DNA from: an uncultured Clostridia bacterium
GTDB taxonomy: Bacteria; Bacillota; Clostridia; Oscillospirales; Acutalibacteraceae
Direction of reading: 5' to 3'
Length of the DNA stretch: 64,000 bases
Assembly (NCBI GenBank): GCA_944384905.1
Contig: CALWVE010000041.1
Coordinates: forward strand, 1 to 64,000
Below are positions 1 to 64,000 of the stretch, piece after piece. Numbering within the stretch: the stretch's first letter is position 1; each line of letters opens with the position of its first letter. The notes under the pieces were generated by a model. It searched no databases and was not told where the DNA came from. It worked only from the letters and a program-made list of their open reading frames with translations. A program made the position numbers and the translations under genes.

Positions 1-432
1 GTTTCCTACAAGCGGTTTCTGGATCTGATCGAAGCGGATGCCCAAGCCTTTCGCCCGCTTTCAAAGGCGTACGGCATTCCCAAAACAGACCCCGAACGCC
101 CGCAAATCATGGAAGCCGCGCTGCGCACAGCCTGTGAAACTCCCTTTGCCGTGATTCAGGAAGCACAAAACTTGCTCGCCCTTTTGGAAGAGCTGACCGA
201 AAAAGGTTCCCGCCTGGTTGTCAGCGACGTAGGCGTAGCGGCTTCGTGCTGCCGGTGTGCCGCCGAAAGCGCCGCTTTGAATGTATATATCAACACAAAA
301 ATGATGACCGACCGCGATTATGCGGAAAAACTGAACCATGAAACAGAAACCGGCGTTCAAACGGTCTGCCGGCGCAGCGAAACCGTTTACCAAACCGTAC
401 AAACAATCTTGAGGAGGAACATCCATGCGTGA
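1..432 (+). CDS. Cyclodeaminase/cyclohydrolase family protein (FTCD_C/FchA-like), 3' part
   Basis: The reading frame is open from the first base and ends in TGA, so about 143 C-terminal residues are seen and the start lies outside the window. The helical, Ala-rich sequence with RPLSKAYGIPK, ETPFAVIQEA and VVSDVGVAA is typical of the formiminotransferase-cyclodeaminase C-terminal family, which includes the stand-alone methenyl-tetrahydrofolate cyclohydrolase FchA of clostridia. The last codons overlap the folD start by 8 bp, and the folD ribosome-binding site (GAGGAGG) lies inside this gene, so the two are translationally coupled. The likely role is interconversion of 5,10-methenyl-THF and 10-formyl-THF in the cytoplasm. 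Formimino-THF cyclodeaminase is the alternative. The coupled FolD lacks cyclohydrolase residues, which favours the cyclohydrolase role (inference). Confidence 0.8.
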   Translation, partial: VSYKRFLDLIEADAQAFRPLSKAYGIPKTDPERPQIMEAALRTACETPFAVIQEAQNLLALLEELTEKGSRLVVSDVGVAASCCRCAAESAALNVYINTKMMTDRDYAEKLNHETETGVQTVCRRSETVYQTVQTILRRNIHA

Positions 433-1279
433 ATTGAGAGGAAAACCGGTGGCGGATGACTTGACACAGCAGCTGAAAACACGAATTGAAAAACTGGCGG
501 AAAACGGCATAACGCCTACGCTGGCCATTGTACGCGTGGGCGAACGTGCGGACGATCTCTCCTATGAAAGAGGCGCGCAAAAACGTTTTGCCGGCGCCGG
601 CGCTGATGTTCAGGTGCATACATTACCGGCGGACTGCAGCCAGGCAGACCTGGAAAACACGTTGACCATGCTCAGTCGCGATCCGGCTGTTGACGGCATT
701 CTGCTGTTCCGCCCGCTGCCAGCTCAACTTTCGGAGACGCGCGCCAAGTCGTTTATTGACCCTGCCAAAGATGTAGACTGCTTCACAGACGGAGGTTATG
801 CGGCTCTGCTGACCGGAAGCGGAAAGGCCTGCCCGCCCTGCACGCCGGCCGCTGTGATGGAGTTGCTGGATCATTACGGGATCGATCTCACCGGCAAGCG
901 CGTCACCATTGTCGGACGCAGTCTGGTTGTCGGCAAGCCGCTGATGCTGATGATGCTGGCCAAAAATGCCACGGTCACGGTATGCCATACACGCACAGCC
1001 GACCTGCCCGCCGAATGCCGTCGGGCGGATATCCTGGTAGCTTGTGTGGGAAAAGCCAAAATGATTGACGCATCGTATGTGCGGGAAGGTCAGATTGTCG
1101 TTGACGTGGGCATCAATGTGGACGAAGCGGGCAACCTGTGCGGCGACGTCGATTATGAAAGCGTTTCTGCCATCGCCGAAGCTATTACGCCTGTGCCGCG
1201 CGGCGTAGGCTCGATCACCACGGCTGTTTTGCTCAAACATGTAACGGAATGCGCCGAACGTTCGGCTGAAACAAACTGA
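425..1279 (+). CDS. folD: FolD-family methylene-THF dehydrogenase, divergent at the cyclohydrolase site
   Basis: The 284-residue cytoplasmic protein has the normal FolD length. It shows the substrate region (Tyr47, KDVD at 115-118, PPCTP near 137) and a Rossmann nucleotide-binding segment (VGRSLVVGKP near 163-172, ITPVPRGVG near the C terminus). Aligned by eye without gaps to human and E. coli FolD, the catalytic Lys four residues after the Tyr is Ala51, and the conserved Gln of the QLP motif is Phe95 (FRP). Both positions are important for cyclohydrolase activity in characterised FolD enzymes. The protein probably keeps NAD(P)-dependent 5,10-methylene-THF dehydrogenase activity, while the coupled upstream gene supplies the cyclohydrolase step (inference). 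The start is ATG after GAGGAGGAACATCC. Confidence 0.9.
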   Translation: MRELRGKPVADDLTQQLKTRIEKLAENGITPTLAIVRVGERADDLSYERGAQKRFAGAGADVQVHTLPADCSQADLENTLTMLSRDPAVDGILLFRPLPAQLSETRAKSFIDPAKDVDCFTDGGYAALLTGSGKACPPCTPAAVMELLDHYGIDLTGKRVTIVGRSLVVGKPLMLMMLAKNATVTVCHTRTADLPAECRRADILVACVGKAKMIDASYVREGQIVVDVGINVDEAGNLCGDVDYESVSAIAEAITPVPRGVGSITTAVLLKHVTECAERSAETN

Positions 1280-1301
1280 TAAAAATCGGGAGGATTTTAA
1301 A

Positions 1302-2183
1302 ATGAGAACAATTGAAAATGACTGGCTTCGTGTACAAGTAAGCGACCATGGTGCGGAACTCTCCGCCGTATTCGATAAAACGAACGGACGGGATGTGCTC
1401 TGGACAGCCGATCCGGCTTTTTGGGATCGCCACGCGCCTATTCTCTTCCCTTTTGTGGGACGTGTGTACGGCAATGTTTATCGCTATAAAGGAAAGGAAT
1501 ATCCGATGGGACAGCACGGCTTTGCCCGTGATCTGGAATTCGTCTGCACAGACGAGCAGGCAGACCGTGTAACGCACCAGCTCTGCTCCACCCAAGAAAC
1601 CCGCGCTGTATATCCGTTTGATTTTGTGCTGACCGTTACCCATCGCTTAGAGAAAAATAGCCTGTTCGTGGAATGGAAAGTGGAAAATCCGAGCGATGAG
1701 CCTCTGTATTTTTCCATCGGCGGCCATCCGGGCTTCTTGTGCCCCGTTTTGCCGGGAACCAAACAGACGGACTACTTCCTCTCCTTCCCCGGGCATGAAA
1801 AACTGACCTGCAAATCGGTGGACGTTGCAACGGGCACCATCTGGAACGACCGTGCCTTTACACTCGAAACGCCGGACGGCGTTGTAGGCGTTACGGAACA
1901 CACTTTCGACAACGACGCACTCGTATTCGACGACAATCAGGTCAAGACTGTTGGAATTCTCTACCCGGATAAAACGCCTTACATCACCCTGCATTGCCCC
2001 GATTTCCCCTCGCTGGGCGTATGGTCTAAGCCGAACAACACCGCTCCGTTTATCTGTCTGGAGCCCTGGACAGGCCGCTGTGATAATTCCGGTTTTTCCG
2101 GCGAGCTTCCGGAAAAATACGGTGTGCAGACGCTGGCTTCCCACGAAACGTTCCGGCGCGGCTACGAAATTGTAATTGAATAA
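1302..2183 (+). CDS. Aldose 1-epimerase family protein (LacX/YihR-like)
   Basis: The 293-residue protein has the galactose-mutarotase-like beta-sandwich pattern: an N-terminal GAELSAV segment, PILFPFVGRV, and IGGHPGF carrying the likely catalytic His, with ICLEPWTG near the C terminus. Members of this branch interconvert anomers of aldoses or sugar-6-phosphates; the exact sugar cannot be read from sequence. The start is ATG, 8 bp after GGGAGGA. It lies 22 bp downstream of folD and may be co-transcribed with it. It is followed by a terminator hairpin at 2202-2230. It is distinct from the canonical galM at 51773. Confidence 0.85.
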   Translation: MRTIENDWLRVQVSDHGAELSAVFDKTNGRDVLWTADPAFWDRHAPILFPFVGRVYGNVYRYKGKEYPMGQHGFARDLEFVCTDEQADRVTHQLCSTQETRAVYPFDFVLTVTHRLEKNSLFVEWKVENPSDEPLYFSIGGHPGFLCPVLPGTKQTDYFLSFPGHEKLTCKSVDVATGTIWNDRAFTLETPDGVVGVTEHTFDNDALVFDDNQVKTVGILYPDKTPYITLHCPDFPSLGVWSKPNNTAPFICLEPWTGRCDNSGFSGELPEKYGVQTLASHETFRRGYEIVIE

Positions 2184-2201
2184 TCCCTAAATAGAAATAG
2201 T

Positions 2202-2230
2202 AAAAAGCACCGTTCAAATGAACGGTGCTT
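2202..2230. terminator. Terminator-type hairpin, first copy of a 29-bp duplication
   Basis: A perfect 12-bp stem (AAGCACCGTTCA / TGAACGGTGCTT) with a 2-base centre follows the epimerase gene. It has an A-run on the left but no T-run on the right, so it would terminate leftward transcription best. The same 29 bases recur at 2480-2508. Confidence 0.75.
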
Positions 2231-2286
2231 AGCCTGTCGATAAATCTGATGCGTAAAGAAATCTGCTTAAACGTAAAAGTTTCGAT

Positions 2287-2439
2287 CAAACCTTTTCAAA
2301 GGTTTGCGGTTTCCAAAGGCAGCGCCTTTGGCCGCTTTCCGCAGAAAGCGGAATTCTTTGGCGTCATTAAGCGCAGGAGGGTAGTTCAAACCGTCCAGTG
2401 GACGGTTTGAACGTAGGGAACCCTCGCCGGGGGTTCCCT
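2287..2439 (+). repeat. Dispersed multi-hairpin repeat element, copy 1
   Basis: Five consecutive palindromes fill this non-coding stretch: 2287-2306 (9-bp arms), 2313-2331 (8 bp), 2332-2351 (8 bp, loop CGCA), 2384-2412 (13 bp, loop AGT) and 2415-2439 (9 bp). A 16-base linker TAAGCGCAGGAGGGTA ends at 2383. The whole array recurs in reverse orientation at 39633-39846, with compensatory changes in the stems. No protein is supported here. It could be a structured RNA, a non-autonomous mobile repeat (MITE/BIME-like) or a protein-binding array; function is unknown. Confidence 0.85.
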
Positions 2440-2479
2440 TATGTAAATATTGAATTTGCAAACAAAATAACTATTTCCA

Positions 2480-2510
2480 AAAAAGCACCGTTCAAATGAA
2501 CGGTGCTTTT
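2480..2510. terminator. Bidirectional terminator, second copy of the duplication
   Basis: This is the same 12-bp stem as at 2205-2230, here with A-runs on the left and TTTT on the right. It lies 11 bp beyond the galT stop codon and is the natural terminator of the minus-strand galT operon. Confidence 0.85.
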
Positions 2511-2520
2511 ATCATTTAGA

Positions 2521-4029
2521 TTAAGCATTTACGGCATCTACAAAGCGTAGGAACGCCATGCGGCCCGCCGCATCGGCTTTATACACACCGGCGTCTTCGA
2601 GCACATGCAAAAAGATTTTGCCGACTTCTTCGCGCACAGTCGCTTCGATTTGATCGTCCGGAATCTGCATAGCTTTCAGCTCTTCCAGCCACGGGCGATG
2701 CGCTTCCATGCCCGGCTGCGCCATGCTTTCGGCTTCCTTTTCGGGACAGCGGAGCGCTTCCTCGACAAAAGCCAGTTCCTTTTTCAGGCGGGCGGGCAAC
2801 ACGGCGAGCCCCATCACTTCGATCAGGCCGATATTTTCCTTTTTGATGTGATGCCACTCAGCATGCGGATGGAAAATACCCAGCGGATGTTCTTCGCTGG
2901 TGCGGTTGTTGCGCAGGACCAGATCCAGCTCAAATCCATCGGAACGCATACGCGCAATCGGCGTGATTGTATTGTGCGACGTGCCGTTTGTCTCGGCAAA
3001 AATACCGGCGGCCGGATCGGAATACCCACGCCACTGATTCAAAATGCGGGTAGCCAGCGCGCAAAGACGCTTTGCATTAGGCGAGCGCAGACGGATCACC
3101 GACATCGGCCACTTAACCAAGCCGGCTTCTACATCCTCGAAACCGGCAAATTTCACCGGACGGATAATGGGCGCTTTGGCCATGGGGAATTCAAAATGGC
3201 CGCCCTGGAAATGATCGTGCGTCAAGATAGAACCGCCGACAATCGGCAGGTCTGCATTCGATCCCAGGAAATAATGCGGGAATTTCTTAACAAAATCGAG
3301 CAAGCGGCGGAAAGTCTTTTCCGAAACCTGCATCGGCGTGTGCGCCTGATTGAGCACGATGCAATGTTCATTGTAATACACATACGGCGAATACTGGAAG
3401 AACCAGTTTTCCCCGTCGAGTGTAAGCGGGATCATGCGGTGATTGGCACGGGCCGCCTGGCTCACACTGCCCGCAAAGCCTTCGTTTTCGCGGCACAGGG
3501 CGCATTTCGGATACCCGGTCTGCTTCATCGTTTTGGCGGCGGCAATTGCCTTCGGGTCTTTTTCCGGCTTGGAAAGGTTGATGGTAATCACCAGATCACC
3601 GTATTCGGTGGGCGTTTCCCACTTCACGTCACGCGCCACACGGTCGGTACGGATATAATTCGAAGCGAGGCTGAGACGATAATAAAAATCGGTGGCCAAA
3701 CGGCTGTCCTGCATATACAGGCTGTTAAAGCGACGGATCACTTCGGAAGGCCGCATCATCAGGCAGTTCATGATTTCGGTATCGAACAAATCGCGATACA
3801 CAACGGTATTGTGCTCGAGCTTGCCGTTTTCGGCGGCCCAATCGAGCATTTCTTCCAACACAGGCGCCGGACTTTCCAGCGTCTCTTCTACGGGAACAGG
3901 GGTAAATTCCGATAATCCCAGCAAATAAAGCAAACGGTTCGCCGTATATACGGTGTCTTCGGGTTCAATCAACCCCTGCTGCAATCCATAATGCAGCAAA
4001 CGGTTGACGGCAAAATTGATATCGATCAT
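2521..4029 (-). CDS. galT: UDP-glucose--hexose-1-phosphate uridylyltransferase, class II GalT
   Basis: The 502-residue protein has the length and sequence of the Firmicutes-type GalT (GalP_UDP_transf plus C-terminal domain), not the shorter E. coli type. GGSILTHDHFQGG carries the HxH-type nucleotidyl-transfer site, and FEFPMAKAPI and HPHAEWHHIKKENIGLIEVMG are further family blocks. It transfers UMP between UDP-glucose and galactose-1-phosphate in the Leloir pathway. The frame is open further upstream, but ATG at 4029 is chosen because AGGAGTG sits 8 bp before it and the family N terminus begins there. It is the second gene of a minus-strand pair. No galK or galE is seen in the window. Confidence 0.93.
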   Translation of the reverse strand: MIDINFAVNRLLHYGLQQGLIEPEDTVYTANRLLYLLGLSEFTPVPVEETLESPAPVLEEMLDWAAENGKLEHNTVVYRDLFDTEIMNCLMMRPSEVIRRFNSLYMQDSRLATDFYYRLSLASNYIRTDRVARDVKWETPTEYGDLVITINLSKPEKDPKAIAAAKTMKQTGYPKCALCRENEGFAGSVSQAARANHRMIPLTLDGENWFFQYSPYVYYNEHCIVLNQAHTPMQVSEKTFRRLLDFVKKFPHYFLGSNADLPIVGGSILTHDHFQGGHFEFPMAKAPIIRPVKFAGFEDVEAGLVKWPMSVIRLRSPNAKRLCALATRILNQWRGYSDPAAGIFAETNGTSHNTITPIARMRSDGFELDLVLRNNRTSEEHPLGIFHPHAEWHHIKKENIGLIEVMGLAVLPARLKKELAFVEEALRCPEKEAESMAQPGMEAHRPWLEELKAMQIPDDQIEATVREEVGKIFLHVLEDAGVYKADAAGRMAFLRFVDAVNA

Positions 4030-4078
4030 CCGTTCATCACTCCTGTTCACGTTTGGATTGATGCTTACAGCAATCGGA

Positions 4079-4750
4079 TCAATCGTGAATTTCCACGATT
4101 TCCCCTGCTTTTTTATAGATATGCCCTGCGGGTACAAAACCGCGCACCATCGAAAGCGGGTACACGCGGCTTTCGCGCCCAATCACGCTGCCCGGCGTCA
4201 ATACGCTGTTGCAGCCGACTTCTACATGGTCGCCCAACACGGCGCCGAATTTTTTCAGCCCGCTTTCTACGCGGCCTTCTTCGGTGCGCACGGTAACAAG
4301 CGTTTTATCCTGCTTTACATTCGAGGTAATGGCGCCGGCGCCCATATGGGAATAATAACCCAGCACGGAATCGCCTACATAGTTGTAGTGCGGAACCTGC
4401 ACGTGGTCAAACAAAATGACGTTTTTCAGCTCCGTGGAATTACCTACTACACAATCGTCGCCCACCAGCGCATTTCCGCGGATAAACGCCCCGGGACGCA
4501 CTTCGGTGCGGTGCCCGATGATGCACGGGCCGGCAATGTAGTTATTGGGATAAATTTTCGCATCTTTGGCAATCCAAATCTGATCGCCCTTATATTCAAA
4601 TTCGTCCTGCGGCAGCGTGGGCCCCAGCTGTTTGATGAAATCGCCGATGCCTTTCAGTGCTTCCCAGGGATAGGTGGTTTCCTTTAGAAGCGAAGCTGCA
4701 CGTGTGTGAGAAAGATCAAGCAAAACCTGTGTTTTTAAAGATTCGTACAT
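4079..4750 (-). CDS. Left-handed beta-helix (hexapeptide-repeat) acyl/nucleotidyltransferase-like protein
   Basis: The 223-residue protein is built mainly of imperfect hexapeptide turns (IAKDAKIYPNNYIAGPCIIGHRTEV through SVIGRESRVYPLSMVRG), giving a GlmU-type LbetaH fold. It starts with a short helical segment of about 50 residues and has no nucleotidyltransferase domain of its own. Close relatives in clostridia are annotated as UDP-N-acetylglucosamine pyrophosphorylase or glucosamine-1-phosphate acetyltransferase-like, but the substrate is not determinable here. It lies 49 bp upstream of galT behind a shared promoter, which suggests a sugar-nucleotide role. The start is ATG after AAAGGAG. 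Confidence 0.75.
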   Translation of the reverse strand: MYESLKTQVLLDLSHTRAASLLKETTYPWEALKGIGDFIKQLGPTLPQDEFEYKGDQIWIAKDAKIYPNNYIAGPCIIGHRTEVRPGAFIRGNALVGDDCVVGNSTELKNVILFDHVQVPHYNYVGDSVLGYYSHMGAGAITSNVKQDKTLVTVRTEEGRVESGLKKFGAVLGDHVEVGCNSVLTPGSVIGRESRVYPLSMVRGFVPAGHIYKKAGEIVEIHD

Positions 4751-4776
4751 AACTGTACTCCTTTCTTACGGTATTC

Positions 4777-4806
4777 ATTATATACTCATTTTTGAGCGCG
4801 GGTAAA
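4777..4806 (-). promoter_or_regulatory. Promoter of the LbetaH-galT operon
   Basis: On the minus strand, TTTACC (4806-4801) and TATAAT (4782-4777) are separated by 18 bp. The -10 is perfect and the -35 weak. The first gene starts at 4750. Confidence 0.65.
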
Positions 4807-4891
4807 TAAAATATTCTTGCCGGTATATATAGAATTATCCCATTTATCAAAAAGCCTTTCTTGTTTTCACCCCCTTTTGCTCGGCGTAAGA

Positions 4892-4920
4892 TTGACAAGC
4901 TTTATAGTAACTGCTACAAT
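4892..4920 (+). promoter_or_regulatory. Sigma-A promoter of the alcohol dehydrogenase gene
   Basis: TTGACA (4892-4897), a 17-bp spacer and TACAAT (4915-4920) lie 43 bp upstream of the ATG at 4963. GGGAGGA precedes the start codon. Confidence 0.85.
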
Positions 4921-4962
4921 GAAAAAAAGTACATGCAGCCTGCTTTATGGGAGGAATAGACG

Positions 4963-6135
4963 ATGCAGAATTTTATGTACAATACCCCTACGCAAGTTTT
5001 CTTCGGCCGCGGCGTGGAAAAAGAAATCGGTCCGCAGCTGAAAGCGCGCGGATACAAAAAGATCATGCTGCACTACGGCGGCGGAAGCATCAAGCGCACC
5101 GGTCTGTATGACAAGGTAACCGAAAGCCTGCGCGAGGCGGGGCTTGATTGGATTGAACTGGGCGGCGTAGCGCCGAACCCGAAGATCAGCTTTGTTCGTG
5201 AATGCCTCAAGATCTGCCGCAAAGAGCAGATCGATTTCATTCTGGCTGTGGGCGGAGGCAGTGTCATCGACAGCGCCAAAGCTATCGCCATGGGACTGGC
5301 CAACGACAAAGACCCGTGGGAAATCATCACCGGCGGCAAAATGCCGGAGAAAACGTTCCCGGTGGGTGCTGTTCTGACGATTTCGGCCGCCGGCAGCGAA
5401 ATGAGCAATTCGCATGTTATCACCAATGAAGAAATTCACATGAAACGCGGCCTCAACACCGAAATGGTACGCCCGGTGGTCGCTTTTATGAACCCGGAAA
5501 ATACCTTCACGGTTTCGCCGTTCCAGACCGGATGCGGCATTGTAGATATTATGATGCACACGCTGGAACGATACCTCACCCCGGATGAGGACGCCATCCT
5601 CACCGACCGCATCGCGGAAGCGCTGCTGGTAAGCGTAAAAGAAGCCGGTCCTGTAGCTCTGAAAAATCCGGAAGATTATGAAGCTCGTTCCACGCTGATG
5701 TGGGCTTCCAGCCTCTCGCATAATGGCCTTACAGGTTGCGGCAAAACATTTGGATTCACCGTCCACAAGCTGGAGCATGATTTCAGCGGCGTATTCGACA
5801 ACATTGCACACGGCGCCGGTTTGTCCGTCTTGTTCCCGGCCTGGGCGGCCTATGTTTACAAAGACAATGTGAAGAAATTTGCCCGCCTGGCCGAAAAGGT
5901 CATGGATATTCCGGTAGGCGAAGACGAAGAAGCCACGGCGCTGGCCGGTATTCAGGCTTTCAAGGACTATTTCCGCTCGCTCGGCATGCCCGTCACGCTG
6001 GGTGAACTGGGCGTTCCGGCTGACGCCTATGAACAGATTGCCAATCTTACCACAGCCAACGACACGAAAAAAGTTCCGGGCTTCCGCGAACTGACCAAGG
6101 CCGATTTGCTGGCTATCTATAAGCTGGCTGAATAA
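4963..6135 (+). CDS. Iron-containing alcohol dehydrogenase (BDH/YqhD-like)
   Basis: The 390-residue protein belongs to the Fe-ADH superfamily. The N-terminal domain carries GGGSIK near 40 and the cofactor-phosphate loop GGGSVIDSAKAIA near 98-110. The C-terminal helical domain holds the likely metal ligands Asp195, His199, His268 and His283. Butanol dehydrogenases of clostridia and E. coli YqhD share this layout. They reduce aldehydes to alcohols with NAD(P)H in the cytoplasm, so a role in fermentation or aldehyde detoxification is likely. It is a single-gene unit with its own promoter (4892-4920) and terminator (6172-6200). Confidence 0.92.
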   Translation: MQNFMYNTPTQVFFGRGVEKEIGPQLKARGYKKIMLHYGGGSIKRTGLYDKVTESLREAGLDWIELGGVAPNPKISFVRECLKICRKEQIDFILAVGGGSVIDSAKAIAMGLANDKDPWEIITGGKMPEKTFPVGAVLTISAAGSEMSNSHVITNEEIHMKRGLNTEMVRPVVAFMNPENTFTVSPFQTGCGIVDIMMHTLERYLTPDEDAILTDRIAEALLVSVKEAGPVALKNPEDYEARSTLMWASSLSHNGLTGCGKTFGFTVHKLEHDFSGVFDNIAHGAGLSVLFPAWAAYVYKDNVKKFARLAEKVMDIPVGEDEEATALAGIQAFKDYFRSLGMPVTLGELGVPADAYEQIANLTTANDTKKVPGFRELTKADLLAIYKLAE

Positions 6136-6171
6136 AAGCTTGGCGTCCGTAAACGCAAAGGAATAATTTAG

Positions 6172-6201
6172 GCCTCCGCAGAAATTCTGCGGAGGCTTTT
6201 T
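6172..6201. terminator. Terminator between the alcohol dehydrogenase and dockerin genes
   Basis: An 11-bp GC-rich stem (GCCTCCGCAGA / TCTGCGGAGGC, 6172-6196) is followed by TTTTTTG. It ends the plus-strand gene and lies just past the convergent minus-strand dockerin gene. Confidence 0.88.
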
Positions 6202-6204
6202 TGT

Positions 6205-7581
6205 TTATCCTTCTTCCCGGAACATGCGGATCACAAGCAACAGATCATGTGTATCCACACGCCCGTTCCGGTCAACATCTGCGGCGATTTCATAAACGCC
6301 ACTCAGTTCGGCTTCGCCCAGAATCGCCTGCTGTAGTGCCCGGATATCGGCGGAGTTAACCGTACCGCTGCCGTTTGCATCTCCGGGAACGACGATCGGA
6401 AGCGTTTCGCCACTATTAAGCTTCGCGCTCATTCCTGTGCGGCAAGCGCCGGACGCCTCTTCGCCTGAAGCATCCCAAACTTTTGTAACCGACTCACTCT
6501 TTTTCAGCTGAGACACCGTGATGCCCACACGCACTTCAAGATAATCTCCCCGCCGGTACACGCCCTCGGGAAAATCATTTTCTTCCGGTACGGATGATTC
6601 TTCTTCTGACGAAGCAGGCGGTTCAGGTTCCGTTTCCGAATCATAATCCAGAAAAGCAACGCCTATTTCATTTTCGTCTGTTCTGAGCAACACGGCATCC
6701 CCAGCCATGGCTAAAATTGTTCCCGGAACGGTACAATGTCCCTGTGTTTCTCCGCTCCAAAGATCACAGACCGTAATCGTGTTGGTTCCCTCTCCAAAAA
6801 CGGCATACTCTCCGCTGACGGCTGCCGAAGACAAATAAGTATAACGAGGCGGCAAACCGGAAGCACCTGCATAGCTGATTTCTCCCGAACCATAGTAACA
6901 GAAGTTTCCGCTTGCATCCTGAAAATAGCCGTTTCCTAAAGAGACCATGGGAAGTGTACCCGAATATCCCATACCATATAGGCCGTCCGGTACAGAAGAA
7001 GTATCGGCAGCCAAAACACCGCTTTCGGGACAAAAAGCAAACAATACGCCTTCGGCAACACAAAGAGAACGAGCAGGCGACGGCAAATCATAAATTGCCA
7101 GCTGCTTTCCACCGCTTCCGAAAACAGTTAGCGTATGTCCGCTGGAAATCCATACTCGGTTAGAGCCATCCACCGCCATAGCGAGAACAGAACCGGCAGG
7201 CAGACTCAGCGTATAAGATTCTATCGTATTACCCCAGGAATCCGCCAGCACAACCCAAGACTGACTCCCGTCATTGAAAAGCATGGCAAACGTACCGCTA
7301 TAGCCGCAAGCCGCCGAGCAAGGCATCGCGGAACCGCCGGGATAAATCTCCGTACAGAAATGGCTTCCATCCGCAGAAGCACCCACAAGATAGGTGGACG
7401 AGTGGCTTGAAATCACACCACTAACGCCGGCATTTGTTTCCAAAAACGAATAAACCGTTTCATTTCCGTACCCGCTGCAAACGGGAATAACCGACGCTCG
7501 AACCGAAACAAAAAACAAACTACATAATGCGCAAAATAAGAAAAAGATGCCTATGGACACAACAAAAAATCGCTGTTTCAT
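6205..7581 (-). CDS. Secreted dockerin-domain protein with beta-propeller-like body
   Basis: The 458-residue protein begins with a basic, strongly hydrophobic N terminus (a signal peptide or membrane anchor of about 30 residues). The middle of about 280 residues has repeated short beta-strand patterns (AVDGSNRVWISSG, YAVFGEGTNTITVCDLWSG) like a propeller. A Glu/Ser/Pro-rich linker near 320-340 follows, then a C-terminal type I-like dockerin (about 397-458). The dockerin has two calcium loops, GDANGSGTVNSADIRAL and ADVDRNGRVDTHDLLLV. Dockerins normally bind cohesins of cellulosomes or other surface complexes; no cohesin gene is seen here. The second of two adjacent ATGs (7581) is chosen because it sits 8 bp from AGGAG. 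The propeller assignment is tentative. Confidence 0.8.
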   Translation of the reverse strand: MKQRFFVVSIGIFFLFCALCSLFFVSVRASVIPVCSGYGNETVYSFLETNAGVSGVISSHSSTYLVGASADGSHFCTEIYPGGSAMPCSAACGYSGTFAMLFNDGSQSWVVLADSWGNTIESYTLSLPAGSVLAMAVDGSNRVWISSGHTLTVFGSGGKQLAIYDLPSPARSLCVAEGVLFAFCPESGVLAADTSSVPDGLYGMGYSGTLPMVSLGNGYFQDASGNFCYYGSGEISYAGASGLPPRYTYLSSAAVSGEYAVFGEGTNTITVCDLWSGETQGHCTVPGTILAMAGDAVLLRTDENEIGVAFLDYDSETEPEPPASSEEESSVPEENDFPEGVYRRGDYLEVRVGITVSQLKKSESVTKVWDASGEEASGACRTGMSAKLNSGETLPIVVPGDANGSGTVNSADIRALQQAILGEAELSGVYEIAADVDRNGRVDTHDLLLVIRMFREEG

Positions 7582-7621
7582 AGGCATCTCTCCTAACGTA
7601 ACTTATAGACTGCCAGAGATG

Positions 7622-8743
7622 TTATTCAAACTTTTCTGCGGCTTTCTCAAGCATACTCATAATTTCAATGTGCTGCGGGCAATGCATTTCGCAGTTTCCG
7701 CAATGCAGACATTCAGAAGCCTTACCGCCATCCTGCGTATGCTTTTCATAGCGCTTACGGCCCTGCTCTTCGTTTCCGTATACACTGACATAGTTCATGC
7801 AGTCGCGGAAAATCTTGGGGATATTGATTTTCATCGGGCAACCGTCTACGCAATAGCGGCATTCCGTACAGGGAATCGTAGGCGTGTTATTAAGAATCTC
7901 CACAACCTGATCGATAACCTTCTGCTCCGCTTCATCCAGCGGCTTGAAGTTTTCCATAAAGCTGACGTTATCGTTGAGCTGTTCCATATTGGACATACCG
8001 GAAAGCACTGTGATAATGCCCTCATGGGAAGCTGCAAAGCGAACTGCCCAGGAAGCAACGGAAGCATCGGGATTAGCCTTCTTGAAAATTTCCTGAACCT
8101 GCGGGGTCATGGTTGCCAGAGAACCGCCCTTAACCGGCTCCATAATGATAACCGGTTTGCCGTGCTTGCGCGCAACTTCATAACATTTACGCGACTGCAC
8201 ATTTTCGCTTTCCCAGTCGGCATAGTTGATCTGCAGCTGAACGAACTCCACTTCCGGATGAGCGGTCAGCAATTCATCGAGCATTTCGGCCGTATCGTGG
8301 AACGAAAAACCGGCATGCTTGATTTTGCCTTCCTTTTTCAGCTTCTGGATGAAATCCCAGGTGCCCAGCTTATCCAGGCGATCCACAACCGTGCGGCTGA
8401 GGGAATGCAGCAGATAGAAATCGAAGTATCCGGCGCCGGTGCGCTCCAAGGACGTGTCAAACATCTTCTGCATTTCGGCAGGATCTTCTACGCTCCACAA
8501 AGGCAGCTTGGTAGCCAGCTGGAAGCTTTCGCGCGGATAGCGATCGACCAGCGCAGCTTTGGCGGCCGCCTCCGATTTTCCGCCGGAGTAGACATAGGCC
8601 GTATCAAAATACGTAAATCCCTTGGACATAAATGTATCGACCATTTGCTTGGTTTGCTCCAAGTCGATTTCATCGCCAATCGTGGGCAGACGCATCAGGC
8701 CAAAGCCCAGCTTTTTGATTTCGGATCCCAAATAATCAGACAT
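7622..8743 (-). CDS. Aldo/keto reductase with C-terminal 2[4Fe-4S] ferredoxin-like domain
   Basis: The 373-residue protein has an N-terminal AKR TIM barrel (about 1-285) with FDTAYVYSGGKSE carrying the catalytic Tyr and FYLLHS carrying the His. The C terminus holds two ferredoxin-type cysteine clusters, CTECRYCVDGCP (from 292) and CLHCGNCEMHCP (from 345). This fused form is common in anaerobic Firmicutes and is thought to couple carbonyl reduction to iron-sulfur electron transfer; the substrate is unknown. The start is ATG after TGGAGGAA, with a consensus promoter at 8814-8842. Confidence 0.92.
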   Translation of the reverse strand: MSDYLGSEIKKLGFGLMRLPTIGDEIDLEQTKQMVDTFMSKGFTYFDTAYVYSGGKSEAAAKAALVDRYPRESFQLATKLPLWSVEDPAEMQKMFDTSLERTGAGYFDFYLLHSLSRTVVDRLDKLGTWDFIQKLKKEGKIKHAGFSFHDTAEMLDELLTAHPEVEFVQLQINYADWESENVQSRKCYEVARKHGKPVIIMEPVKGGSLATMTPQVQEIFKKANPDASVASWAVRFAASHEGIITVLSGMSNMEQLNDNVSFMENFKPLDEAEQKVIDQVVEILNNTPTIPCTECRYCVDGCPMKINIPKIFRDCMNYVSVYGNEEQGRKRYEKHTQDGGKASECLHCGNCEMHCPQHIEIMSMLEKAAEKFE

Positions 8744-8813
8744 GATAAAGTTCCTCCATTTTTGATTTGCTAAAAATTTACAAGCACATCAAAAAAGAAC
8801 ATTTACCGCTTTT

Positions 8814-8842
8814 ATGATACACTTATAAATTTTATTTGTCAA
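8814..8842 (-). promoter_or_regulatory. Promoter of the aldo/keto reductase gene
   Basis: On the minus strand TTGACA (8842-8837), 17 bp, TATCAT (8819-8814). It lies in the gap between the nucleoside hydrolase stop and the reductase start. Confidence 0.8.
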
Positions 8843-8874
8843 TTTATCAGAGAAAGATCAACCGTGACAAACCT

Positions 8875-9792
8875 TCACTTGTTGAGCAAACCGAACAATT
8901 GCTCAAAAACCGCATCCCGATCGACATGCCAGACATAGCCCATGCTGTGACGGGTCATGTCAAACGCAAAATGTCCGTCGTATTCGGGGATAGCCGCGGG
9001 CAAGCGGCAATCTTTTACCATCTTCTCTTCCTCATCGGCCAGCCAGGCCATAACCGAGATATCCCAGATCACCCGGCTCCACGGTTTGCTCGCGGCATAA
9101 CCGTCGGCTTCCTCACAGGTATGCTCATACAGATAATCGCACAAAGCGCTTTTCCCTTTCAGCCAGAAGGCGAGTTCCGGCTTGGTTGTGCGCAATTCGC
9201 TGACCACGCCCATGCAAGGCAGCTGTACAAGCGGAACCCCGCAGCCGAAAATCACCCGCGCGGCCGCAATATCCTGATGCAGATTAAATTCCTTGTTATC
9301 TGGCCAATGGCGGGCGTGTCCGCCCAGCCAGACCACAACGATTCGCTCGGCAATCGAGGGATCCATCAGGATAGCTGAAGCCACGTTGGTGATGGCTCCG
9401 ATCGCCGCCACATACAGCGGACGTTCGGGCGAATATTCCCGCGCCAGTTCCACCAGCCGGCGGGCGGCAGGAGAATCTACCGGCGTTTGTTCGTCCGGCA
9501 GATACTCCTTCGAGCCGCGATAAACCTGCGGGATAAAATCCTCTCTGCCCATCAGCTTGAGCAGATTGAGGATTTCGTCATAACTTTTTTCCATTCCGTC
9601 GGCCGGGCCTGTGGAACGTGCGTTAAAAAACGGCGCGGCCAAAATCGATTTCGGCGAAAACTTTTCCGCAAAAAGCATCATATAGGCAATGGCAAACTGG
9701 TCGTCTATTTCGTTAAATGCATCGGTATCGAGCACCAGATCGATCTTTCCCTTGGGACGGCGCAGATTCCGAAGACGCTGTTCTTCCGTCAT
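8875..9792 (-). CDS. Inosine-uridine-type nucleoside hydrolase
   Basis: The 305-residue protein carries the family's N-terminal calcium-binding signature, here DTDAFNEIDDQFA (about 22-34), plus YVAAIGAITNVASA and IVVVWLGG further on. Family members cleave the N-glycosidic bond of nucleosides, releasing base and ribose. It is the last gene after the large glycoside hydrolase (30-bp gap), with GGAGGAG before the ATG. The neighbouring GH and sugar kinase suggest a catabolic context. Some relatives act on sugars other than nucleosides, so the substrate is open. Confidence 0.88.
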   Translation of the reverse strand: MTEEQRLRNLRRPKGKIDLVLDTDAFNEIDDQFAIAYMMLFAEKFSPKSILAAPFFNARSTGPADGMEKSYDEILNLLKLMGREDFIPQVYRGSKEYLPDEQTPVDSPAARRLVELAREYSPERPLYVAAIGAITNVASAILMDPSIAERIVVVWLGGHARHWPDNKEFNLHQDIAAARVIFGCGVPLVQLPCMGVVSELRTTKPELAFWLKGKSALCDYLYEHTCEEADGYAASKPWSRVIWDISVMAWLADEEEKMVKDCRLPAAIPEYDGHFAFDMTRHSMGYVWHVDRDAVFEQLFGLLNK

Positions 9793-9822
9793 GTCAACTC
9801 CTCCATGATAAACCGGCGGCGC

Positions 9823-12447
9823 TTAATAGGCTACCGTAATCGTGCTTTCCTTTCCGCGGGGCACTTGAATCATCCAGGCATCTCCCACGCGTCGCGGCGA
9901 AACCTCTTCCCCGTTTACGCAAACGCGGACGGTTTCCTTGCGCGGCACAAACATCAGCGAGCAGTTTCCTTCTGCTTCGAAGCAAGGCGCAACACAAAGC
10001 GTATCGGCCGATTCGGATTCCGTCTTGCTCGTCAGGCGCAGCTGCACCGGCAGGGTGACGTGTCCGGGCGTATAAAGGCTTGCATACCACATGACAACCG
10101 GCGAAGAAAGACCGCCGAAGCAGTGCCAACCGGCGCCGCGCTGAGATTCTACCATGAAGTGCTCGTAGCAGCGATAGGAATAATCCGCCTCATTTTTCCA
10201 GACGCGCAGGGCGGTTTCAGCAATACGGGCGGCATATTCGTCGTAACCGTATTCCAGCATACCCCAGAAAGCAAACCACTGATGCGGCATCCAGACAGAG
10301 CCGTTCCAATAACCGTCGCGGCGATAATACGGCGCGGACTGATCGACAACCGAAATACCGATATCCGTCCACATACGGGCGGGGTCCATAATGCGGGAAG
10401 CCAGTTCTTCCTGCTGTTCCTGCGTGCAAACACCGGCCATCAACGGATAAGCGCCGTCGAGACCCATATTGTAGTTTTCACCGGTTTCACAGCGCATCAA
10501 GCCGGTGGGTTTGCCTGCGTCGTCGTGCATCACATAGCTAAAATAACCACTTTCGGCATCGTAAGAGAACGTTTGCAGCGCATCGGTAAACGCCTGAATA
10601 TCCTGCTTATAATCCTCATCGGGCAGGCCCAGCTCGTGCGCCGCATGCGCCAGAATACGGGCGAAGTTAATCGCATGCGATGTATTGGACGCCGTAGCGT
10701 AACGATCGGTTTTCATCATAGCCGCAACTGCTTTGCCGATTTTAGCGCGGTCGCCGCTGCGGAAGCTTTCCATAATCGTTTTGAAAATCGCGTGCTGCGG
10801 CGGATAATCGTCCCACCCGCCGGAGTTATAGAAATACCGGAAGGTACTCAGCAGGCCGGTTTCCAGCTGATTGGTTTTGGAAAGCGGATTGCGTCCCACA
10901 TAGAAATCATAGTACTGGCGCATTTCATCGTAATGCTCACGCAGGAAGTCACGATCGCCCGTGGCATCGAAAATCTTCTTATACACATAAGCCTGCACCG
11001 GAACCATACTGCCGTGATGAATAAACGCGCAGTGCGGGTTGCCGGGTTCTGTGAGATACAGGTTAAGGCTTTCTTCCGCCCATTGCGGCGCAAAATCGGA
11101 AAAGCCCAGCGCGATAAAACCGCTGTCCCACGTATAGAGAGAATCCCACCACTTACCGGGCGTAAAATGGCGAACATAGCGTCCCTGCAAACGAACCGGG
11201 AACACCACATTGGTCAGCATGGTGGCGCGCATCAGCTGCTGGCTCAGGCCATAGGTTCCTTCCGGAGCAGGAACTTCCGGGAAGCCGTTTTCCATGCCGC
11301 CAGCCGCAAAGCGGTTCAGCGTTTCGTCTACTTTTTCGGCACTGCCGCAAGTTAAAACAGCGTAGAAAACTTTCTCCTCGCCGGGTGCAAGCGGAATCGG
11401 ACGCACAAATACATCCGTATACTGCTGATCTTTATCCCGGCCAATCACTTTATCCACATGGTTCTGGATATTAAACGGCATCACAGTCGCCAGGTCGTGC
11501 GTCAAAAATTCGCGTACCTGGGAAAGTTCCCCCTGCCAGCCGATGCCGTAGGTATTTTTCATCTGCGCATAAGTCAGCGCGGCACGGCGATCGCCTTCTT
11601 CAATCGTCGGGCGAATATTGGGATTTTCCGAAGAGAACGTCGGTTCTTCGCCGGCCTTGCCCAAACCGATGTAATCGATCGTAGCACCACCGGGCTGTGT
11701 ACAGGTCAGCGTCAGCTCGCCGCTGGTTTTTTCCAGCGGGAAAGCAAGCAACGTCATAGCATCGTTGTTCAGTTCAATCGAAGCGCTGCATACGCCCGAC
11801 GCCTGCAAAACGGCATGTCCACTTGCGCGCAGATACAAGGTATCTTTACCGGAAGTATTTACGGTATAGGTTACGCAGTCCCCTTCCGTCTGGCCGAAAA
11901 GCTCGCCCAATGCATGGCCGTTCACAAAATTGCCGCCCAGCACTTCCCCGCGCAGCTTGCCGTCGGGATTCAAACCGGGCGCACGTTCGTTTCCCCGAAT
12001 CTCCAGCGTCTGATAGGCCAGCGGATCAACGAGCTCAGCAGTACCATCAACCGAAACAAACGGCGGACGGTAGCTATTGGCCAGATAATGCAGGCAAAGG
12101 TTCTGGGACATTTCCGTGTTGTTGACACAGCGGGCCCGCACCAAGACGGTCTGCTCATTCTGAATCCAATAGGAAACATCGCAGTAAACACGATCTTTCC
12201 ATTCCACTTCAAAGCGGTAGGTATAAAAACGCAGATCTTCGTTTGCATGCCAGGGATACTGGTTGCACGGATAGACCTCTACCGGCACCTGCATCGCGCC
12301 GCGATACTGCGCCGGGAAAACAGAAAATTCCAGCATTTCGCCGGTTTCTTCGTTTTCAATATGCGAAATGCCGGCCAAATGTTTGGAATACGGACCCCAG
12401 TCGGAAAGCGCCGTGGGATACTCTTTGTGGATTGTAGGATAGTGCAT
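9823..12447 (-). CDS. Large (alpha/alpha)6-barrel glycoside hydrolase (MGH1/GH63-like)
   Basis: The 874-residue protein lacks a signal peptide and is probably cytoplasmic. An N-terminal beta-rich half (about 1-400) is followed by a helical-barrel half with WWDSLYTWDSGFIALGF, FYNSGGWDDYPPQH, RRDGYWNGSVWMPHQWFAFWG and YEHFMVESQRGAGWHCFGGLSSPVVMWY. These match trehalase/GH63-type six-hairpin glycosidases, where an Asp in the barrel and a late Glu are catalytic; the exact residues were not assigned. The frame extends to 12501, but ATG at 12447 follows AAAGGAGGAATCC. The substrate is unknown; alpha-glucosides or mannosides are plausible. Confidence 0.8.
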   Translation of the reverse strand: MHYPTIHKEYPTALSDWGPYSKHLAGISHIENEETGEMLEFSVFPAQYRGAMQVPVEVYPCNQYPWHANEDLRFYTYRFEVEWKDRVYCDVSYWIQNEQTVLVRARCVNNTEMSQNLCLHYLANSYRPPFVSVDGTAELVDPLAYQTLEIRGNERAPGLNPDGKLRGEVLGGNFVNGHALGELFGQTEGDCVTYTVNTSGKDTLYLRASGHAVLQASGVCSASIELNNDAMTLLAFPLEKTSGELTLTCTQPGGATIDYIGLGKAGEEPTFSSENPNIRPTIEEGDRRAALTYAQMKNTYGIGWQGELSQVREFLTHDLATVMPFNIQNHVDKVIGRDKDQQYTDVFVRPIPLAPGEEKVFYAVLTCGSAEKVDETLNRFAAGGMENGFPEVPAPEGTYGLSQQLMRATMLTNVVFPVRLQGRYVRHFTPGKWWDSLYTWDSGFIALGFSDFAPQWAEESLNLYLTEPGNPHCAFIHHGSMVPVQAYVYKKIFDATGDRDFLREHYDEMRQYYDFYVGRNPLSKTNQLETGLLSTFRYFYNSGGWDDYPPQHAIFKTIMESFRSGDRAKIGKAVAAMMKTDRYATASNTSHAINFARILAHAAHELGLPDEDYKQDIQAFTDALQTFSYDAESGYFSYVMHDDAGKPTGLMRCETGENYNMGLDGAYPLMAGVCTQEQQEELASRIMDPARMWTDIGISVVDQSAPYYRRDGYWNGSVWMPHQWFAFWGMLEYGYDEYAARIAETALRVWKNEADYSYRCYEHFMVESQRGAGWHCFGGLSSPVVMWYASLYTPGHVTLPVQLRLTSKTESESADTLCVAPCFEAEGNCSLMFVPRKETVRVCVNGEEVSPRRVGDAWMIQVPRGKESTITVAY

Positions 12448-12497
12448 TGGATTCCTCCTTTTATAAAGCCGCCGGAACCAGCGACGGGGTGAAGCAT

Positions 12498-13349
12498 TCA
12501 TCGGCTGCCGTTTTCAAACCGCTCCAGAAACGGGTGTTCCACGCCCGCCGAGCGATACCCGACAAAGGTATCCAGATGGACATGATGAATACTGTTGAAC
12601 AGGCTGTTTTCGAGATTGGGATTTGTCTTTTTAAGGGTTTGCAAAAGCTCTTTCATTTCCTGCCGCTTACTGCGGTGCTCTTCACCTGCGGCCTCCGCCG
12701 CTTCGGTAAACCGGCAGGCACAGCGGATAAACGACAAGTCGTTATAGGTACACCAGCGCAGAATATCGCTTTCATCAATACAATAAAGCGGACGGATGAG
12801 TTCCATTCCGGGGAAATTTGTGCTGACAAGCCGCGGCGGCATGCTCTGCATCTGCCCGCCGTAAAACATGGAAAGCAGCGTGGTTTCCAAAACATCCGTG
12901 CGGTGATGCCCCAGCGCAATTTTATTGCAGCCCAATTCCTTGGCCTTGGCATACAGGTGGCCGCGGCGCATACGGGCGCACAGATAACAGGGAGATTCCC
13001 CACCGTGACGATCCGCCACACGGAAAATATCTGTAGAGAAAAACGTAAGCAGAAGATCGAGCAGCGCGGCGTTTTCTTCAATTTTTTTGCGGTTTTCGGG
13101 ATTGTATCCCGGATCCATCGCCAGATTCACCACTTCAAACGGAAAATCGCTGTAACGCTGCAGCATCTGCATCAGCACAGCCAGCAGCATGGAATCCTTT
13201 CCGCCCGAAATACAAACGGCCACACGGTCGCCGGGAGCGAGCAGTTCATACGTTTTGATCGCGCCGACAAACGGATTCCAAATATCGCGGCGATAGGTTT
13301 TGGAAAGGCTGCGCCGTGCTTTCTGCGCGGGGGTCAAATCTTGGGGCAT
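12498..13349 (-). CDS. TtcA-family tRNA 2-thiocytidine biosynthesis protein
   Basis: The 283-residue PP-loop ATPase has the SGGKDS signature near residue 50. It also has the CxxC pair in CYLCARMRRGHLY and the IALGHHRTDVLETTLL block typical of TtcA. Characterised TtcA enzymes use an iron-sulfur cluster to thiolate C32 of tRNAs. Firmicute paralogues of this branch are less studied, so the modified base is inferred. It starts 10 bp downstream of the histidine phosphatase gene with AAGGAGAACGTT before the ATG. It probably belongs to the unit that starts with the PfkB kinase gene. Confidence 0.82.
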   Translation of the reverse strand: MPQDLTPAQKARRSLSKTYRRDIWNPFVGAIKTYELLAPGDRVAVCISGGKDSMLLAVLMQMLQRYSDFPFEVVNLAMDPGYNPENRKKIEENAALLDLLLTFFSTDIFRVADRHGGESPCYLCARMRRGHLYAKAKELGCNKIALGHHRTDVLETTLLSMFYGGQMQSMPPRLVSTNFPGMELIRPLYCIDESDILRWCTYNDLSFIRCACRFTEAAEAAGEEHRSKRQEMKELLQTLKKTNPNLENSLFNSIHHVHLDTFVGYRSAGVEHPFLERFENGSR

Positions 13350-13359
13350 AACGTTCTCC

Positions 13360-13890
13360 TTACAGGGTGTACATTCTCAGTTCGGCATTGCCGGCATACC
13401 AGGCACAGTAGCCTTCGAGCGTAAGATCGTAGAAATAGCTATCGACCAGACGGCAGATTCCGCCGTGGCAGACCAGCAAGGTATCGCGTTCATCGTCGGA
13501 AGCTTTCAGCTCATCCAGCAGCGCATACACGCGCGCCGCCGCATGAACGGCCGATTCCCCGCCCGGAAAGCGCACAAACGGCTCACGTTTGCTTTTCTGA
13601 TAGCCTTCTCCGCTGCGGGGCGTTCCCTCGTAAATGCCGTAATCGATTTCGGCCAGCCGGTCATCCGTTTCAATCGGAACGCCGCAGGCTTTCGATACGG
13701 CCAGCGCGGTTTCCTGGGCTCGTCCCAGCGGAGAAGCCAGGATACGGCCGATCGGGAACCGGGCAGCAGCCTTGGCAAGTGCCAAAGCCTGTTCCCTGCC
13801 CTTTTGTGTGAGCGGCGCATCGGTGGAACCGCAAACCAATCCCTGTGCATTGAGTGTCGCCTCTCCATGGCGAGCTGTGTAAAGTTTCAT
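13360..13890 (-). CDS. Histidine phosphatase family protein (phosphoglycerate mutase-like)
   Basis: The 176-residue protein has the catalytic RHGE motif at residues 7-10 (YTARHGEATLN), a second-site region ASPLGRAQETA and the late catalytic His in VCHGGICR. Small proteins of this type include CobC-like and GpmB-like phosphatases; the substrate cannot be read from sequence. The frame is open to 13929, but ATG at 13890 gives the standard N terminus. The ribosome-binding site (AGAAGG) is modest. It lies between a sugar kinase and ttcA on the minus strand. Confidence 0.85.
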   Translation of the reverse strand: MKLYTARHGEATLNAQGLVCGSTDAPLTQKGREQALALAKAAARFPIGRILASPLGRAQETALAVSKACGVPIETDDRLAEIDYGIYEGTPRSGEGYQKSKREPFVRFPGGESAVHAAARVYALLDELKASDDERDTLLVCHGGICRLVDSYFYDLTLEGYCAWYAGNAELRMYTL

Positions 13891-13968
13891 GATCTTCAAC
13901 CTTCTCTTTTTGGGAACAGCGACGGCCACGGCACAAGCCGGACCGCCACTGCATACATGTACTTCATT

Positions 13969-15006
13969 TTAGCGAACCATTTCGCTCTTGTCTCCACTGC
14001 CGTCATGGGCACGAATGACACGCACGATATCCTGGTGATCGCAAACCGTCATATCGCCGCTGATCGTGTTCTTTACGGCGGCCATGGCATTGCCAAACTT
14101 AACGGCCTGTTCGATCGTATGATAATTGAGAATGCCATACAGCGCGCCAGCCACATAAGCGTCGCCGCTGCCGATACGGTCAACAACTTCGATATCGCGA
14201 TACGGCTCTTCAAAATAATGACGCTTTTCCACGCAGTCGTAAGCCAAAGAAGTAAACGTGTGGCGGGTCGGCGTGGTTGCCGTACGCTTGGTGCTGATAA
14301 TCATCTTGAGATTCGGGAATTCGTCGCTGAAACGGCGATGGATTTCGGTCAGTTCGCCGGTCTGGCCAAACATACGGCGCAGCGTTTCTTCGGAAACAAA
14401 CAGAATATCGATCTTAGGCAGCAGCGAAAGGATTTCGTGCTTGGCGGTCTGCTCATCCCAAAGGGAGGCGCGATAGTTTACGTCAAACGAAATCAGCGCA
14501 CCCTCAGCTTTGAAGCGATCGATCATCTGGGAAACATTCTTTCGCAGAGAAGCGCCCAGCGCCAGCGTGATACCGCTCACATGGAAAACATTCGTGCTGC
14601 CATAAACCTTCGGTTTGAGTTCGCTGGCATCAAATGTAGTGAACGAAGAATTGGCGCGGTCGTACACAACCACCGAAACGCGCGGATACGCGCCGCTTTC
14701 GTAATAATAAACGCCCAAGCGCTTATTCGGAGACTGATCGTAGACGATGCAGTCATCGCTGATGCCGGTGTAGCGAATCTTGTTTTTGATAAAGCGGCCG
14801 ATTTCGTTATCGGGCAGTTTCGTAATAATACCGGTACGCAGACCCAGCTGAGAAATACCGGCTACAACGTTCATTTCGGAACCGCCGGCCATTTTATCAA
14901 ACGTTTCGCTCTGGGAAATACGTTCTTTTCCCGTAGGCGAAAGGCGCAGCATAACTTCGCCCATACCCAAAACACTGAACTCTTTTTTCGGCAAATTTTC
15001 AAACAT
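13969..15006 (-). CDS. PfkB-family sugar kinase, 2-keto-3-deoxygluconate kinase-like
   Basis: The 345-residue ribokinase-fold protein starts with FSVLGMGEVMLRLSP and AGGSEMNVVAGISQLG, the sugar-binding region. It carries the PfkB signature with the catalytic Asp in DRIGSGDAYVAGALYG. This subgroup is usually annotated as 2-dehydro-3-deoxygluconokinase, which phosphorylates KDG in uronate breakdown; fructokinase is an alternative. A consensus promoter lies upstream at 15143-15171, and AGGAGG precedes the ATG. It is the first gene of a probable minus-strand unit that continues with the phosphatase and ttcA. Confidence 0.85.
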   Translation of the reverse strand: MFENLPKKEFSVLGMGEVMLRLSPTGKERISQSETFDKMAGGSEMNVVAGISQLGLRTGIITKLPDNEIGRFIKNKIRYTGISDDCIVYDQSPNKRLGVYYYESGAYPRVSVVVYDRANSSFTTFDASELKPKVYGSTNVFHVSGITLALGASLRKNVSQMIDRFKAEGALISFDVNYRASLWDEQTAKHEILSLLPKIDILFVSEETLRRMFGQTGELTEIHRRFSDEFPNLKMIISTKRTATTPTRHTFTSLAYDCVEKRHYFEEPYRDIEVVDRIGSGDAYVAGALYGILNYHTIEQAVKFGNAMAAVKNTISGDMTVCDHQDIVRVIRAHDGSGDKSEMVR

Positions 15007-15142
15007 GACAAATCCTCCTTATGTCCCCGTTTTATGATAACGGCAGGCAACGGTTCCGCCTTGCCGTGCTGTTCGATTCCTCCCGGCACACCGTTCACCT
15101 TTCTGCGGCATATTGCACAAAAAGCAAGCGGGTGCTACTCAT

Positions 15143-15171
15143 ATTATAGCATAAAAAAAGAAGAACAGCAA
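15143..15171 (-). promoter_or_regulatory. Promoter of the sugar kinase gene, overlapping the fhs terminator
   Basis: On the minus strand TTGCTG (15171-15166), 17 bp, TATAAT (15148-15143). The -35 element is part of the left arm of the fhs terminator hairpin. Confidence 0.75.
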
Positions 15172-15189
15172 GTGTGATTGCTGTTCTTC
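15152..15189 (-). terminator. Intrinsic terminator of fhs
   Basis: A 12-bp perfect stem (15160-15171 / 15178-15189) with a 6-base loop is followed on the minus strand by seven T residues, 22 bp after the fhs stop. Confidence 0.92.
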
Positions 15190-15210
15190 CGAAGTTAATC
15201 TTTTAACAGG

Positions 15211-16878
15211 TTAAAACAGGCCGCTGATCACGCCGTTTTCGTCTACATCGATCTTTTCGGCGGCCGGAACTTTCGGCAAGCCGGGCATCGTCATGATGTC
15301 GCCCGTCAGAGCCACGATAAATCCGGCACCGGCGGAAATCTTTACGTTGCGCACCGTTACCTTAAAGCCTTCGGGCGCGCCAACCTTTTTGGCGTTATCG
15401 CTGAAGCTATACTGCGTTTTGGCCATGCAAACCGGCAGGGAACCAAAACCCAGTTCCGTCAGGCGGGAAATCTGTTTTTTTACACCCACGCCCCAGGTTA
15501 CGCCTGCGCCGCGGTAAACTTTCTTCACGATCGCTTCGATCTTTTCGGTGATCGGCTGTTCCAGATCGTAGCAGTAAGCGAAATGGTTTTCCTGTTCGCA
15601 CAGACGCACTACTTCTTCGGCCAGCTCTACGCCGCCTGCGCCGCCTTCGGCCCAAACGTTGGAAAGCACCACATTGACGCCCAGCGCCTTGCACTTTTCG
15701 ATAATCAAGGCAATTTCAGCATCGGTATCTGTGGGGAAGCGATTGATTGCCACAACGGACGGCAGACCGAAAACGTCTTTAATGTTAGAAACATGGCGCA
15801 GCAGGTTCGGGATACCCTGTTCCAGCGCTTCCAGATTTTCAGCGCCCAGATCTGTTTTCGCTACGCCGCCGTGCATTTTGAGCGCACGAACGGTCGCTAC
15901 AATCACAACCGCGCTGGGATGGAAGCCCGCATAGCGGCACTTGATATCCAGGAACTTTTCAGCACCCAGGTCTGCGCCGAAACCTGCTTCCGTTACGGCA
16001 TAATCGCCCAGCTTCATCGCCATGCGCGTGGCCGTTACGGAGTTGCATCCGTGTGCGATATTCGCAAACGGCCCGCCGTGTACCAGCGCCGGAACGCCTT
16101 CGAGCGTCTGCACCAGGTTCGGCTTAATTGCGTCTTTCAGCAAAGCCGTCATAGCGCCCTCGGCATGCAGCTGACCGGCCGTAACCGGTTCGTCATCGTA
16201 AGTGTAGCCGATGACGATTCGCGCCAGACGTTCTTTCAGGTCGGTGATGGAATCGGAAAGGCACAGCACAGCCATAATTTCGGAAGCCACCGTGATGTCG
16301 TAGCCGTCTTCACGCGGCATACCGTTCGTTTTGCCGCCCAGACCGTCTACCACAAAGCGAAGCTGACGGTCGTTCATATCGACGCAGCGCTTCCAGGTGA
16401 TCTTGCGCGGATCGATGCGAAGCGTGTTGCCCTGATAAATATGGTTGTCGATCATGGCGGCCAGCAGGTTGTTGGCCGCGCCGATGGCGTGGAAATCGCC
16501 GGTAAAATGCAGGTTGATGTCTTCCATCGGAACAACCTGTGCCCAGCCGCCGCCGGCAGCGCCGCCCTTTACGCCGAACACCGGGCCCAAAGAAGGCTCG
16601 CGCAAAGCAACCGCCACGCGCTTTCCGATGCGCTTCAAACCGTCGGCCAAACCGATCGTGGTCGTGGTTTTGCCCTCGCCCGCAGGCGTAGGCGTAATAG
16701 CCGTTACCAGAATCAGCTTGCCGTCGGGACGGTCGGTGTTGCGCAGCAGCGCGGTATCGATTTTCGCCTTATAGCGGCCATACGGCTCGACATATGCTTC
16801 GTCAATACCGGCCGCCGCAGCGATTTCGCTGATGGGTTTCATCTCAACAGACTGGGCAATCTCGATATCGGTTTTCAT
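15211..16878 (-). CDS. fhs: Formate--tetrahydrofolate ligase
   Basis: The 555-residue length matches the family (about 556). The ATP-binding loop [14 protein letters not shown] (about 60-73), [33 protein letters not shown] and [17 protein letters not shown] are all classic FTHFS blocks. It makes 10-formyl-THF from formate, ATP and THF. The frame extends to 16914, but ATG at 16878 follows AAGGAAG and gives the family N terminus. It directly follows purL (68-bp gap) with no terminator between. It therefore probably rides on the purine operon and supplies the formyl donor for PurN and AICAR formylation. Confidence 0.97.
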
Positions 16879-16946
16879 CTGATCGCTTCCTTTCATGATA
16901 CAGGCCGGAGGCAAGGCGCTGCCCTGCCCCCGAAAAACCTGCGGAA

Positions 16947-19900
16947 TTATTTAAAGTAACGAACTGCGGATTCGAAGAGTTTCATATCATAGTTGCCGGG
17001 TACGTTGCGGTACAGGCCACTGCCGATACGTTCCGCATGACCCATCTTGCCGAAGACACGGCCGTCCGGAGACGTGATACCTTCGATGGCAAACGCGGAG
17101 TTGTTCGGGTTGAAGCGTACGTCCGTCGTGGGCATACCGGCCAGATCCACATACTGCGTGGCGATCTGTCCGTTTTCGGCCAGGCGGAGAATCGTTTCGT
17201 CCGAAGCCAGAAAACGGCCTTCGCCGTGGGAAATCGGCACATTGTATACGTCACCCACCTGGGTAGCGGCCAGCCACGGGCTCTTATTGGAAGCCACGCG
17301 CACACGCACGATACGGGACTGGTGGCGGCTGATCGTATTGAACGTCAGCGTCGGGCAATCGGCATCGGTATCGATGATTTCGCCGAACGGTACCAGACCC
17401 AGCTTAATGATAGCCTGGAAGCCGTTGCAGATGCCGCACATCAAACCGTCACGGTTTTTCAGCATCTCGTTGACCTGTTCCTTCACCGCGCCGTTGCGGA
17501 AGAACGCCGTGATGAATTTACCGGAACCATCGGGTTCGTCGCCGCCGGAGAAACCGCCGGGGATGAAGATCATCTGTGCCTGACGGGCCTGCTTGGCAAA
17601 ATAGTCAACCGATTCGGCAATACCGGCGCTGGTGAGGTTCTTCACCACGATGATTTCCGGATCGGCACCGGCATCGGCCAGCACCTTTGCTGTATCATAT
17701 TCACAGTTGGTGCCCGGGAATACCGGAATCAGCACGCGCGGACGAGCCGTTCTGATGCTCGGCGCGGGATAGCTTTCCGCCTTAAAGCTGAATGCCGGGA
17801 TTTCTTTTTCGCCCTGATCGATGTTGCAGGAATAAACCGGCTCAAGTTTATTTTCATAAACAGCCAGCAGATCGGCCGTCTTTACGCTGTGTTCGCCGAA
17901 GGTGATGGCGCCGTCGTTCGTGGTGGTACCCAGCAGAACGGCTCCTTCGATCGGCTCTTCGGTTTCCAGAACAAAGGAACCGTAGGCATAGCCGAACAGG
18001 TCTTCCATCGAAAGGTTCGTATCATAGGCAAAACCGATCTCGTTGCCGAAGCCCATCTTCATGATGGCTTCAGCCACACCGCCGTAAGTAGGCGTGTAAG
18101 CGGCCTTTACCTTGCCGGCGCGCATCAGCGCGGTCACTTTATTGAACAGCGCAATCTGAGATTCAGTGTTCGGCAAGCCGTTTTCATCCATTTCGGGCTT
18201 GAGCCAGTAAACGGAATGACCGGCAGCTTTGAATTCATTGGTGATGACTTCGCTGACGTCGCCGGTGGTTACGGCAAAGGAAACCAGCGTAGGCGGTACG
18301 TCGATATCTTCGAAGGAACCGCTCATGGAGTCCTTACCGCCGATGGCAGCCACGCCGTAGTTCTTCTGTGCTTCAAAAGCACCCAGCAGAGCGGCCAGCG
18401 GTTTGCCCCAGCGTTTGCCGTCGCGGCGCGGACGCTCAAAGTATTCCTGGAAGGTCAGGTAAACATCCTCGAAGGAAGCACCGGAAGCGATCAGCTTGGC
18501 CATCGATTCCACAACGGCCAGATAAGCACCGTGGTACGGGCTCTTCTCGGTGATAAACGGGTTGTAACCCCAGGCCATGTAAGAGCAGGTATCGGTGTGC
18601 TTCTTTTCCACAGAGATCTTGTGGATCATCGCCTGGATCGGGGTCTGCTGATGCTTGCCGCCGAACGGCATGACAACCGTGCCTGCGCCGATAGTGGAGT
18701 CGAAACGCTCGGAAAGGCCGCGCTTGGAGCAAACGTTCAGGTCGCCGGCCAGCGCTTTATAGGCTTCTTCAAAGGAACCGGAAACTTCCTTGGCAAACGG
18801 CTTCGGAGCTTCGGGCGTAATATCGATATGCTTTTCAGCACCGTTGGAATTCAGGAATTCGCGGGAAATATTCACGATATCTTTGCCGTTCCAGTTCATC
18901 ACCAGACGCGGCTCGGCCTGCACAACGGCAACCACGGTAGCTTCGAGGTTTTCGCTTGCGGCGATTTCCTTAAAGCGTTCCACGTCTTTGGGAGCAACCA
19001 CCACAGCCATACGTTCCTGGGATTCGCTGATGGCCAGTTCGGTGCCATCAAGACCGTCGTACTTCTTCGGCACAGCGTTGAGGTCGATCTTCAAACCGTC
19101 GGCCAGTTCGCCCACGGCTACGGAAACACCGCCCGCGCCGAAGTCGTTGCAGCGCTTAATCAGCAGGCTGGCTTCTTCGTTACGGAACAGACGCTGCAGC
19201 TTGCGTTCTTCCGGGGCATTACCCTTCTGAACTTCTGCACCGCAGCTTTCCAGCGATTTTACGGTATGAGATTTGGAGGAACCGGTTGCGCCGCCGCAGC
19301 CGTCACGGCCCGTACGGCCGCCCAGCAGGATCACGATGTCACCGGGTTCCGGACGCTCACGGCGCACGTTTTTAGCCGGAGCCGCGGCAATCACCGCGCC
19401 GATCTCCATGCGCTTGGCGGCATAGCCTTCGTGGTAAATTTCATCGACCTGGCCGGTTGCCAGACCGATTTGGTTGCCGTAGGAGCTGTAGCCGGCGGCA
19501 GCCGTGGTTACGATCTTGCGCTGCGGCAGCTTACCGGGGATCGTATCTTTTACAGCGCGCAGCGGATCGGCCGCGCCGGTCACGCGCATGGCGGCGTATA
19601 CATAGGAACGACCGGAAAGCGGATCGCGGATCGCGCCGCCGATACAGGTGGCCGCACCGCCGAACGGTTCGATTTCCGTCGGGTGGTTATGCGTTTCGTT
19701 TTTAAAGAGCAGCAGCCAGTCTTCGTCCTGACCATCCACCTTCACCTTGATTTTTACGGTGCAGGCATTGATTTCCTCGGATTCATCGAGGCGCGGCAGC
19801 TTGCCCATTTTATTCAGATATTTTCCGGCCAGCGTACCTACATCCATCAGGTTCATCGGCTTCGTGCGGCCCAGCGCCTTGCGGGTGGCCACATAGTCGT

Positions 19901-20636
19901 CGAACGCGGCCTGCAGCAGCGGATCTTCAAATTCGGCGCTGTCGATGGTGGTGAGGAACGTGGTGTGGCGGCAGTGATCCGACCAGTAAGTATCGATCAT
20001 GCGGATTTCGGTGATCGTCGGATCGCGGTGCTCGGAGATAAAGTAATCCTGGCAGAATTTGATGTCGTCAAAGTCCATGGCCAGCGCATACTGCTCCACA
20101 AAAGCGGCCAGACCGGCATCATCCAGTTTGCAGAAACCGTCGAGCGTAGCGACTTCGGTGGGGATGCTGTACTGCATGGCCAGCGTCTCAACCGGCTCCA
20201 GCGAAGCTTCGCGGCTTTCCACGGGGTTGATAACATACTTTTTAACGGCTTCCACTTCTTCGGCCGTCAGCTTGCCGTACAGGCGATAGACGCGGGCCGT
20301 GCGCACCAGCGGACGTTCGCCCTGCGAAATGATCTGGATGCACTGAGCGGCGGAATCGGCGCGCTGGTCAAACTGACCGGGCAGATATTCCACGGCAAAA
20401 ACCACGCTGCCATCGTCTTCGAGCGTATCGGTCACTACGTCGAGCTGCGGCTCGGAGAAAACCGTCTTTACGCTGTAGTCGAACAGTTCGGGCGTGATAT
20501 TTTCCACATCATAGCGGTTGAGCAGACGCAGATGCTCCAGCCCTTTGATCTGCAGCAGGGAAACCAGATCGTTCTTCAGGGCGTGGGCCTCATTGGCCAG
20601 CTCCTCTTTTTTCTCTACATAAACTCTATAGACCAT
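16947..20636 (-). CDS. purL: Phosphoribosylformylglycinamidine synthase, large single-chain type
   Basis: The 1229-residue protein combines the FGAM synthase core with a C-terminal class I glutaminase. The synthase part carries DHCRHTTF near 230 and two AIRS-like ATP domains with [21 protein letters not shown] and [16 protein letters not shown]. The glutaminase carries [11 protein letters not shown], then GICNGFQ with the nucleophilic Cys and a late HGEGRF. It converts FGAR, glutamine and ATP to FGAM, step 4 of purine synthesis, without separate PurQ and PurS. ATG at 20636 is chosen because AAGGAGGACACG precedes it; the open frame upstream overlaps purD. It starts 10 bp after the purD stop. 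Confidence 0.97.
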
Positions 20637-20646
20637 CGTGTCCTCC

Positions 20647-21912
20647 TTATTTTGCCTGCAAAGCGCGGGCGCCGATGTCATGGCGGAAGTAAGCGTTTTC
20701 AAAATGGACTTTTTCAACCTGCGCATAAGCGGAATCGATCGCGTCTTTCAGTTCGGGCGCGGTGCATACAACGCCCAGCACGCGGCCGCCGGCCGTCAGC
20801 AGTCGTCCGGCTTCGTCTTTTTTCGCGCCGGCCACATAAATTTCGGCGGTGCAGCCGTCATCCACCGTAATTTCAAAACCCGTTTCGTATTTCTGCGGAT
20901 AGCCGTTGCTGGCCATTACCACACAGCAGGCGGCTTCGTTTTTGAAGCGCACGTCAACCTGATCGAGCGTACCGTTTGCCACGGCCTGCATGATGGTAAA
21001 CAGGTCGGTTTCAAGCAGCGGCAGCACAACCTGCGTTTCCGGATCGCCGAAGCGGCAGTTGTATTCGATCACCTTGGGACCGTCGGGTGTGAGCATCAGA
21101 CCGAAATACAGGCATCCCTTAAACGTGCGGCCTTCGGCGTTCATCGCCTGAATCGTGGGCAGGAAAATCTTTTCCATGCATTCCTTGGCCACGGCTTCGG
21201 TGTAATACGGGTTCGGGGCAATGGTGCCCATACCGCCTGTATTCAGGCCTTCGTCGTGGTCATGGGCGCGCTTGTGGTCCATGGAAGAAACCATCGGCAC
21301 AACCGTTTTGCCATCGGTAAACGAAAGCACGGAAACTTCCGGGCCCGTCAGGAATTCTTCGATAACGATATGCGTACCGCTTTCGCCGAAAATACGGTCG
21401 GCCATCATGGAACGCACCGCATCAAAGGCGGCTTCGCGCGTTTCGGCAATCACAACGCCCTTGCCCAGCGCAAGGCCGTCGGCCTTGATAACCGTCGGGA
21501 TCGGTGCGGTTTCGAGATAGGCCAGCGCGTCCTCCATGTTGTCGAACGTCTCGTAACGGGCCGTGGGAATGCCGTATTTTTTCATCAGATTTTTAGAAAA
21601 GACCTTGCTGCCTTCGATGATGGCCGCCTTTTTTTCCGGCCCGAAGCACGGAATACCTTCGGCCTGCAGGGCGTCCACTGTGCCCAGCACCAGCGGATCA
21701 TCGGGCGCAACCACGGCAAAATCAATCGCGTTTTCTTTGGCAAACGCCGTAATGCCCTCGATATCCTTCGCGCCGATGTTTACACACACCGCGTCCGCCG
21801 CGATACCGCCGTTGCCCGGCAGCGCATACAGCGTATCGATTTGGGGGCTTTTTTTCAAGGCTTTGATGATGGCGTGCTCTCTTCCGCCGCCGCCCACAAC
21901 CAGAACTTTCAT
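20647..21912 (-). CDS. purD: Phosphoribosylamine--glycine ligase
   Basis: The 421-residue protein shows the N-terminal MKVLVVGGGGREHAI loop, the ATP-grasp centre (TVIKADGLALGKGVVIA), EEFLTGPEVSVLSFTDG, MGTIAPNPYY and EYNCRFGDPETQ, all diagnostic for GARS. It joins glycine to phosphoribosylamine, step 2 of purine synthesis. ATG at 21912 follows GGAGGTCAGC; the frame runs open upstream into the intergenic region. A hairpin (21939-21976) separates it from purO. Confidence 0.97.
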   Translation of the reverse strand: MKVLVVGGGGREHAIIKALKKSPQIDTLYALPGNGGIAADAVCVNIGAKDIEGITAFAKENAIDFAVVAPDDPLVLGTVDALQAEGIPCFGPEKKAAIIEGSKVFSKNLMKKYGIPTARYETFDNMEDALAYLETAPIPTVIKADGLALGKGVVIAETREAAFDAVRSMMADRIFGESGTHIVIEEFLTGPEVSVLSFTDGKTVVPMVSSMDHKRAHDHDEGLNTGGMGTIAPNPYYTEAVAKECMEKIFLPTIQAMNAEGRTFKGCLYFGLMLTPDGPKVIEYNCRFGDPETQVVLPLLETDLFTIMQAVANGTLDQVDVRFKNEAACCVVMASNGYPQKYETGFEITVDDGCTAEIYVAGAKKDEAGRLLTAGGRVLGVVCTAPELKDAIDSAYAQVEKVHFENAYFRHDIGARALQAK

Positions 21913-21938
21913 GCTGACCTCCGTTATTTCATGATGCC

Positions 21939-21976
21939 AAACGAACAGGCCGGCCAAAAGGCCGCCTGCTCCGTTT
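21939..21976 (-). other. Intercistronic hairpin between purO and purD
   Basis: An imperfect GC-rich stem with an AAAA loop lies in the 70-bp gap. No T-run follows on the minus strand, so it is more likely an RNA-stability or processing element than a terminator. Confidence 0.5.
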
Positions 21977-21982
21977 GCATAC

Positions 21983-22714
21983 TTATTGATTTTTGTTGAT
22001 GATTCGGGTCTTTTCTTCGCCCGTTTCCAGATTGATATAGCGCACAAACAGCGAGATCCGGTTTTCCTCGTTGAGGCTGTTCCAGATTTCGGTCACCGAA
22101 CGGTCAATATCACAGGTAAAGCCATCCAGCGCTACGCGCTCCGGTTCTCCGGTAAACGTAGGAAGCGGATTGCCGTCGCCGCCGTAGGTATGCAGGAAAT
22201 GACCGACACCCGCAACGGCTTTATTGTAATCAAACGTAAAGCGGTTGCAGAACGTGCCTTCGGCGTCGCCGCTTTTGAGAATGCTCATTTTATACGTGAA
22301 ATCGTGTTCGCCAAGCGTGAGCATGCCGCTGATACGCGGGGTCAGGTTCGGGGCGTCCGGCTCGAATTCACGGGTATCCAGCGCTTCTTCAAACGTTTTG
22401 CCTTCGGAAAGGAAGGTATCGATCGTCGTGGTCTGATCGCCGTTGGTGACAATCAGATTATTTCCGTTTTTTTGCACGGCGGTATAAATGATCAGGCTCG
22501 GATCTTCCACCTTGCTTTCATCAAACGGACGGGTAATGATCGCGCCGTTTTCTTCGGCAAACACGCGGTTGCGGCTGTTGGCGCTGCGGCCCATGATAAA
22601 ATAGGCAACCAGTGCGTTTTTGCCGTCCTGCGTTTTGCCGATCACAATCCCGCGGCCGGGATAGGGATTCTGCTGCAGTTCCAAGCTCAGATCCTTCAAA
22701 TCGTAGACACTCAT
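21983..22714 (-). CDS. IMP cyclohydrolase, PurO-like
   Basis: The 243-residue protein matches the archaeal-type PurO fold family (PF07826-like) seen in many clostridia. Markers are NPYPGRGIVIGKTQDGKNALVAYFIMGRS, NRVF, DPSLIIYTAV and VTNGDQT. It closes FAICAR to IMP, the last step of the pathway, replacing the N-terminal domain of PurH. The start ATG (22714) overlaps the purN stop by 4 bp (ATGA), so translation is coupled, and AGGAGCAGG lies upstream. No separate AICAR transformylase domain is visible in the window and it must be encoded elsewhere. Confidence 0.93.
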   Translation of the reverse strand: MSVYDLKDLSLELQQNPYPGRGIVIGKTQDGKNALVAYFIMGRSANSRNRVFAEENGAIITRPFDESKVEDPSLIIYTAVQKNGNNLIVTNGDQTTTIDTFLSEGKTFEEALDTREFEPDAPNLTPRISGMLTLGEHDFTYKMSILKSGDAEGTFCNRFTFDYNKAVAGVGHFLHTYGGDGNPLPTFTGEPERVALDGFTCDIDRSVTEIWNSLNEENRISLFVRYINLETGEEKTRIINKNQ

Positions 22715-23337
22715 CTTTCCTGCTCCTTTTCGGCCTGAATTTTTGCGCTGACCAGTTCCGCCGCCTGCGGAAGGATTTTCCATTCCGCCTGCTGCATCAC
22801 GCGCAGCTGCAAACTTTCCGGGGTGTCCCCCTCTTCCACTTCTACGGCTTTTTGCAGGATGATCTGCCCGCCGTCGGGAATTTCATTCACATAATGTACC
22901 GTCGCGCCGGTCACTTTCACGCCATAAGCCAAAGCGGCTTCATGGACTTTCAGCCCGTAAAATCCCTTTCCGCAGAAAGACGGGATCAGCGACGGATGGA
23001 TATTGATGATACGCCCGGCGTATTTTTTGGTAAATTCCGGGCTGAGAATGGCCAGAAAACCGGCCAGAACAATCAGTTCAATGCCATGGCGGGTGAGTTC
23101 CGCCTCTACAGCGGCTTCAAAAGCTTCCTGTGAACCAAGCTTTTTCTTAACCACGGCGCAGGCTTCAATCCCGTTTTCACGGGCGCGGGTCAGCGCATAC
23201 GCCTTACTGCTGTTGGAAATCACCAGGCAGATTTCGCCGCTGTGAAGCACGCCGCTTTTCTGCGCATCGATCAGCGCCTGCAGGTTAGTTCCGCCGCCGG
23301 AGACGAACACGGCAATTTTTGTTTTCTGCTTTTCCAT
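22711..23337 (-). CDS. purN: Phosphoribosylglycinamide formyltransferase
   Basis: The 208-residue protein carries IAVFVSGGGTNLQALID at the N terminus, then LAGFLAILSPEFTKKYAGRIINIHPSLIPSF with the catalytic Asn-His pair and TVHYVNEIPDGGQIILQ. It transfers the formyl group of 10-formyl-THF to GAR (step 3). The start ATG 23337 is chosen over a codon four residues upstream. It follows purM by 12 bp and overlaps purO by 4 bp. Confidence 0.96.
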   Translation of the reverse strand: MEKQKTKIAVFVSGGGTNLQALIDAQKSGVLHSGEICLVISNSSKAYALTRARENGIEACAVVKKKLGSQEAFEAAVEAELTRHGIELIVLAGFLAILSPEFTKKYAGRIINIHPSLIPSFCGKGFYGLKVHEAALAYGVKVTGATVHYVNEIPDGGQIILQKAVEVEEGDTPESLQLRVMQQAEWKILPQAAELVSAKIQAEKEQER

Positions 23338-23349
23338 GCTGCGCCTCAC

Positions 23350-24399
23350 TTATGCGATGATAACGCCTTCGTCGCTTTCTACTACATCGCCGATGATATA
23401 AGCGTCTTCGCCGCAATCACGCAGAACCTGCAAAGCCTTTTCGGCGTCTTCGGCCGATACAACCACGCTCATGCCCACGCCCATGTTGAAGGTGTTGAAC
23501 ATATCGCGCTCATCGATACCGCCGCGCTTGGCGATCAGGTCGAAGATCGGCAGCACGCGCACATCGCTGCGGTTGACACGGGCGCTGAAGCCCTTGGGCA
23601 GGCTGCGCGGAATATTTTCATAGAAACCGCCGCCGGTGATATGAGAAACAGCCTTAACCTGCACGGCGTCAAACAGAGCCAGCATCGACTTGACATAGAT
23701 CTTGGTGGGGGTCAGCAGGGTTTCGCCCAGCGACTTGCCGCCCAGCTCTTCCACGAGGGAAGTGAGATCGGCGTTTTCTACATCGAATACTTTGCGCACC
23801 AGCGAGAAGCCGTTGGAATGCACACCGGAAGAAGCCAGCGCGATGATTACATCGCCGGCCTTAACCGTATTGTTATCGAGGATACGAGCCTTATCAACCA
23901 CACCCACGGAGAAACCGGCCAGATCGTAATCGTCTTCCGCCATCATGCCGGGATGTTCAGCCGTTTCGCCGCCGATCAGGGCGCAGCCGGCCTGTACGCA
24001 GCCTTCGGCCACACCGCTTACAATAGCGGCAATCTTTTCGGGAATATTGCGGCCGCAAGCGATATAATCGAGGAAAAACAGCGGTTTTGCGCCGCAGCAG
24101 ATAATATCGTTGACGCACATGGCCACACAGTCGATACCGATTGTGTCATGGCGATCGAGCAGCATGGCAATCTTCAGTTTCGTTCCCACGCCGTCGGTGC
24201 CGCTGACCAGAACGGGTTCTTTCATGCCCGCCAGATCCGGCAGGAAAAGGCCGCCGAAACCGCCGATACCGGAAAGAGCGCCGGGGGTCATGGTGCGGGC
24301 AATATGGCTTTTCATCAATTCTACAGACTGATATCCGGCGGTAATATCTACACCGGCTTCTTTATAGCTTTCGCTGAAACTTTTCATCGCATTGACCAT
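23350..24399 (-). CDS. purM: Phosphoribosylformylglycinamidine cyclo-ligase (AIR synthetase)
   Basis: The 349-residue protein has [47 protein letters not shown] and [14 protein letters not shown], the standard AIRS blocks. It converts FGAM to AIR (step 5). Two in-frame ATGs (24399 and 24387) compete; AAAGG sits very close to the first and 14 bp from the second, so the exact start is uncertain. Confidence 0.96.
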
Positions 24400-24468
24400 G
24401 CCTTTCTGTTGTTTTGGAAAGGGCCGTACAGAATCCTGTGCTTGGCAGCCCTGGGTTCTTTTTTAGAA

Positions 24469-24494
24469 GTGCGGCGGTGTTGGGGCCGCCGCAC
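24469..24494 (-). other. Intercistronic hairpin between purF and purM
   Basis: A 9-bp stem (GTGCGGCGG / CCGCCGCAC) lies in the 103-bp gap. It lacks an immediate T-run on the minus strand, so it looks like an mRNA stability or partial attenuation element. Confidence 0.5.
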
Positions 24495-24502
24495 AATAAA
24501 CA

Positions 24503-25924
24503 TCATTCTTTGCCTGTCCAGCAATAGGTGCAGACACATTCGGGATCAATTCCGATCGCTTCGAGCAAACCTTCGACCGACTGATAGCCCAAAGAATGGA
24601 AACCAAACTTTTTGCAGATTGTTTCCAGCATGCACTTGCCGCGTTCGGTGGAAGCATCGGCGTATTCATCCAGATGCTTCTGGCCTTCGTCACCTTCGAG
24701 TTCCTGAACGGTACGGCGGGCCAGCAATTCCATATCGGAGTTGCTGCGAGAGAAATTCAGGTATTTACAGCCGTACATAATCGGCGGGCAGGCCGAGCGC
24801 ATATGCACTTCCTTGGCGCCGCTTTCATACAGGAATTCCACAGTTTCGCGCAGCTGCGTTCCACGCACGATGGAGTCGTCCACGAACAGCAGTTTCTTGC
24901 CTTCGATCAGTTCCGGCACAGGAATCTGCTTCATTTTGGCAACCTGATTGCGCACGCTCTGGTTGGCCGGCATAAAGGAACGCGGCCAGGTGGGCGTATA
25001 TTTTACAAACGGACGGGCAAACGGCGTTTTGCACTGATTGGCATAACCGATCGCATGCGGCACACCGGAATCCGGCACACCGGCAACATAATCAACTTCC
25101 GGCAGCGTACCGCGGGCAGCTTCATCGCGCGCCATGATCTCGCCGTTGCGATAGCGCATCACTTCCACGTTTTTGCCTTCGTAGTTGGAGTTCGGATACC
25201 CGTAATACGTCCACAAAAACGCGCAGATCTTCATTTTCTTTCCGGCGGGCGCCAGCGTTTCCCAGCCATCGGCCGTCAAACGGATGATTTCACCCGGGCC
25301 CAGCTCATAAGCGTCGGAATAGCCCAGCTTATGATAGGCAAACGACTCGAACGATACGCAGCAGCCGTCTTCGGCCTGTCCCACCAGAACCGGCAGACGA
25401 CCCAGCCGGTCACGCGCGGCGATAATGCCGTCCTGCGTAAGCAGAAGAATCGTAGCAGAGCCGTCAATCATCTCCTGTGCATGGCGGATACCGTCAACCA
25501 GCGAATCTTTCTGGTTGATAAGCGCGGCCACCAGCTCGGAATCGTTGACCTTACCGGAGCTCATCGCCATAAACTGCTGTCCGGGGCCGGAGAAGCATTC
25601 TTCAACCAGCTTGTCCGCGTTGCGGATAATACCAACCGTTGTAATGGCATACAAACCCAAATGAGAACGCACAAGCAGCGGCTGCGGGTCGCTGTCGCTG
25701 ATGCAGCCAATGCCGCTGTGACCATGGAATTTTTGCAGGTCATGTTCAAACTTGGTACGAAACGGCGTGTTTTCAATGTTGTGAATCTGGCGCTGAAAGC
25801 CGGTTTCACGATCATAGATCACCATGCCGCCGCGGCGGGTTCCCAGATGGGAATGATAGTCCACGCCGAAAAAAATATCCAGTACGCAGTCTCTCTTCGA
25901 AACCGTTCCAAAAAAACCGCCCAA
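24503..25924 (-). CDS. purF: Amidophosphoribosyltransferase-like protein without the N-terminal Cys
   Basis: The 473-residue protein has an Ntn-type glutaminase-like half (HSHLGTRRGGM, RTKFEHDLQKFHGHSGIGCISDSDPQP) and a phosphoribosyltransferase half. The PRPP loop LLFVDDSIVRGTQ is near 340, and the tail ends CVCTYCWTGKE. Canonical PurF exposes a catalytic Cys right after Met; here the sequence starts MGGFFG, so the nucleophile is missing. The form is common in clostridia and Bacteroides annotations. Its position in the operon argues that it makes phosphoribosylamine, perhaps from ammonia, or works with another glutaminase (inference). It starts 12 bp after the purC stop. Confidence 0.85.
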   Translation of the reverse strand: MGGFFGTVSKRDCVLDIFFGVDYHSHLGTRRGGMVIYDRETGFQRQIHNIENTPFRTKFEHDLQKFHGHSGIGCISDSDPQPLLVRSHLGLYAITTVGIIRNADKLVEECFSGPGQQFMAMSSGKVNDSELVAALINQKDSLVDGIRHAQEMIDGSATILLLTQDGIIAARDRLGRLPVLVGQAEDGCCVSFESFAYHKLGYSDAYELGPGEIIRLTADGWETLAPAGKKMKICAFLWTYYGYPNSNYEGKNVEVMRYRNGEIMARDEAARGTLPEVDYVAGVPDSGVPHAIGYANQCKTPFARPFVKYTPTWPRSFMPANQSVRNQVAKMKQIPVPELIEGKKLLFVDDSIVRGTQLRETVEFLYESGAKEVHMRSACPPIMYGCKYLNFSRSNSDMELLARRTVQELEGDEGQKHLDEYADASTERGKCMLETICKKFGFHSLGYQSVEGLLEAIGIDPECVCTYCWTGKE

Positions 25925-25936
25925 ATTAAACCTCCA

Positions 25937-26647
25937 TTATTCTGCCGTCAAACGACGCATCATTTCCTGATAAGCATCTTCTACACCGCCAAGATCGCGA
26001 CGGAAGCGGTCTTTATCCAGCTTTTCGCCGGTGGTGCTGTCCCAGAAACGGCAGGTATCCGGGGAAATTTCGTCGGCCAGTACGATCGTACCATCAGCCA
26101 GACGGCCGAACTCCAGTTTGAAGTCAACCAGGGTTACGTTGAGCTTGGCAAAATACTCTTTGAGTACGCTGTTGATCGTGAAAGCCATGTTCTTGATGGT
26201 TTCGATTTCTTCCTTGGTAGCAAGGCTCAGAGCCAGCGCATGATAGGAGTTGATGAGCGGATCGCCCAGATCGTCGTTCTTATAAGAGAATTCGATCGTC
26301 GGCTCGGCAAATACGATGCCTTCTTCTACGCCGTAGCGCTTGGCAAAAGAACCGGCGGAAATGTTGCGGATGATGACTTCCAGCGGAACGATGGAAACCT
26401 TCTTCACCACGGTGTCACGGTCGTTGAGCTCTTCCACAAAGTGGGTAGCTACACCGTGCTTTTCGAGCATCTGCATCAGCATGTTGGACATCTTGTTGTT
26501 GATGACGCCCTTACCGGCGATGGTGCCCTTCTTCAGTCCGTTGAACGCGGTAGCATCATCTTTGTACGATATGATCACCAGAGCGGGATCTTCGGTAGCG
26601 AACACTTTCTTGGCTTTACCTTCATACAGCTGAGTTTTCTTTTCCAT
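25937..26647 (-). CDS. purC: SAICAR synthetase
   Basis: The 236-residue protein begins [11 protein letters not shown] and carries [23 protein letters not shown] and [10 protein letters not shown] near the C-terminal third, then [10 protein letters not shown], all typical for PurC. It joins aspartate to CAIR. ATG at 26647 sits 9 bp from GGAGG; an upstream Met in frame is less well placed. It begins 14 bp after purE ends. Confidence 0.96.
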
Positions 26648-26661
26648 GGTAAAAACCTCCA

Positions 26662-27153
26662 TCAAAGATATTTTTTACTGATTTCTTCGTTTTTAGCCAG
26701 AACTTTTTCGGCAGCGGCAGCGCGTGCGGCGGCCAGTTTTTCGGCCAGCGTGTCATCGGAAACCGAAAGAATTTCGATGGCAAGCAAAGCGGCGTTGGCA
26801 GCTCCATCAATGGCAACCGTAGCGACGGGAATCCCAGAGGGCATCTGTACGGTAGAAAGAAGCGCGTCAACGCCGTCTAATGTGGACGATTTAACAGGAA
26901 TGCCAATAACGGGCAGCGTGGTGTTCGCCGCCAGAGCGCCGGCCAGATGCGCAGCCTTACCGGCAGCTGCAATAATGGCGCCGAATCCGTTTTTACGGGC
27001 GTTTTCAGCAAACTCCTTGGCCTGCACAGGTGTGCGGTGAGCGGAATACACGTGTACCTCGCAGGGAACGCCATATTCCTTCAGGGTAGAAATAGCCTTT
27101 TCAACGACAGGCAGATCGCTGTCGCTGCCCATAACGATACCGACTTTTTTCAT
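26662..27153 (-). CDS. purE: N5-carboxyaminoimidazole ribonucleotide mutase
   Basis: The 163-residue protein shows the PurE signature [18 protein letters not shown] and [25 protein letters not shown]. It isomerises N5-CAIR to CAIR; class I versus class II (direct AIR carboxylase) was not settled, and no purK is visible in the window. It is the first gene of the purine operon, with GCAGGAGGCATGATGC before the ATG and a promoter at 27306-27334. Confidence 0.96.
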
Positions 27154-27243
27154 GCATCATGCCTCCTGCTTAAAAATGAAAACAAGTTTGATAAAACAAA
27201 AAAGACAGCGCTATCCTGTACAAATGGGAATAGAACTGCCATA

Positions 27244-27267
27244 CTGCGTTTTCCTGAAAAAACGCAG
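27244..27267 (-). other. Hairpin in the 5' leader of the purine operon
   Basis: A 9-bp stem (CTGCGTTTT / AAAACGCAG) with a 6-base loop lies about 30-55 nt after the predicted transcription start. It may regulate the operon, but no purine-riboswitch core is recognisable and no clear terminator follows. Confidence 0.5.
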
Positions 27268-27305
27268 CGCAAAAAAAGCGGGAAAACCCACGATCCTGCT
27301 GTTTT

Positions 27306-27334
27306 ATTATAACGTAAAATCAAATCTGCGTCAA
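27306..27334 (-). promoter_or_regulatory. Promoter of the purine operon
   Basis: On the minus strand TTGACG (27334-27329), 17 bp, TATAAT (27311-27306). This gives a leader of about 150 nt before purE. The stretch 27335-27440 shows nothing else recognisable. Confidence 0.85.
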
Positions 27335-27436
27335 CCGCCCCAAGCTCAAAACCACCTGCAAAGCACGCCAAATTATTGAACACGCACATGAAAAAATCTG
27401 CACACATAGCCAGTATTTATTCTGCTAAAGTGAAAG

Positions 27437-27474
27437 CAAAAAGAACCGGATCTTTCAAAAAAGACCCGGTTCTT
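27437..27474 (-). terminator. Terminator of the pyrimidine operon
   Basis: A long stem (AAGAACCGG / CCGGTTCTT with an inner TCTTT / AAAGA) lies 20 bp after the pyrI stop and is followed on the minus strand by TTTTGC. Confidence 0.88.
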
Positions 27475-27494
27475 CTCTTATAAAATCGATCGGC

Positions 27495-27923
27495 TTATTT
27501 GCTGTGTTTGGCCTGCGTATCGCAATAGATGCAGCGGTAAATGCCTTTTTCGCGGTTGGTGAGTTTAAACACCTGCGGCAGTTCCTGCTCAACAGACGTG
27601 ATGCAGCGCGGATTGCGGCAGCGGATCACGTTCGTCACGCGCTCCGGCAGTTCGAGGCCGTGACGCTTAACAAGCTCGCCGTTTTTGATAATGCTCACGG
27701 TGATGCCCGGATCAATATAGCCCAGCACATCCAGATCGAGATCGATCACTTCAAAGATTTTGATAATATCCTTGCGGCCCATCTTTTTGCTGTCGGCATT
27801 TTTGATGATGGCCACAGGGCACTGCAGCGCGCCGAGATTCAGTACCTGATACAGTTCCATGGCGCGGCCGGCCTTGATATGGTCCAGCACGATACCGTCG
27901 GTAATCGGGTTGACAATCATCAT
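27495..27923 (-). CDS. pyrI: Aspartate carbamoyltransferase regulatory subunit
   Basis: The 142-residue protein has the allosteric nucleotide-binding half (ITDGIVLDHIKAGRAMELYQVLNL) and a C-terminal zinc domain with CRNPRC and CIYC cysteine pairs that contacts PyrB. It should confer nucleotide feedback on the ATCase holoenzyme. It starts one base after the pyrB stop, with GGGGGTGG as ribosome-binding site. It is the last gene of the pyr operon and is followed by a terminator. Confidence 0.95.
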   Translation of the reverse strand: MMIVNPITDGIVLDHIKAGRAMELYQVLNLGALQCPVAIIKNADSKKMGRKDIIKIFEVIDLDLDVLGYIDPGITVSIIKNGELVKRHGLELPERVTNVIRCRNPRCITSVEQELPQVFKLTNREKGIYRCIYCDTQAKHSK

Positions 27924-27924
27924 C

Positions 27925-28842
27925 TTATTCCACCCCCAAAAGCTTCAGGATGAGCGCCATGCGGATATATTTCCCATAAAGCGCCTGATCGAAATAGCCC
28001 GCGCGGCTGTCTTCGTCCACATCGACGGAAATTTCGTTGACACGGGGCAGCGGATGCAGGATGCACATATCCTTTTTAGCAGAATCCAGCTTTTCGCGCG
28101 TGAGGATATAGCTGTCTTTGAGGCGGATATAATCGGCTTCATTAAAAAAGCGTTCCCGCTGTACGCGCGTCATATAGAGAATATCCAGCTCGGGCATAAC
28201 CGCTTCGAGGTCAGTCGTCTCCACATAATCCTGATGGCCGTCTTCCAGCACTTCTTCGCGGATATAATCCGGAATCGTGAGTTCCTGCGGCGAGATGAGC
28301 ACAAAGCGGATCCCTTCGTAGCGGGACAGCGCACCGATCAGGGAATGTACCGTGCGGCCGAATTTCAGGTCGCCGCACAGGCCGACCGTAAGGTGATCGA
28401 GGCGTCCCATCTTGCGGCGGATGGTCAGCAGGTCGGTCAGCGTCTGCGTCGGGTGGTTGTGACCGCCGTCACCGGCGTTGATGACCGGCACCAGCGACTT
28501 CATGGAAGCCACCATTGGCGCGCCTTCCTTGGGATGACGCATGGCGATGATATCGGCATAGCCGCTCACCACACGCACGGTATCGGATACGCTTTCACCT
28601 TTGGAAGCGGAAGAGCTGGCTGCTTCCGAAAAACCCAGCACATGGCCGCCCAGTTCGTACATGGCCGCCTCAAAGCTCAGGCGGGTACGGGTGGAGGGTT
28701 CAAAAAACAGCGTAGCCAGTTTTTTGCCCTCGCATTTATGGGCATACGCCTGCGGATTTTCGATAATCCGGTTGGCGGTTTCGATCAGTTCATCGATCTC
28801 CCCGGTAGAGAGATCCAAAATATCAATCAGGCTTTTTGTCAT
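27925..28842 (-). CDS. pyrB: Aspartate carbamoyltransferase catalytic subunit
   Basis: The 305-residue protein carries [16 protein letters not shown] (carbamoyl-phosphate loop), [31 protein letters not shown] and [15 protein letters not shown], the classic ATCase blocks. It condenses carbamoyl phosphate and aspartate. ATG 28842 is preferred over a TTG eight codons upstream. The gene lies 20 bp beyond the pyrE stop and is coupled to pyrI, so the holoenzyme is probably of the E. coli-like regulated class. Confidence 0.96.
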
Positions 28843-28862
28843 ACGGCAGGCACCGTCCTTTA

Positions 28863-29510
28863 TCAAAGAGCCTGGCCGATCCAGCTTTCGTCGGAAGGAT
28901 TGTTGCGGAAGCGGATCAGGCGTTCAATATCCTCGGTTTTAATGTAGTTTTCTTCGGCGGCAACCTGAGCGATCGTATCGAAGTTCGTCAGGCTGACGTT
29001 GCGCACATTGGCAGCGGCCATGCGGTCGATACCCTTCTGCATGCCGTAGGTGAAAATGCTCACGATGCCCAGCACATCGGCACCGGCTTCGCGCAGTACG
29101 TTTACAACTTCCAATACGCTGCCGCCCGTGGAGATCAGGTCTTCAATGACAACAACTTTCTGGCCTTTTTCCAAACGGCCTTCGATCTGGTTCTGACGGC
29201 CGTGGTCTTTCGCACCGGAACGCACATAGCCCATCGGCATATCCAAGAGGCTGGCGGCAATAGCGGCATGGGCGATACCGGCGGTGGAAGTGCCCATCAG
29301 CACTTCGGCTTCGGGATATTCACGCTTTACGGTATCGGCGATGGCCTGTTCAACGATCACGCGCTGCTTAGGCGCGGTAAGGATCAGGCGGTTATCGCAG
29401 TAAACCGGGCTTTTGATGCCGCTGGCCCAGATGAACGGTTCTTCCGGACGGAAAAAGACGGCTTTGATTTCGAGCAATGCTTTGGCAACGGCCTTTTCAG
29501 TTTCTTTCAT
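28863..29510 (-). CDS. pyrE: Orotate phosphoribosyltransferase
   Basis: The 215-residue protein has the substrate region [17 protein letters not shown], the flexible loop [11 protein letters not shown] and the PRPP motif [13 protein letters not shown]. It makes orotidine monophosphate from orotate and PRPP. It starts 39 bp after pyrF in the same operon. ATG is preceded by AAGGGG. Confidence 0.95.
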
Positions 29511-29549
29511 GATGTTACCCCTTTTCTCCCTTATATGAAATACTTAAAC

Positions 29550-30248
29550 TCAACCAACAAATTCACGGACACAACGCTGATAAGCGGCAACCGGATCTTC
29601 GGCGGCGGTGATGGGACGGCCCACCACGATGTAATCGGAGCCGATTTCCTTCGCCTGAGCAGGCGTCATAACGCGCACCTGGTCGCCGATATCGCCGTCG
29701 GCAAAACGCACGCCGGGCGTTACCGTCAGGAAGGAAGCACCGCAGGTTTCGTGAACCTTGGCGGCTTCCAGCGGCGAGCAAACCACGCCGTCCAGACCGG
29801 CCTTAGCGGCGTTTTCGGCATAGTGCATCACTACGCGGTCGATCGGCTCGTTGATAAGCAGTTCATCCTTCATGCGCTCTTCGCTGGTAGAGGTGAGCTG
29901 CGTCACGGCGATCAGCAGCGGACGGGTGCCGTCGGGACGGGTCAGGCCCTCCAGTGCGGCTTCCATCATCGCGCGCGTACCGGCGGCGTGCAGGTTGCAC
30001 ATATCTACATCGAGCTTGGAAAGCACGGCCATGGATTTTTTCACGGTGTTCGGAATATCGTGCAGCTTCAGATCGAGGAAAATCTTGTGTCCGCGGGCTT
30101 TGATTTCCCGCACGATGGACGGACCTTCCGCATAGAACAGTTCCATACCGATCTTGACAAACGGCTTTTCCCCGCTGAATTTATCGAGGAACGCCAGGCA
30201 GGCTTCCTTGCTGCTGAAGTCGCAGGCTACAATAACATCTTTACCCAT
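29550..30248 (-). CDS. pyrF: Orotidine 5'-phosphate decarboxylase
   Basis: The 232-residue protein shows [14 protein letters not shown] and the catalytic [15 protein letters not shown] (Asp-x-Lys-x-x-Asp), then [17 protein letters not shown] and [11 protein letters not shown]. It is the short bacterial group I form and forms UMP. Its start overlaps the pyrD end by 8 bp, implying translational coupling. Confidence 0.96.
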
Positions 30249-31155
30249 GGTGTGCGCCTCCTATACAATCTGTGAGATTTTCAATGCCGCAGGCCGCCAT
30301 GACCCGGGGCAGATCTTCAATAATCTTTTTGCTGGCAAACGGATCAACAAGATTCGCCGCGCCCACCTGTACGGCCGTAGCGCCCGCCAGCATCATTTCG
30401 ATCACATCTTCGGCCGAAGCGACGCCGCCCATGCCGATGATCGGGATGTTGACCGCTTCGTACACCTGATACACGCAGCGCAGTGCCACCGGGAAGATAG
30501 CCGGGCCGGAGAAGCCGCCCATTTTATTGGCAATGACCGGCTTTTTGCGCTTGATATCGATGCGCATACCCATCAGGGTATTGATCAGGCTGATTCCGTC
30601 TGCACCCGCCTCTTCACAGGCTTTGGCAATGGCGGTAATATCCGTTACGTTGGGGGAAAGTTTGATATACACCGGCTTGGTCGTCACACTTTTGACGGCG
30701 CGGGTTACTTCCGCCGCCATCTCGGGGGACGTACCGAAGCTCATGCCGCCGCCATGTACGTTGGGGCAGCTGACGTTGACCTCGATCAGGCCAACCTGCT
30801 CTTCGCGGTCGATCCGCTCGCAGCAGTATTTGTATTCATCCACGGAAAAACCGCTGATATTGGCGATCACCGGCTTATGGAAGCAGGCGCGCAGGCGCGG
30901 CAGTTCTTCCGCGATTACTTTATCGATACCCGGATTCTGCAAACCCACGGAATTGATCATGCCCGATTCGCATTCCGCAATGCGGGGCGTGGGATTGCCG
31001 AAGCGCGGATCACGGGTCGTTCCCTTAAACGAGAACGAACCCAGAATATTGATATCGTACAGTTCGGCAAATTCATAGCCGTAGCCAAACGTGCCGCTCG
31101 CCGGGATCACCGGGTTATCGAGCACGAGTCCGGAAAGAGAAACTTGCGTATTCAC
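30241..31155 (-). CDS. pyrD: Dihydroorotate dehydrogenase, class 1B catalytic subunit
   Basis: The 304-residue TIM-barrel flavoprotein carries [13 protein letters not shown] near the N terminus, [11 protein letters not shown] with the catalytic Cys of class 1 enzymes, and [29 protein letters not shown] for FMN phosphate binding. The coupled pyrK (4-bp overlap) shows it is the NAD-dependent 1B type. It oxidises dihydroorotate in the cytoplasm. Confidence 0.96.
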
Positions 31156-31889
31156 CAGATGATCTCCTCCTTTTCCAGCACGGGGCCGTCTTTGCAGATG
31201 CGCTTATTGCCGTATTTCGTCTTGCAGGAGCATCCCATGCACGCGCCGAAGCCGCAGCCCATGCGCTCTTCAAAGCTCAGCTGGCCGGACGTATTCGTGG
31301 CGTTATACACGGCGCGGAGCATCGGCTCCGGCCCGCAGGTATAAAAATAGGAATAAGAAAGCGCGTGATTTTTCAGCACGTCGGTGACAAAGCCTTTGTC
31401 GCCCACGCTGCCGTCGGCCGTAGCCACAAACGTTTCGCAGCCAAGCGCGCGGAATTCATCTTCATAGAAAATTTCGTCCGCCGCATTAAAGCCGAGGATA
31501 ACTGTGACCTTTTTGCCGGCTTCACGCAGTTTGCGTGCCAGCATATACAGCGGCGGTACGCCGACGCCGCCGCCGAGCAGCAGCGGCTCTTCCCCGCTCT
31601 TGGCAAGATCGTAGCCGTTGCCCAGCCCGGTGAGCACGTCCAGCACCTCGCCGCCGGTCATGCCGGCCATCTGGGCGGTGCCCTTCCCCACCACCTTATA
31701 AATGAGGGTCAGGACACCGTCTGTGCAGTCGCACACGGAGATCGGCCGGCGCAGATACAGGCCGTCGAGCTGAATGTTGACGAACTGTCCGGGCGCGGTA
31801 ACCGCGGAAAGATCCCCGGTCAGCGTCATTTTATAGACACTTTTTGCAATCGGTTCATTGGATCGAACCGTCAGTTTTACTTGTTTCAC
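31152..31889 (-). CDS. pyrK: Dihydroorotate dehydrogenase electron-transfer subunit
   Basis: The 245-residue protein has a ferredoxin-reductase-like FAD domain (LYLRRPISVCD), an NAD-binding region (LLGGGVGVPPLYMLARKL, FYTCGPEPML) and a C-terminal [2Fe-2S] site in CGFGACMGCSCKT...RICKDGPV. It passes electrons from PyrD to NAD. It starts 10 bp after the carB stop and overlaps pyrD by 4 bp. Confidence 0.95.
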   Translation of the reverse strand: MKQVKLTVRSNEPIAKSVYKMTLTGDLSAVTAPGQFVNIQLDGLYLRRPISVCDCTDGVLTLIYKVVGKGTAQMAGMTGGEVLDVLTGLGNGYDLAKSGEEPLLLGGGVGVPPLYMLARKLREAGKKVTVILGFNAADEIFYEDEFRALGCETFVATADGSVGDKGFVTDVLKNHALSYSYFYTCGPEPMLRAVYNATNTSGQLSFEERMGCGFGACMGCSCKTKYGNKRICKDGPVLEKEEIIW

Positions 31890-31899
31890 AGCGCACCTC

Positions 31900-34800
31900 T
31901 CAGGAATCGATGGTGGAGACGCAGATCGTCATTTCATCCAGCACATCCAGCAGCGCCTTAACCGTATCGAGCGACGTGAACATCGTGACGCCGTTTTCTA
32001 CGGCCGCGCGGCGGATGGCATAACCATCGGTGTTGTTGCTGATGGAATGGATATCCTTGGTGTTGATCACATAGGTGACATAACCCTTGCGGATGGAATC
32101 GAGAATTTCCTCGCTGCCTTCGCTGACTTTGTTCTTCAAGCGGGTACGGATTCCATTGGCGCGCAGGAAGTTTGCCGTACCGGTCGTTGCTTCGATATTA
32201 AAGCCCAGGTTGTAGAAGCGGCGAACCAGCGGCAGCGTTTCTTCCTTATCTTTATCGGCCACGGAGACAAACACAGTGCCGTAGTTGGCTACGCGCATAC
32301 CAGAAGCCTGCAGGGCTTTATACAAGGCGCGGGTAAAGCGCTCGTCGTAACCGATCGCTTCGCCGGTGGACTTCATTTCGGGAGAAAGCGTGGCATCCAG
32401 GCCGGAGATCTTCGAGAACGAGAAGGCCGGAACCTTGACATACCATTTTTTCTTTTCTTCGGGATAAAGCACGTTGATGCCCTGATCCTTCAGCGTCACA
32501 CCCAGCATGGTGCGGGTACCGATATCCGCCAGCTGATAGCCGGTCGATTTGGAGATAAACGGAACGGTACGGGAAGAACGCGGATTCACTTCGATAACAT
32601 ACACGTCTTCCTTGTCGTCCACGATGAACTGGATATTGTACAGGCCGACAATGCCAATGCCCAGACCCAGTTTCTTAGTGTAATCGAGGATCGTATCCTT
32701 GGCCTTCTGAGACACATTGAACGTGGGATACACGCTGATACTGTCGCCGGAGTGAACACCGGTGCGTTCAATATGCTGCATGATACCCGGCACAAACACG
32801 TCGGTGCCGTCGCAAACCGCGTCTACTTCGAGTTCGCGGCCCATGATATATTTGTCAACCAGAACAGGCTGGCCTTCGTTGACCAGAACAGCGGTGCTCA
32901 GGTATTCGCGCAGGCCGGTTTCGTCGGCCACAACCTGCATGGCACGGCCACCCAGAACATAGCTGGGACGCACCAGCACGGGATAGCCGATTTCGGCAGC
33001 AGCACGCACACCGTCTTCCAAGTTAGTAACGGCTGTGCCCTTCGGCTGCGGGATATGCAGGCTTTCCATAACCTTTTCAAAAGCATCGCGGTTTTCGGCG
33101 CGTTCAATCGCTTCAAAATCGGTACCGATGATCTTCACGCCGCGCTTCATCAGCGGTTCGGCCAGGTTGATGGCCGTCTGGCCGCCCAGAGAAGCCACCA
33201 CGCCCAGCGGCTGTTCCAGCTCGATGATGTTCATCACATCTTCGGCGGTCAGCGGCTCAAAATACAGCTTATCGCTGGTGGTATAGTCGGTGGAAACCGT
33301 TTCGGGGTTATTGTTGATGATAATGGCTTCGTAGCCGCTTTCACGGATCGTCTTGACAGCGTGCACGGTGGAATAGTCGAACTCCACGCCCTGGCCGATA
33401 CGGATCGGGCCGGCGCCCAGCACGACGATTTTCTTTTTGTCGCTGACAATCGATTCGTTTTCGTCTTCGTAGGTGGAGTAGAAATACGGGATATAGCTGT
33501 CAAACTCGCTGGCGCAGGTATCGATCATCTTGTACACAGGGAACATCTTGTTCTCTTTGCGCAGATCAAACACGGCCTGCTCGGTGGTGTTCCAGAGCTG
33601 AGCGATGAACTTGTCGCCGAAGCCGAATTTCTTGGCCAGATACAGCGTTTTTACATCGTTCGGATGCTGACGCACTTCGTTTTCCAGATCGATAATGTGC
33701 TTGAACTTATCGAGGAAGAACATATCGATGTGGGTGGCGTTGCAGATCAGACCCAGGTCCACGCCGTTGCGGATGAGCTGTGCGATCGCAAACAGCCGAT
33801 CATCCGTGCCGATGGCGATATAATCAAACAGCTGGCTGTTCGGCCACTTGTCAAATTTGGGATGATGGATGTGGCACACGCCGATTTCCAGCGAACGCAC
33901 AGCCTTGAGCAGGCTTTCTTCGATCGTACGACCGATGCTCATCACTTCGCCGGTCGCTTTCATCTGCGTGCTCAGCTTATTGGAAGCCGTAGCAAATTTA
34001 TCGAACGGGAAGCGGGCCATCTTGGTGACGACATAATCGAGCGTCGGCTCAAAGCTTGCGGGCGTGTTGGCGATCTGAATTTCATCGAGGTGCATACCTA
34101 CCGAGATCTTGGCCGAAACGCGGGCGATCGGATAGCCGCTCGCCTTGGAAGCCAGAGCCGAAGAACGGGACACACGGGGGTTTACTTCGATGAGGAAGTA
34201 GTTAAACGACTGCGGGTCGAGCGCGAACTGCACGTTGCAGCCGCCTTCGATTTTCAGCGCACGGATGATCTTCAGCGCACTGTCGCGCAGCAGATGATAT
34301 TCTTTATTGGTAAGCGTCTGGCTGGGAGCCACAACGATGGAGTCGCCGGTGTGGATACCAACGGGATCGATGTTTTCCATGTTACAAATGGTTACAGCGG
34401 TATCGTTGGCGTCGCGCATCACTTCGTATTCGATTTCCTTGTAGCCCTTGATGCTTTTTTCAACCAGAACCTGTCCCACGGGGGAAAGTTTCAGCGCGTT
34501 CTTCATCAGGGCGCGCAGTTCTTCTTCGTCATCGGCAAAGCCGCCGCCCGTGCCGCCCAGCGTAAAGGCGGGACGCAGCACCACGGGGTAGCCGATTTCG
34601 GCAGCCGCGCGGATACCTTCTTCGATGGAATGCGTAATCACAGAAGGCAGCACCGGCTCGCCCAGAGATTCGCACAGTTCCTTGAACTTTTCACGGTCTT
34701 CGGCCATGTCGATACTTTCGCTGCTCGTGCCCAGCAGTTCCACCTGGCATTCGGCCAGGATGCCCTTCTTTTCGAGCTGCATAGCAAGGTTCAGGCCGGT

Positions 34801-35079
34801 CTGGCCGCCGATGCCGGGCAGGATGGCGTCCGGACGCTCATAGCGCAGGATCTTGGCCACATACTCGAGCGTCAGGGGTTCCATGTATACTTTATCGGCG
34901 ATGGTGGTATCGGTCATGATGGTGGCGGGGTTGGAGTTGACAAGCACAACCTCGTAGCCCTCTTCTTTCAGGGCCAGACACGCCTGGGTACCGGCGTAGT
35001 CAAACTCGGCAGCCTGACCGATCACGATCGGGCCGGAACCGATGACCATAACCTTTTTGATGTCTGTTCTTTTAGGCAT
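31900..35079 (-). CDS. carB: Carbamoyl-phosphate synthase large subunit
   Basis: The 1059-residue protein consists of two homologous ATP-grasp halves ([22 protein letters not shown] near 9 and [21 protein letters not shown] near 550). Each has its GGTGGGFAD or [11 protein letters not shown] region, and a C-terminal MGS-like regulatory domain follows. It makes carbamoyl phosphate from bicarbonate, ATP and ammonia channelled from CarA. It overlaps carA by 8 bp. Only the pyrimidine context is visible, so arginine synthesis may share it or use another copy. Confidence 0.97.
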
Positions 35080-36166
35080 ACTTACTCTCCTCCATGTTCT
35101 TCATGAATTCGTTGAACAGATAGAAGCTGTCCTGCGGGCCGGGCGCGCTTTCCGGGTGGTACTGTACGCTGAAGACTTTATCTTCTGCGCAGCGTACGCC
35201 TTCCACGGTTTTGTCCAACAGATTGATATGCGTGATCTCGAGGCCCGTGCCGCGCACCGATTCCGGAACCACCGCATAGCTGTGGTTCTGGCTGGTGATT
35301 TCGATTTTGCCGGTAAGCAGATTCTTAACCGGATGGTTGCCGCCGCGGTGGCCAAACTTGAGTTTATACGTTTTGGCGCCGTAAGCCAGGCTGATCAGCT
35401 GATGGCCCAGGCAGATGCCGAAGATCGGCACACGGCCGCGCAGTTCGCGCACCAGCTGGATAACCGGCGTTACATCTTCCGGGTCGCCGGGGCCGTTCGA
35501 CAGGAACACCCCGTCCGGATGCATGGCCATGACTTCCTGCGCCGTCGTGTTCCACGGCACAATCGTCACGTTGCAGCCGCAGCGGTTGAGGCTGCGGATA
35601 ATATTGAGCTTGATGCCGCAGTCGACCGCCACCACGTTGAAGCGGTGGTTGGCTGTGCGGGAATACCACTTTTTACGGCTGGAAACCTTGGAAACCGCAT
35701 CGTGCGGAATTTCGGTGTTGCGCAGAATTTCCATCGCATCCTCGTGCGGGGTATCGATGGAGGTGATCAGCACCTTGCGGCTGCCGCGGTCGCGGATGCT
35801 GCGGGTGATCTTGCGGGTATCCACGCCGCTGATGGCGGGGATGTGGTTTTCTTCCAAAATTTCCGAAAGGGTTTTGGTGTAGCGGAAGTTACTGGGGTTG
35901 TCGTTATACTCCCGCACAATCAGCCCGCCGATGGTGGGCACCTTGGTTTCGTAGTCTTCGTCGGTGATACCGTAGTTGCCGATCAGCGGGTAAGTCATCG
36001 TGACCATCTGGTAGGTATACGACGGGTCGGAAACGATTTCCTGATAACCCACCATGGAGGTGTTGAACACGATTTCGCACACGCGATCGGTGTTATAGCC
36101 AAAGCCGAAGCCGGCGTATTCACTGCCGTCTTCCAATACTATCTTTCTGTCGAATTCTCTTGCCAT
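35072..36166 (-). CDS. carA: Carbamoyl-phosphate synthase small (glutaminase) subunit
   Basis: The 364-residue protein has the N-terminal CPSase_sm domain ([25 protein letters not shown]) and a class I glutaminase with [14 protein letters not shown], where the Cys is the nucleophile, and a [13 protein letters not shown] segment with the catalytic His and Glu. It overlaps pyrC by 28 bp and carB by 8 bp, a tightly coupled arrangement. Confidence 0.97.
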
Positions 36167-37425
36167 ACGAGCCTCCCGTTGACCATAGTCAGTTTACAGA
36201 TTCCAAACAGCGTTTCTCCCGCGAAGGGAGTGCTTTTTCCTTTGCTTACAAATTGTTCCGGATCGACCGTGTAGGATCGATTCAAATCGAATACCGTGAG
36301 ATCGGCCGGGCTTCCCACTTCGATGGGCGAACCGATGCCGAAGCGCCGAGACGGATTGGTATGCATCAGTTCCATCAGCTTTTCGAGCGAAAGAATTCCC
36401 GTCTTTACCAGGCGCGTATACATCACGGCAAACGAGGTTTCCAAACCCACCACGCCCATCAGGCTGCCGGAAAGACCGCGGCTTTTTTCTTCGGCCGAAT
36501 GCGGCGCGTGGTCGGTAACGACCATATCGATCGTGCCGTCGAGCACGCCCTCGAGCAGCGCCTTGCGGTCTTCTTCGCTGCGGATCGGCGGATTCATCTT
36601 AAAGCGTCCGTCTTCCTGCAGCATAGTATCGTTCATCACAAGATAGTGCGGACCAGTTTCGCAGGTCACATCTACCCCGCGCGCTTTTGCCTGCCGGATC
36701 AGTTCCACCGTTTCCTTGGCGGAAACATGGCAGACATGATAGGCGCAGCCGGTTTCTTCGCACAGGCGCAGATCGCGTTCCACCTGCCGCCACTCGCTTT
36801 CGCTGCAAATGCCGCGATGGCCATGCGCTCTGGCATATTCACCGTCGTGGATATATCCGCCGTGCAGCAGTTCGTTGACTTCGCAGTGTGCCGCTACGAT
36901 TTTATGAAGCCCGGCGGCCTCCTGCATCGCGCGGCGCATCATCGCGTCTTCCTGCACGCCTTTGCCGTCATCGGAAAAACCGATCACGTTTTCGGCCATA
37001 TCGGAAAGATCAGCCAGTTCTTTTCCCGCTTCTCCTTTTGTGATGGCGCCATACGGATAAACATGCACGCAGGCGTCCTTGCGGATGGCCGCCAGCTGTT
37101 CCTCCAGATGTTCTGCGCTATCGGGAACGGGATTGAGGTTCGGCATCGTACATACATGCGTCACCCCGCCGCGCGCTGCCGCCCGGCTGCCGGTTTCGAT
37201 CGTTTCTTTATATAAAAAACCCGGCTCTCTGAAATGTACATGTACATCAACAAGACCCGGGAAAAGAAAACAATTATTCAAATCGAACACTTTGGCCTTG
37301 GGAAACAACGACGCATCCATCGCCGGAGAAACTTCGGCGATAACACCGTTCTGTACCAGAACATCTGTAACCGTAAACTGGTTTTTGTAAAAAACGGCTG
37401 CGTTTTTGAGAAGATATTCGCTCAC
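36139..37425 (-). CDS. pyrC: Dihydroorotase, type I
   Basis: The 428-residue amidohydrolase carries the metal-binding DVHVHFREPG near residue 60, the DDGKGVQ block, HCEVNEL, CHVSAKETVELI and VVTDHAPHSAEEK. It cyclises carbamoyl-aspartate to dihydroorotate. It is the first gene of the nine-gene pyrimidine operon, with AAAGGAGAAAAACC before the ATG and an attenuator-like leader upstream (37455-37618). Confidence 0.96.
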   Translation of the reverse strand: MSEYLLKNAAVFYKNQFTVTDVLVQNGVIAEVSPAMDASLFPKAKVFDLNNCFLFPGLVDVHVHFREPGFLYKETIETGSRAAARGGVTHVCTMPNLNPVPDSAEHLEEQLAAIRKDACVHVYPYGAITKGEAGKELADLSDMAENVIGFSDDGKGVQEDAMMRRAMQEAAGLHKIVAAHCEVNELLHGGYIHDGEYARAHGHRGICSESEWRQVERDLRLCEETGCAYHVCHVSAKETVELIRQAKARGVDVTCETGPHYLVMNDTMLQEDGRFKMNPPIRSEEDRKALLEGVLDGTIDMVVTDHAPHSAEEKSRGLSGSLMGVVGLETSFAVMYTRLVKTGILSLEKLMELMHTNPSRRFGIGSPIEVGSPADLTVFDLNRSYTVDPEQFVSKGKSTPFAGETLFGICKLTMVNGRLVWQENSTER

Positions 37426-37454
37426 GGTTTTTCTCCTTTCGCTTACTTTTGGGC

Positions 37455-37555
37455 AAAAAAAAACCTGCCTTTTCGGCAGGAACTCATCCTTTTACAGCAA
37501 AAAAGTACATGCGCACCACACTTGTGTTTCGCTGTACCCTCTCCAAATCCTGCCG
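37455..37555 (-). promoter_or_regulatory. Attenuator-like leader of the pyrimidine operon
   Basis: On the minus strand a terminator (stem CCTGCC/GGCAGG, 37464-37480, then nine T) precedes pyrC by about 30 bp. An upstream CGGCAGGA (37555-37548) is perfectly complementary to the terminator's 5' arm TCCTGCCG (37481-37474), so an antiterminator can form instead. Between them lies GGAGAGGG (37544-37537), which resembles the loop recognised by PyrR. The mechanism (PyrR attenuation) is inferred; pyrR is not in the window. An 8-codon frame inside the leader (MYFFAVKG) ends just before the terminator. Confidence 0.75.
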
Positions 37556-37589
37556 GCGCTTTAACGTATCTTCAAGACCTGTTTTGTAT

Positions 37590-37618
37590 ATTTTATCATG
37601 CCGGCAAAAGCTTGTCAA
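37590..37618 (-). promoter_or_regulatory. Promoter of the pyrimidine operon
   Basis: On the minus strand TTGACA (37618-37613), 17 bp, TAAAAT (37595-37590). It gives a leader of about 155 nt containing the attenuator. Confidence 0.85.
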
Positions 37619-37736
37619 CAAAAAAACCGTGTCCGCTCGGATTTCGTCGGTTTTAATAAAAACCATTTGTACCCGGCCATTTATACTGGGGCATCCGAAG
37701 CCTTATTCCTCTATATAAATGAAAAAATTTCACCGG

Positions 37737-37765
37737 TTGCAAGCCTATCCTGCCTATGCTACAAT
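37737..37765 (+). promoter_or_regulatory. Promoter of the beta-galactosidase gene
   Basis: TTGCAA (37737-37742), 17 bp, TACAAT (37760-37765), 34 bp before the ATG. It is divergent from the pyr promoter; the 118 bp between them show nothing else recognisable. Confidence 0.8.
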
Positions 37766-37799
37766 ACAGGTAATCAAAGACACAGGGAGGGCTTTCCTT

Positions 37800-39551
37800 A
37801 TGCCGAAACTGACTTATCAGGGAAACGATTTTTATCTCGACGGAGAAAAATTCCGCATCCTTTCGGGTACGATCCATTATTTCCGCGTACCCCGTGAATA
37901 TTGGTACGACCGTTTGCTCAAGCTCAAGGCCTGCGGCCTGAATACCGTAGAAACCTACACCTGCTGGAACCTGCACGAACGCCGCGAAGGCGTGTTCGAT
38001 TTTTCGGGCATGCTGGATATCGCCGAATTTATCCGCACCGCGCAGGGACTGGGCTTGTATGTGATCCTGCGTCCGGGTCCGTACATCTGCGCCGAGTGGG
38101 ATTGGGGCGGACTGCCCAGCTGGCTTTTGACCTATCCGCAGATGAAGCGCCGCTGCTACGACGAGCTGTTCATGGAAAAGCTGCGCCGCTATTATAAGGA
38201 ACTGTTCCGCCATGTCGGGCCGTTCCTTTCGAACAACGGCGGCAATATCCTGATGGTGCAGGTTGAAAACGAATACGGCAGCTACGGCAACGACAAACGT
38301 TATCTGCAGGCCATCGCCGACTTGTATCACGAATGCGGTGTAGACTGCCTGCTGTTCACGTCCGACGGTCCGAACGACCTGATGCTTTCCGGCGGCATAC
38401 TCGACGGCACGCTGGCCACGGCCAACTTTGGTTCCAAGCCGGATGAAGCCTTTACGGCTCTGCGCCGCCTGCGCCCGGATCAGCCGATCATGTGCTGTGA
38501 ATACTGGTGCGGCTGGTTCGACCACTGGTATGAAGAGCATCATGTGCGCACCGACGACGACACCGCCGAGGTGTACAACCGCATGATGGAGCTGGGCGCT
38601 TCCGTCAACATTTATATGTTCCACGGCGGCACGAACTTCGGCTTTACAAACGGCGCAAACTTCTATGATGTTTACGAGCCGACCGTAACCAGCTATGACT
38701 ACGACGCCCTGCTGAGTGAGGCAGGCGATCTGACCAAGAAGTATTACGACGTCAAGGCCGTAATTGAAAAGCACTTCGGCCCTGCTCCGCAGATCGAAGT
38801 AAAGAACAGCGAAAAAGCCGCCTACGGACAGCTGCGCCTGACCGAAGCCGCGCCGCTGCTCGAAAATCTTTCCAATCTCAGCACGCCCATCTATCACGCC
38901 GCCCCGCTGACCATGGAAGAAGCCGGACAGGATTTCGGCTATATTCTGTACCGCAGCACCTTCAAAGGTCCCAAGGGCAAACAGAAGCTGGAAATTGACG
39001 ACGTGCACGACCGCGCACAGATCTTCATCGATGGCAAGCTCAAGGGTATCATCGAGCGCAGCCGCCGCTGCGACGAGATCGAACTGGATCTGGGCGACAA
39101 TGACGAAGTGCAGATCGATATTCTGGTAGAAAACATGGGCCGTGTCAACTACGGCACCAAACTGGCCGGCGAACTGAAAGGCATTCTGGGCGGCGTGCGC
39201 CTGGGACTCCAGTATCAGTTCGGCTGGGAAATGTATCCTCTTCCGATGGAAGATCTTTCCCGTGCTGTGTATCATCCCTGTTCCGGTGCTGTAGACGGAC
39301 CTGTCCTGCTGAAAGGCAACCTGAACATCACCGGCACGCCGTGCGACACGTTCGTGCGTCTGGACGACTTTACCAAAGGCGTTGTGCTGGTCAACGGCCA
39401 TAATCTGGGCCGCTACTGGTGCGTACCGCCCACGAAGACGCTGTATCTCCCCGCCCCGTTCCTGAAAACGGGCGACAACGAAATCGTTGTCTTTGAATCC
39501 GAGCATACGGACGATGCCGTCATCACCTTTACCGATCGTCCCGAATTGTAA
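37800..39551 (+). CDS. Beta-galactosidase, glycoside hydrolase family 35
   Basis: The 583-residue protein has the GH35 TIM barrel: ILSGTIHYFRVPREYW near the N terminus, RPGPYICAEWDWGGLPSWLL, and VQVENEYGS with the catalytic acid/base Glu158. CCEYWCGWFDHW follows, near the expected nucleophile, and Ig/jelly-roll domains complete the C terminus. No signal peptide is seen, so it is likely cytoplasmic and acts on imported galactosides. The frame is open to 37719 but crosses the promoter, so ATG 37800 with GGGAGG nine bases upstream is the start. It is monocistronic, followed by a terminator and the second dispersed repeat. Confidence 0.93.
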   Translation: MPKLTYQGNDFYLDGEKFRILSGTIHYFRVPREYWYDRLLKLKACGLNTVETYTCWNLHERREGVFDFSGMLDIAEFIRTAQGLGLYVILRPGPYICAEWDWGGLPSWLLTYPQMKRRCYDELFMEKLRRYYKELFRHVGPFLSNNGGNILMVQVENEYGSYGNDKRYLQAIADLYHECGVDCLLFTSDGPNDLMLSGGILDGTLATANFGSKPDEAFTALRRLRPDQPIMCCEYWCGWFDHWYEEHHVRTDDDTAEVYNRMMELGASVNIYMFHGGTNFGFTNGANFYDVYEPTVTSYDYDALLSEAGDLTKKYYDVKAVIEKHFGPAPQIEVKNSEKAAYGQLRLTEAAPLLENLSNLSTPIYHAAPLTMEEAGQDFGYILYRSTFKGPKGKQKLEIDDVHDRAQIFIDGKLKGIIERSRRCDEIELDLGDNDEVQIDILVENMGRVNYGTKLAGELKGILGGVRLGLQYQFGWEMYPLPMEDLSRAVYHPCSGAVDGPVLLKGNLNITGTPCDTFVRLDDFTKGVVLVNGHNLGRYWCVPPTKTLYLPAPFLKTGDNEIVVFESEHTDDAVITFTDRPEL

Positions 39552-39560
39552 ATCTTTACA

Positions 39561-39597
39561 AAAACCGGTCGCTTCCGACAGGAAGTGGCCGATTTTG
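39561..39597 (+). terminator. Terminator of the beta-galactosidase gene
   Basis: An 11-bp stem with two wobble pairs (39566-39576 / 39581-39591) is followed by TTTTGCTT, 15 bp past the stop codon. Confidence 0.75.
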
Positions 39598-39632
39598 CTT
39601 ACCTATAACTTATCTGCGGCGATTCCCCGTAC

Positions 39633-39846
39633 AGGGAACCCCCGGCGAGGGTTCCCTACGAAAGAAACGTCCACTGGACGTTTCTTTCTACCCTCCTGCG
39701 CTTATATAGGCAAAGGATTCCGCTCTCTGCGGAGAGCGTCCAAAGGCTCTGCCTTTGGAATCCGCAAACCTTTGAAAAGGGCGCCGTGTGCCAGTGGCAC
39801 ACAAACAAGGCGCCGTCCGTAGCGGAAGCAAAGGATTGATCGAAAC
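39633..39846 (-). repeat. Dispersed multi-hairpin repeat element, copy 2
   Basis: This is the reverse-oriented partner of 2287-2439. Palindromes lie at 39633-39657 (identical to copy 1), 39660-39688 (13-bp arms, sequence changed on both sides), 39721-39738 (T-A to C-G swap, same TGCG loop) and 39739-39759. The 16-base linker TACCCTCCTGCGCTTA (39689-39704) is identical. Within the last palindrome an extra module (39781-39835) is inserted, containing its own hairpin (GTGTGCC/GGCACAC) closed by GGCGCC arms. The sequence after it, TTGATCGAAAC, matches copy 1 again. No coding capacity is supported in 39598-39971. Confidence 0.85.
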
Positions 39847-39971
39847 CTTTAACGTTTGTATATTAAGCTTTCGTCGCGTGACTTTAGCCTTTAATTTTTA
39901 TTTAGCTTATCCGCGACTTGGGAGCGGCAACTTGCCGCCCGCGAAGTATCCTGCGGCGGTTCGCCACCCGC

Positions 39972-40000
39972 TTGTAAAAATGCGGGATATGCCGTACAAT
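39972..40000 (+). promoter_or_regulatory. Promoter of the SGNH hydrolase gene
   Basis: TTGTAA (39972-39977), 17 bp, TACAAT (39995-40000), 31 bp before the ATG at 40032. The -35 is weak. Confidence 0.65.
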
Positions 40001-40031
40001 AAAGAAAATTTCGGAAAAGAGGACTTGTATT

Positions 40032-40685
40032 ATGATTGCCGATCTGCACTATCTGGACCCCGTACTGGACGAAATGGCTGCCCGTTGGCCCGATAACCGC
40101 ACCATCTCCATCGTCTGCCACGGGCATAGCGTGCCTTCCGGCTATTTTGCCACGCCGTTTGTGAACACCTTTGAAGCTTATCCCCATCGGCTGCACCGCA
40201 TCCTCAAAGAGCGGTTTCCTTTTGCCGTTCTCAATGTGATCGTAACCGGTATCGGCGGCGAAGATGCCGCGCAGGGCGCACAGCGTTTTGCCGGGGATGT
40301 GCTGAACCACAAACCGGATGTAATCACCATCGACTACGCGCTCAACGACCGGCGTATCGGGCTTGACGCCGCACGCCGCGCATGGGAAAATATGATCTGC
40401 GCCGCACAGGACGCGGGCAAAAAAGTCATTTTGCTCACGCCCACCTGGGATAGTTCCTATTACACGCAAAGCGAAGCCTGGGAACAACTTAAGGCGCACC
40501 GGGAGCAAATTCTGGAACTGGCCGATCGTTATCATGTAGGCCTGGCCGACAGCTTTGCTCAGTTTGAACGGAACATTCACACGCCGGAAGATTTGACACA
40601 GTATCTTTCCCATGTGAACCATCCGTCCGCTTTGGGGCATCAGCTGGTTGCGGCGGAAATCGCCAAATACTTCCCCGCCCGATAA
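40032..40685 (+). CDS. SGNH/GDSL-type hydrolase
   Basis: The 217-residue protein shows the four SGNH blocks: CHGHSVPSG with the catalytic Ser (about 31), VTGIGGEDA with the oxyanion Gly, DYALNDR with the Asn, and HVNHPSALGHQ with the catalytic Asp-x-x-His-type end (here Asn-His). There is no signal peptide, suggesting an intracellular esterase or deacylase, perhaps a sugar-ester esterase given the neighbouring beta-galactosidase. GAGGAC precedes the ATG. It converges with the MBL-fold gene, only 4 bp apart. Confidence 0.8.
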   Translation: MIADLHYLDPVLDEMAARWPDNRTISIVCHGHSVPSGYFATPFVNTFEAYPHRLHRILKERFPFAVLNVIVTGIGGEDAAQGAQRFAGDVLNHKPDVITIDYALNDRRIGLDAARRAWENMICAAQDAGKKVILLTPTWDSSYYTQSEAWEQLKAHREQILELADRYHVGLADSFAQFERNIHTPEDLTQYLSHVNHPSALGHQLVAAEIAKYFPAR

Positions 40686-40689
40686 ACGA

Positions 40690-41553
40690 TCAGATTCTAA
40701 GCCCATCCCAAGCCACGACAACCTGACCGTGATAGTGCTCATCCAGATACGCCTGATAATCGTAATGCGTATACACGCCCTTATGGCCGATATGCGTCAC
40801 ATAAATGCGGCTGTTTTTCGTCAGCGTTCCCTGCTCGAACATTGTGTCGAGCATCAGGCAAAGGGATTCGCGGTCGAGATGTCCGGCCGTTTCGGAAAGG
40901 ATATTTTGCCCGAACGTGCCTTCAATCACGAGCGTATCCAAAACCACCTTGGAAAGGTACGCCATCGTCTCCGGGAAAAAGCGTCCGGTATCGCTGGCGT
41001 ACAGCGTGGTTTTTCCGTCTTTTTCAATTAGATAGCTGAATCCTTTTTCATTTGTGAAAAAGCCATCGTGCCGCGCCGGCAAAGCCGTAACCACCTTATC
41101 GCCAATTGGACGCGGCTCAAAGCGCGGCATCACTTCAAAGCGGCTGATCTTCATCATATCCCGCATTTGCTGCGCAAGCTGCGGATGCGGAAGACGACAA
41201 GCCGCCTCCAGAATAGGCATCAGCCCGTCGTAACCTTCCTGCGAGGTATAAAACGTCAGCGTCCGCGCGGGATTTACGGCCATCAGCGGAAACGCCGCAT
41301 TCCAGTAATCAAAATGATCCTCGTGCATGTGGGTAATCAAAACGTGATCGAGCTTATCCAGCGCCACGCCGTAGTCTCCGCAGGCGGCCATGGCGTCCGC
41401 ATTGAAATCGATCATCATGGTTTCATCAAAAAGCATGCTGCTTCTGCGGCGGCGCAATTTCGGGTCCGAAGACCGGCGTGCCAGTTCGCAGGACGGACAA
41501 GTACAAAACGGATTCGGATAACATTCCGCCGCTGCCGTACCTAAAAAGATCAT
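40690..41553 (-). CDS. MBL-fold metallo-hydrolase (PhnP-like)
   Basis: The 287-residue protein has the metallo-beta-lactamase metal motif THMHEDHFDY and later SDTGRFFPE and VIEGTFG. It also has an N-terminal CTCPSC cysteine cluster like that in PhnP-type phosphodiesterases. It probably cleaves a cyclic or modified nucleotide-type phosphodiester, but the substrate is unknown. ATG at 41553 is 9 bp from AAGGAG; a TTG three codons upstream is too close. A promoter is present at 41615-41642. Confidence 0.83.
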   Translation of the reverse strand: MIFLGTAAAECYPNPFCTCPSCELARRSSDPKLRRRRSSMLFDETMMIDFNADAMAACGDYGVALDKLDHVLITHMHEDHFDYWNAAFPLMAVNPARTLTFYTSQEGYDGLMPILEAACRLPHPQLAQQMRDMMKISRFEVMPRFEPRPIGDKVVTALPARHDGFFTNEKGFSYLIEKDGKTTLYASDTGRFFPETMAYLSKVVLDTLVIEGTFGQNILSETAGHLDRESLCLMLDTMFEQGTLTKNSRIYVTHIGHKGVYTHYDYQAYLDEHYHGQVVVAWDGLRI

Positions 41554-41614
41554 GAAATACAACTCCTTCTAAATCTGCATACGCTGTTCCCATCTGAACA
41601 GACTCGACATTCAG

Positions 41615-41642
41615 ATTATAGAAGAATATGCAAAATTGTCAA
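41615..41642 (-). promoter_or_regulatory. Promoter of the MBL-fold hydrolase gene
   Basis: On the minus strand TTGACA (41642-41637), 16 bp, TATAAT (41620-41615). Both hexamers are perfect. Confidence 0.82.
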
Positions 41643-41699
41643 TTACTTCAAAACGAAATATACCATCTTTTTTGGATCGTTTTCCCGCAAAACCTTTTG

Positions 41700-42371
41700 T
41701 TAGTCTATTATGGGAAAATGATCTTTATTTTTATCCTGCTCCAGGGTAAGTTCTTCCAAAAAAGTACCGAAATACTCCGCTTCTGCATTCTGCCGCGCTT
41801 CAACGGCTTTTTCCAGTGTATCGTATCTTCCTAAATAATATCGTTTCCCCTGAAAAGTAAGACGAGACACCCATTTCTGGTTTTCCCGGTCATAGTAAAC
41901 ACCGACCACGCCGCAGCTGTTGGTGCTTTCACGCGGAATATTTTTGATACGGGAAAGCTGAGTCCCGCCTACATAGCCCGCCGCACCGCGCATCTTTTCT
42001 ACTTTTTCGGTCACGGAACAACCGCAGCTTTGCGTCGTACCGGAAGTCAGCGAATCCATCCGCACGAGCGTAATGTTCCCGCAGTCACATCGGCATTTCC
42101 ACAGCGGCGATTTCGTGCTGCCATGCTGGACATATTCCTGCGTCTTTTCCAGCACCGTCAGTTTTCCAAAACGTTTGCCGATATACGGAGCCGTTCTGCG
42201 GCATCCGCAGCTCACGGTGTGACCGCGCTTTAAATTATTGCCCGCAACATCAATCACTTTTCCGCAGGTGCACCGACACGTCCAATACACCACGGAAGCT
42301 TTTTTATCTGAACGATGCAGCACAGTAAGCCAGCCAAACTGCTTTCCGGTTAAATCAATCATGCGGCTCAT
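41700..42371 (-). CDS. AP2-domain protein with tandem zinc-ribbon-like repeats
   Basis: The 223-residue protein has two related N-terminal repeats. Each runs from a G-x-x-F-G-x-L-T-V-L segment through WTCRCTCG or WKCRCDCG to a C-G-C triplet, and looks like a zinc-binding unit. A C-terminal AP2/ERF-like DNA-binding domain (GVYYDRENQKWVSRLTFQG, then KRYYLGRYDTLEKAVEAR) follows. Such proteins often derive from phages or homing endonucleases; no HNH nuclease domain is seen here, so it may be a domesticated DNA-binding protein. ATG at 42371 follows GGAGGTG. It stands alone, in an AT-richer stretch. Confidence 0.8.
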   Translation of the reverse strand: MSRMIDLTGKQFGWLTVLHRSDKKASVVYWTCRCTCGKVIDVAGNNLKRGHTVSCGCRRTAPYIGKRFGKLTVLEKTQEYVQHGSTKSPLWKCRCDCGNITLVRMDSLTSGTTQSCGCSVTEKVEKMRGAAGYVGGTQLSRIKNIPRESTNSCGVVGVYYDRENQKWVSRLTFQGKRYYLGRYDTLEKAVEARQNAEAEYFGTFLEELTLEQDKNKDHFPIID

Positions 42372-42426
42372 TTCAAACACCTCCACTCCTATCAAATTTT
42401 TCGCCGTTTTTTACTATTTATAAGTA

Positions 42427-42470
42427 AAAGCAGCCTGAATGATACGTAAACCGTACGATCAGGCTGCTTT
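42427..42470 (-). terminator. Terminator of the surface-fibre cluster
   Basis: A 12-bp stem (AAAGCAGCCTGA / TCAGGCTGCTTT) with a 20-base loop lies 15 bp past the last cluster gene. Confidence 0.82.
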
Positions 42471-42485
42471 CGTCATAAAATCCTA

Positions 42486-43145
42486 TCAGTTGGTTCTTTT
42501 CTTTCTTTTAACAGCGAAGAAAAGTCCAACCATTGCGACAACGCTCACCGAGCAGATTACCGCGTAAATCCACAAGTAGGGATCATCGCCGGTCTGCGGC
42601 GGTGTGGGATCCGTAGGCTCAATCGGCAGCTCTTCTACTTTAAACTGCCAGTTGATTTTGCCCACAGCGTTCTGGAATTCATCGCCCATGGTAAGCGGAA
42701 CATCCAGCTTGACGTTCAGGTCAACATCGGCGCCGGAATAGAACGTGCCCAGGCACACCCAATCCTTCAGGCCGTCCGTCTGATCGGCAGGTGCCGCAAA
42801 CAGTTCTGAATCGCCTTCCTGCGTCACGGTCAGGTTCATCTGAGAGAGGAAAGCTGCGCCGTCTTCTTCTGCGCCCAAAGAGCGCAGGTAGATTTTCACC
42901 TTAACCTGATTGGGGGCATCGTTTTTCACGGTGATTTTCTGCGTAAGCGTATCCCCGGGCATCACGCCCTTGAAATTGTCGAACAGGTCTGTCGGAGATT
43001 CATCGCTGCCCGGTGCGAAAATAAATTTCTTCGCGTTGCCCTCATACTGAACGGAAGCATCCGCAGCAAAGGCAGGCACCGCCATGCAAACAAGCATCAT
43101 CAGAGCAAGGAGAGCGCAGAAAACAGATTTCATTCTTTTTTTCAT
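42486..43145 (-). CDS. Cell-wall-anchored TasA/camelysin-cluster protein with PPQTG sorting signal
   Basis: The 219-residue protein has a signal peptide ([20 protein letters not shown]..., cleavage probably after AFA near 27) and an all-beta body. The body carries the phrases [15 protein letters not shown] and [20 protein letters not shown], also found in TasA-like proteins. The C terminus has a Pro-rich stretch, PPQTGDD, a transmembrane helix and the basic tail KRKKR. The QTG-type motif suits a sortase, so this protein may fix the fibre to the wall. No sortase gene is in the window. It is the last gene of the cluster, 13 bp after the preceding one. Confidence 0.82.
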
Positions 43146-43158
43146 CTTGCATACCTCC

Positions 43159-43746
43159 TTATTCCGTAATCTGGCCGTTTGAAACGGTTACGCCCCAGGC
43201 CTGCTGCACAGCTCTGTCCGGGTTAGCCTGAATAGCATCTGCCAGAATTTCTACGACAAGATGGCAATTCGCAGGGCCTTTCCCATAGACTGATCTACAC
43301 TCGCCAATCAGAAGCGGGGTTGCAGTACCAGCGGCGACCTTTGTTTTGCAGTACCAGTAGCCGTCTTTTTGGAACCAACCATTTTCTGTGTTATAGGTAA
43401 TGGTATAATCTGCATTTTCTACCGGTACCTCAGCGGCAATATTGCCATCTTTATCCTGCCAAGTAGCGACCACCTTTGCGCGGATATAGGCTTCTGTAGT
43501 GCCGGTATTCTGAACGCTTACATCTCTTTTTACAACCATGCCATCTTCAAACTCTTCGTTGACACTACAGGCAACTTTATCGTACTGGAAGTTGTTGGTC
43601 ACAGGTTCGGGCGAATCAACCAAAAATGCGATGGTTGTACTGGTCAGGCCGGCCACCAAAAGAATAAGGGAGACCAGCAGTGCAAAGGGTTTGATGACCC
43701 GCTTAGGGGTTACAGAAAGCATATGTTTGCCTTTATACATGTTCAT
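43159..43746 (-). CDS. TasA/camelysin-like protein with SipW-type signal sequence (paralogue 4)
   Basis: The 195-residue protein has a longer cytosolic N terminus (about 18 residues), a hydrophobic segment, then [19 protein letters not shown], a divergent form of the alanine-aromatic/leucine-x-D plus N-x-F pattern that marks SipW substrates. The body includes [19 protein letters not shown] and [15 protein letters not shown]. These features are shared with the other paralogues, so it is probably a minor fibre or adaptor subunit. It starts 12 bp after the VWA gene, with AAAGGAGGCC upstream. Confidence 0.78.
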
Positions 43747-43758
43747 GGCCTCCTTTCT

Positions 43759-46224
43759 TTATTGCGGGGGAATGCCAAACTTATTCTCTGTGTAAGCAGA
43801 GCCGTTCAGCCATTTCCAATCGGTTCCGGTACCATCACTCTCTTCGGCACGATCATTGGCAAAATTAACCGTAGCTTTGCCGTTCTGAATATTGGCAGTT
43901 GTTACGGTTTTAGAAACTTCATCAGGCTCGTATCTCCAGCTCCAGTTGGTATCTTCCGTAACGGTATAAGTACCCGAAGGCAGACCCTTAATGGTCTTGC
44001 TGCCGTTGCCATTGATGACAACCTGCATGGTGAAACCATTGGAACCAGTTACAGTAAAGACAAAGCTCTGGTTTTCGTCAATAGCTTTACAACCAGTCTT
44101 GGTAATGGTCAGGTCGAAGCTCTTGATATGAACGATGAATTCGCACTCATCCGGATCAAACTGGCAGCCGTCAAAGGTGCAATCCTTGTGCGCAAAAGTT
44201 ACATACTGCGTTACATCGCTGCCGCCAATTTTTACGGTAACATTCACCTTTGTTTCCTGCGTAAAGGCATTAGCCTGAGGTGCGTACTCATAAACAAGTT
44301 CAGGTGCTTTGCCAACCATCTTATCTTCATCGTAAGCTACGGTATCATGTTTCCATTCGACACCCGCAAAGTTCTGCTTTTGGTAATCGGCCGTTTCTCC
44401 AACATTGAGTTGGCTGTCTTTCCAGGTGATTTCAGGCTTGAAGACGTAAATGTTAGCTGTGCCGTTACCATTTTGAGCCTTGACAGTTCCCTCATATTTA
44501 GGTGCTACTTCCATGCCAAGGTCATAGGTTCGGTCATCCGTCACACCGGTAATATTCGGGTTGCTGACAGTAAAATTAACAAACTCATTCTGCCAAGACT
44601 GTAAACCATAGTTTTCTGCGGAAGGATCAAGGTTCACCTCAACACCGCCCACAGTAACGGTTGCGTCTTTCTTTGCTTCGTCCGCAGTCAAATCGCCCAT
44701 GAGATAGAGGTTTTTGTCTTTGGGGGCGATTTTAACTTCCCCAATCGGGACATCTACGGTAGGCTGCGGGAAAGCTTCAAAGAAGTTGTCCTCACCATAA
44801 ACACCGGAATCAGCGCCGTTGGTGGGAACGCTGTTGCCGCCCAGGAATCCATCTTTTGCCGTAACGGTAAATTCAATAATCAGCTTCTTACCATAGAAAT
44901 CGCCCTCACGCGGATCCTCTGAAACAAAGTTTTCGTTAAAGTTAAACCCTGTAACAGAAACGACGCCATTGTTAACCGTTACGTTAACATCGGTTTCTTC
45001 TGTGCGAGCGCCAAAGTTACTGCCATCATAAGCAGCCGTAAATACTTTGATTTCTGACGGATCGGTAGGCGCGTTGAAATAAGGCGCAACCACATCACGA
45101 ATTTCGGTTTCCGGACCCAATTGAATACTCGGAGTAGAAATTTCATCCGAAATGGTCTGGAAAACATCGTTCAGGCCTTCCTGATCGGATGCGGTCAGGT
45201 AATAACCGGTATCCGTGCGGGTAAAGTTTTGGGTTACCTCATATGTAAATTTCTTGTGCAGAATTCCCAAACCGCTTTCAGTTCGATTCAAACCAATTGC
45301 ACTGGCATCCATAAAATTATTGGATAAATAATTCAAAAATCTATTACCAGCTGGGATATCAACTTCTGGGAAATCTCGTAGCCCAGGTAACAATTCCCAG
45401 TTATCAGAAATCCATTCTGATCCAACAGAACCATCACTGTTTGTATCAAAACCACTTGCGCCATATAATTCATCTGGATTCGCACCATCAAAAATACCGA
45501 CAGAGTAAACGGTTACACCAGCGTTTTTCAGGTTCAAAGCAAACTTAATTGCATTATTGGCAACGTCGACACTAAAATCAGAGCTTGTTGTCGGAACACC
45601 ATCGGTGAAAACGATCACAACCTTCTGGCGGGTTGTATTGTCACCTGTATAGTTATGACCGGAACCCATCAAGGTTTCAGCTGAACTCATACCAAAATCA
45701 ACGCGTGTAGCACCAGAAGGCGAGTTTGGCAAATCATTGACTACACCTTTCAATGTCTGCTCACCCTGTTGGTTTACATAGGTCCAACCTTTTTTCGTGC
45801 TGGCGCTATCGCCAAACGTAACGATAGCCATACGATGGTCGGCCGTTTCGGCGTTATACTGTTCAGCCACGGAATCGATAAAATTCACAACAGCCTGTTT
45901 CATGGCTGCCTGACGGGTGGTATTGCCAAAATCATCTGCCATAGACCCGGACTGGTCGAGCACCAGAACGATATCAAGCGGAACTGCCGATTCCACACTG
46001 GTCACCGAACCGGTGGTATAAGCTTCCATGGTGATGGTATAGCTGCCGTCATCATTGGTGGCGGCTGTTTTGCCCACATACAGGCCGTTTCCGTCTTCAT
46101 CCGTTGCCTGCAAAGGCGCAGCGGTATTTCCACTCTGCGCATAAGCCAGGCTGGCAGGAATCACTGCGCCCAGCACAACCGCAGCAGCAAGCAGGAATGA
46201 TAAAATCTTTTTCTTCATTTTCAT
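43759..46224 (-). CDS. Large secreted VWA-domain adhesin with SpaA-like C-terminal domain
   Basis: The 821-residue protein has a signal peptide (cleavage near AYA-Q, residue 29-30). A von Willebrand A domain (about 80-365) carries the MIDAS motif DQSGS at residues 90-94 and FTDGVPT later. Beta-rich repeats follow, then a SpaA/Cna-B-like domain (LTITKTGCKAIDENQSFVFTVTG, LPSGTYTVTEDTNWSWRY) near the end. No LPXTG-type anchor is present, so it may be held by the fibre proteins. Tip adhesins of pili have a similar VWA-plus-beta layout. Surface adhesion is the likely role (inference). It starts 10 bp after the preceding TasA-like gene. Confidence 0.83.
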   Translation of the reverse strand: MKMKKKILSFLLAAAVVLGAVIPASLAYAQSGNTAAPLQATDEDGNGLYVGKTAATNDDGSYTITMEAYTTGSVTSVESAVPLDIVLVLDQSGSMADDFGNTTRQAAMKQAVVNFIDSVAEQYNAETADHRMAIVTFGDSASTKKGWTYVNQQGEQTLKGVVNDLPNSPSGATRVDFGMSSAETLMGSGHNYTGDNTTRQKVVIVFTDGVPTTSSDFSVDVANNAIKFALNLKNAGVTVYSVGIFDGANPDELYGASGFDTNSDGSVGSEWISDNWELLPGLRDFPEVDIPAGNRFLNYLSNNFMDASAIGLNRTESGLGILHKKFTYEVTQNFTRTDTGYYLTASDQEGLNDVFQTISDEISTPSIQLGPETEIRDVVAPYFNAPTDPSEIKVFTAAYDGSNFGARTEETDVNVTVNNGVVSVTGFNFNENFVSEDPREGDFYGKKLIIEFTVTAKDGFLGGNSVPTNGADSGVYGEDNFFEAFPQPTVDVPIGEVKIAPKDKNLYLMGDLTADEAKKDATVTVGGVEVNLDPSAENYGLQSWQNEFVNFTVSNPNITGVTDDRTYDLGMEVAPKYEGTVKAQNGNGTANIYVFKPEITWKDSQLNVGETADYQKQNFAGVEWKHDTVAYDEDKMVGKAPELVYEYAPQANAFTQETKVNVTVKIGGSDVTQYVTFAHKDCTFDGCQFDPDECEFIVHIKSFDLTITKTGCKAIDENQSFVFTVTGSNGFTMQVVINGNGSKTIKGLPSGTYTVTEDTNWSWRYEPDEVSKTVTTANIQNGKATVNFANDRAEESDGTGTDWKWLNGSAYTENKFGIPPQ

Positions 46225-46234
46225 CTATTCCTCC

Positions 46235-46789
46235 TTATTCTGCGGGCCAACCGGCAGCTTTCAGCACATCCGAGCCGTTGTTTTCAGCTTGCACGGCATA
46301 CGCCGTTACCGTGATCTTTGCCTGGCTGTTCTGATACTCGTTACCCATGTCTTTGCTGAATGTAACCGTTGTAAACAGCGGCTGTGTAGTTGCTCCGGCG
46401 GCCAAAGGCTGCTTATAGTAGTAATAGCCGTCTTTCTCAACCCAGTCCTGCGTATTGAAATCAAGACCGATCAGGCTCAGATCAGCTTCTTCGGGCAGGT
46501 CGATCTGCGTTTCCACACGCACGCGAACATAAGCATCGTGGTCGCCGGTGTTTTCCACCTGAACGATTTTGGATACCTGTGTACCCGGCATAACTCCGAT
46601 TGCATCCTCAAACGGAACCAGCGTTTCGCCATCTTCGGCCAGAGCCGATTCTTTGAGGGAAACGTCGATATTGCCCGCGGTAACCACGTTTGTGGCCGTA
46701 TCTTCTGCCGTAAAATAGGCAACCGTCCCGTAAGCTGCGATGCAGATGCAGATCGCCGTCAGCGCTGCAAGCAGCAACTTCTTTTTCAT
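46235..46789 (-). CDS. TasA/camelysin-like protein (paralogue 3)
   Basis: The 184-residue protein has a signal anchor ending in AYFTAEDTATNVVTAGNIDVSL, the typical SipW-dependent signature. The body has MPGTQVSKIVQVENTGDHDAYVRVRVE and WVEKDGYYYYKQPLAAGATTQPLF. These blocks recur in paralogues 2 and 4. It is a likely extracellular fibre subunit. It is separated from paralogue 2 by 150 bp holding two mutually exclusive hairpins (46844-46915) and is close to the VWA gene. Confidence 0.83.
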   Translation of the reverse strand: MKKKLLLAALTAICICIAAYGTVAYFTAEDTATNVVTAGNIDVSLKESALAEDGETLVPFEDAIGVMPGTQVSKIVQVENTGDHDAYVRVRVETQIDLPEEADLSLIGLDFNTQDWVEKDGYYYYKQPLAAGATTQPLFTTVTFSKDMGNEYQNSQAKITVTAYAVQAENNGSDVLKAAGWPAE

Positions 46790-46843
46790 GGTATCATCTC
46801 CTCGCTTTGTACCATTTCATGATTTTTCTTTTCGCCTGCTTAT

Positions 46844-46915
46844 GGCAGGGTATATGTCGCAACTCAATTTTATGCTAAGTTACCACATATACCCTGCCCT
46901 CTTAGGAGAGCAGGG
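46844..46915 (-). promoter_or_regulatory. Mutually exclusive hairpins between two fibre genes
   Basis: On the minus strand the first hairpin (46915-46892) has a 10-bp stem and CTAA loop. The second (46898-46885 paired with 46857-46844) has a perfect 14-bp stem and a 27-base loop. They share the bases 46892-46898, so only one can form. This looks like an attenuator or processing site that sets the ratio of upstream to downstream gene products. No clean T-run follows the second hairpin. Confidence 0.65.
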
Positions 46916-46939
46916 TTATGTATTCGTTAAAGGATAGGA

Positions 46940-47491
46940 TTATTCACCCATGCAGGTTTCAAACCAAGCTGCGATGGATTCGGGAGTGAGTGTACCCGTA
47001 AAGCCTTCGGCCTGAACAGCTTCAGCGGTGATAACGATGTTCATTTCTTCACCCGTGCCGTTTGTCGTTGCAGGATCCAGCCGGATTTCATCGAACAAAG
47101 CGTCGGTGGTTGCATCGGGATCCAGAATGCTCTGGTAGTAGTACACACCGTCACGTGCAGTCCAGTTATCGCCGAGCTTGTATTCAACGCCATCGGTCAA
47201 ATAATCCAGATCAACATTTTCAGGCCATTCGATCTTGACACGGAGCAGGCAGGGGTTATTGCCAACGTTGGTCACGGTCGGGTCTTTGGAAACGACTTCG
47301 CCGGGATACATATTCACAGCATCCTCAGGCTCCCAGTTGGGCTCGGTCAGTTCGATATCCACATTGCCAACGGTAAACACGTTATCTGCTTTATCCGTAT
47401 CGGTGAAGTAAGCCAGCGTGCCGCCTACAATTGCCGTTGCTGCCAGAGAAGCAGCCAGTGCTACAGAAACGATTTTCTTCTTTGCGTTCAT
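46940..47491 (-). CDS. TasA/camelysin-like protein (paralogue 2)
   Basis: The 183-residue protein has the strongest SipW-type leader: GGTLAYFTDTDKADN-VFTVGNVDIEL right after the hydrophobic segment. The body shows YPGEVVSKDPTVTNVGNNPCLLRVKIEW and WTARDGVYYYQSILDPDATTDALF. TasA-family proteins form extracellular amyloid-like or fibrous biofilm matrix; the same is inferred here. It lies 70 bp after paralogue 1, with GAAAGGAAGG before the ATG. Confidence 0.85.
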   Translation of the reverse strand: MNAKKKIVSVALAASLAATAIVGGTLAYFTDTDKADNVFTVGNVDIELTEPNWEPEDAVNMYPGEVVSKDPTVTNVGNNPCLLRVKIEWPENVDLDYLTDGVEYKLGDNWTARDGVYYYQSILDPDATTDALFDEIRLDPATTNGTGEEMNIVITAEAVQAEGFTGTLTPESIAAWFETCMGE

Positions 47492-47561
47492 AATGAACCT
47501 TCCTTTCAGTTTCGCTTAAAGCGATATTCCCGCCGGGATTACCCGGTTCTTGATGGGGTGA

Positions 47562-48098
47562 TTACGGCTGAACCTTTGCCCAAGCTTCAGCAGGCTCGAA
47601 GTGCTCAGTGTTGTTCTTCATGTACTGCACAGCATAAGCAGTGAAAGTCAGGGTAGGAGCATTTGCAGATACTGCTTCAATTTCTTCTTTGGTCAGATTT
47701 TCGCTAACCACAACTTTGTTATCTTTCAGAACAGCAAAAGTCTGATCAGCCTTGTTGGTATCAACGACCTGATAATAGACACCCGTTTCCAGTTCAGTCC
47801 ATCCATCGGCGATAGCATAGCTCAGCTCATCGATCCAGTTCGCTTCATCAACTTTTACGAACAGATAGCAAGCTTCGGAATCAGCTTCTACTGTAACCTT
47901 GGGGTCTTTGGCAATTTCGGTACCGGGAAGGATTTTGTATGTTGCCGGGGTTTCCGTCAGGGTGATATCGATGTTACCAACGGTGAAGGTATTGACCACC
48001 GGGTCGGTTTTATCCGTCAACCAAGCCAGAGTGCCTCCAATCACACAACAAGCCGCCAGGGCAACTGCAACAACAGATGCCAAAAGTTTTTTCTTCAT
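47562..48098 (-). CDS. TasA/camelysin-like protein (paralogue 1)
   Basis: The 178-residue protein starts MKKKLLASVVAVALAACCVIGGTLAWLTDK and continues NTFTVGNIDITLTETP, fitting the SipW-dependent class. The body has LPGTEIAKDPKVTVEADSEACYLFVKVDE and TGVYYQVVDTNKADQTFAVL, parallel to paralogue 2. It is the first fibre gene after the signal peptidase gene, which should process it. GGAGGAAAAAGAA precedes the ATG. Confidence 0.85.
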   Translation of the reverse strand: MKKKLLASVVAVALAACCVIGGTLAWLTDKTDPVVNTFTVGNIDITLTETPATYKILPGTEIAKDPKVTVEADSEACYLFVKVDEANWIDELSYAIADGWTELETGVYYQVVDTNKADQTFAVLKDNKVVVSENLTKEEIEAVSANAPTLTFTAYAVQYMKNNTEHFEPAEAWAKVQP

Positions 48099-48138
48099 TT
48101 CTTTTTCCTCCGTTTTTAAATTTTTTTAAAATAACGCC

Positions 48139-48675
48139 TTATGATTCAGGCGGTATTTCCTTTTTCTTTTTTTCGGAATCGTCGCTCTTCATCCAGCGAA
48201 TGAGATCCGGCAAGAAAACCACAAGCAGCAGCACCGCGCCCACCGCAATACACACATAAAGCCCGGGCGGCTGCTGAATATAAGAAGCCACATACCCCAA
48301 ATAAGGAATCGAAAACACCGGTACGCCGATCAGGTTTTTAAAATGCACCGGCTGGCCGTCGGCGGCTTCATTGGCATCGCCTTTGGTATAAAACCGCTGG
48401 TTTTCTTCATCGATCTCAATCACGCGATGCGTAGCAACGACTAAATCTTCGTTCAAAACAAACGTAATGGGTTGTCCCACTTCCACATCCTGCGGGTCGG
48501 TTGCTTTTACGTAAATTAACGAGCCGACGGGATAGGTTGGCTCCATACTTCCTGAAAGAACCGTGTACGGCTGGAGTCCGATCAAACGCACACCCACCAA
48601 AAGCACAGCTAAAATCACAACGAGTGTCACCAATATTACGGATAGAACATTCCAAATCTTTTTACACAAAGCCAT
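48139..48675 (-). CDS. SipW-like (ER-type) signal peptidase I
   Basis: The 178-residue membrane protein has an N-terminal helix (about 8-33), the catalytic Ser43 in LSGSMEPTYPVGS and His83 in VVATHRVIEID. A His instead of the Lys of standard bacterial SPase marks the SipW/archaeal/ER type. YTKGDANEAADG follows, with a C-terminal helix (about 137-160) and a charged tail. SipW enzymes are specific for TasA-like exported proteins, four of which follow immediately. It is the first gene of the cluster; the upstream sequence (48676-48766) has no convincing promoter in the present orientation. Confidence 0.92.
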   Translation of the reverse strand: MALCKKIWNVLSVILVTLVVILAVLLVGVRLIGLQPYTVLSGSMEPTYPVGSLIYVKATDPQDVEVGQPITFVLNEDLVVATHRVIEIDEENQRFYTKGDANEAADGQPVHFKNLIGVPVFSIPYLGYVASYIQQPPGLYVCIAVGAVLLLVVFLPDLIRWMKSDDSEKKKKEIPPES

Positions 48676-48766
48676 CTTCTAATCCTTCCGGAAAACGCAT
48701 AAGAAGCAGAAATTGGGGAACTCTATTGATCGAATAAACAGACGTTTAAATTCGTTTATATGCGTC

Positions 48767-48790
48767 TTTTTTCGTAGAGTTACACAATTT
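48767..48790 (+). repeat. Left inverted repeat of the switch
   Basis: 24 bases, core CGTAGAGTTACACAATTT (48773-48790) preceded by six T. It is exactly complementary to 50209-50232 and lies 91 bp upstream of the signal peptidase start codon. Confidence 0.9.
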
Positions 48791-48831
48791 GATAAAACAT
48801 CGCAAAATCAATAGCATTTTTCTTAAAAAAT

Positions 48832-48862
48832 AAAGAACGCCGACGGTAAAAACCGACGGCGT
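48832..48862 (-). terminator. Terminator of the recombinase gene
   Basis: An imperfect stem (ACGCCG...CGGCGT with inner CGG/CCG around one mismatch) follows the recombinase stop by 5 bp, with TTCTTTATTTTTT after it on the minus strand. It should stop recombinase transcripts before they enter the fibre cluster. Confidence 0.82.
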
Positions 48863-48866
48863 ATTT

Positions 48867-50003
48867 TTAGAACCCGATTGCGGGAAGCTTGTTCATGTTT
48901 TCTCTCTTGAGTTCCATAGAGGAATGGACGTACCTGTCGAGCGTGACCTCAACAGATGCATGCCCCAAAATCTCGCTAAGTGATTTGATCTCAAAATCCA
49001 CCTCCACACAACGGGTTGCAAAAGTATGCCGCAAGGCGTGGAAGTTGACATCCCTTAGTCCGCATGCTTCCGTATATTTTTTGAAATGATACTGCATGAG
49101 CCTTGGCTCCATAAAACGCTCAACCTCGCCCGTTAAGACAAAGGCCTGCGGAGGATGGTTCCCCATCCTGGCGCATAATTCCACCGTTTGGGGCATCAGC
49201 GGAATGATCCTTTTAGACGTAAGGCTTTTGGGTTCATCGATTAGTATTTCTGTTTTTTCCTGTGTCATGGGGTCTTTTTTCTGTAATCGCTGCATGGTTG
49301 CACCTACCTGAACAGTTCGATCAGGCAGGGAAATATTTTGCCAACGCAGTGCACAGATTTCACCGATTCGCATTCCTGTCATCAGGGTGAGCAAAATCCC
49401 AAATTTACAGTCATCCAGGTCTGTGAGCAAATAGCGCACCAGACGATCCTGCTCTTCTCTGGAAAGTACGCGCATTTCTTTTTTGGTTTCTTTAGGATAG
49501 ATGATTTCGAAATCAGAAAGCTTGCAGCCTCCCTGCTTTTTGGCGTACTTCAAAATAGAATGAAGAATCGTCAGGATATCTCGAACGGTTTTTGTCGATA
49601 AGCCGCCGTCTTTTTGAAGCGCTCCGTTTACCAATAATTCATGGCTGAAATTTTCCAGAACAGCCGTACTGATAAACTGCGGCATGCAGGAACCCAACCG
49701 GGGAACAATATAATTCTGAACTGTACTGCGGTACTTTATATAAGTAGATTTTTTGATTCGGCTGCGATTTATTACCAGCCATTCTCCGCAATAATCTGCC
49801 AAAATTTTCTTGCTGTTTGAAGCTGGAGCAGAACGATTCAGCAAGTCGGCCTGTGCTTTGGTCTGCTTTTCATGTGCTTCCCGAAACGTTTTGCCGTAAA
49901 CATACCCATATCGTATTTTCCCCGACAGATCGTAACCTTTGATATAACGACCTTCCCAACGTCCGTCTTTTCTTTTATAAATGTTCTTTCCTTTTTTAGC
50001 CAT
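48867..50003 (-). CDS. Tyrosine recombinase (phage-integrase family)
   Basis: The 378-residue protein has an N-terminal arm-binding-like segment (KRKDGRWEGRYIKGYD), a SAM-like core-binding domain (about 65-155) and a catalytic domain. The catalytic residues are Arg212 (TGMRIGEICALRW), His322-x-x-Arg325 (HALRHTFATR), His348 (ILGHASVEVTLDRYVH) and the nucleophile Tyr358. This is the full integrase layout. ATG 50003 is chosen over one three codons upstream that abuts the ribosome-binding site. It is the only gene inside a pair of perfect inverted repeats, so it is proposed to flip its own segment. An integrase of a degraded mobile element is the alternative. Confidence 0.92.
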   Translation of the reverse strand: MAKKGKNIYKRKDGRWEGRYIKGYDLSGKIRYGYVYGKTFREAHEKQTKAQADLLNRSAPASNSKKILADYCGEWLVINRSRIKKSTYIKYRSTVQNYIVPRLGSCMPQFISTAVLENFSHELLVNGALQKDGGLSTKTVRDILTILHSILKYAKKQGGCKLSDFEIIYPKETKKEMRVLSREEQDRLVRYLLTDLDDCKFGILLTLMTGMRIGEICALRWQNISLPDRTVQVGATMQRLQKKDPMTQEKTEILIDEPKSLTSKRIIPLMPQTVELCARMGNHPPQAFVLTGEVERFMEPRLMQYHFKKYTEACGLRDVNFHALRHTFATRCVEVDFEIKSLSEILGHASVEVTLDRYVHSSMELKRENMNKLPAIGF

Positions 50004-50147
50004 ATCCCTCATCCTTTCTTGGCTTTATATAAATGAATTTGACGGTAATTTTGACGGCCTATATCTTCTAATGCCTTGCTTTATTCTTCTATTTATGAAA
50101 TAAAAGTTACCAAAATGATGAATATCAAGTTTTTTCTAGCTTTTCTA

Positions 50148-50176
50148 TTGATTTTTAAAAATCATTATGCTACAAT
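50148..50176 (+). promoter_or_regulatory. Outward promoter inside the invertible segment
   Basis: TTGATT (50148-50153), 17 bp, TACAAT (50171-50176), pointing right and away from the recombinase gene. The predicted start (about 50183) is inside the segment, 26 bp before the right inverted repeat. No gene follows on the plus strand in the current orientation. Confidence 0.75.
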
Positions 50177-50208
50177 CAAACCCATAAAGAGCGAAACTAT
50201 AATTTCTT

Positions 50209-50232
50209 AAATTGTGTAACTCTACGAAAAAA
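50209..50232 (-). repeat. Right inverted repeat of the switch
   Basis: Exact reverse complement of 48767-48790, with AAATTGTGTAACTCTACG as its first 18 bases followed by six A. Confidence 0.9.
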
Positions 50233-50290
50233 TCCATTTTATGTGTTTGTTTACCCATTGACAAAACACATATCAATTTACTAAAGAAAT

Positions 50291-50339
50291 AAAAAGAGCC
50301 TTTGTTTTGTACGTCTATACAAAGCAAAGGCTCTTTTTT
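50291..50339 (+). terminator. Strong terminator facing the outward promoter
   Basis: A 14-bp stem (50291-50304 / 50325-50338) extended by TTTGTA/TACAAA, with the T-run built in. It lies 115 bp after the outward promoter and would stop transcription in the current orientation. The following 130 bp (50340-50470) show nothing recognisable. Confidence 0.85.
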
Positions 50340-50469
50340 AAGAAATTGTAAATTTTAGCAATATATTCCAGAAAATTTCACAAAACGAATTATGTAACAA
50401 AAGGGATTTAAAAACAACGCCGAACCCGAAAAAAATTCGAATTCAGCGTCATGCAGGCAAGTATTAAAT

Positions 50470-50508
50470 TAAAAAGAAAAGCCTCGAACGCGACTTGCGC
50501 GTCGAGGC
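50470..50508 (-). terminator. Terminator of tRNA-Leu
   Basis: Stem GCCTCGA + CGCG with one bulged A (50481-50508), loop ACTTG, followed on the minus strand by TTTTCTTTTT. Confidence 0.85.
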
Positions 50509-50515
50509 TCTCGAC

Positions 50516-50602
50516 TGGTGCCGCTAACCGGGGTCGAACCGGTACGGTATTGCTACCGAGGGATTTTAAGTCCCTTGCGTCTGCCTGTTCCGCCATAGCG
50601 GC
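50516..50602 (-). tRNA. tRNA-Leu, anticodon UAA
   Basis: The 87-nt minus-strand sequence folds with acceptor arms GCCGCTA/TAGCGGC, the TTCGA T-loop, a long variable arm (CTCGGTAGCAATACCG) and anticodon loop CTTAAAA, giving UAA. The 3' CCA is encoded. Position and terminator indicate a stand-alone gene. Confidence 0.96.
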
Positions 50603-50714
50603 ATAAAAACATCTTTTGTGTCTGTTTAGTATAGCATAGTCCATTTAAAAAAGCAAGACAAAACGACCCGGCTCTGCCTATATGCCATATTTTTCACAAA
50701 CTCCGGCTTTTCGT

Positions 50715-50743
50715 TTGACTTAGTCAATTTGGTATAGTATACT
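50715..50743 (+). promoter_or_regulatory. Promoter of the glucokinase-galM operon
   Basis: TTGACT (50715-50720), 17 bp, TATACT (50738-50743), 54 bp before the ATG at 50798. Confidence 0.82.
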
Positions 50744-50797
50744 GATGTCAGAATCTGCTTTTTTAGCAAGTGCGATTAAACCAAGGAGGAATTTTTT

Positions 50798-51751
50798 ATG
50801 TCCTATTATCTGGGAGTTGACGTTGGCGGTACCAACCTGGCCGTTGGTGTTGTCGACGAAGAAAACAAAATTATTGCTCGTGCCAACGCAAAATGCCCGG
50901 TTCCCTGCCCGGAAGAAACGTTCTGCGACATTCTGGCTGACGTTATCCGCGAAGCACTGGCCAATGCCAACATCACGCTGAATGATATCCCGTGGATCGG
51001 CTTGGGCTGCCCCGGCACGGTTAACCGCGACACCGGCGTGATCGAATTTGCCAACAACCTGGGCTATTCCAACTTCCCGCTGCGTGACATGCTCTCCCAG
51101 CGTTTGGAAGGCAAAGAAATTATTCTGGAAAACGATGCCAATGCCGCCGCTTACGGCGAATTCCAGGCTGGTTCCCTGCGCGGCGCCCGCAACGCTGTTG
51201 CCATTACGCTGGGCACCGGTATCGGCAGCGGTATCATCATCGATGGCAAAATCTATGCCGGTTCCAACTTTGCAGCCGGTGAAATGGGCCACACCGTAAT
51301 CGTTTACAACGGCTATCCCTGCAACTGCGGCCGCAACGGTTGCTGGGAATCTTATGCTTCCGCAACGGCTCTGATCCGCTGCACCAAAGACGCCATGAAC
51401 GCACACAAGGATTCCAAGATGTGGGAACTCGTGGACGGCGATATCGAAAAAGTAAACGGCCGTACTTCGTTTGACGGCATGCGCGCCGGAGATGCTGCAG
51501 CCAAAGAAGTTGTCGATAACTTCATCGCTTATCTGGGCTGTGGTCTGGCCAACGTGGTCAACATCTTCCAGCCCGACATCCTGTGCATCGGCGGCGGTAT
51601 CTGCAACGAACGCGAAACACTGCTCGCCCCGGTTCGTGCTTATGTAGAAAAAGAGCAGTACACGATGAACACCTCGAAAAAGACGGTTATCTGCCGCGCA
51701 GAACTGGGCAACGATGCCGGTATCATCGGCGCCGCTCTGCTGGGCAAATAA
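50798..51751 (+). CDS. ROK-family glucokinase
   Basis: The 317-residue protein begins LGVDVGGTNLAVGVVD, the ATP phosphate loop. It carries LENDANAAAYGEF, GTGIGSGIIIDGKIYAG, the catalytic region EMGH and the zinc motif CNCGRNGCWESYAS of ROK kinases. It phosphorylates glucose or a related hexose in the cytoplasm. GGAGGAA precedes the ATG. It is followed by galM 21 bp later, so the pair probably handles free glucose and galactose from galactoside cleavage. Confidence 0.92.
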   Translation: MSYYLGVDVGGTNLAVGVVDEENKIIARANAKCPVPCPEETFCDILADVIREALANANITLNDIPWIGLGCPGTVNRDTGVIEFANNLGYSNFPLRDMLSQRLEGKEIILENDANAAAYGEFQAGSLRGARNAVAITLGTGIGSGIIIDGKIYAGSNFAAGEMGHTVIVYNGYPCNCGRNGCWESYASATALIRCTKDAMNAHKDSKMWELVDGDIEKVNGRTSFDGMRAGDAAAKEVVDNFIAYLGCGLANVVNIFQPDILCIGGGICNERETLLAPVRAYVEKEQYTMNTSKKTVICRAELGNDAGIIGAALLGK

Positions 51752-51772
51752 GAATCCCTGGGGAGGCACACG

Positions 51773-52819
51773 ATGAGTATTGAAAAACAGCCGTTCGGCA
51801 CTTTGCCGGACGGGCGTACCGTTGACTTATACACACTGAAAAACAGCGCCGGTATGACGGTGGAAGTCATCAACTTCGGCTGCCGTCTGATCCGCATCAT
51901 GACGCCCGACCGCCACGGTGCGATGGGCGACGTGATTTTGGGACACCGCACGCTGGAAGAATATTACGGACACGATTTCCAGGGTTCGCTGGTAGGCCGT
52001 TACGCCAACCGCATTGCGCATGCGGAATTTACCATCGACGGCAAAACCTATCATCTGGCAGCCAACAACGGTGAAAACGCCCTGCATGGCGGCCCCGGCG
52101 GCTATCATCAGGTTTTGTGGACAGTAGCCGATGTAACCGGTGGCGACGCACCTTCCATCACCTTTACGCATACCAGCCCCGATGGCGACGAAGGTTATCC
52201 CGGCAAACTGGACATGCGGGTTGTGTATACGCTTTCGGAAGACAACGCCCTTTCGCTGGAATACAACGCCGTAAGCGACGCGATGACGCCGATCAACTTT
52301 ACGAATCATTCGTACTTCAATCTTTCGGCCGATCCGGACCGTGATGTGCTCGACACGCAGCTGAAAATTCACGCCGATTACGTAACGGCCGTAGACGATG
52401 GGCTGATTCCGACAGGCGGATATGTTGCGGTAAAAGGCACGCCGCTTGACTTTACTTCCTTTAAAACAATCGGTCAGGATATCCACAGCGATGACCCGTT
52501 GGTGAAGAAGATCGGCGGATACGATCACAACTACTGCATTCTGGGCGCCGGTATGCGCAAGTTTGCCGAAGCCGTTCACCCCGAAACCGGACGCCGGATG
52601 GAAGTTTTCTCCGATCTGCCCGGTATGCAGCTGTACACATTCAACGGCGGATCTTCCGCACTGGGCAAAAACGGCAAACCGTATATTTCTCATAACGGCT
52701 TCTGCCTGGAAACCCAGTTCTATCCGGATTCTCCGCACCACGCCAGCTTCCCCTTTGCGTTCCAGCCGGCAGGTGTACCGTTTAAAACCACAACGATTTA
52801 TAAGTTCTCGGTTGAATAA
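51773..52819 (+). CDS. galM: Galactose mutarotase
   Basis: The 348-residue protein shows YANRIAHAEFTIDGKTYHLAANNGENALHGG with the conserved Arg and first His. NHSYFNLS carries the catalytic His, then YDHNYCIL, and FCLETQFYPDSPHH carries the catalytic Glu. It is the standard aldose 1-epimerase that feeds the Leloir pathway, so it complements galT at 2521. It is co-transcribed with the glucokinase gene, with GGGGAGG before the ATG and a terminator at 52829. Confidence 0.94.
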   Translation: MSIEKQPFGTLPDGRTVDLYTLKNSAGMTVEVINFGCRLIRIMTPDRHGAMGDVILGHRTLEEYYGHDFQGSLVGRYANRIAHAEFTIDGKTYHLAANNGENALHGGPGGYHQVLWTVADVTGGDAPSITFTHTSPDGDEGYPGKLDMRVVYTLSEDNALSLEYNAVSDAMTPINFTNHSYFNLSADPDRDVLDTQLKIHADYVTAVDDGLIPTGGYVAVKGTPLDFTSFKTIGQDIHSDDPLVKKIGGYDHNYCILGAGMRKFAEAVHPETGRRMEVFSDLPGMQLYTFNGGSSALGKNGKPYISHNGFCLETQFYPDSPHHASFPFAFQPAGVPFKTTTIYKFSVE

Positions 52820-52828
52820 AATCGATCT

Positions 52829-52866
52829 AAAACCGCTGTCTGTTTTTGCAGGCGGCGGTTTTTCTT
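52829..52866 (+). terminator. Terminator after galM
   Basis: Outer stem AAAACCGC / GCGGTTTT with an inner partly paired loop, followed by TTTCTTTATATTTTTT. Confidence 0.78.
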
Positions 52867-52901
52867 TATATTTTTTGCTGCAAAATTTGCAATTTTTTTG
52901 A

Positions 52902-52930
52902 TTTTCATCATGAATCGTCTATGCTATAAT
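52902..52930 (+). promoter_or_regulatory. Promoter of the two-component operon
   Basis: TTTTCA (52902-52907), 17 bp, TATAAT (52925-52930), 60 bp before the response regulator start. The -35 is weak. Confidence 0.6.
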
Positions 52931-52989
52931 GAAAAGTAAAGTATGAAAATGAAACCAAGCAATCGATCCCAAACGAGGAGAGGCTGTTT

Positions 52990-53652
52990 ATGAATACAAA
53001 CATCCTGATTGTAGAAGACGATCCGCATATTGCCCGTCTTTTGCAAACCACTTTATCTATGTCCGGTTATGAAAGCGAAATCTGCTCCGACGGCGTTACG
53101 GCTGTTCATCGGGCTACGGAAGGCAATTTTGATTTGATTTTGCTGGATATTATGCTGCCGGGAATGGACGGTTTTGCCGTTATGGAGCAGATTCGTCCGC
53201 TCGGCATTCCGGTGATTTTTCTTACGGCCATGCAGGACACGCTCGATAAAGTCCACGGGCTGCGTTTGGGCGCGGAAGACTATATCGTCAAACTGTTTGA
53301 AGCCATGGAATTACTGGCACGCATCGAAGTTGTCCTGCGCCGAACCAAGCGTACGGAAACAACCTTAACATATGAAAACATCGTGGTAAATTTGGACCAA
53401 CACACGGTAGAAAAAGACGGCATTCCTGTTTCGCTTACCCCCAAAGAATTCGATGTTCTGGTATTTTTTATGCAGAACCGCGACCTGGCCATTACACGCG
53501 AACGCCTGCTTTCGGCTGTTTGGGGATACGAATACGAGGGTGAATCGCGTACCGTTGAAATCCATGTGCAGACGCTGCGCAGAAAGTTGGGGCTGCAAAA
53601 CAAGTTGGTTACGATTCCGAAACTGGGCTATCGATTGGAGACCCTGCGATGA
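52990..53652 (+). CDS. OmpR-family response regulator
   Basis: The 220-residue protein has a receiver domain with the acidic pocket Glu9/Asp10/Asp11, phospho-acceptor Asp53 (LLDIMLPGMDG), Thr79 and Lys101. A winged-helix DNA-binding domain (about 125-218: LTPKEFDVLVFFMQN, TVEIHVQTLRRKLG) follows. The residue after Lys101 is Leu instead of the nearly invariant cis-Pro (KLF, normally KPF). It overlaps the kinase gene by 4 bp (ATGA). Targets are unknown; the two genes downstream are candidates. Confidence 0.93.
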   Translation: MNTNILIVEDDPHIARLLQTTLSMSGYESEICSDGVTAVHRATEGNFDLILLDIMLPGMDGFAVMEQIRPLGIPVIFLTAMQDTLDKVHGLRLGAEDYIVKLFEAMELLARIEVVLRRTKRTETTLTYENIVVNLDQHTVEKDGIPVSLTPKEFDVLVFFMQNRDLAITRERLLSAVWGYEYEGESRTVEIHVQTLRRKLGLQNKLVTIPKLGYRLETLR

Positions 53653-55121
53653 AACTGTGGCAAAAAGTATTTTTGTGCGCGCTTTTTCTGATGATGGCCG
53701 CCATTCATGTAGTTTCCCTGGTGTTGGTTCAAAACAGCCAGCAGCTTATGCTGGAACGCGAACAATCCAGATGCCTGGAAAGTCACGAGAATCTTTCGGC
53801 CAATCTTGTAAACCGCGTGATTTATGAGCGTCTGCGCTTAAATAAAATTGTTCTGGACGAAGAAACCATTCAGGAACAGATGGAACTGAGTCTTGCGGCT
53901 GTAGGGTCGAATACATTCGGAGCAGTTGTTTATCAGGATGGGCAAAAGCTCGCCGCCTCGGGTGTTTCCATACCGGCGGTAGATTTGCCCCAAGATTTTA
54001 TCCGAAAAGATTTTTGCTCACTCCGTCCGATTGAAGAAGACGGGCAGCACTATCTTTTAGCGGCCTCCTTCCTTTTTGTGGAAGGTCGGCAGATGGAGCT
54101 GTACACCGTTTCCGATATTTCCGAAATTTATACACTGCGCGCAAAACAGCTCGCCTTTATTCAGCGCATGGGATTGATTTTTTCCTGCTGTTCCGCTGTT
54201 GTCCTGCTGTTTTTAATGATTCCTCTGCTCGCCCCTCTGGGGAAGCTCAACCAGATTACGCAGAAAATTGCTTCCGGAAATTACGCTGTGCGTGTTCCGG
54301 AAAAAGGCAGCATCGAATTTCGGGAGCTGGCGCGCAGTATGAATGCGATGGCCGGCGCCGTAGAAGCCAACGTCAACCGCCTGGAACAGGTAGCCGAAGA
54401 TCGCAAGCGCTTCATTGCCAATTTGGGGCATGAGATGAAAACACCGCTTACTTCTATTCTGGGGTTTGCCGATATTCTGCGCATTTCGCGTACCGTTTCC
54501 GATTCTCAGCGGCAGGAATACGCCGGAATCATCGTAGAAGAGGCCAAGCGTCTGCGGGCCCTTTCCGGCAAATTGATGGAACTCATCACCATGGGCAGCA
54601 CGGCGCTGACTTTAACTTCCGTTTCCATCCCCGATCTTTTTGCTGAAATCGAATTAGCCATGCGCCCAAGCATACAGGCACATGAGCTGAACTTTTTTGT
54701 CATCCCTACACACGCCGCGCTCGTATGCGATGTAACGCTGATTAAATCCATGCTATTCAATCTACTGGATAACGCGATCAAAGCCACCCAAAAGGGCGGG
54801 CGAATTCTGCTGTTTTGCACATGCGACGCTGAAGAGGAAAAACTCCGGATCACGGTTCGCGACAACGGCATGGGAATGACAGAAGAAACCATTCAAAAAG
54901 CAACAGAGCCGTTCTATATGGCCGATAAAACCCGGACACGCCGTGCAGGCGGCGCAGGATTGGGACTGGCTTTGTGCGCGGAAATCGTCCGTATTCATGG
55001 CGGCAATCTGCAAATCAAAAGCAAACTGGGCGAAGGCACGATGATTCGGGTTACGCTTCCGATGACACCGCCGCAAATCGATCCCCCTGCTCCCTCTCAA
55101 GGAGGTGCCTCACATGCATAA
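53649..55121 (+). CDS. Sensor histidine kinase
   Basis: The 490-residue protein has transmembrane helices at about 5-27 and 173-196 flanking an extracellular sensor of about 145 residues. A HAMP-like segment follows, then the phospho-acceptor His261 (NLGHEMKTPLTSILGF). The ATPase domain has the N box NLLDNAIKATQKGG and G boxes DNGMGM and GGAGLGLALC. The extracellular part is not recognised, so the signal is unknown. It is coupled by 4-bp overlap to the regulator, and its own end overlaps the ribosome-binding site of the next gene. Confidence 0.94.
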   Translation: MKLWQKVFLCALFLMMAAIHVVSLVLVQNSQQLMLEREQSRCLESHENLSANLVNRVIYERLRLNKIVLDEETIQEQMELSLAAVGSNTFGAVVYQDGQKLAASGVSIPAVDLPQDFIRKDFCSLRPIEEDGQHYLLAASFLFVEGRQMELYTVSDISEIYTLRAKQLAFIQRMGLIFSCCSAVVLLFLMIPLLAPLGKLNQITQKIASGNYAVRVPEKGSIEFRELARSMNAMAGAVEANVNRLEQVAEDRKRFIANLGHEMKTPLTSILGFADILRISRTVSDSQRQEYAGIIVEEAKRLRALSGKLMELITMGSTALTLTSVSIPDLFAEIELAMRPSIQAHELNFFVIPTHAALVCDVTLIKSMLFNLLDNAIKATQKGGRILLFCTCDAEEEKLRITVRDNGMGMTEETIQKATEPFYMADKTRTRRAGGAGLGLALCAEIVRIHGGNLQIKSKLGEGTMIRVTLPMTPPQIDPPAPSQGGASHA

Positions 55122-55986
55122 AGCGTTCTGGAATGTACTCTCCATTTTATTAGCGCTGGTCATTATCGTCGGCGGCACTTTCACTTCCGAATGGGTAGGC
55201 AGTCAAATTCTGCCGCCCGAAGAAACTGTTTACGAGAAGATCCAGGGCAATCATGGGATTCTGCGGCTGGAAAACTCACAAGATTTGATGCTGTATCCTT
55301 TTGATGATTATGACCCCAAAACTTGCGTACCGATTCAAGAATCCAAATTTTATCAGGACGCCTGGGGTTCTGCCATAGACGATACCGCGCTAAAAACGAT
55401 CGTAGAAACCTTAAACACTTATGGCGGCGATCTGCTGCCGCTCGATTCCCGTGATAGCGGAGAACTGCTGAATCAGGAAACAGTTCCTCAAATTTTATGT
55501 AACTCTACAAACGAATTTTGTTATATCAAAGATTATAAAACCTCGTTTGGCGATTTCAAGGCTTCTGTTGATCTTGCGTTCCAAACCAATCTGAATGACG
55601 AGTGGTATATCCCCTATGTCTATTGCCGTGTAGAAACTACTCCCACGCTGGATGATACGCAGCGTCAAGAAATGGTTGAACGGCTGACAAACTGGTTGGA
55701 TGAATACAAAAGCAAAATTCAAGAAAATAAGAATAATTCTTTCCGCCCCACGTACAGCGAAGACAATCCTTTCCCAGCTGTGTTTGGTAAGCTAAAGGAT
55801 ATCTGCTCCGAAAAACGCAATCTGTCTCATAAATCTCATTATTTAGAGGACATGCTGCAAAATTTTGAATGTATGATTTATCGGGATGAGATTTACTGTA
55901 TCTTCACTTCAGGCAGCGACCGAATTGTCCTGATCTATAACCCGGAACTTCGCCATTTTATGGGATATAGTCTCTATTTACCTTAA
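55114..55986 (+). CDS. Membrane-anchored hypothetical protein of the two-component operon
   Basis: The 290-residue protein has one N-terminal membrane helix (about 5-25), then an extracellular region of about 265 residues with no recognised domain. It has mixed alpha/beta character and three or four cysteines (CVPIQ, LCNSTNEFC, FECMIY). The start ATG 55114 follows AAGGAGGTGCC and overlaps the kinase end by 8 bp, so it belongs to the operon. It may be a lipid- or wall-proximal accessory of the sensor, but no function can be assigned. Confidence 0.75.
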   Translation: MHKAFWNVLSILLALVIIVGGTFTSEWVGSQILPPEETVYEKIQGNHGILRLENSQDLMLYPFDDYDPKTCVPIQESKFYQDAWGSAIDDTALKTIVETLNTYGGDLLPLDSRDSGELLNQETVPQILCNSTNEFCYIKDYKTSFGDFKASVDLAFQTNLNDEWYIPYVYCRVETTPTLDDTQRQEMVERLTNWLDEYKSKIQENKNNSFRPTYSEDNPFPAVFGKLKDICSEKRNLSHKSHYLEDMLQNFECMIYRDEIYCIFTSGSDRIVLIYNPELRHFMGYSLYLP

Positions 55987-56048
55987 AATTTTGGTTTTTC
56001 TTTGTGTTTTCGTAAGAATTTCTTTAGAACTTTTGTCAGGCTTCTTTT

Positions 56049-56054
56049 TATAAT
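56049..56054 (+). promoter_or_regulatory. Possible -10 element for the C39-like peptidase gene
   Basis: TATAAT, 31 bp before the start codon. No convincing -35 element is present at 16-18 bp, so the gene may also be read from the upstream operon. Confidence 0.4.
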
Positions 56055-56085
56055 GAAAGTATACTTGAAGTCTGGAGGCCTTATG

Positions 56086-57021
56086 ATGAAACCGCAACCT
56101 AAACGACCGCGCGCCCCCTTCAATTATCACGAACTAATGGAACAGATCAGAAAGAACAAACACAGCGTTGCTCTTAAGCGTTTCTTGATGAAAAATCGTC
56201 TGATCTTGCCAATTTTGCTGGTCGTTATTGTGTTGGGAATTATGCTAACCCGCTGTTTTACTCCAAAAACAGTACAGCCAACCCCAAGTTCTTCAAGCAG
56301 TGAGCTTTCTTCTGTGGAACCAACGGCGAGCACCGCTGTATTTGCTGAAGCACAACCAGAAATTTCAGAAGCCCGACAGATTATTGACGCTGCCCAGTCG
56401 CTGGAACCAGGCGAACTGATCGATGTACCGCTGATGGGTCAGGGCGAATACCCTACCGGATGCGAAACAATCAGCACCATGATGATGCTGCGTTACTATG
56501 GTATTGATATCAGCACGGAGGATTTTATCGATAACTATCTGCCTATGGCCGATTATGAATTCATTGGAGATACGATGTACGCGCCCAGTCCCAATGACTA
56601 TTTTATTGGAGATCCGCGTGAATCCTACAGTTACGGCTGCTTTGCTCCCGTTATTGAAAAAGCGCTCAGCAAACTGCTCCCGGATGACTGCCGCGTTGAA
56701 AATTTAACCGGACACGAACTTTCCGAATTGGCGGAAGAATACATCAGCAAGAGCCAGCCTTTATTGGTATGGGTAAGTATCAATATGTCCCCTATTGAAC
56801 CAGGCAACGAATGGATTTTGCCAACCGGCGAAACCTACGTATGGCCTTCTGGCGAGCACTGTGTTGTTCTGGTGGGTTATGACGATCAATGCTACTATTT
56901 TAATGATCCGCTTCAGGCGCCTGATGTTGTAGCCTATGATAAAGAAATTGTAGAAGAAAGATTTGCCGAAATGTATTATCAGGCGCTGGCCATCGTAGCA
57001 AATGACAATGAACTAAGCTAA
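56086..57021 (+). CDS. Membrane-anchored C39-like cysteine peptidase
   Basis: The 311-residue protein has a basic cytosolic N terminus, one membrane helix (about 39-54) and a Ser/Thr/Pro-rich linker (about 60-85). An extracellular papain-like domain follows with QGEYPTGCETIS (catalytic Cys126), GEHCVVLVGYDD (His258) and FNDP (Asp274). This is the Peptidase_C39-like_2 layout. Of two adjacent ATGs, 56086 has the better spacing to GGAGG. It is next to a sensor kinase operon, so it may be regulated by or act on the same envelope process. Substrate is unknown. Confidence 0.82.
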   Translation: MKPQPKRPRAPFNYHELMEQIRKNKHSVALKRFLMKNRLILPILLVVIVLGIMLTRCFTPKTVQPTPSSSSSELSSVEPTASTAVFAEAQPEISEARQIIDAAQSLEPGELIDVPLMGQGEYPTGCETISTMMMLRYYGIDISTEDFIDNYLPMADYEFIGDTMYAPSPNDYFIGDPRESYSYGCFAPVIEKALSKLLPDDCRVENLTGHELSELAEEYISKSQPLLVWVSINMSPIEPGNEWILPTGETYVWPSGEHCVVLVGYDDQCYYFNDPLQAPDVVAYDKEIVEERFAEMYYQALAIVANDNELS

Positions 57022-57033
57022 AAATAGCCGCAA

Positions 57034-57069
57034 AAAAGCGAACCCTCTTCAGGAAGGTTCGCTTTTATT
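57034..57069. terminator. Bidirectional terminator between convergent genes
   Basis: An 11-bp stem (AAAAGCGAACC / GGTTCGCTTTT, 57034-57066) with an 11-base loop serves both the peptidase and the kinase gene ending at 57079. Confidence 0.87.
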
Positions 57070-57078
57070 TTAGCCATT

Positions 57079-57933
57079 TTACTGACGGGCGTTTTTTAAC
57101 GCGGCGATATAATCGCCCAGACCGGCCTCGAAATTCACGCCGCGGCGCAGATCGCGTTCTTCCGCCAAGCTGCGACGGATACAATCGGCCACAAAATTTT
57201 CGGCAATCCGTACGGCTTCCAGTGTATGCACACCGCTAAGCTGTGCGCCGATCAGCGCGCTGGCAAACACGTCGCCCGTACCGCATACAGAAGCCGGCAC
57301 ACGGGGCAAAACCACCTTTTCGACTTTCCCGGTACGGCAATCCATCATGGCCGCACCGATGTGCTCTTCATCCGGCATAACGCCCGTGAGAATCGTTTGC
57401 TCCTGGCCCAGATCTCGAAGCCGCTCGAGCAGTTCGTCAACCCACTTTTCTTCGTGCGGACCTTCATGATACGGCACGCCGCACAGCAAACAGGCTTCGG
57501 TGATATTAGGAAGAATCACGCTGCCCAAACCGCAAAACGCCCGCATCTTTTCGGGAAAAGCCGGGTCAATACCACTGTAGAGTTTTCCCCCATCGCCCAT
57601 CACCGGGTCGATGTAAATGCGCGTCTGCTCCCCGGCCATATACGGCAGCGCTTCGCGCAGAAGCTCGGTCTGCTCCAAAGAGCCGAGATACCCGATATAA
57701 ACGGCATCGGCCTCAAAACCCAGGTCGTGCCACTGGCGAACCGTGGGCAGAATCGTTTCGGTCAGATCATGAAACTGCACACCGGGAAACGCCGTGTGTG
57801 TAGAAAGCAGGGCTGTGGGAAGCAGCGAAGTTTCCAAACCCGCGCAGGAGAGAATCGGCAAGGCAACTGTGGCGGAACACCGTCCGGCACAGGAAAGATC
57901 ATGAACCGCAATCACGCGTTTTTGCTTCTGCAT
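57079..57933 (-). CDS. Pyridoxal/pyridoxamine kinase (PdxY-like)
   Basis: The 284-residue ribokinase-fold protein carries VIAVHDLSCAGRCSATVALPIL at the N terminus, typical of the Firmicutes pyridoxamine-kinase group. YIDPVMGDGGKLY, ILPNITEACLL and VCGTGDVFASALIG with the catalytic Asp follow. It phosphorylates vitamin B6 vitamers to the PLP form. ATG 57933 follows GAGGAGACAAGC. It is adjacent (28 bp) to a PLP-dependent enzyme gene upstream. Confidence 0.88.
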   Translation of the reverse strand: MQKQKRVIAVHDLSCAGRCSATVALPILSCAGLETSLLPTALLSTHTAFPGVQFHDLTETILPTVRQWHDLGFEADAVYIGYLGSLEQTELLREALPYMAGEQTRIYIDPVMGDGGKLYSGIDPAFPEKMRAFCGLGSVILPNITEACLLCGVPYHEGPHEEKWVDELLERLRDLGQEQTILTGVMPDEEHIGAAMMDCRTGKVEKVVLPRVPASVCGTGDVFASALIGAQLSGVHTLEAVRIAENFVADCIRRSLAEERDLRRGVNFEAGLGDYIAALKNARQ

Positions 57934-57961
57934 AAGCTTGTCTCCTCTCGTTTTGAGAACC

Positions 57962-59362
57962 TTACTCAGCAACAATCCGCAAGGTTCCCGGCCGGCGGTG
58001 TTTGTCGCCGCGCACTTCAAAACCGGTCTGTTCCGCCTGAATCAGCTGGCGGACAACAGCTTCCGTTACCCGTTCACCCGCCGTCAGATACGGAATCCCA
58101 GGCGGATACAGATAAACCGTTTCCGCCGAAATATGCCCCGGCGTCTGTTCAACCGGAAGAACTTTTGTTTTACAATCACGCACCTGCCACGGCGGCATTT
58201 CGCCGGGCGGCAAGGTCGGTTCCATGCCCCGAACCGGCTTAAAATTGCCGTCTTTCGGGATCTGCTCAAGCGCTGCAAGCAAACGCATGAAGCCTTCTTT
58301 TGTATCGCACAGGCTCGTCATGGCGAGCGCATAGTTAGGCGCGGCCATTTCGAGCTCGAGTTTCGCGTATTCGCGCAGCCAGGCTTGTGCATCTTTTCCG
58401 GACATACCCCGAACGGCAAAAACCAGTTTGGAAGCATCATATCCGACGGCCGCGCCGATGTCTTTTTCTCCAAGCAAGCTGATACCCGGCACGGCGGCAA
58501 TTTTTTCCCGCCAACCGGCAATCCGCCCGGCAAAAAGCGGCAATGCGCCCGGTTCGGCCTGCATCTGCCGCAGACAGGCGACAATTGACGCCATCAGCAC
58601 ATAAGACGGGCTGGTACTCTGAAACATGCCGACAAATTCAGCGAGCATGTCATCTTCAACACGAGCATCCCGGGCGATGTGCAGCACAGCCGTCTGTGTC
58701 ATGGACGGCAGGGTTTTATGCAGGCTTTGAATCACCACATCCGCGCCCTGTGTAAGCGCAGAAAGCGGAAATGCACCCTTTCCAAACGAAAAATGTGCGC
58801 CGTGCGCTTCGTCTACGATCAACGGAACGCCATGCGCATGGCACACGGCAGCTATGCCCGCAACATCCGAAACGATCCCCTCATAGGTAGGCGATACGAT
58901 CATCACAGCGCGCACATCGGGTTCCTGCCGAAGCACCTGTTCCACCGATTCGGGCTTCACCGCACCGCAAAGACCTCCAAGAGCGGGCAGCAGTTCCGGC
59001 AAGACATAAACCGGCCGCAGATGACGCAAAAGCAAGGCGTGATGCGCCGATGTGTGGCAGTTTCGGGCCAGCAAAACTTTCCCGCCCACAGGAACCAGCG
59101 CGCTCAGCGCCGCCAGAATTCCACAGGAAGAACCGTTCACCAGAAAAAACGTGCGACGGCTGCCATAGAGCACGGCGGCTTCTTCCATCGCTTCCAGCAA
59201 AATTCCCTCGGGATGATGGAGATCGTCGAAGCCGTCAATTTCGGTGATATCTATGGAACAGGCCCGGTCAACCGGCAGGGCCTGCCGCTTGTGTCCGGGC
59301 ATGTGAAAGGGGTACGCTTCCCCCGATGCATAATCCAAAAGTTTTTGATAGAGATCTTCCAT
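57962..59362 (-). CDS. Orn/Lys/Arg decarboxylase-type PLP enzyme
   Basis: The 466-residue fold-type I protein has FHMPGHKRQ near the N terminus, LVNGSSCGILAALSAL, VIVSPTYEGIVSDV, DEAHGAHFSFGKG and the PLP lysine in SLHKTLPSMTQTAVLH. The C terminus matches the decarboxylase C-terminal domain (IPYLTAGERVTEAV). It is the shorter form without the wing domain of inducible decarboxylases. The substrate amino acid (ornithine, lysine or arginine) is undetermined. It is followed by the pyridoxal kinase gene, so cofactor supply is nearby. Confidence 0.88.
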   Translation of the reverse strand: MEDLYQKLLDYASGEAYPFHMPGHKRQALPVDRACSIDITEIDGFDDLHHPEGILLEAMEEAAVLYGSRRTFFLVNGSSCGILAALSALVPVGGKVLLARNCHTSAHHALLLRHLRPVYVLPELLPALGGLCGAVKPESVEQVLRQEPDVRAVMIVSPTYEGIVSDVAGIAAVCHAHGVPLIVDEAHGAHFSFGKGAFPLSALTQGADVVIQSLHKTLPSMTQTAVLHIARDARVEDDMLAEFVGMFQSTSPSYVLMASIVACLRQMQAEPGALPLFAGRIAGWREKIAAVPGISLLGEKDIGAAVGYDASKLVFAVRGMSGKDAQAWLREYAKLELEMAAPNYALAMTSLCDTKEGFMRLLAALEQIPKDGNFKPVRGMEPTLPPGEMPPWQVRDCKTKVLPVEQTPGHISAETVYLYPPGIPYLTAGERVTEAVVRQLIQAEQTGFEVRGDKHRRPGTLRIVAE

Positions 59363-59365
59363 CCG

Positions 59366-60751
59366 TTACTCAGCCTGTTCGGCCTCAAACTGCGCCACTT
59401 TCAGCATGATGGCGTTTTCAATGCGGCGACGATGCAGTTCACAGCCAAATTCATATACGCCGTTGATGCTGCCGGTGGAATGATACGCATTGGCTACGCA
59501 GCCGCCGCTGCAATAGAAGCGGGCAAAGCAATCGTCGCATTCTTTATGCGCGTAGATGTTGCACTGACGGAACTGGTCGCGCACGGCGTCGTTATCGATA
59601 CCGGTAAACACGTTGCCGAGCTTAAAGTTTTCCTCGCCCACAAACTGGTGGCAGGGATACAGATCACCTTCAGGCGATACGGCCACATATTCCGTACCCA
59701 CGCCGCAGCCGGAAACACGCTTTACGATGCACGGACCGCCGGTGAGATCGATCATATAATGGAAGAACGTAAAGCCGTTGCCCTTCTTTTCGCGGCGAAG
59801 CATTTCAACCGCCAGCTTGTCATACTGATCCAGCAAAACAGGCAGGTCGCTTTCGCGCAGGGCATAATCGGCGTCCGGCGGAGCCACAACGGGCTCCAGC
59901 GAAATTTCTTTAAAGCCCAAATCGGCAATATGCAGAATATCCTCGGCAAAGTCGGTGTTGTAATGCGTGTAGGTACCGCGGATGTAGTAGTTTTCCTGAT
60001 TGCGCAGATCGGCCAGCTCTTTGAACTTGGGCACGATCAGATCGTAGCTGCCCTTACCGTTGCGGGAAGAACGCATACGGTCGTTCACTTCGCGGCGGCC
60101 GTCCAGGCTCAGCACCACGTTGCTCATTTCCTTGTTGATGAAATCATACATGGATTCATTGAGCAGGATACCGTTTGTCGTGATAGTAAAGCGGAAGTTC
60201 TTATCGTGCGTCTTTTCGAGTTCGCGGCCATAGGCCACCAGCTCTTTCACAACTTCCCAGTTCATCAGCGGTTCGCCGCCGAAGAAGTCCACTTCCAGAT
60301 TGCGGCGCGTGCCGGACTGTTCGATCAAATAATCGAGCGCGCGTTTGCCCACTTCCAGGCTCATCAGCGCGGAGCAGCCATGGTACTTGCCTTCTCCCGC
60401 AAAGCAGTAGGTGCAGGAGAGGTTGCAGTCGTGCGCCACGTGCAGGCACATAGCCTTGATGACGGACTGGCGATTCTTAAATTCCTTGGCGATGCCTTTA
60501 TAATGATCTTCGGCAAAAAGCTTGCCCTGTGCCTTGAGCTGTTCGATATCTTCGAGCACGCCGGCAATTTCTTCGGCCGTCACATCGGGGCGGTCGTGAT
60601 ATTTTTTGAGGATCTCAGCGGTGATTTCTTCGGGCGTATGATTTTCATACAAGCCGATGATATCATAAGCCACTTCGTCTACAGCATGAACACAGCCGCT
60701 GTTGACATCCAGCGCGATGTTGTATCCGTTTTTCTTATACAGATGAACCAT
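59366..60751 (-). CDS. SCIFF peptide thioether maturase, radical SAM/SPASM
   Basis: The 461-residue protein has an N-terminal peptide-recognition region (about 1-85). The radical-SAM cluster is at Cys109, Cys113 and Cys116 (CNLSCTYCFAGEG), with FFGGEPLMNW and FTITTNGILL. A SPASM region carries several Cys (GCGVGTEYVAV, PCHQFVG, CDDCFARFYCSGGC). The family installs thioether cross-links in the SCIFF peptide, encoded 122 bp upstream. ATG 60751 follows AAAGGAATCGG. The decarboxylase gene begins 3 bp after its stop. Confidence 0.95.
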   Translation of the reverse strand: MVHLYKKNGYNIALDVNSGCVHAVDEVAYDIIGLYENHTPEEITAEILKKYHDRPDVTAEEIAGVLEDIEQLKAQGKLFAEDHYKGIAKEFKNRQSVIKAMCLHVAHDCNLSCTYCFAGEGKYHGCSALMSLEVGKRALDYLIEQSGTRRNLEVDFFGGEPLMNWEVVKELVAYGRELEKTHDKNFRFTITTNGILLNESMYDFINKEMSNVVLSLDGRREVNDRMRSSRNGKGSYDLIVPKFKELADLRNQENYYIRGTYTHYNTDFAEDILHIADLGFKEISLEPVVAPPDADYALRESDLPVLLDQYDKLAVEMLRREKKGNGFTFFHYMIDLTGGPCIVKRVSGCGVGTEYVAVSPEGDLYPCHQFVGEENFKLGNVFTGIDNDAVRDQFRQCNIYAHKECDDCFARFYCSGGCVANAYHSTGSINGVYEFGCELHRRRIENAIMLKVAQFEAEQAE

Positions 60752-60812
60752 AAACCGATTCCTTTCCCTGCCGGACAAACCTTCCGGCTTCTCATAAAAT
60801 TGTAAGTACCGC

Positions 60813-60857
60813 ATGAAAAATCGCTGCAAGGGCTGCTTTCACAGCTTGCAGCGATTT
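60813..60857 (-). terminator. Partial terminator between the SCIFF gene and its maturase
   Basis: A 13-bp stem (60818-60830 / 60845-60857) is followed on the minus strand by TTTTTC. Placed between precursor and enzyme genes, it should make the peptide more abundant than the maturase. Confidence 0.8.
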
Positions 60858-60873
60858 GATTCATAGTGTGCAA

Positions 60874-61029
60874 TTACTTCTTGAGCATTTTGCACTGCTC
60901 GCACTGCTGGTTGGCAATGCTGCAGGAAGTCTTGCTGGCAGACTGGCAAGAAGTCTGGCATTCGCCGCAGCCGCCCTTCTTGGCAGATTCTGCAAGATTT
61001 CTGGTTTCAAGAGTCTGAATTCTTTTCAC
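60874..61029 (-). CDS. SCIFF ribosomal peptide precursor
   Basis: The 51-residue peptide starts at GTG with AAGGTG six bases upstream. Its leader KRIQTLETRNLAESAKKGG is followed by six cysteines at 21, 24, 28, 36, 43 and 46, with the spacing of the six-cysteines-in-forty-five family (CGECQTSCQSASKTSC, then ANQQCEQC). The maturase cross-links Cys residues to neighbouring carbons. The biological role is unknown, and the family is near-universal in Clostridia. It lies too close to its maturase gene to be anything else. A promoter is at 61071-61099. Confidence 0.95.
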   Translation of the reverse strand: MKRIQTLETRNLAESAKKGGCGECQTSCQSASKTSCSIANQQCEQCKMLKK

Positions 61030-61070
61030 GTGGTACACCTTCTTTCAAAGAATGACATGAATACAAGTAT

Positions 61071-61099
61071 AGTTTATCAGTTTCGCTCCATTCTGTCAA
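61071..61099 (-). promoter_or_regulatory. Promoter of the SCIFF gene
   Basis: On the minus strand TTGACA (61099-61094), 17 bp, TAAACT (61076-61071); the -10 is poor. Confidence 0.6.
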
Positions 61100-61132
61100 G
61101 CAACGCACAGAAAAACATCTCCATGGGGTTTG

Positions 61133-61975
61133 TTAGAATCTGCCGCCTCCGCCGCCATGGCTTCTTCCGGAAGATGACGTATGCGTACTACTGCCGGAGG
61201 AAGAAGAGGAAGAACCGCCGGTATCTTTTGGACGGGCAGTACGATGTGTTTTTGAATACATGAACAGATCTCTCTCTTCCGAAAGCCTTAAACCTTCTCT
61301 GGTCATATAATTTTGCGCCGATTCCTGTGGTTTAACATTTTTCAATTGAGAGCGCATAACCGTAACCACGATCAGGCCGGCCACCCCGCCGATACCAAGC
61401 GCCAGAAGCAGCATCAGCACGCCGGGCTTTTCTTTAGGAAGATGCCCCGTATCATAGGGCGTTCCTTTTCGCGCCTCCGTTAAGAAATCATCGCACAGCG
61501 AAGCATACTTAAAAAAGGCATTGGCATAATTGCCGGATGAAAGACTACCGGATATTTTATCTCCGATGTAATCGATACCCGCATCGGTAAAAGCCGTAAT
61601 GGCATAGGCGTGGGTGGAAATCCACCACTGGCGGGTTTTCATATCGACAACCAGAATCAGTCCGTCGTCCGCGCTTCCCCAGCCGTAGCCGTTATAATCG
61701 AAGAAATCATCGGCAAAATTGCGGATTGTTTTTCCGTCCAGAGAATTTACTGTCACCAGCGCAACATCGCATTTCTGCCGCTCGCTGATTTCTTCCAAGC
61801 GAGCCAGTAAACTTTCTTCTTCCTGCGGGGTAAGCAGCTCCGCTTCATCTACAACCAGCGGCTTCTGCCTTGATTCGGGAATTGCAGCAGCCAATGCCGG
61901 ATCGCTTAAAAAAACAGGCAAAAAGCATACAAGAAGAAACAACACAGCCGTCAAAGAATTTCTTATCTTTTTCAT
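61133..61975 (-). CDS. TPM-domain membrane protein (YgcG-like)
   Basis: The 280-residue protein has a signal peptide (about 1-30), an extracellular TPM domain (about 40-170: VVDEAELLTPQEEESLLARLEEIS, VALVTVNSLDGKTIRNFADDFFD, GWGSADDGLILVVD) and one membrane helix (about 188-207). A cytosolic tail rich in Ser and ending GGGGGRF follows. This is the YgcG/TPM_phosphatase layout. Function is not established; related plant proteins act in photosystem II repair. It follows the zinc-ribbon gene by 13 bp, suggesting a functional pair. Confidence 0.87.
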   Translation of the reverse strand: MKKIRNSLTAVLFLLVCFLPVFLSDPALAAAIPESRQKPLVVDEAELLTPQEEESLLARLEEISERQKCDVALVTVNSLDGKTIRNFADDFFDYNGYGWGSADDGLILVVDMKTRQWWISTHAYAITAFTDAGIDYIGDKISGSLSSGNYANAFFKYASLCDDFLTEARKGTPYDTGHLPKEKPGVLMLLLALGIGGVAGLIVVTVMRSQLKNVKPQESAQNYMTREGLRLSEERDLFMYSKTHRTARPKDTGGSSSSSSGSSTHTSSSGRSHGGGGGRF

Positions 61976-61988
61976 CGGTCATTCCTCC

Positions 61989-63080
61989 TCACAGCAAAGC
62001 CCAGAGCCACATCACGGCGTAGATTGCGGCGCCGACTCCGCCGGCAATCGAAAGCAGCCACCGCCAGTAGGCTCCCCAGTCCGTGGGGAGATTGCCCACG
62101 AATTTTCCGGTCTGCCCGTTCATGGCAAATGTATAGCGGGTTCCCCTCCAGGTGGTATTGAGCAGCCAGACAGGAAACAAAGCATAACTGGCGTTTCCGT
62201 TTGAAAAACGGATCGATGAGGATTCCTGCGTAACCGTAGCGTATCCGTTTACCGTAGAACGGAAAACGGACTCCGTGCTGTTGCGGATACGTGCATTGGC
62301 GCGATTTTCGCTCTGCTCTTCGCTCACATCATACTTATCCGCAAGATACCCGGCGAGATAAGCCGTCTGGAAATCCACAGCCTGGCTAAAATCAAACGGT
62401 TCAAGCGATTCCATCAAATCGTCCGGCATTTTACTGGAGCCATCCACAGGCACGCGCTCAAAGCCAACCGTTCCTCTGCGTATGATGGAATAATAATTGG
62501 TTTTGGTGTAATTATAGTCGCTGTCGCTCCATGTTTCCACCCGAGTCGCTTTATAGCGCATGTGTGCATTTACATCCGCGTCAAACAGCCAAAACGGCAC
62601 ATACACACCCTTGATTTCATCAATGTGTGTTTCCGTTTTAAACACCTTGGGCAGCAACCGCTTATCTTTCAGATAAGACCAGAACTTTTCCTTGGCTGCT
62701 TTTTTATCAAGCTGGAACGGAATCACATAATCCGGGCGCAGATTACCCTTAAAATTACCCACCATGACAACCGGATTATCGCAGTACGGACACGTTGTCG
62801 CCGCCGTTTCGCGATCACATACAATCTGTCCGCCGCAGGATTCACAGGAATACATAACCATATTTTCTTTTTCGTTTTCCTGCCATTCGCTGCCGGGTTT
62901 GTTTTCCCATTTCAGGTCGTCCTTCTGCTCCGCCTCCTGTTTAAGCTGTTCATCCAGCTTTTCGAGCGTCTCCATCTCGTATTCGGTATCGCAGTAGGGG
63001 CATTTCACCTTCTGAATACCCGCGTTAAATTCCAACGCGCCGCCGCAGGCCGGGCACTTATACTCCTGCAACTGTGCCAT
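61989..63080 (-). CDS. Membrane protein with two zinc ribbons
   Basis: The 363-residue protein starts with a zinc ribbon (CPACGG...CPYCDTEYE), has a Glu/Lys-rich coil (about 40-70), then a second ribbon (CESCGGQIVC...TTCPYCD). A long region with YVPFWLFDADVNAHMRYKATR and YFPVWLLNTTW-like strands follows, and one C-terminal membrane helix (about 340-360). The type recurs next to TPM and SPFH genes in Firmicutes. Function is unknown; a membrane-quality or stress role is a guess from the neighbours. A weak AGGGGA sequence lies upstream of the ATG. Confidence 0.82.
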   Translation of the reverse strand: MAQLQEYKCPACGGALEFNAGIQKVKCPYCDTEYEMETLEKLDEQLKQEAEQKDDLKWENKPGSEWQENEKENMVMYSCESCGGQIVCDRETAATTCPYCDNPVVMVGNFKGNLRPDYVIPFQLDKKAAKEKFWSYLKDKRLLPKVFKTETHIDEIKGVYVPFWLFDADVNAHMRYKATRVETWSDSDYNYTKTNYYSIIRRGTVGFERVPVDGSSKMPDDLMESLEPFDFSQAVDFQTAYLAGYLADKYDVSEEQSENRANARIRNSTESVFRSTVNGYATVTQESSSIRFSNGNASYALFPVWLLNTTWRGTRYTFAMNGQTGKFVGNLPTDWGAYWRWLLSIAGGVGAAIYAVMWLWALL

Positions 63081-63115
63081 TACTCATTCCCCTCTCCAAA
63101 ATAAATGCAAACAAG

Positions 63116-64000
63116 TTAACGCTGAATATCACCCTCGTCGAATCGATCACCGCACTGCGGGCAGAATTTCGGCGGATTCTGCGGGTCTTCCGGCTCCCAG
63201 TCGCACTTGCTGCAGCGATACAGCGGTGCGCCGGCCGGGCGTTTGGCTCCGCAATTGGTGCAGAAATTACCCTGATTTACAGCGCCGCAGGTACAACTCC
63301 AACCCTGTTGTGCCGGTTTGGGACTGCCGCATTCCGGGCAGAAATTGCCGCTCACAACCGCACCGCACTGGCATTTCCAGGTTCCGGGCTGCGTCGGCTC
63401 CGGCTTTTTGGCGCCGCAATTCTGGCAGAAGTTCCCCGTTGCCTTGGCACCGCAGGTACACGTCCAGCTATCGGCATCCGCCTGCGCCTGTTGCATTTCC
63501 TGCGCGCGCTGCTGCTGGCCCATGGCAAACAGATTCTGGGCATTCATGCCGCCGGCCTGCTGGGCCAATCCCATACCCATAAAGCCCATCATCGCTCCGT
63601 TTTCATTGGAAGCTGCGGCACGCATGGCGTCGGCCTGTGCCTGCGTCAGCTTGGCAGCCGCCATGGAAGGATCGCGGAGAATCGCCATGTGCTGGGCATC
63701 GCGGATCATGTCGGCATCTTCGTCCGGCAGCGTAATGGAATGAATCGCCACGGAAACCACCGACAAACCACGCAGCTCAGACCATTGTTCGGTCAGTACC
63801 TCGTTCATACAGTCGGAAAGTTCCTGGGTATGTGCCGGAAGCGCATTCGGGCGCACCTGCATTTCAGAAATACGGGCAAAAGCAGGCTGCAATGCGCTGA
63901 TAAATTCCGCTTTCAGCTGGCTGTCGATTTCTTCCCGGGTATATTCCCGCTCCACATTGCCGCACACATGCGTGTAGAACAGCAGCGGGTTGCTGATTCT
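63116..64000 (-). CDS. SPFH-domain protein with C-terminal zinc ribbons, 3' part
   Basis: The frame is open to the end of the window, so the N terminus is missing and about 294 residues are seen. The first part (ISNPLLFYTHVCGNVEREYTREEID to SITLPDEDADMIRDAQ) is the end of an SPFH/Band 7 domain. A Gln/Ala/Met-rich linker follows (AAASNENGAMMGFMGMG). Four or five C-terminal zinc ribbons end the protein (CTCGAKATGNFCQNCG, CQCGAVVSGNFCPECG, CTCGAVNQGNFCTNCG, CSKCDWE...CPQCG). Such proteins may organise membrane patches. It heads the zinc-ribbon/TPM trio. Confidence 0.85.
   Translation of the reverse strand, partial: RISNPLLFYTHVCGNVEREYTREEIDSQLKAEFISALQPAFARISEMQVRPNALPAHTQELSDCMNEVLTEQWSELRGLSVVSVAIHSITLPDEDADMIRDAQHMAILRDPSMAAAKLTQAQADAMRAAASNENGAMMGFMGMGLAQQAGGMNAQNLFAMGQQQRAQEMQQAQADADSWTCTCGAKATGNFCQNCGAKKPEPTQPGTWKCQCGAVVSGNFCPECGSPKPAQQGWSCTCGAVNQGNFCTNCGAKRPAGAPLYRCSKCDWEPEDPQNPPKFCPQCGDRFDEGDIQR

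Follow-up and report, generated by a model that had tools for sequence, protein, structure and literature searches.

A putative promoter inverton carrying its own tyrosine recombinase before a SipW/TasA fibre cluster, one of a family of similar segments

The window, the stretch of 64,000 nucleotides from an uncultured gut Clostridia bacterium analysed here, contains a recombinase gene and a promoter-like element set between two inverted repeats, beside a cluster of surface-fibre genes. The segment and its far flank have the following features.

48767..50232, no strand assigned: putative invertible segment, whole, with 24-bp perfect inverted repeats; the opposite orientation stands before the same cluster in L107-L109
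48767..48790, no strand assigned: inverted repeat on the sipW side, with the recombination core site CGTAGAGT-TACAC
48836..48860, minus: paired probable arm-type sites GCCGTCGG / ACCGTCGG at the downstream end, overlapping the recombinase terminator, supported by family enrichment; the match in the window is degenerate
48838..48858, minus: recombinase terminator, inside the segment (-18.0 kcal/mol, z -5.2)
48867..50012, minus: tyrosine recombinase, 381 aa, with a predicted arm-binding-type N-terminus (PF00589 6e-23, PF14659 2e-5)
50035..50058, minus: paired probable arm-type sites GCCGTCAAAATT / ACCGTCAAATTC at the upstream end, supported by family enrichment
50148..50176, plus: predicted outward promoter TTGATT-17-TACAAT with an extended -10 (TGC), same position and strand across the family
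50209..50232, no strand assigned: inverted repeat on the far side
50291..50339, no strand assigned: strong terminator in the far flank (-28.1 kcal/mol, z -8.0), with similarly placed hairpins in L107-L109

The first-pass annotation described 24-bp inverted repeats enclosing nothing but a recombinase and an outward promoter, and that description holds. The arms agree at all 24 positions (at 28 of 30 over a longer stretch) and form the sole inverted pair of at least 20 bases within 5 kb in the whole window, and the one gene between them, on the minus strand, is that of the recombinase. A multi-locus switch was considered and dropped, as the repeat is confined to one locus, with no further copies in the rest of the 2.19-Mb genome. 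The core is conserved across the recombinase family as TCG(C/T)AGAGT-N5-ACTC, with variation, and compared with relatives the second half-site of the window copy is degenerate (CGTAGAGT-TACAC-AATTTGAT). Extra copies of the core site are present as direct repeats beside one arm in L008, L013, L016, L063 and L110, an arrangement in which other flips or short deletions could take place.

The recombinase gene is intact and all catalytic-type residues are present. R215, K262, H325, R328, H351 and Y361 are invariant across 70 homologues and match the conserved R-K-H-R-H-Y set, with K262 assigned as its lysine by position. A structure model built on the family alignment, with a mean pLDDT of 89.9, has strands at residues 11-13, 19-27 and 33-40 followed by a helix at 43-59, and the arm-binding domain of IntTn916 is likewise defined as three strands and a helix (PMC8138268). 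The N-terminus is thus predicted by the model to be of the arm-binding type, resembling the domain of the IntTn916 subgroup; the window recombinase has no Pfam arm-domain match. The closest solved structures to the model are Tn1549 integrase and, next, lambda integrase. Arm-binding tyrosine recombinases have been described as enzymes of mobile elements (PMC8138268), and the IntTn916 subgroup is defined as carried by such elements, but in the window the recombinase is alone between its sites.

Homologues of the recombinase, mostly at 38-65% identity, came from two sources: species-level genomes belonging to the window's own family and order, and a scan across bacteria and archaea in which each species was represented by a single genome. 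With near copies excluded, 73 loci had enough flank to be tested, and in 71 of them an inverted repeat scoring at least 15 brackets the recombinase, compared with 0.5% of shuffled flanks; most brackets start 200-310 bp before the start codon and end 90-240 bp after the stop. Among phage-like integrases below 36% identity two of 56 reach this repeat score, one of the two having the family core, and so the bracket is a property of this clade and not of integrases generally. The first-pass reading of the segment as a switch is supported, with the refinement that it is a member of an extensive family whose targets are many.

The promoter proposed in the first pass is found where it was placed, also with a TG extension. 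Promoter-like matches in the window region number six where shuffles give 5.0, which is not above chance, and the argument for the promoter therefore rests on its conserved position in the family. Over the first 90 bp on the inner side of the upstream arm, 66% of the loci reach a promoter-like score of at least 12 on the outward strand, against 1.4% for the opposite strand and 0.6% for shuffles, and at the downstream end of the family loci an outward promoter occurs at background level only. The window, L007 and L008 all have TTGnTT-17-TACAAT with TGC before the -10, and the constancy of the boxes despite differing spacer sequences points to selection on the promoter itself. Both terminators named in the first pass fold as expected of them, and that of the far flank is two-way, its other strand folding at -25.7 kcal/mol. 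Immediately outside the far repeat, at 50236-50264 on the minus strand, there is a promoter-like TTGTCA-17-TAAAAT that would read into the recombinase in the present orientation only; inspection by eye of L007 and L008 revealed no counterpart.

Between the arms and the gene, family members are rich in the motif CCGTCA. Summed over the family there are 65 copies in the stretch that separates the upstream arm from the gene and 49 in the stretch from the gene to the downstream arm, where about 1.4 per side would be expected; nearly all copies share one direction, and 34 of the 71 loci have it at both ends. The upstream pair in the window is clear, with the two copies 12 bp apart. These repeats are probably arm-type sites, and their enrichment is consistent with an arm-binding recombinase.

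On the other side of the segment the neighbouring genes, in the direction of the minus strand, are these.

48139..48675, minus: SipW-type signal peptidase, whose gene opens the target cluster (TIGR02228 2.4e-31, above cut-off)
47562..48098, minus: SipW-dependent TasA/BsaA-like protein 1
46940..47491, minus: SipW-dependent TasA/BsaA-like protein 2 (TIGR04090 6.7e-18, above cut-off)
46235..46789, minus: SipW-dependent TasA/BsaA-like protein 3
43759..46224, minus: VWA-domain surface protein, 821 aa (PF00092 5e-16)
43159..43746, minus: TasA-like protein 4 (TIGR04090 3.7e-7, below cut-off)
42486..43145, minus: C-terminal hydrophobic-anchor protein (weak match to a sortase-dependent protein model; conserved in L007, L008 and L107-L109)
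41700..42395, minus: AP2-domain protein, end of the conserved cluster

With a SipW-type peptidase and SipW-dependent fibre proteins the cluster agrees with the definition of a SipW/TasA (BsaA) cluster (TIGR02228, TIGR04088/TIGR04090). One fibre protein of the window is above the cut-off of the BsaA/TasA model and the others are below it, and its SipW scores under the cut-off of the SipW Bacillus equivalog model. A perfect consensus promoter, TTGACA-16-TATAAT, is present on the minus strand at 41615-41642, at slightly lower coordinates than the AP2-domain gene that closes the fibre cluster.

Taken together, 48767-50232 is very probably a self-contained promoter inverton, whose recombinase flips its own segment and whose promoter alternates between OFF and ON for the fibre cluster. 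The Tn916/Tn1549-like recombinase would bind the two inverted core sites and, probably, also the CCGTCA arm-type sites that lie in pairs immediately within its two ends, and the whole segment would invert between the core sites, recombinase gene included, with the sole outward promoter moving along. As the segment now lies, the promoter would fire into the far-flank terminator, leaving the cluster OFF, and after a flip it would read over the repeat into sipW and the TasA-like/VWA genes behind it, turning the cluster ON. Because the gene keeps its upstream region and terminator when the segment turns, the recombinase could be made in either state. The first estimate had the flipped promoter about 115 bp upstream of sipW; when the flip is computed the distance from the end of the -10 box to the sipW ATG is instead 148 bp, with a predicted 5′ leader of about 141 nt. 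The anatomy, its conservation through the family and the two orientations at homologous loci of different species are shown directly; we infer that the segment would flip actively within a strain, that transcription would be tied to its orientation and that the recombinase would bind the arm sites.

The same recombinase before the same ordered cluster is found in both orientations. In the window, L007 (Candidatus Avimonas faecium) and L008 the promoter points away from the cluster (OFF), and in L107, L108 and L109, which are three congeneric species from a different family within the order, the segment is reversed, with the recombinase divergent from sipW and the promoter facing it (ON). The cluster of L107-L109 runs, as in the window, from SipW through three TasA-like proteins, the VWA protein, a TasA-like protein and an LPXTG-like protein to the AP2 protein; the repeat is 60-122 bp from the sipW reading frame, and a hairpin terminator stands on the other flank. 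The first pass had predicted that a flip would switch on the SipW/TasA/VWA cluster and had named, as a check, the reverse orientation in relatives with the same kind of repeats. L107-L109 provide it, and the occurrence of both orientations between species supports the first-pass reading.

When 78 recombinases are placed in a tree, the three OFF members and the three ON members (together with L113) come out as sister clades within a set supported at 100/98. The contrast recurs for another target, a giant surface protein that follows a conserved protein of 210 aa: it is OFF in L084 and ON in L114, which are also sisters (100/100), with 74% identity for the first gene and 59% for the giant surface protein over the aligned parts. 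Well-supported branches of the tree force at least three changes of state. Elsewhere SipW clusters are OFF in L095, L098, L110 and L127 (L098 has the fibre genes and no SipW match) and ON in L121. An XRE-type regulator gene is situated between the repeat and sipW in L007 (about 11383-11760) and L008 (5833-6216) and is missing in the window and in L107-L109.

Some points weigh against the inverton reading. The two orientations are seen between species; the comparison was of one genome per species, the window's genus being this genome alone, and the nearest OFF and ON SipW examples belong to different families, with recombinases about 58% identical. Old rearrangements fixed per lineage would look alike, and a promoter internal to the fibre cluster may be an alternative driver. 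The switch is present in three of eight genomes of the ON genus, each time in the ON state, and a within-genus flip was not found. That a segment which once flipped is now locked, the cluster being driven by other promoters, is unlikely. The degenerate second half-site and the degenerate downstream pair of probable arm-type sites in the window fit such a relic. Against it, the recombinase gene is intact with every catalytic-type residue kept, and the arms match each other over 24 bp yet diverge from those of relatives, as continued recombination or selection would yield. Contig ends near the repeats, nine where 4.1 are expected (P 0.018), are a weak excess in a set that is not a random sample, and a weak indirect hint of both orientations within one population.

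What the family switches serve is varied. A scan of neighbours gives mixed genes, including signal peptidases, TetR, XRE and LytTR regulators and glycosyltransferases, a list in which targets are not separable from bystanders. Neighbouring genes were chosen by a simple ORF rule. Of the 59 loci flanked by such a gene on either side, not one has the two facing inward, where about five are expected from the marginals, and 21 have outward genes on both sides. This last count would suit a switch that alternates between two outward operons instead of having one on/off target, and so would L099 (G360), where, with the recombinase on the plus strand, near-identical 190-bp starts of TasA-type genes at 3545-3734 and 5034-5223 point outward on both sides, as if its promoter were alternating between two fibre genes. 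For the window such an alternation is most improbable: in the direction of the promoter the far flank offers the strong terminator, then a minus-strand tRNA-Leu and then a ROK kinase gene, whose start is 566 bp past the far repeat.

The switch is upstream in six of 30 sampled SipW loci of the order, which makes it a lineage-specific addition; the other 24, a few with short flanks, have no segment within the flank seen. Such gain or loss would also be expected of a minimal mobile element, a recombinase between its own ends, inserted by chance or as a portable promoter and excising and integrating without inversion. The Tn916/Tn1549-like arm-binding class normally moves mobile elements (PMC8138268), and the closest structures are those of Tn1549 Int. 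This reading has, nevertheless, very little probability. The core sites are inverted, which by established tyrosine-recombinase logic gives inversion and not excision, the segment is single-copy in its genome, and the module occurs at the same cluster in both orientations. Near-perfect repeats in almost all family members, with an outward promoter conserved at one end, also speak against it. It is rather likely that gut Clostridia have domesticated a large clade of arm-binding transposon-type integrases, which would now serve as self-flipping switches, each with a single promoter and arm-type sites of its own, before many different surface operons, SipW/TasA being one. The arm sites might favour or control one direction of flipping, as they do for integration and excision in lambda and Tn916.

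Some relatives sit on mobile or viral-class DNA (L125, L126 and L129; viral contigs L145, L146, L152 and L154). L125, L126 and L129, which are three species of two families, share 9-16 kb of 99.9-100% identical DNA that includes a family switch; in the oriented locus the recombinase is at about 8040-9190, and the repeat is followed immediately by an XRE-type regulator and then by an Erm(B) methyltransferase gene. The phage-collection record MT836186 carries the same switch, and all copies of this element have a single orientation. A scan of viral contigs with the window protein as sole query gave no matches. Family members with enclosing inverted repeats are present on viral-class contigs (L145, L146, L152, L154 and L155) and may serve prophages, and L143, L144 and L153, also on viral-class contigs, have related recombinases (43% to that of the window) with no enclosing repeats, which may represent a mobile state or an ancestral one.

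If the segment does flip, phase variation of SipW/TasA-type fibres is here hard-wired in DNA, as against the regulatory partial expression of Clostridium perfringens. The module is portable and uniform, with one recombinase and one promoter in about 1.5 kb, and its uniformity makes phase-variable surface operons of uncultured gut Clostridia predictable straight from assemblies, keeping in mind that surveys seeking short invertons could miss a module of this length. A transposon-type arm-binding integrase lineage would be in use as a switch, against the general view of the arm domain as a mark of mobile elements.

Invertible promoters before surface genes are well known, gut Clostridia included (PMC11892184, PMC5903667). 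The Hin segment of Salmonella is like that of the window in having the recombinase gene inside the inverted segment, an outward promoter and a surface-structure gene (PMC5903667, PMC9368917). Hin is, however, a serine recombinase acting with a Fis-bound enhancer, and the window, with its recombinase likewise inside its own segment, has a tyrosine recombinase, probable arm-type sites and another target. Unlike in the window, recombinase genes of the fim type lie outside their segment and their products are not known to have an arm-binding domain. Otherwise the E. coli fim switch (FimB/FimE) and similar invertons are comparable, with a tyrosine recombinase, a promoter between short inverted repeats and a surface fibre (cited in PMC8138268). 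The RecV switches of C. difficile (flgB, cwpV) also involve tyrosine-recombinase inversion before surface genes in Clostridia (PMC5903667, PMC2784873), but RecV serves several genomic switches and the window recombinase is inside its one segment. In Clostridia, inverton group 139 and its invertase group 35 likewise place a tyrosine-type recombinase/integrase beside invertons, and a change of orientation was observed in culture (PMC11892184). Those invertons may be related to the window family, though the two examples with printed coordinates, at about 255 bp, are too short for a recombinase (PMC11892184). Tn1549/Tn916 integrase, with the closest solved structures and the three-strand one-helix N-terminus, mobilises its element, whereas the window segment is proposed to invert. 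The sipW-bsaA operon of C. perfringens has SipW and BsaA fibre proteins and is expressed in part of the population, but its bimodality is via a two-component system and PilA2, and the paper mentions no recombinase (PMC7395162). The first-pass annotation held that a recombinase flipping its own gene for SipW/TasA fibres was undescribed; for the target this stands, as no paper in the openly available literature was found to link an inverton or DNA inversion with SipW, and for a recombinase inside its own segment Hin is a precedent. What is notable relative to known promoter invertons is the recombinase class, the breadth of the family and the target, and the main surprise is how broad and how uniform that family is.
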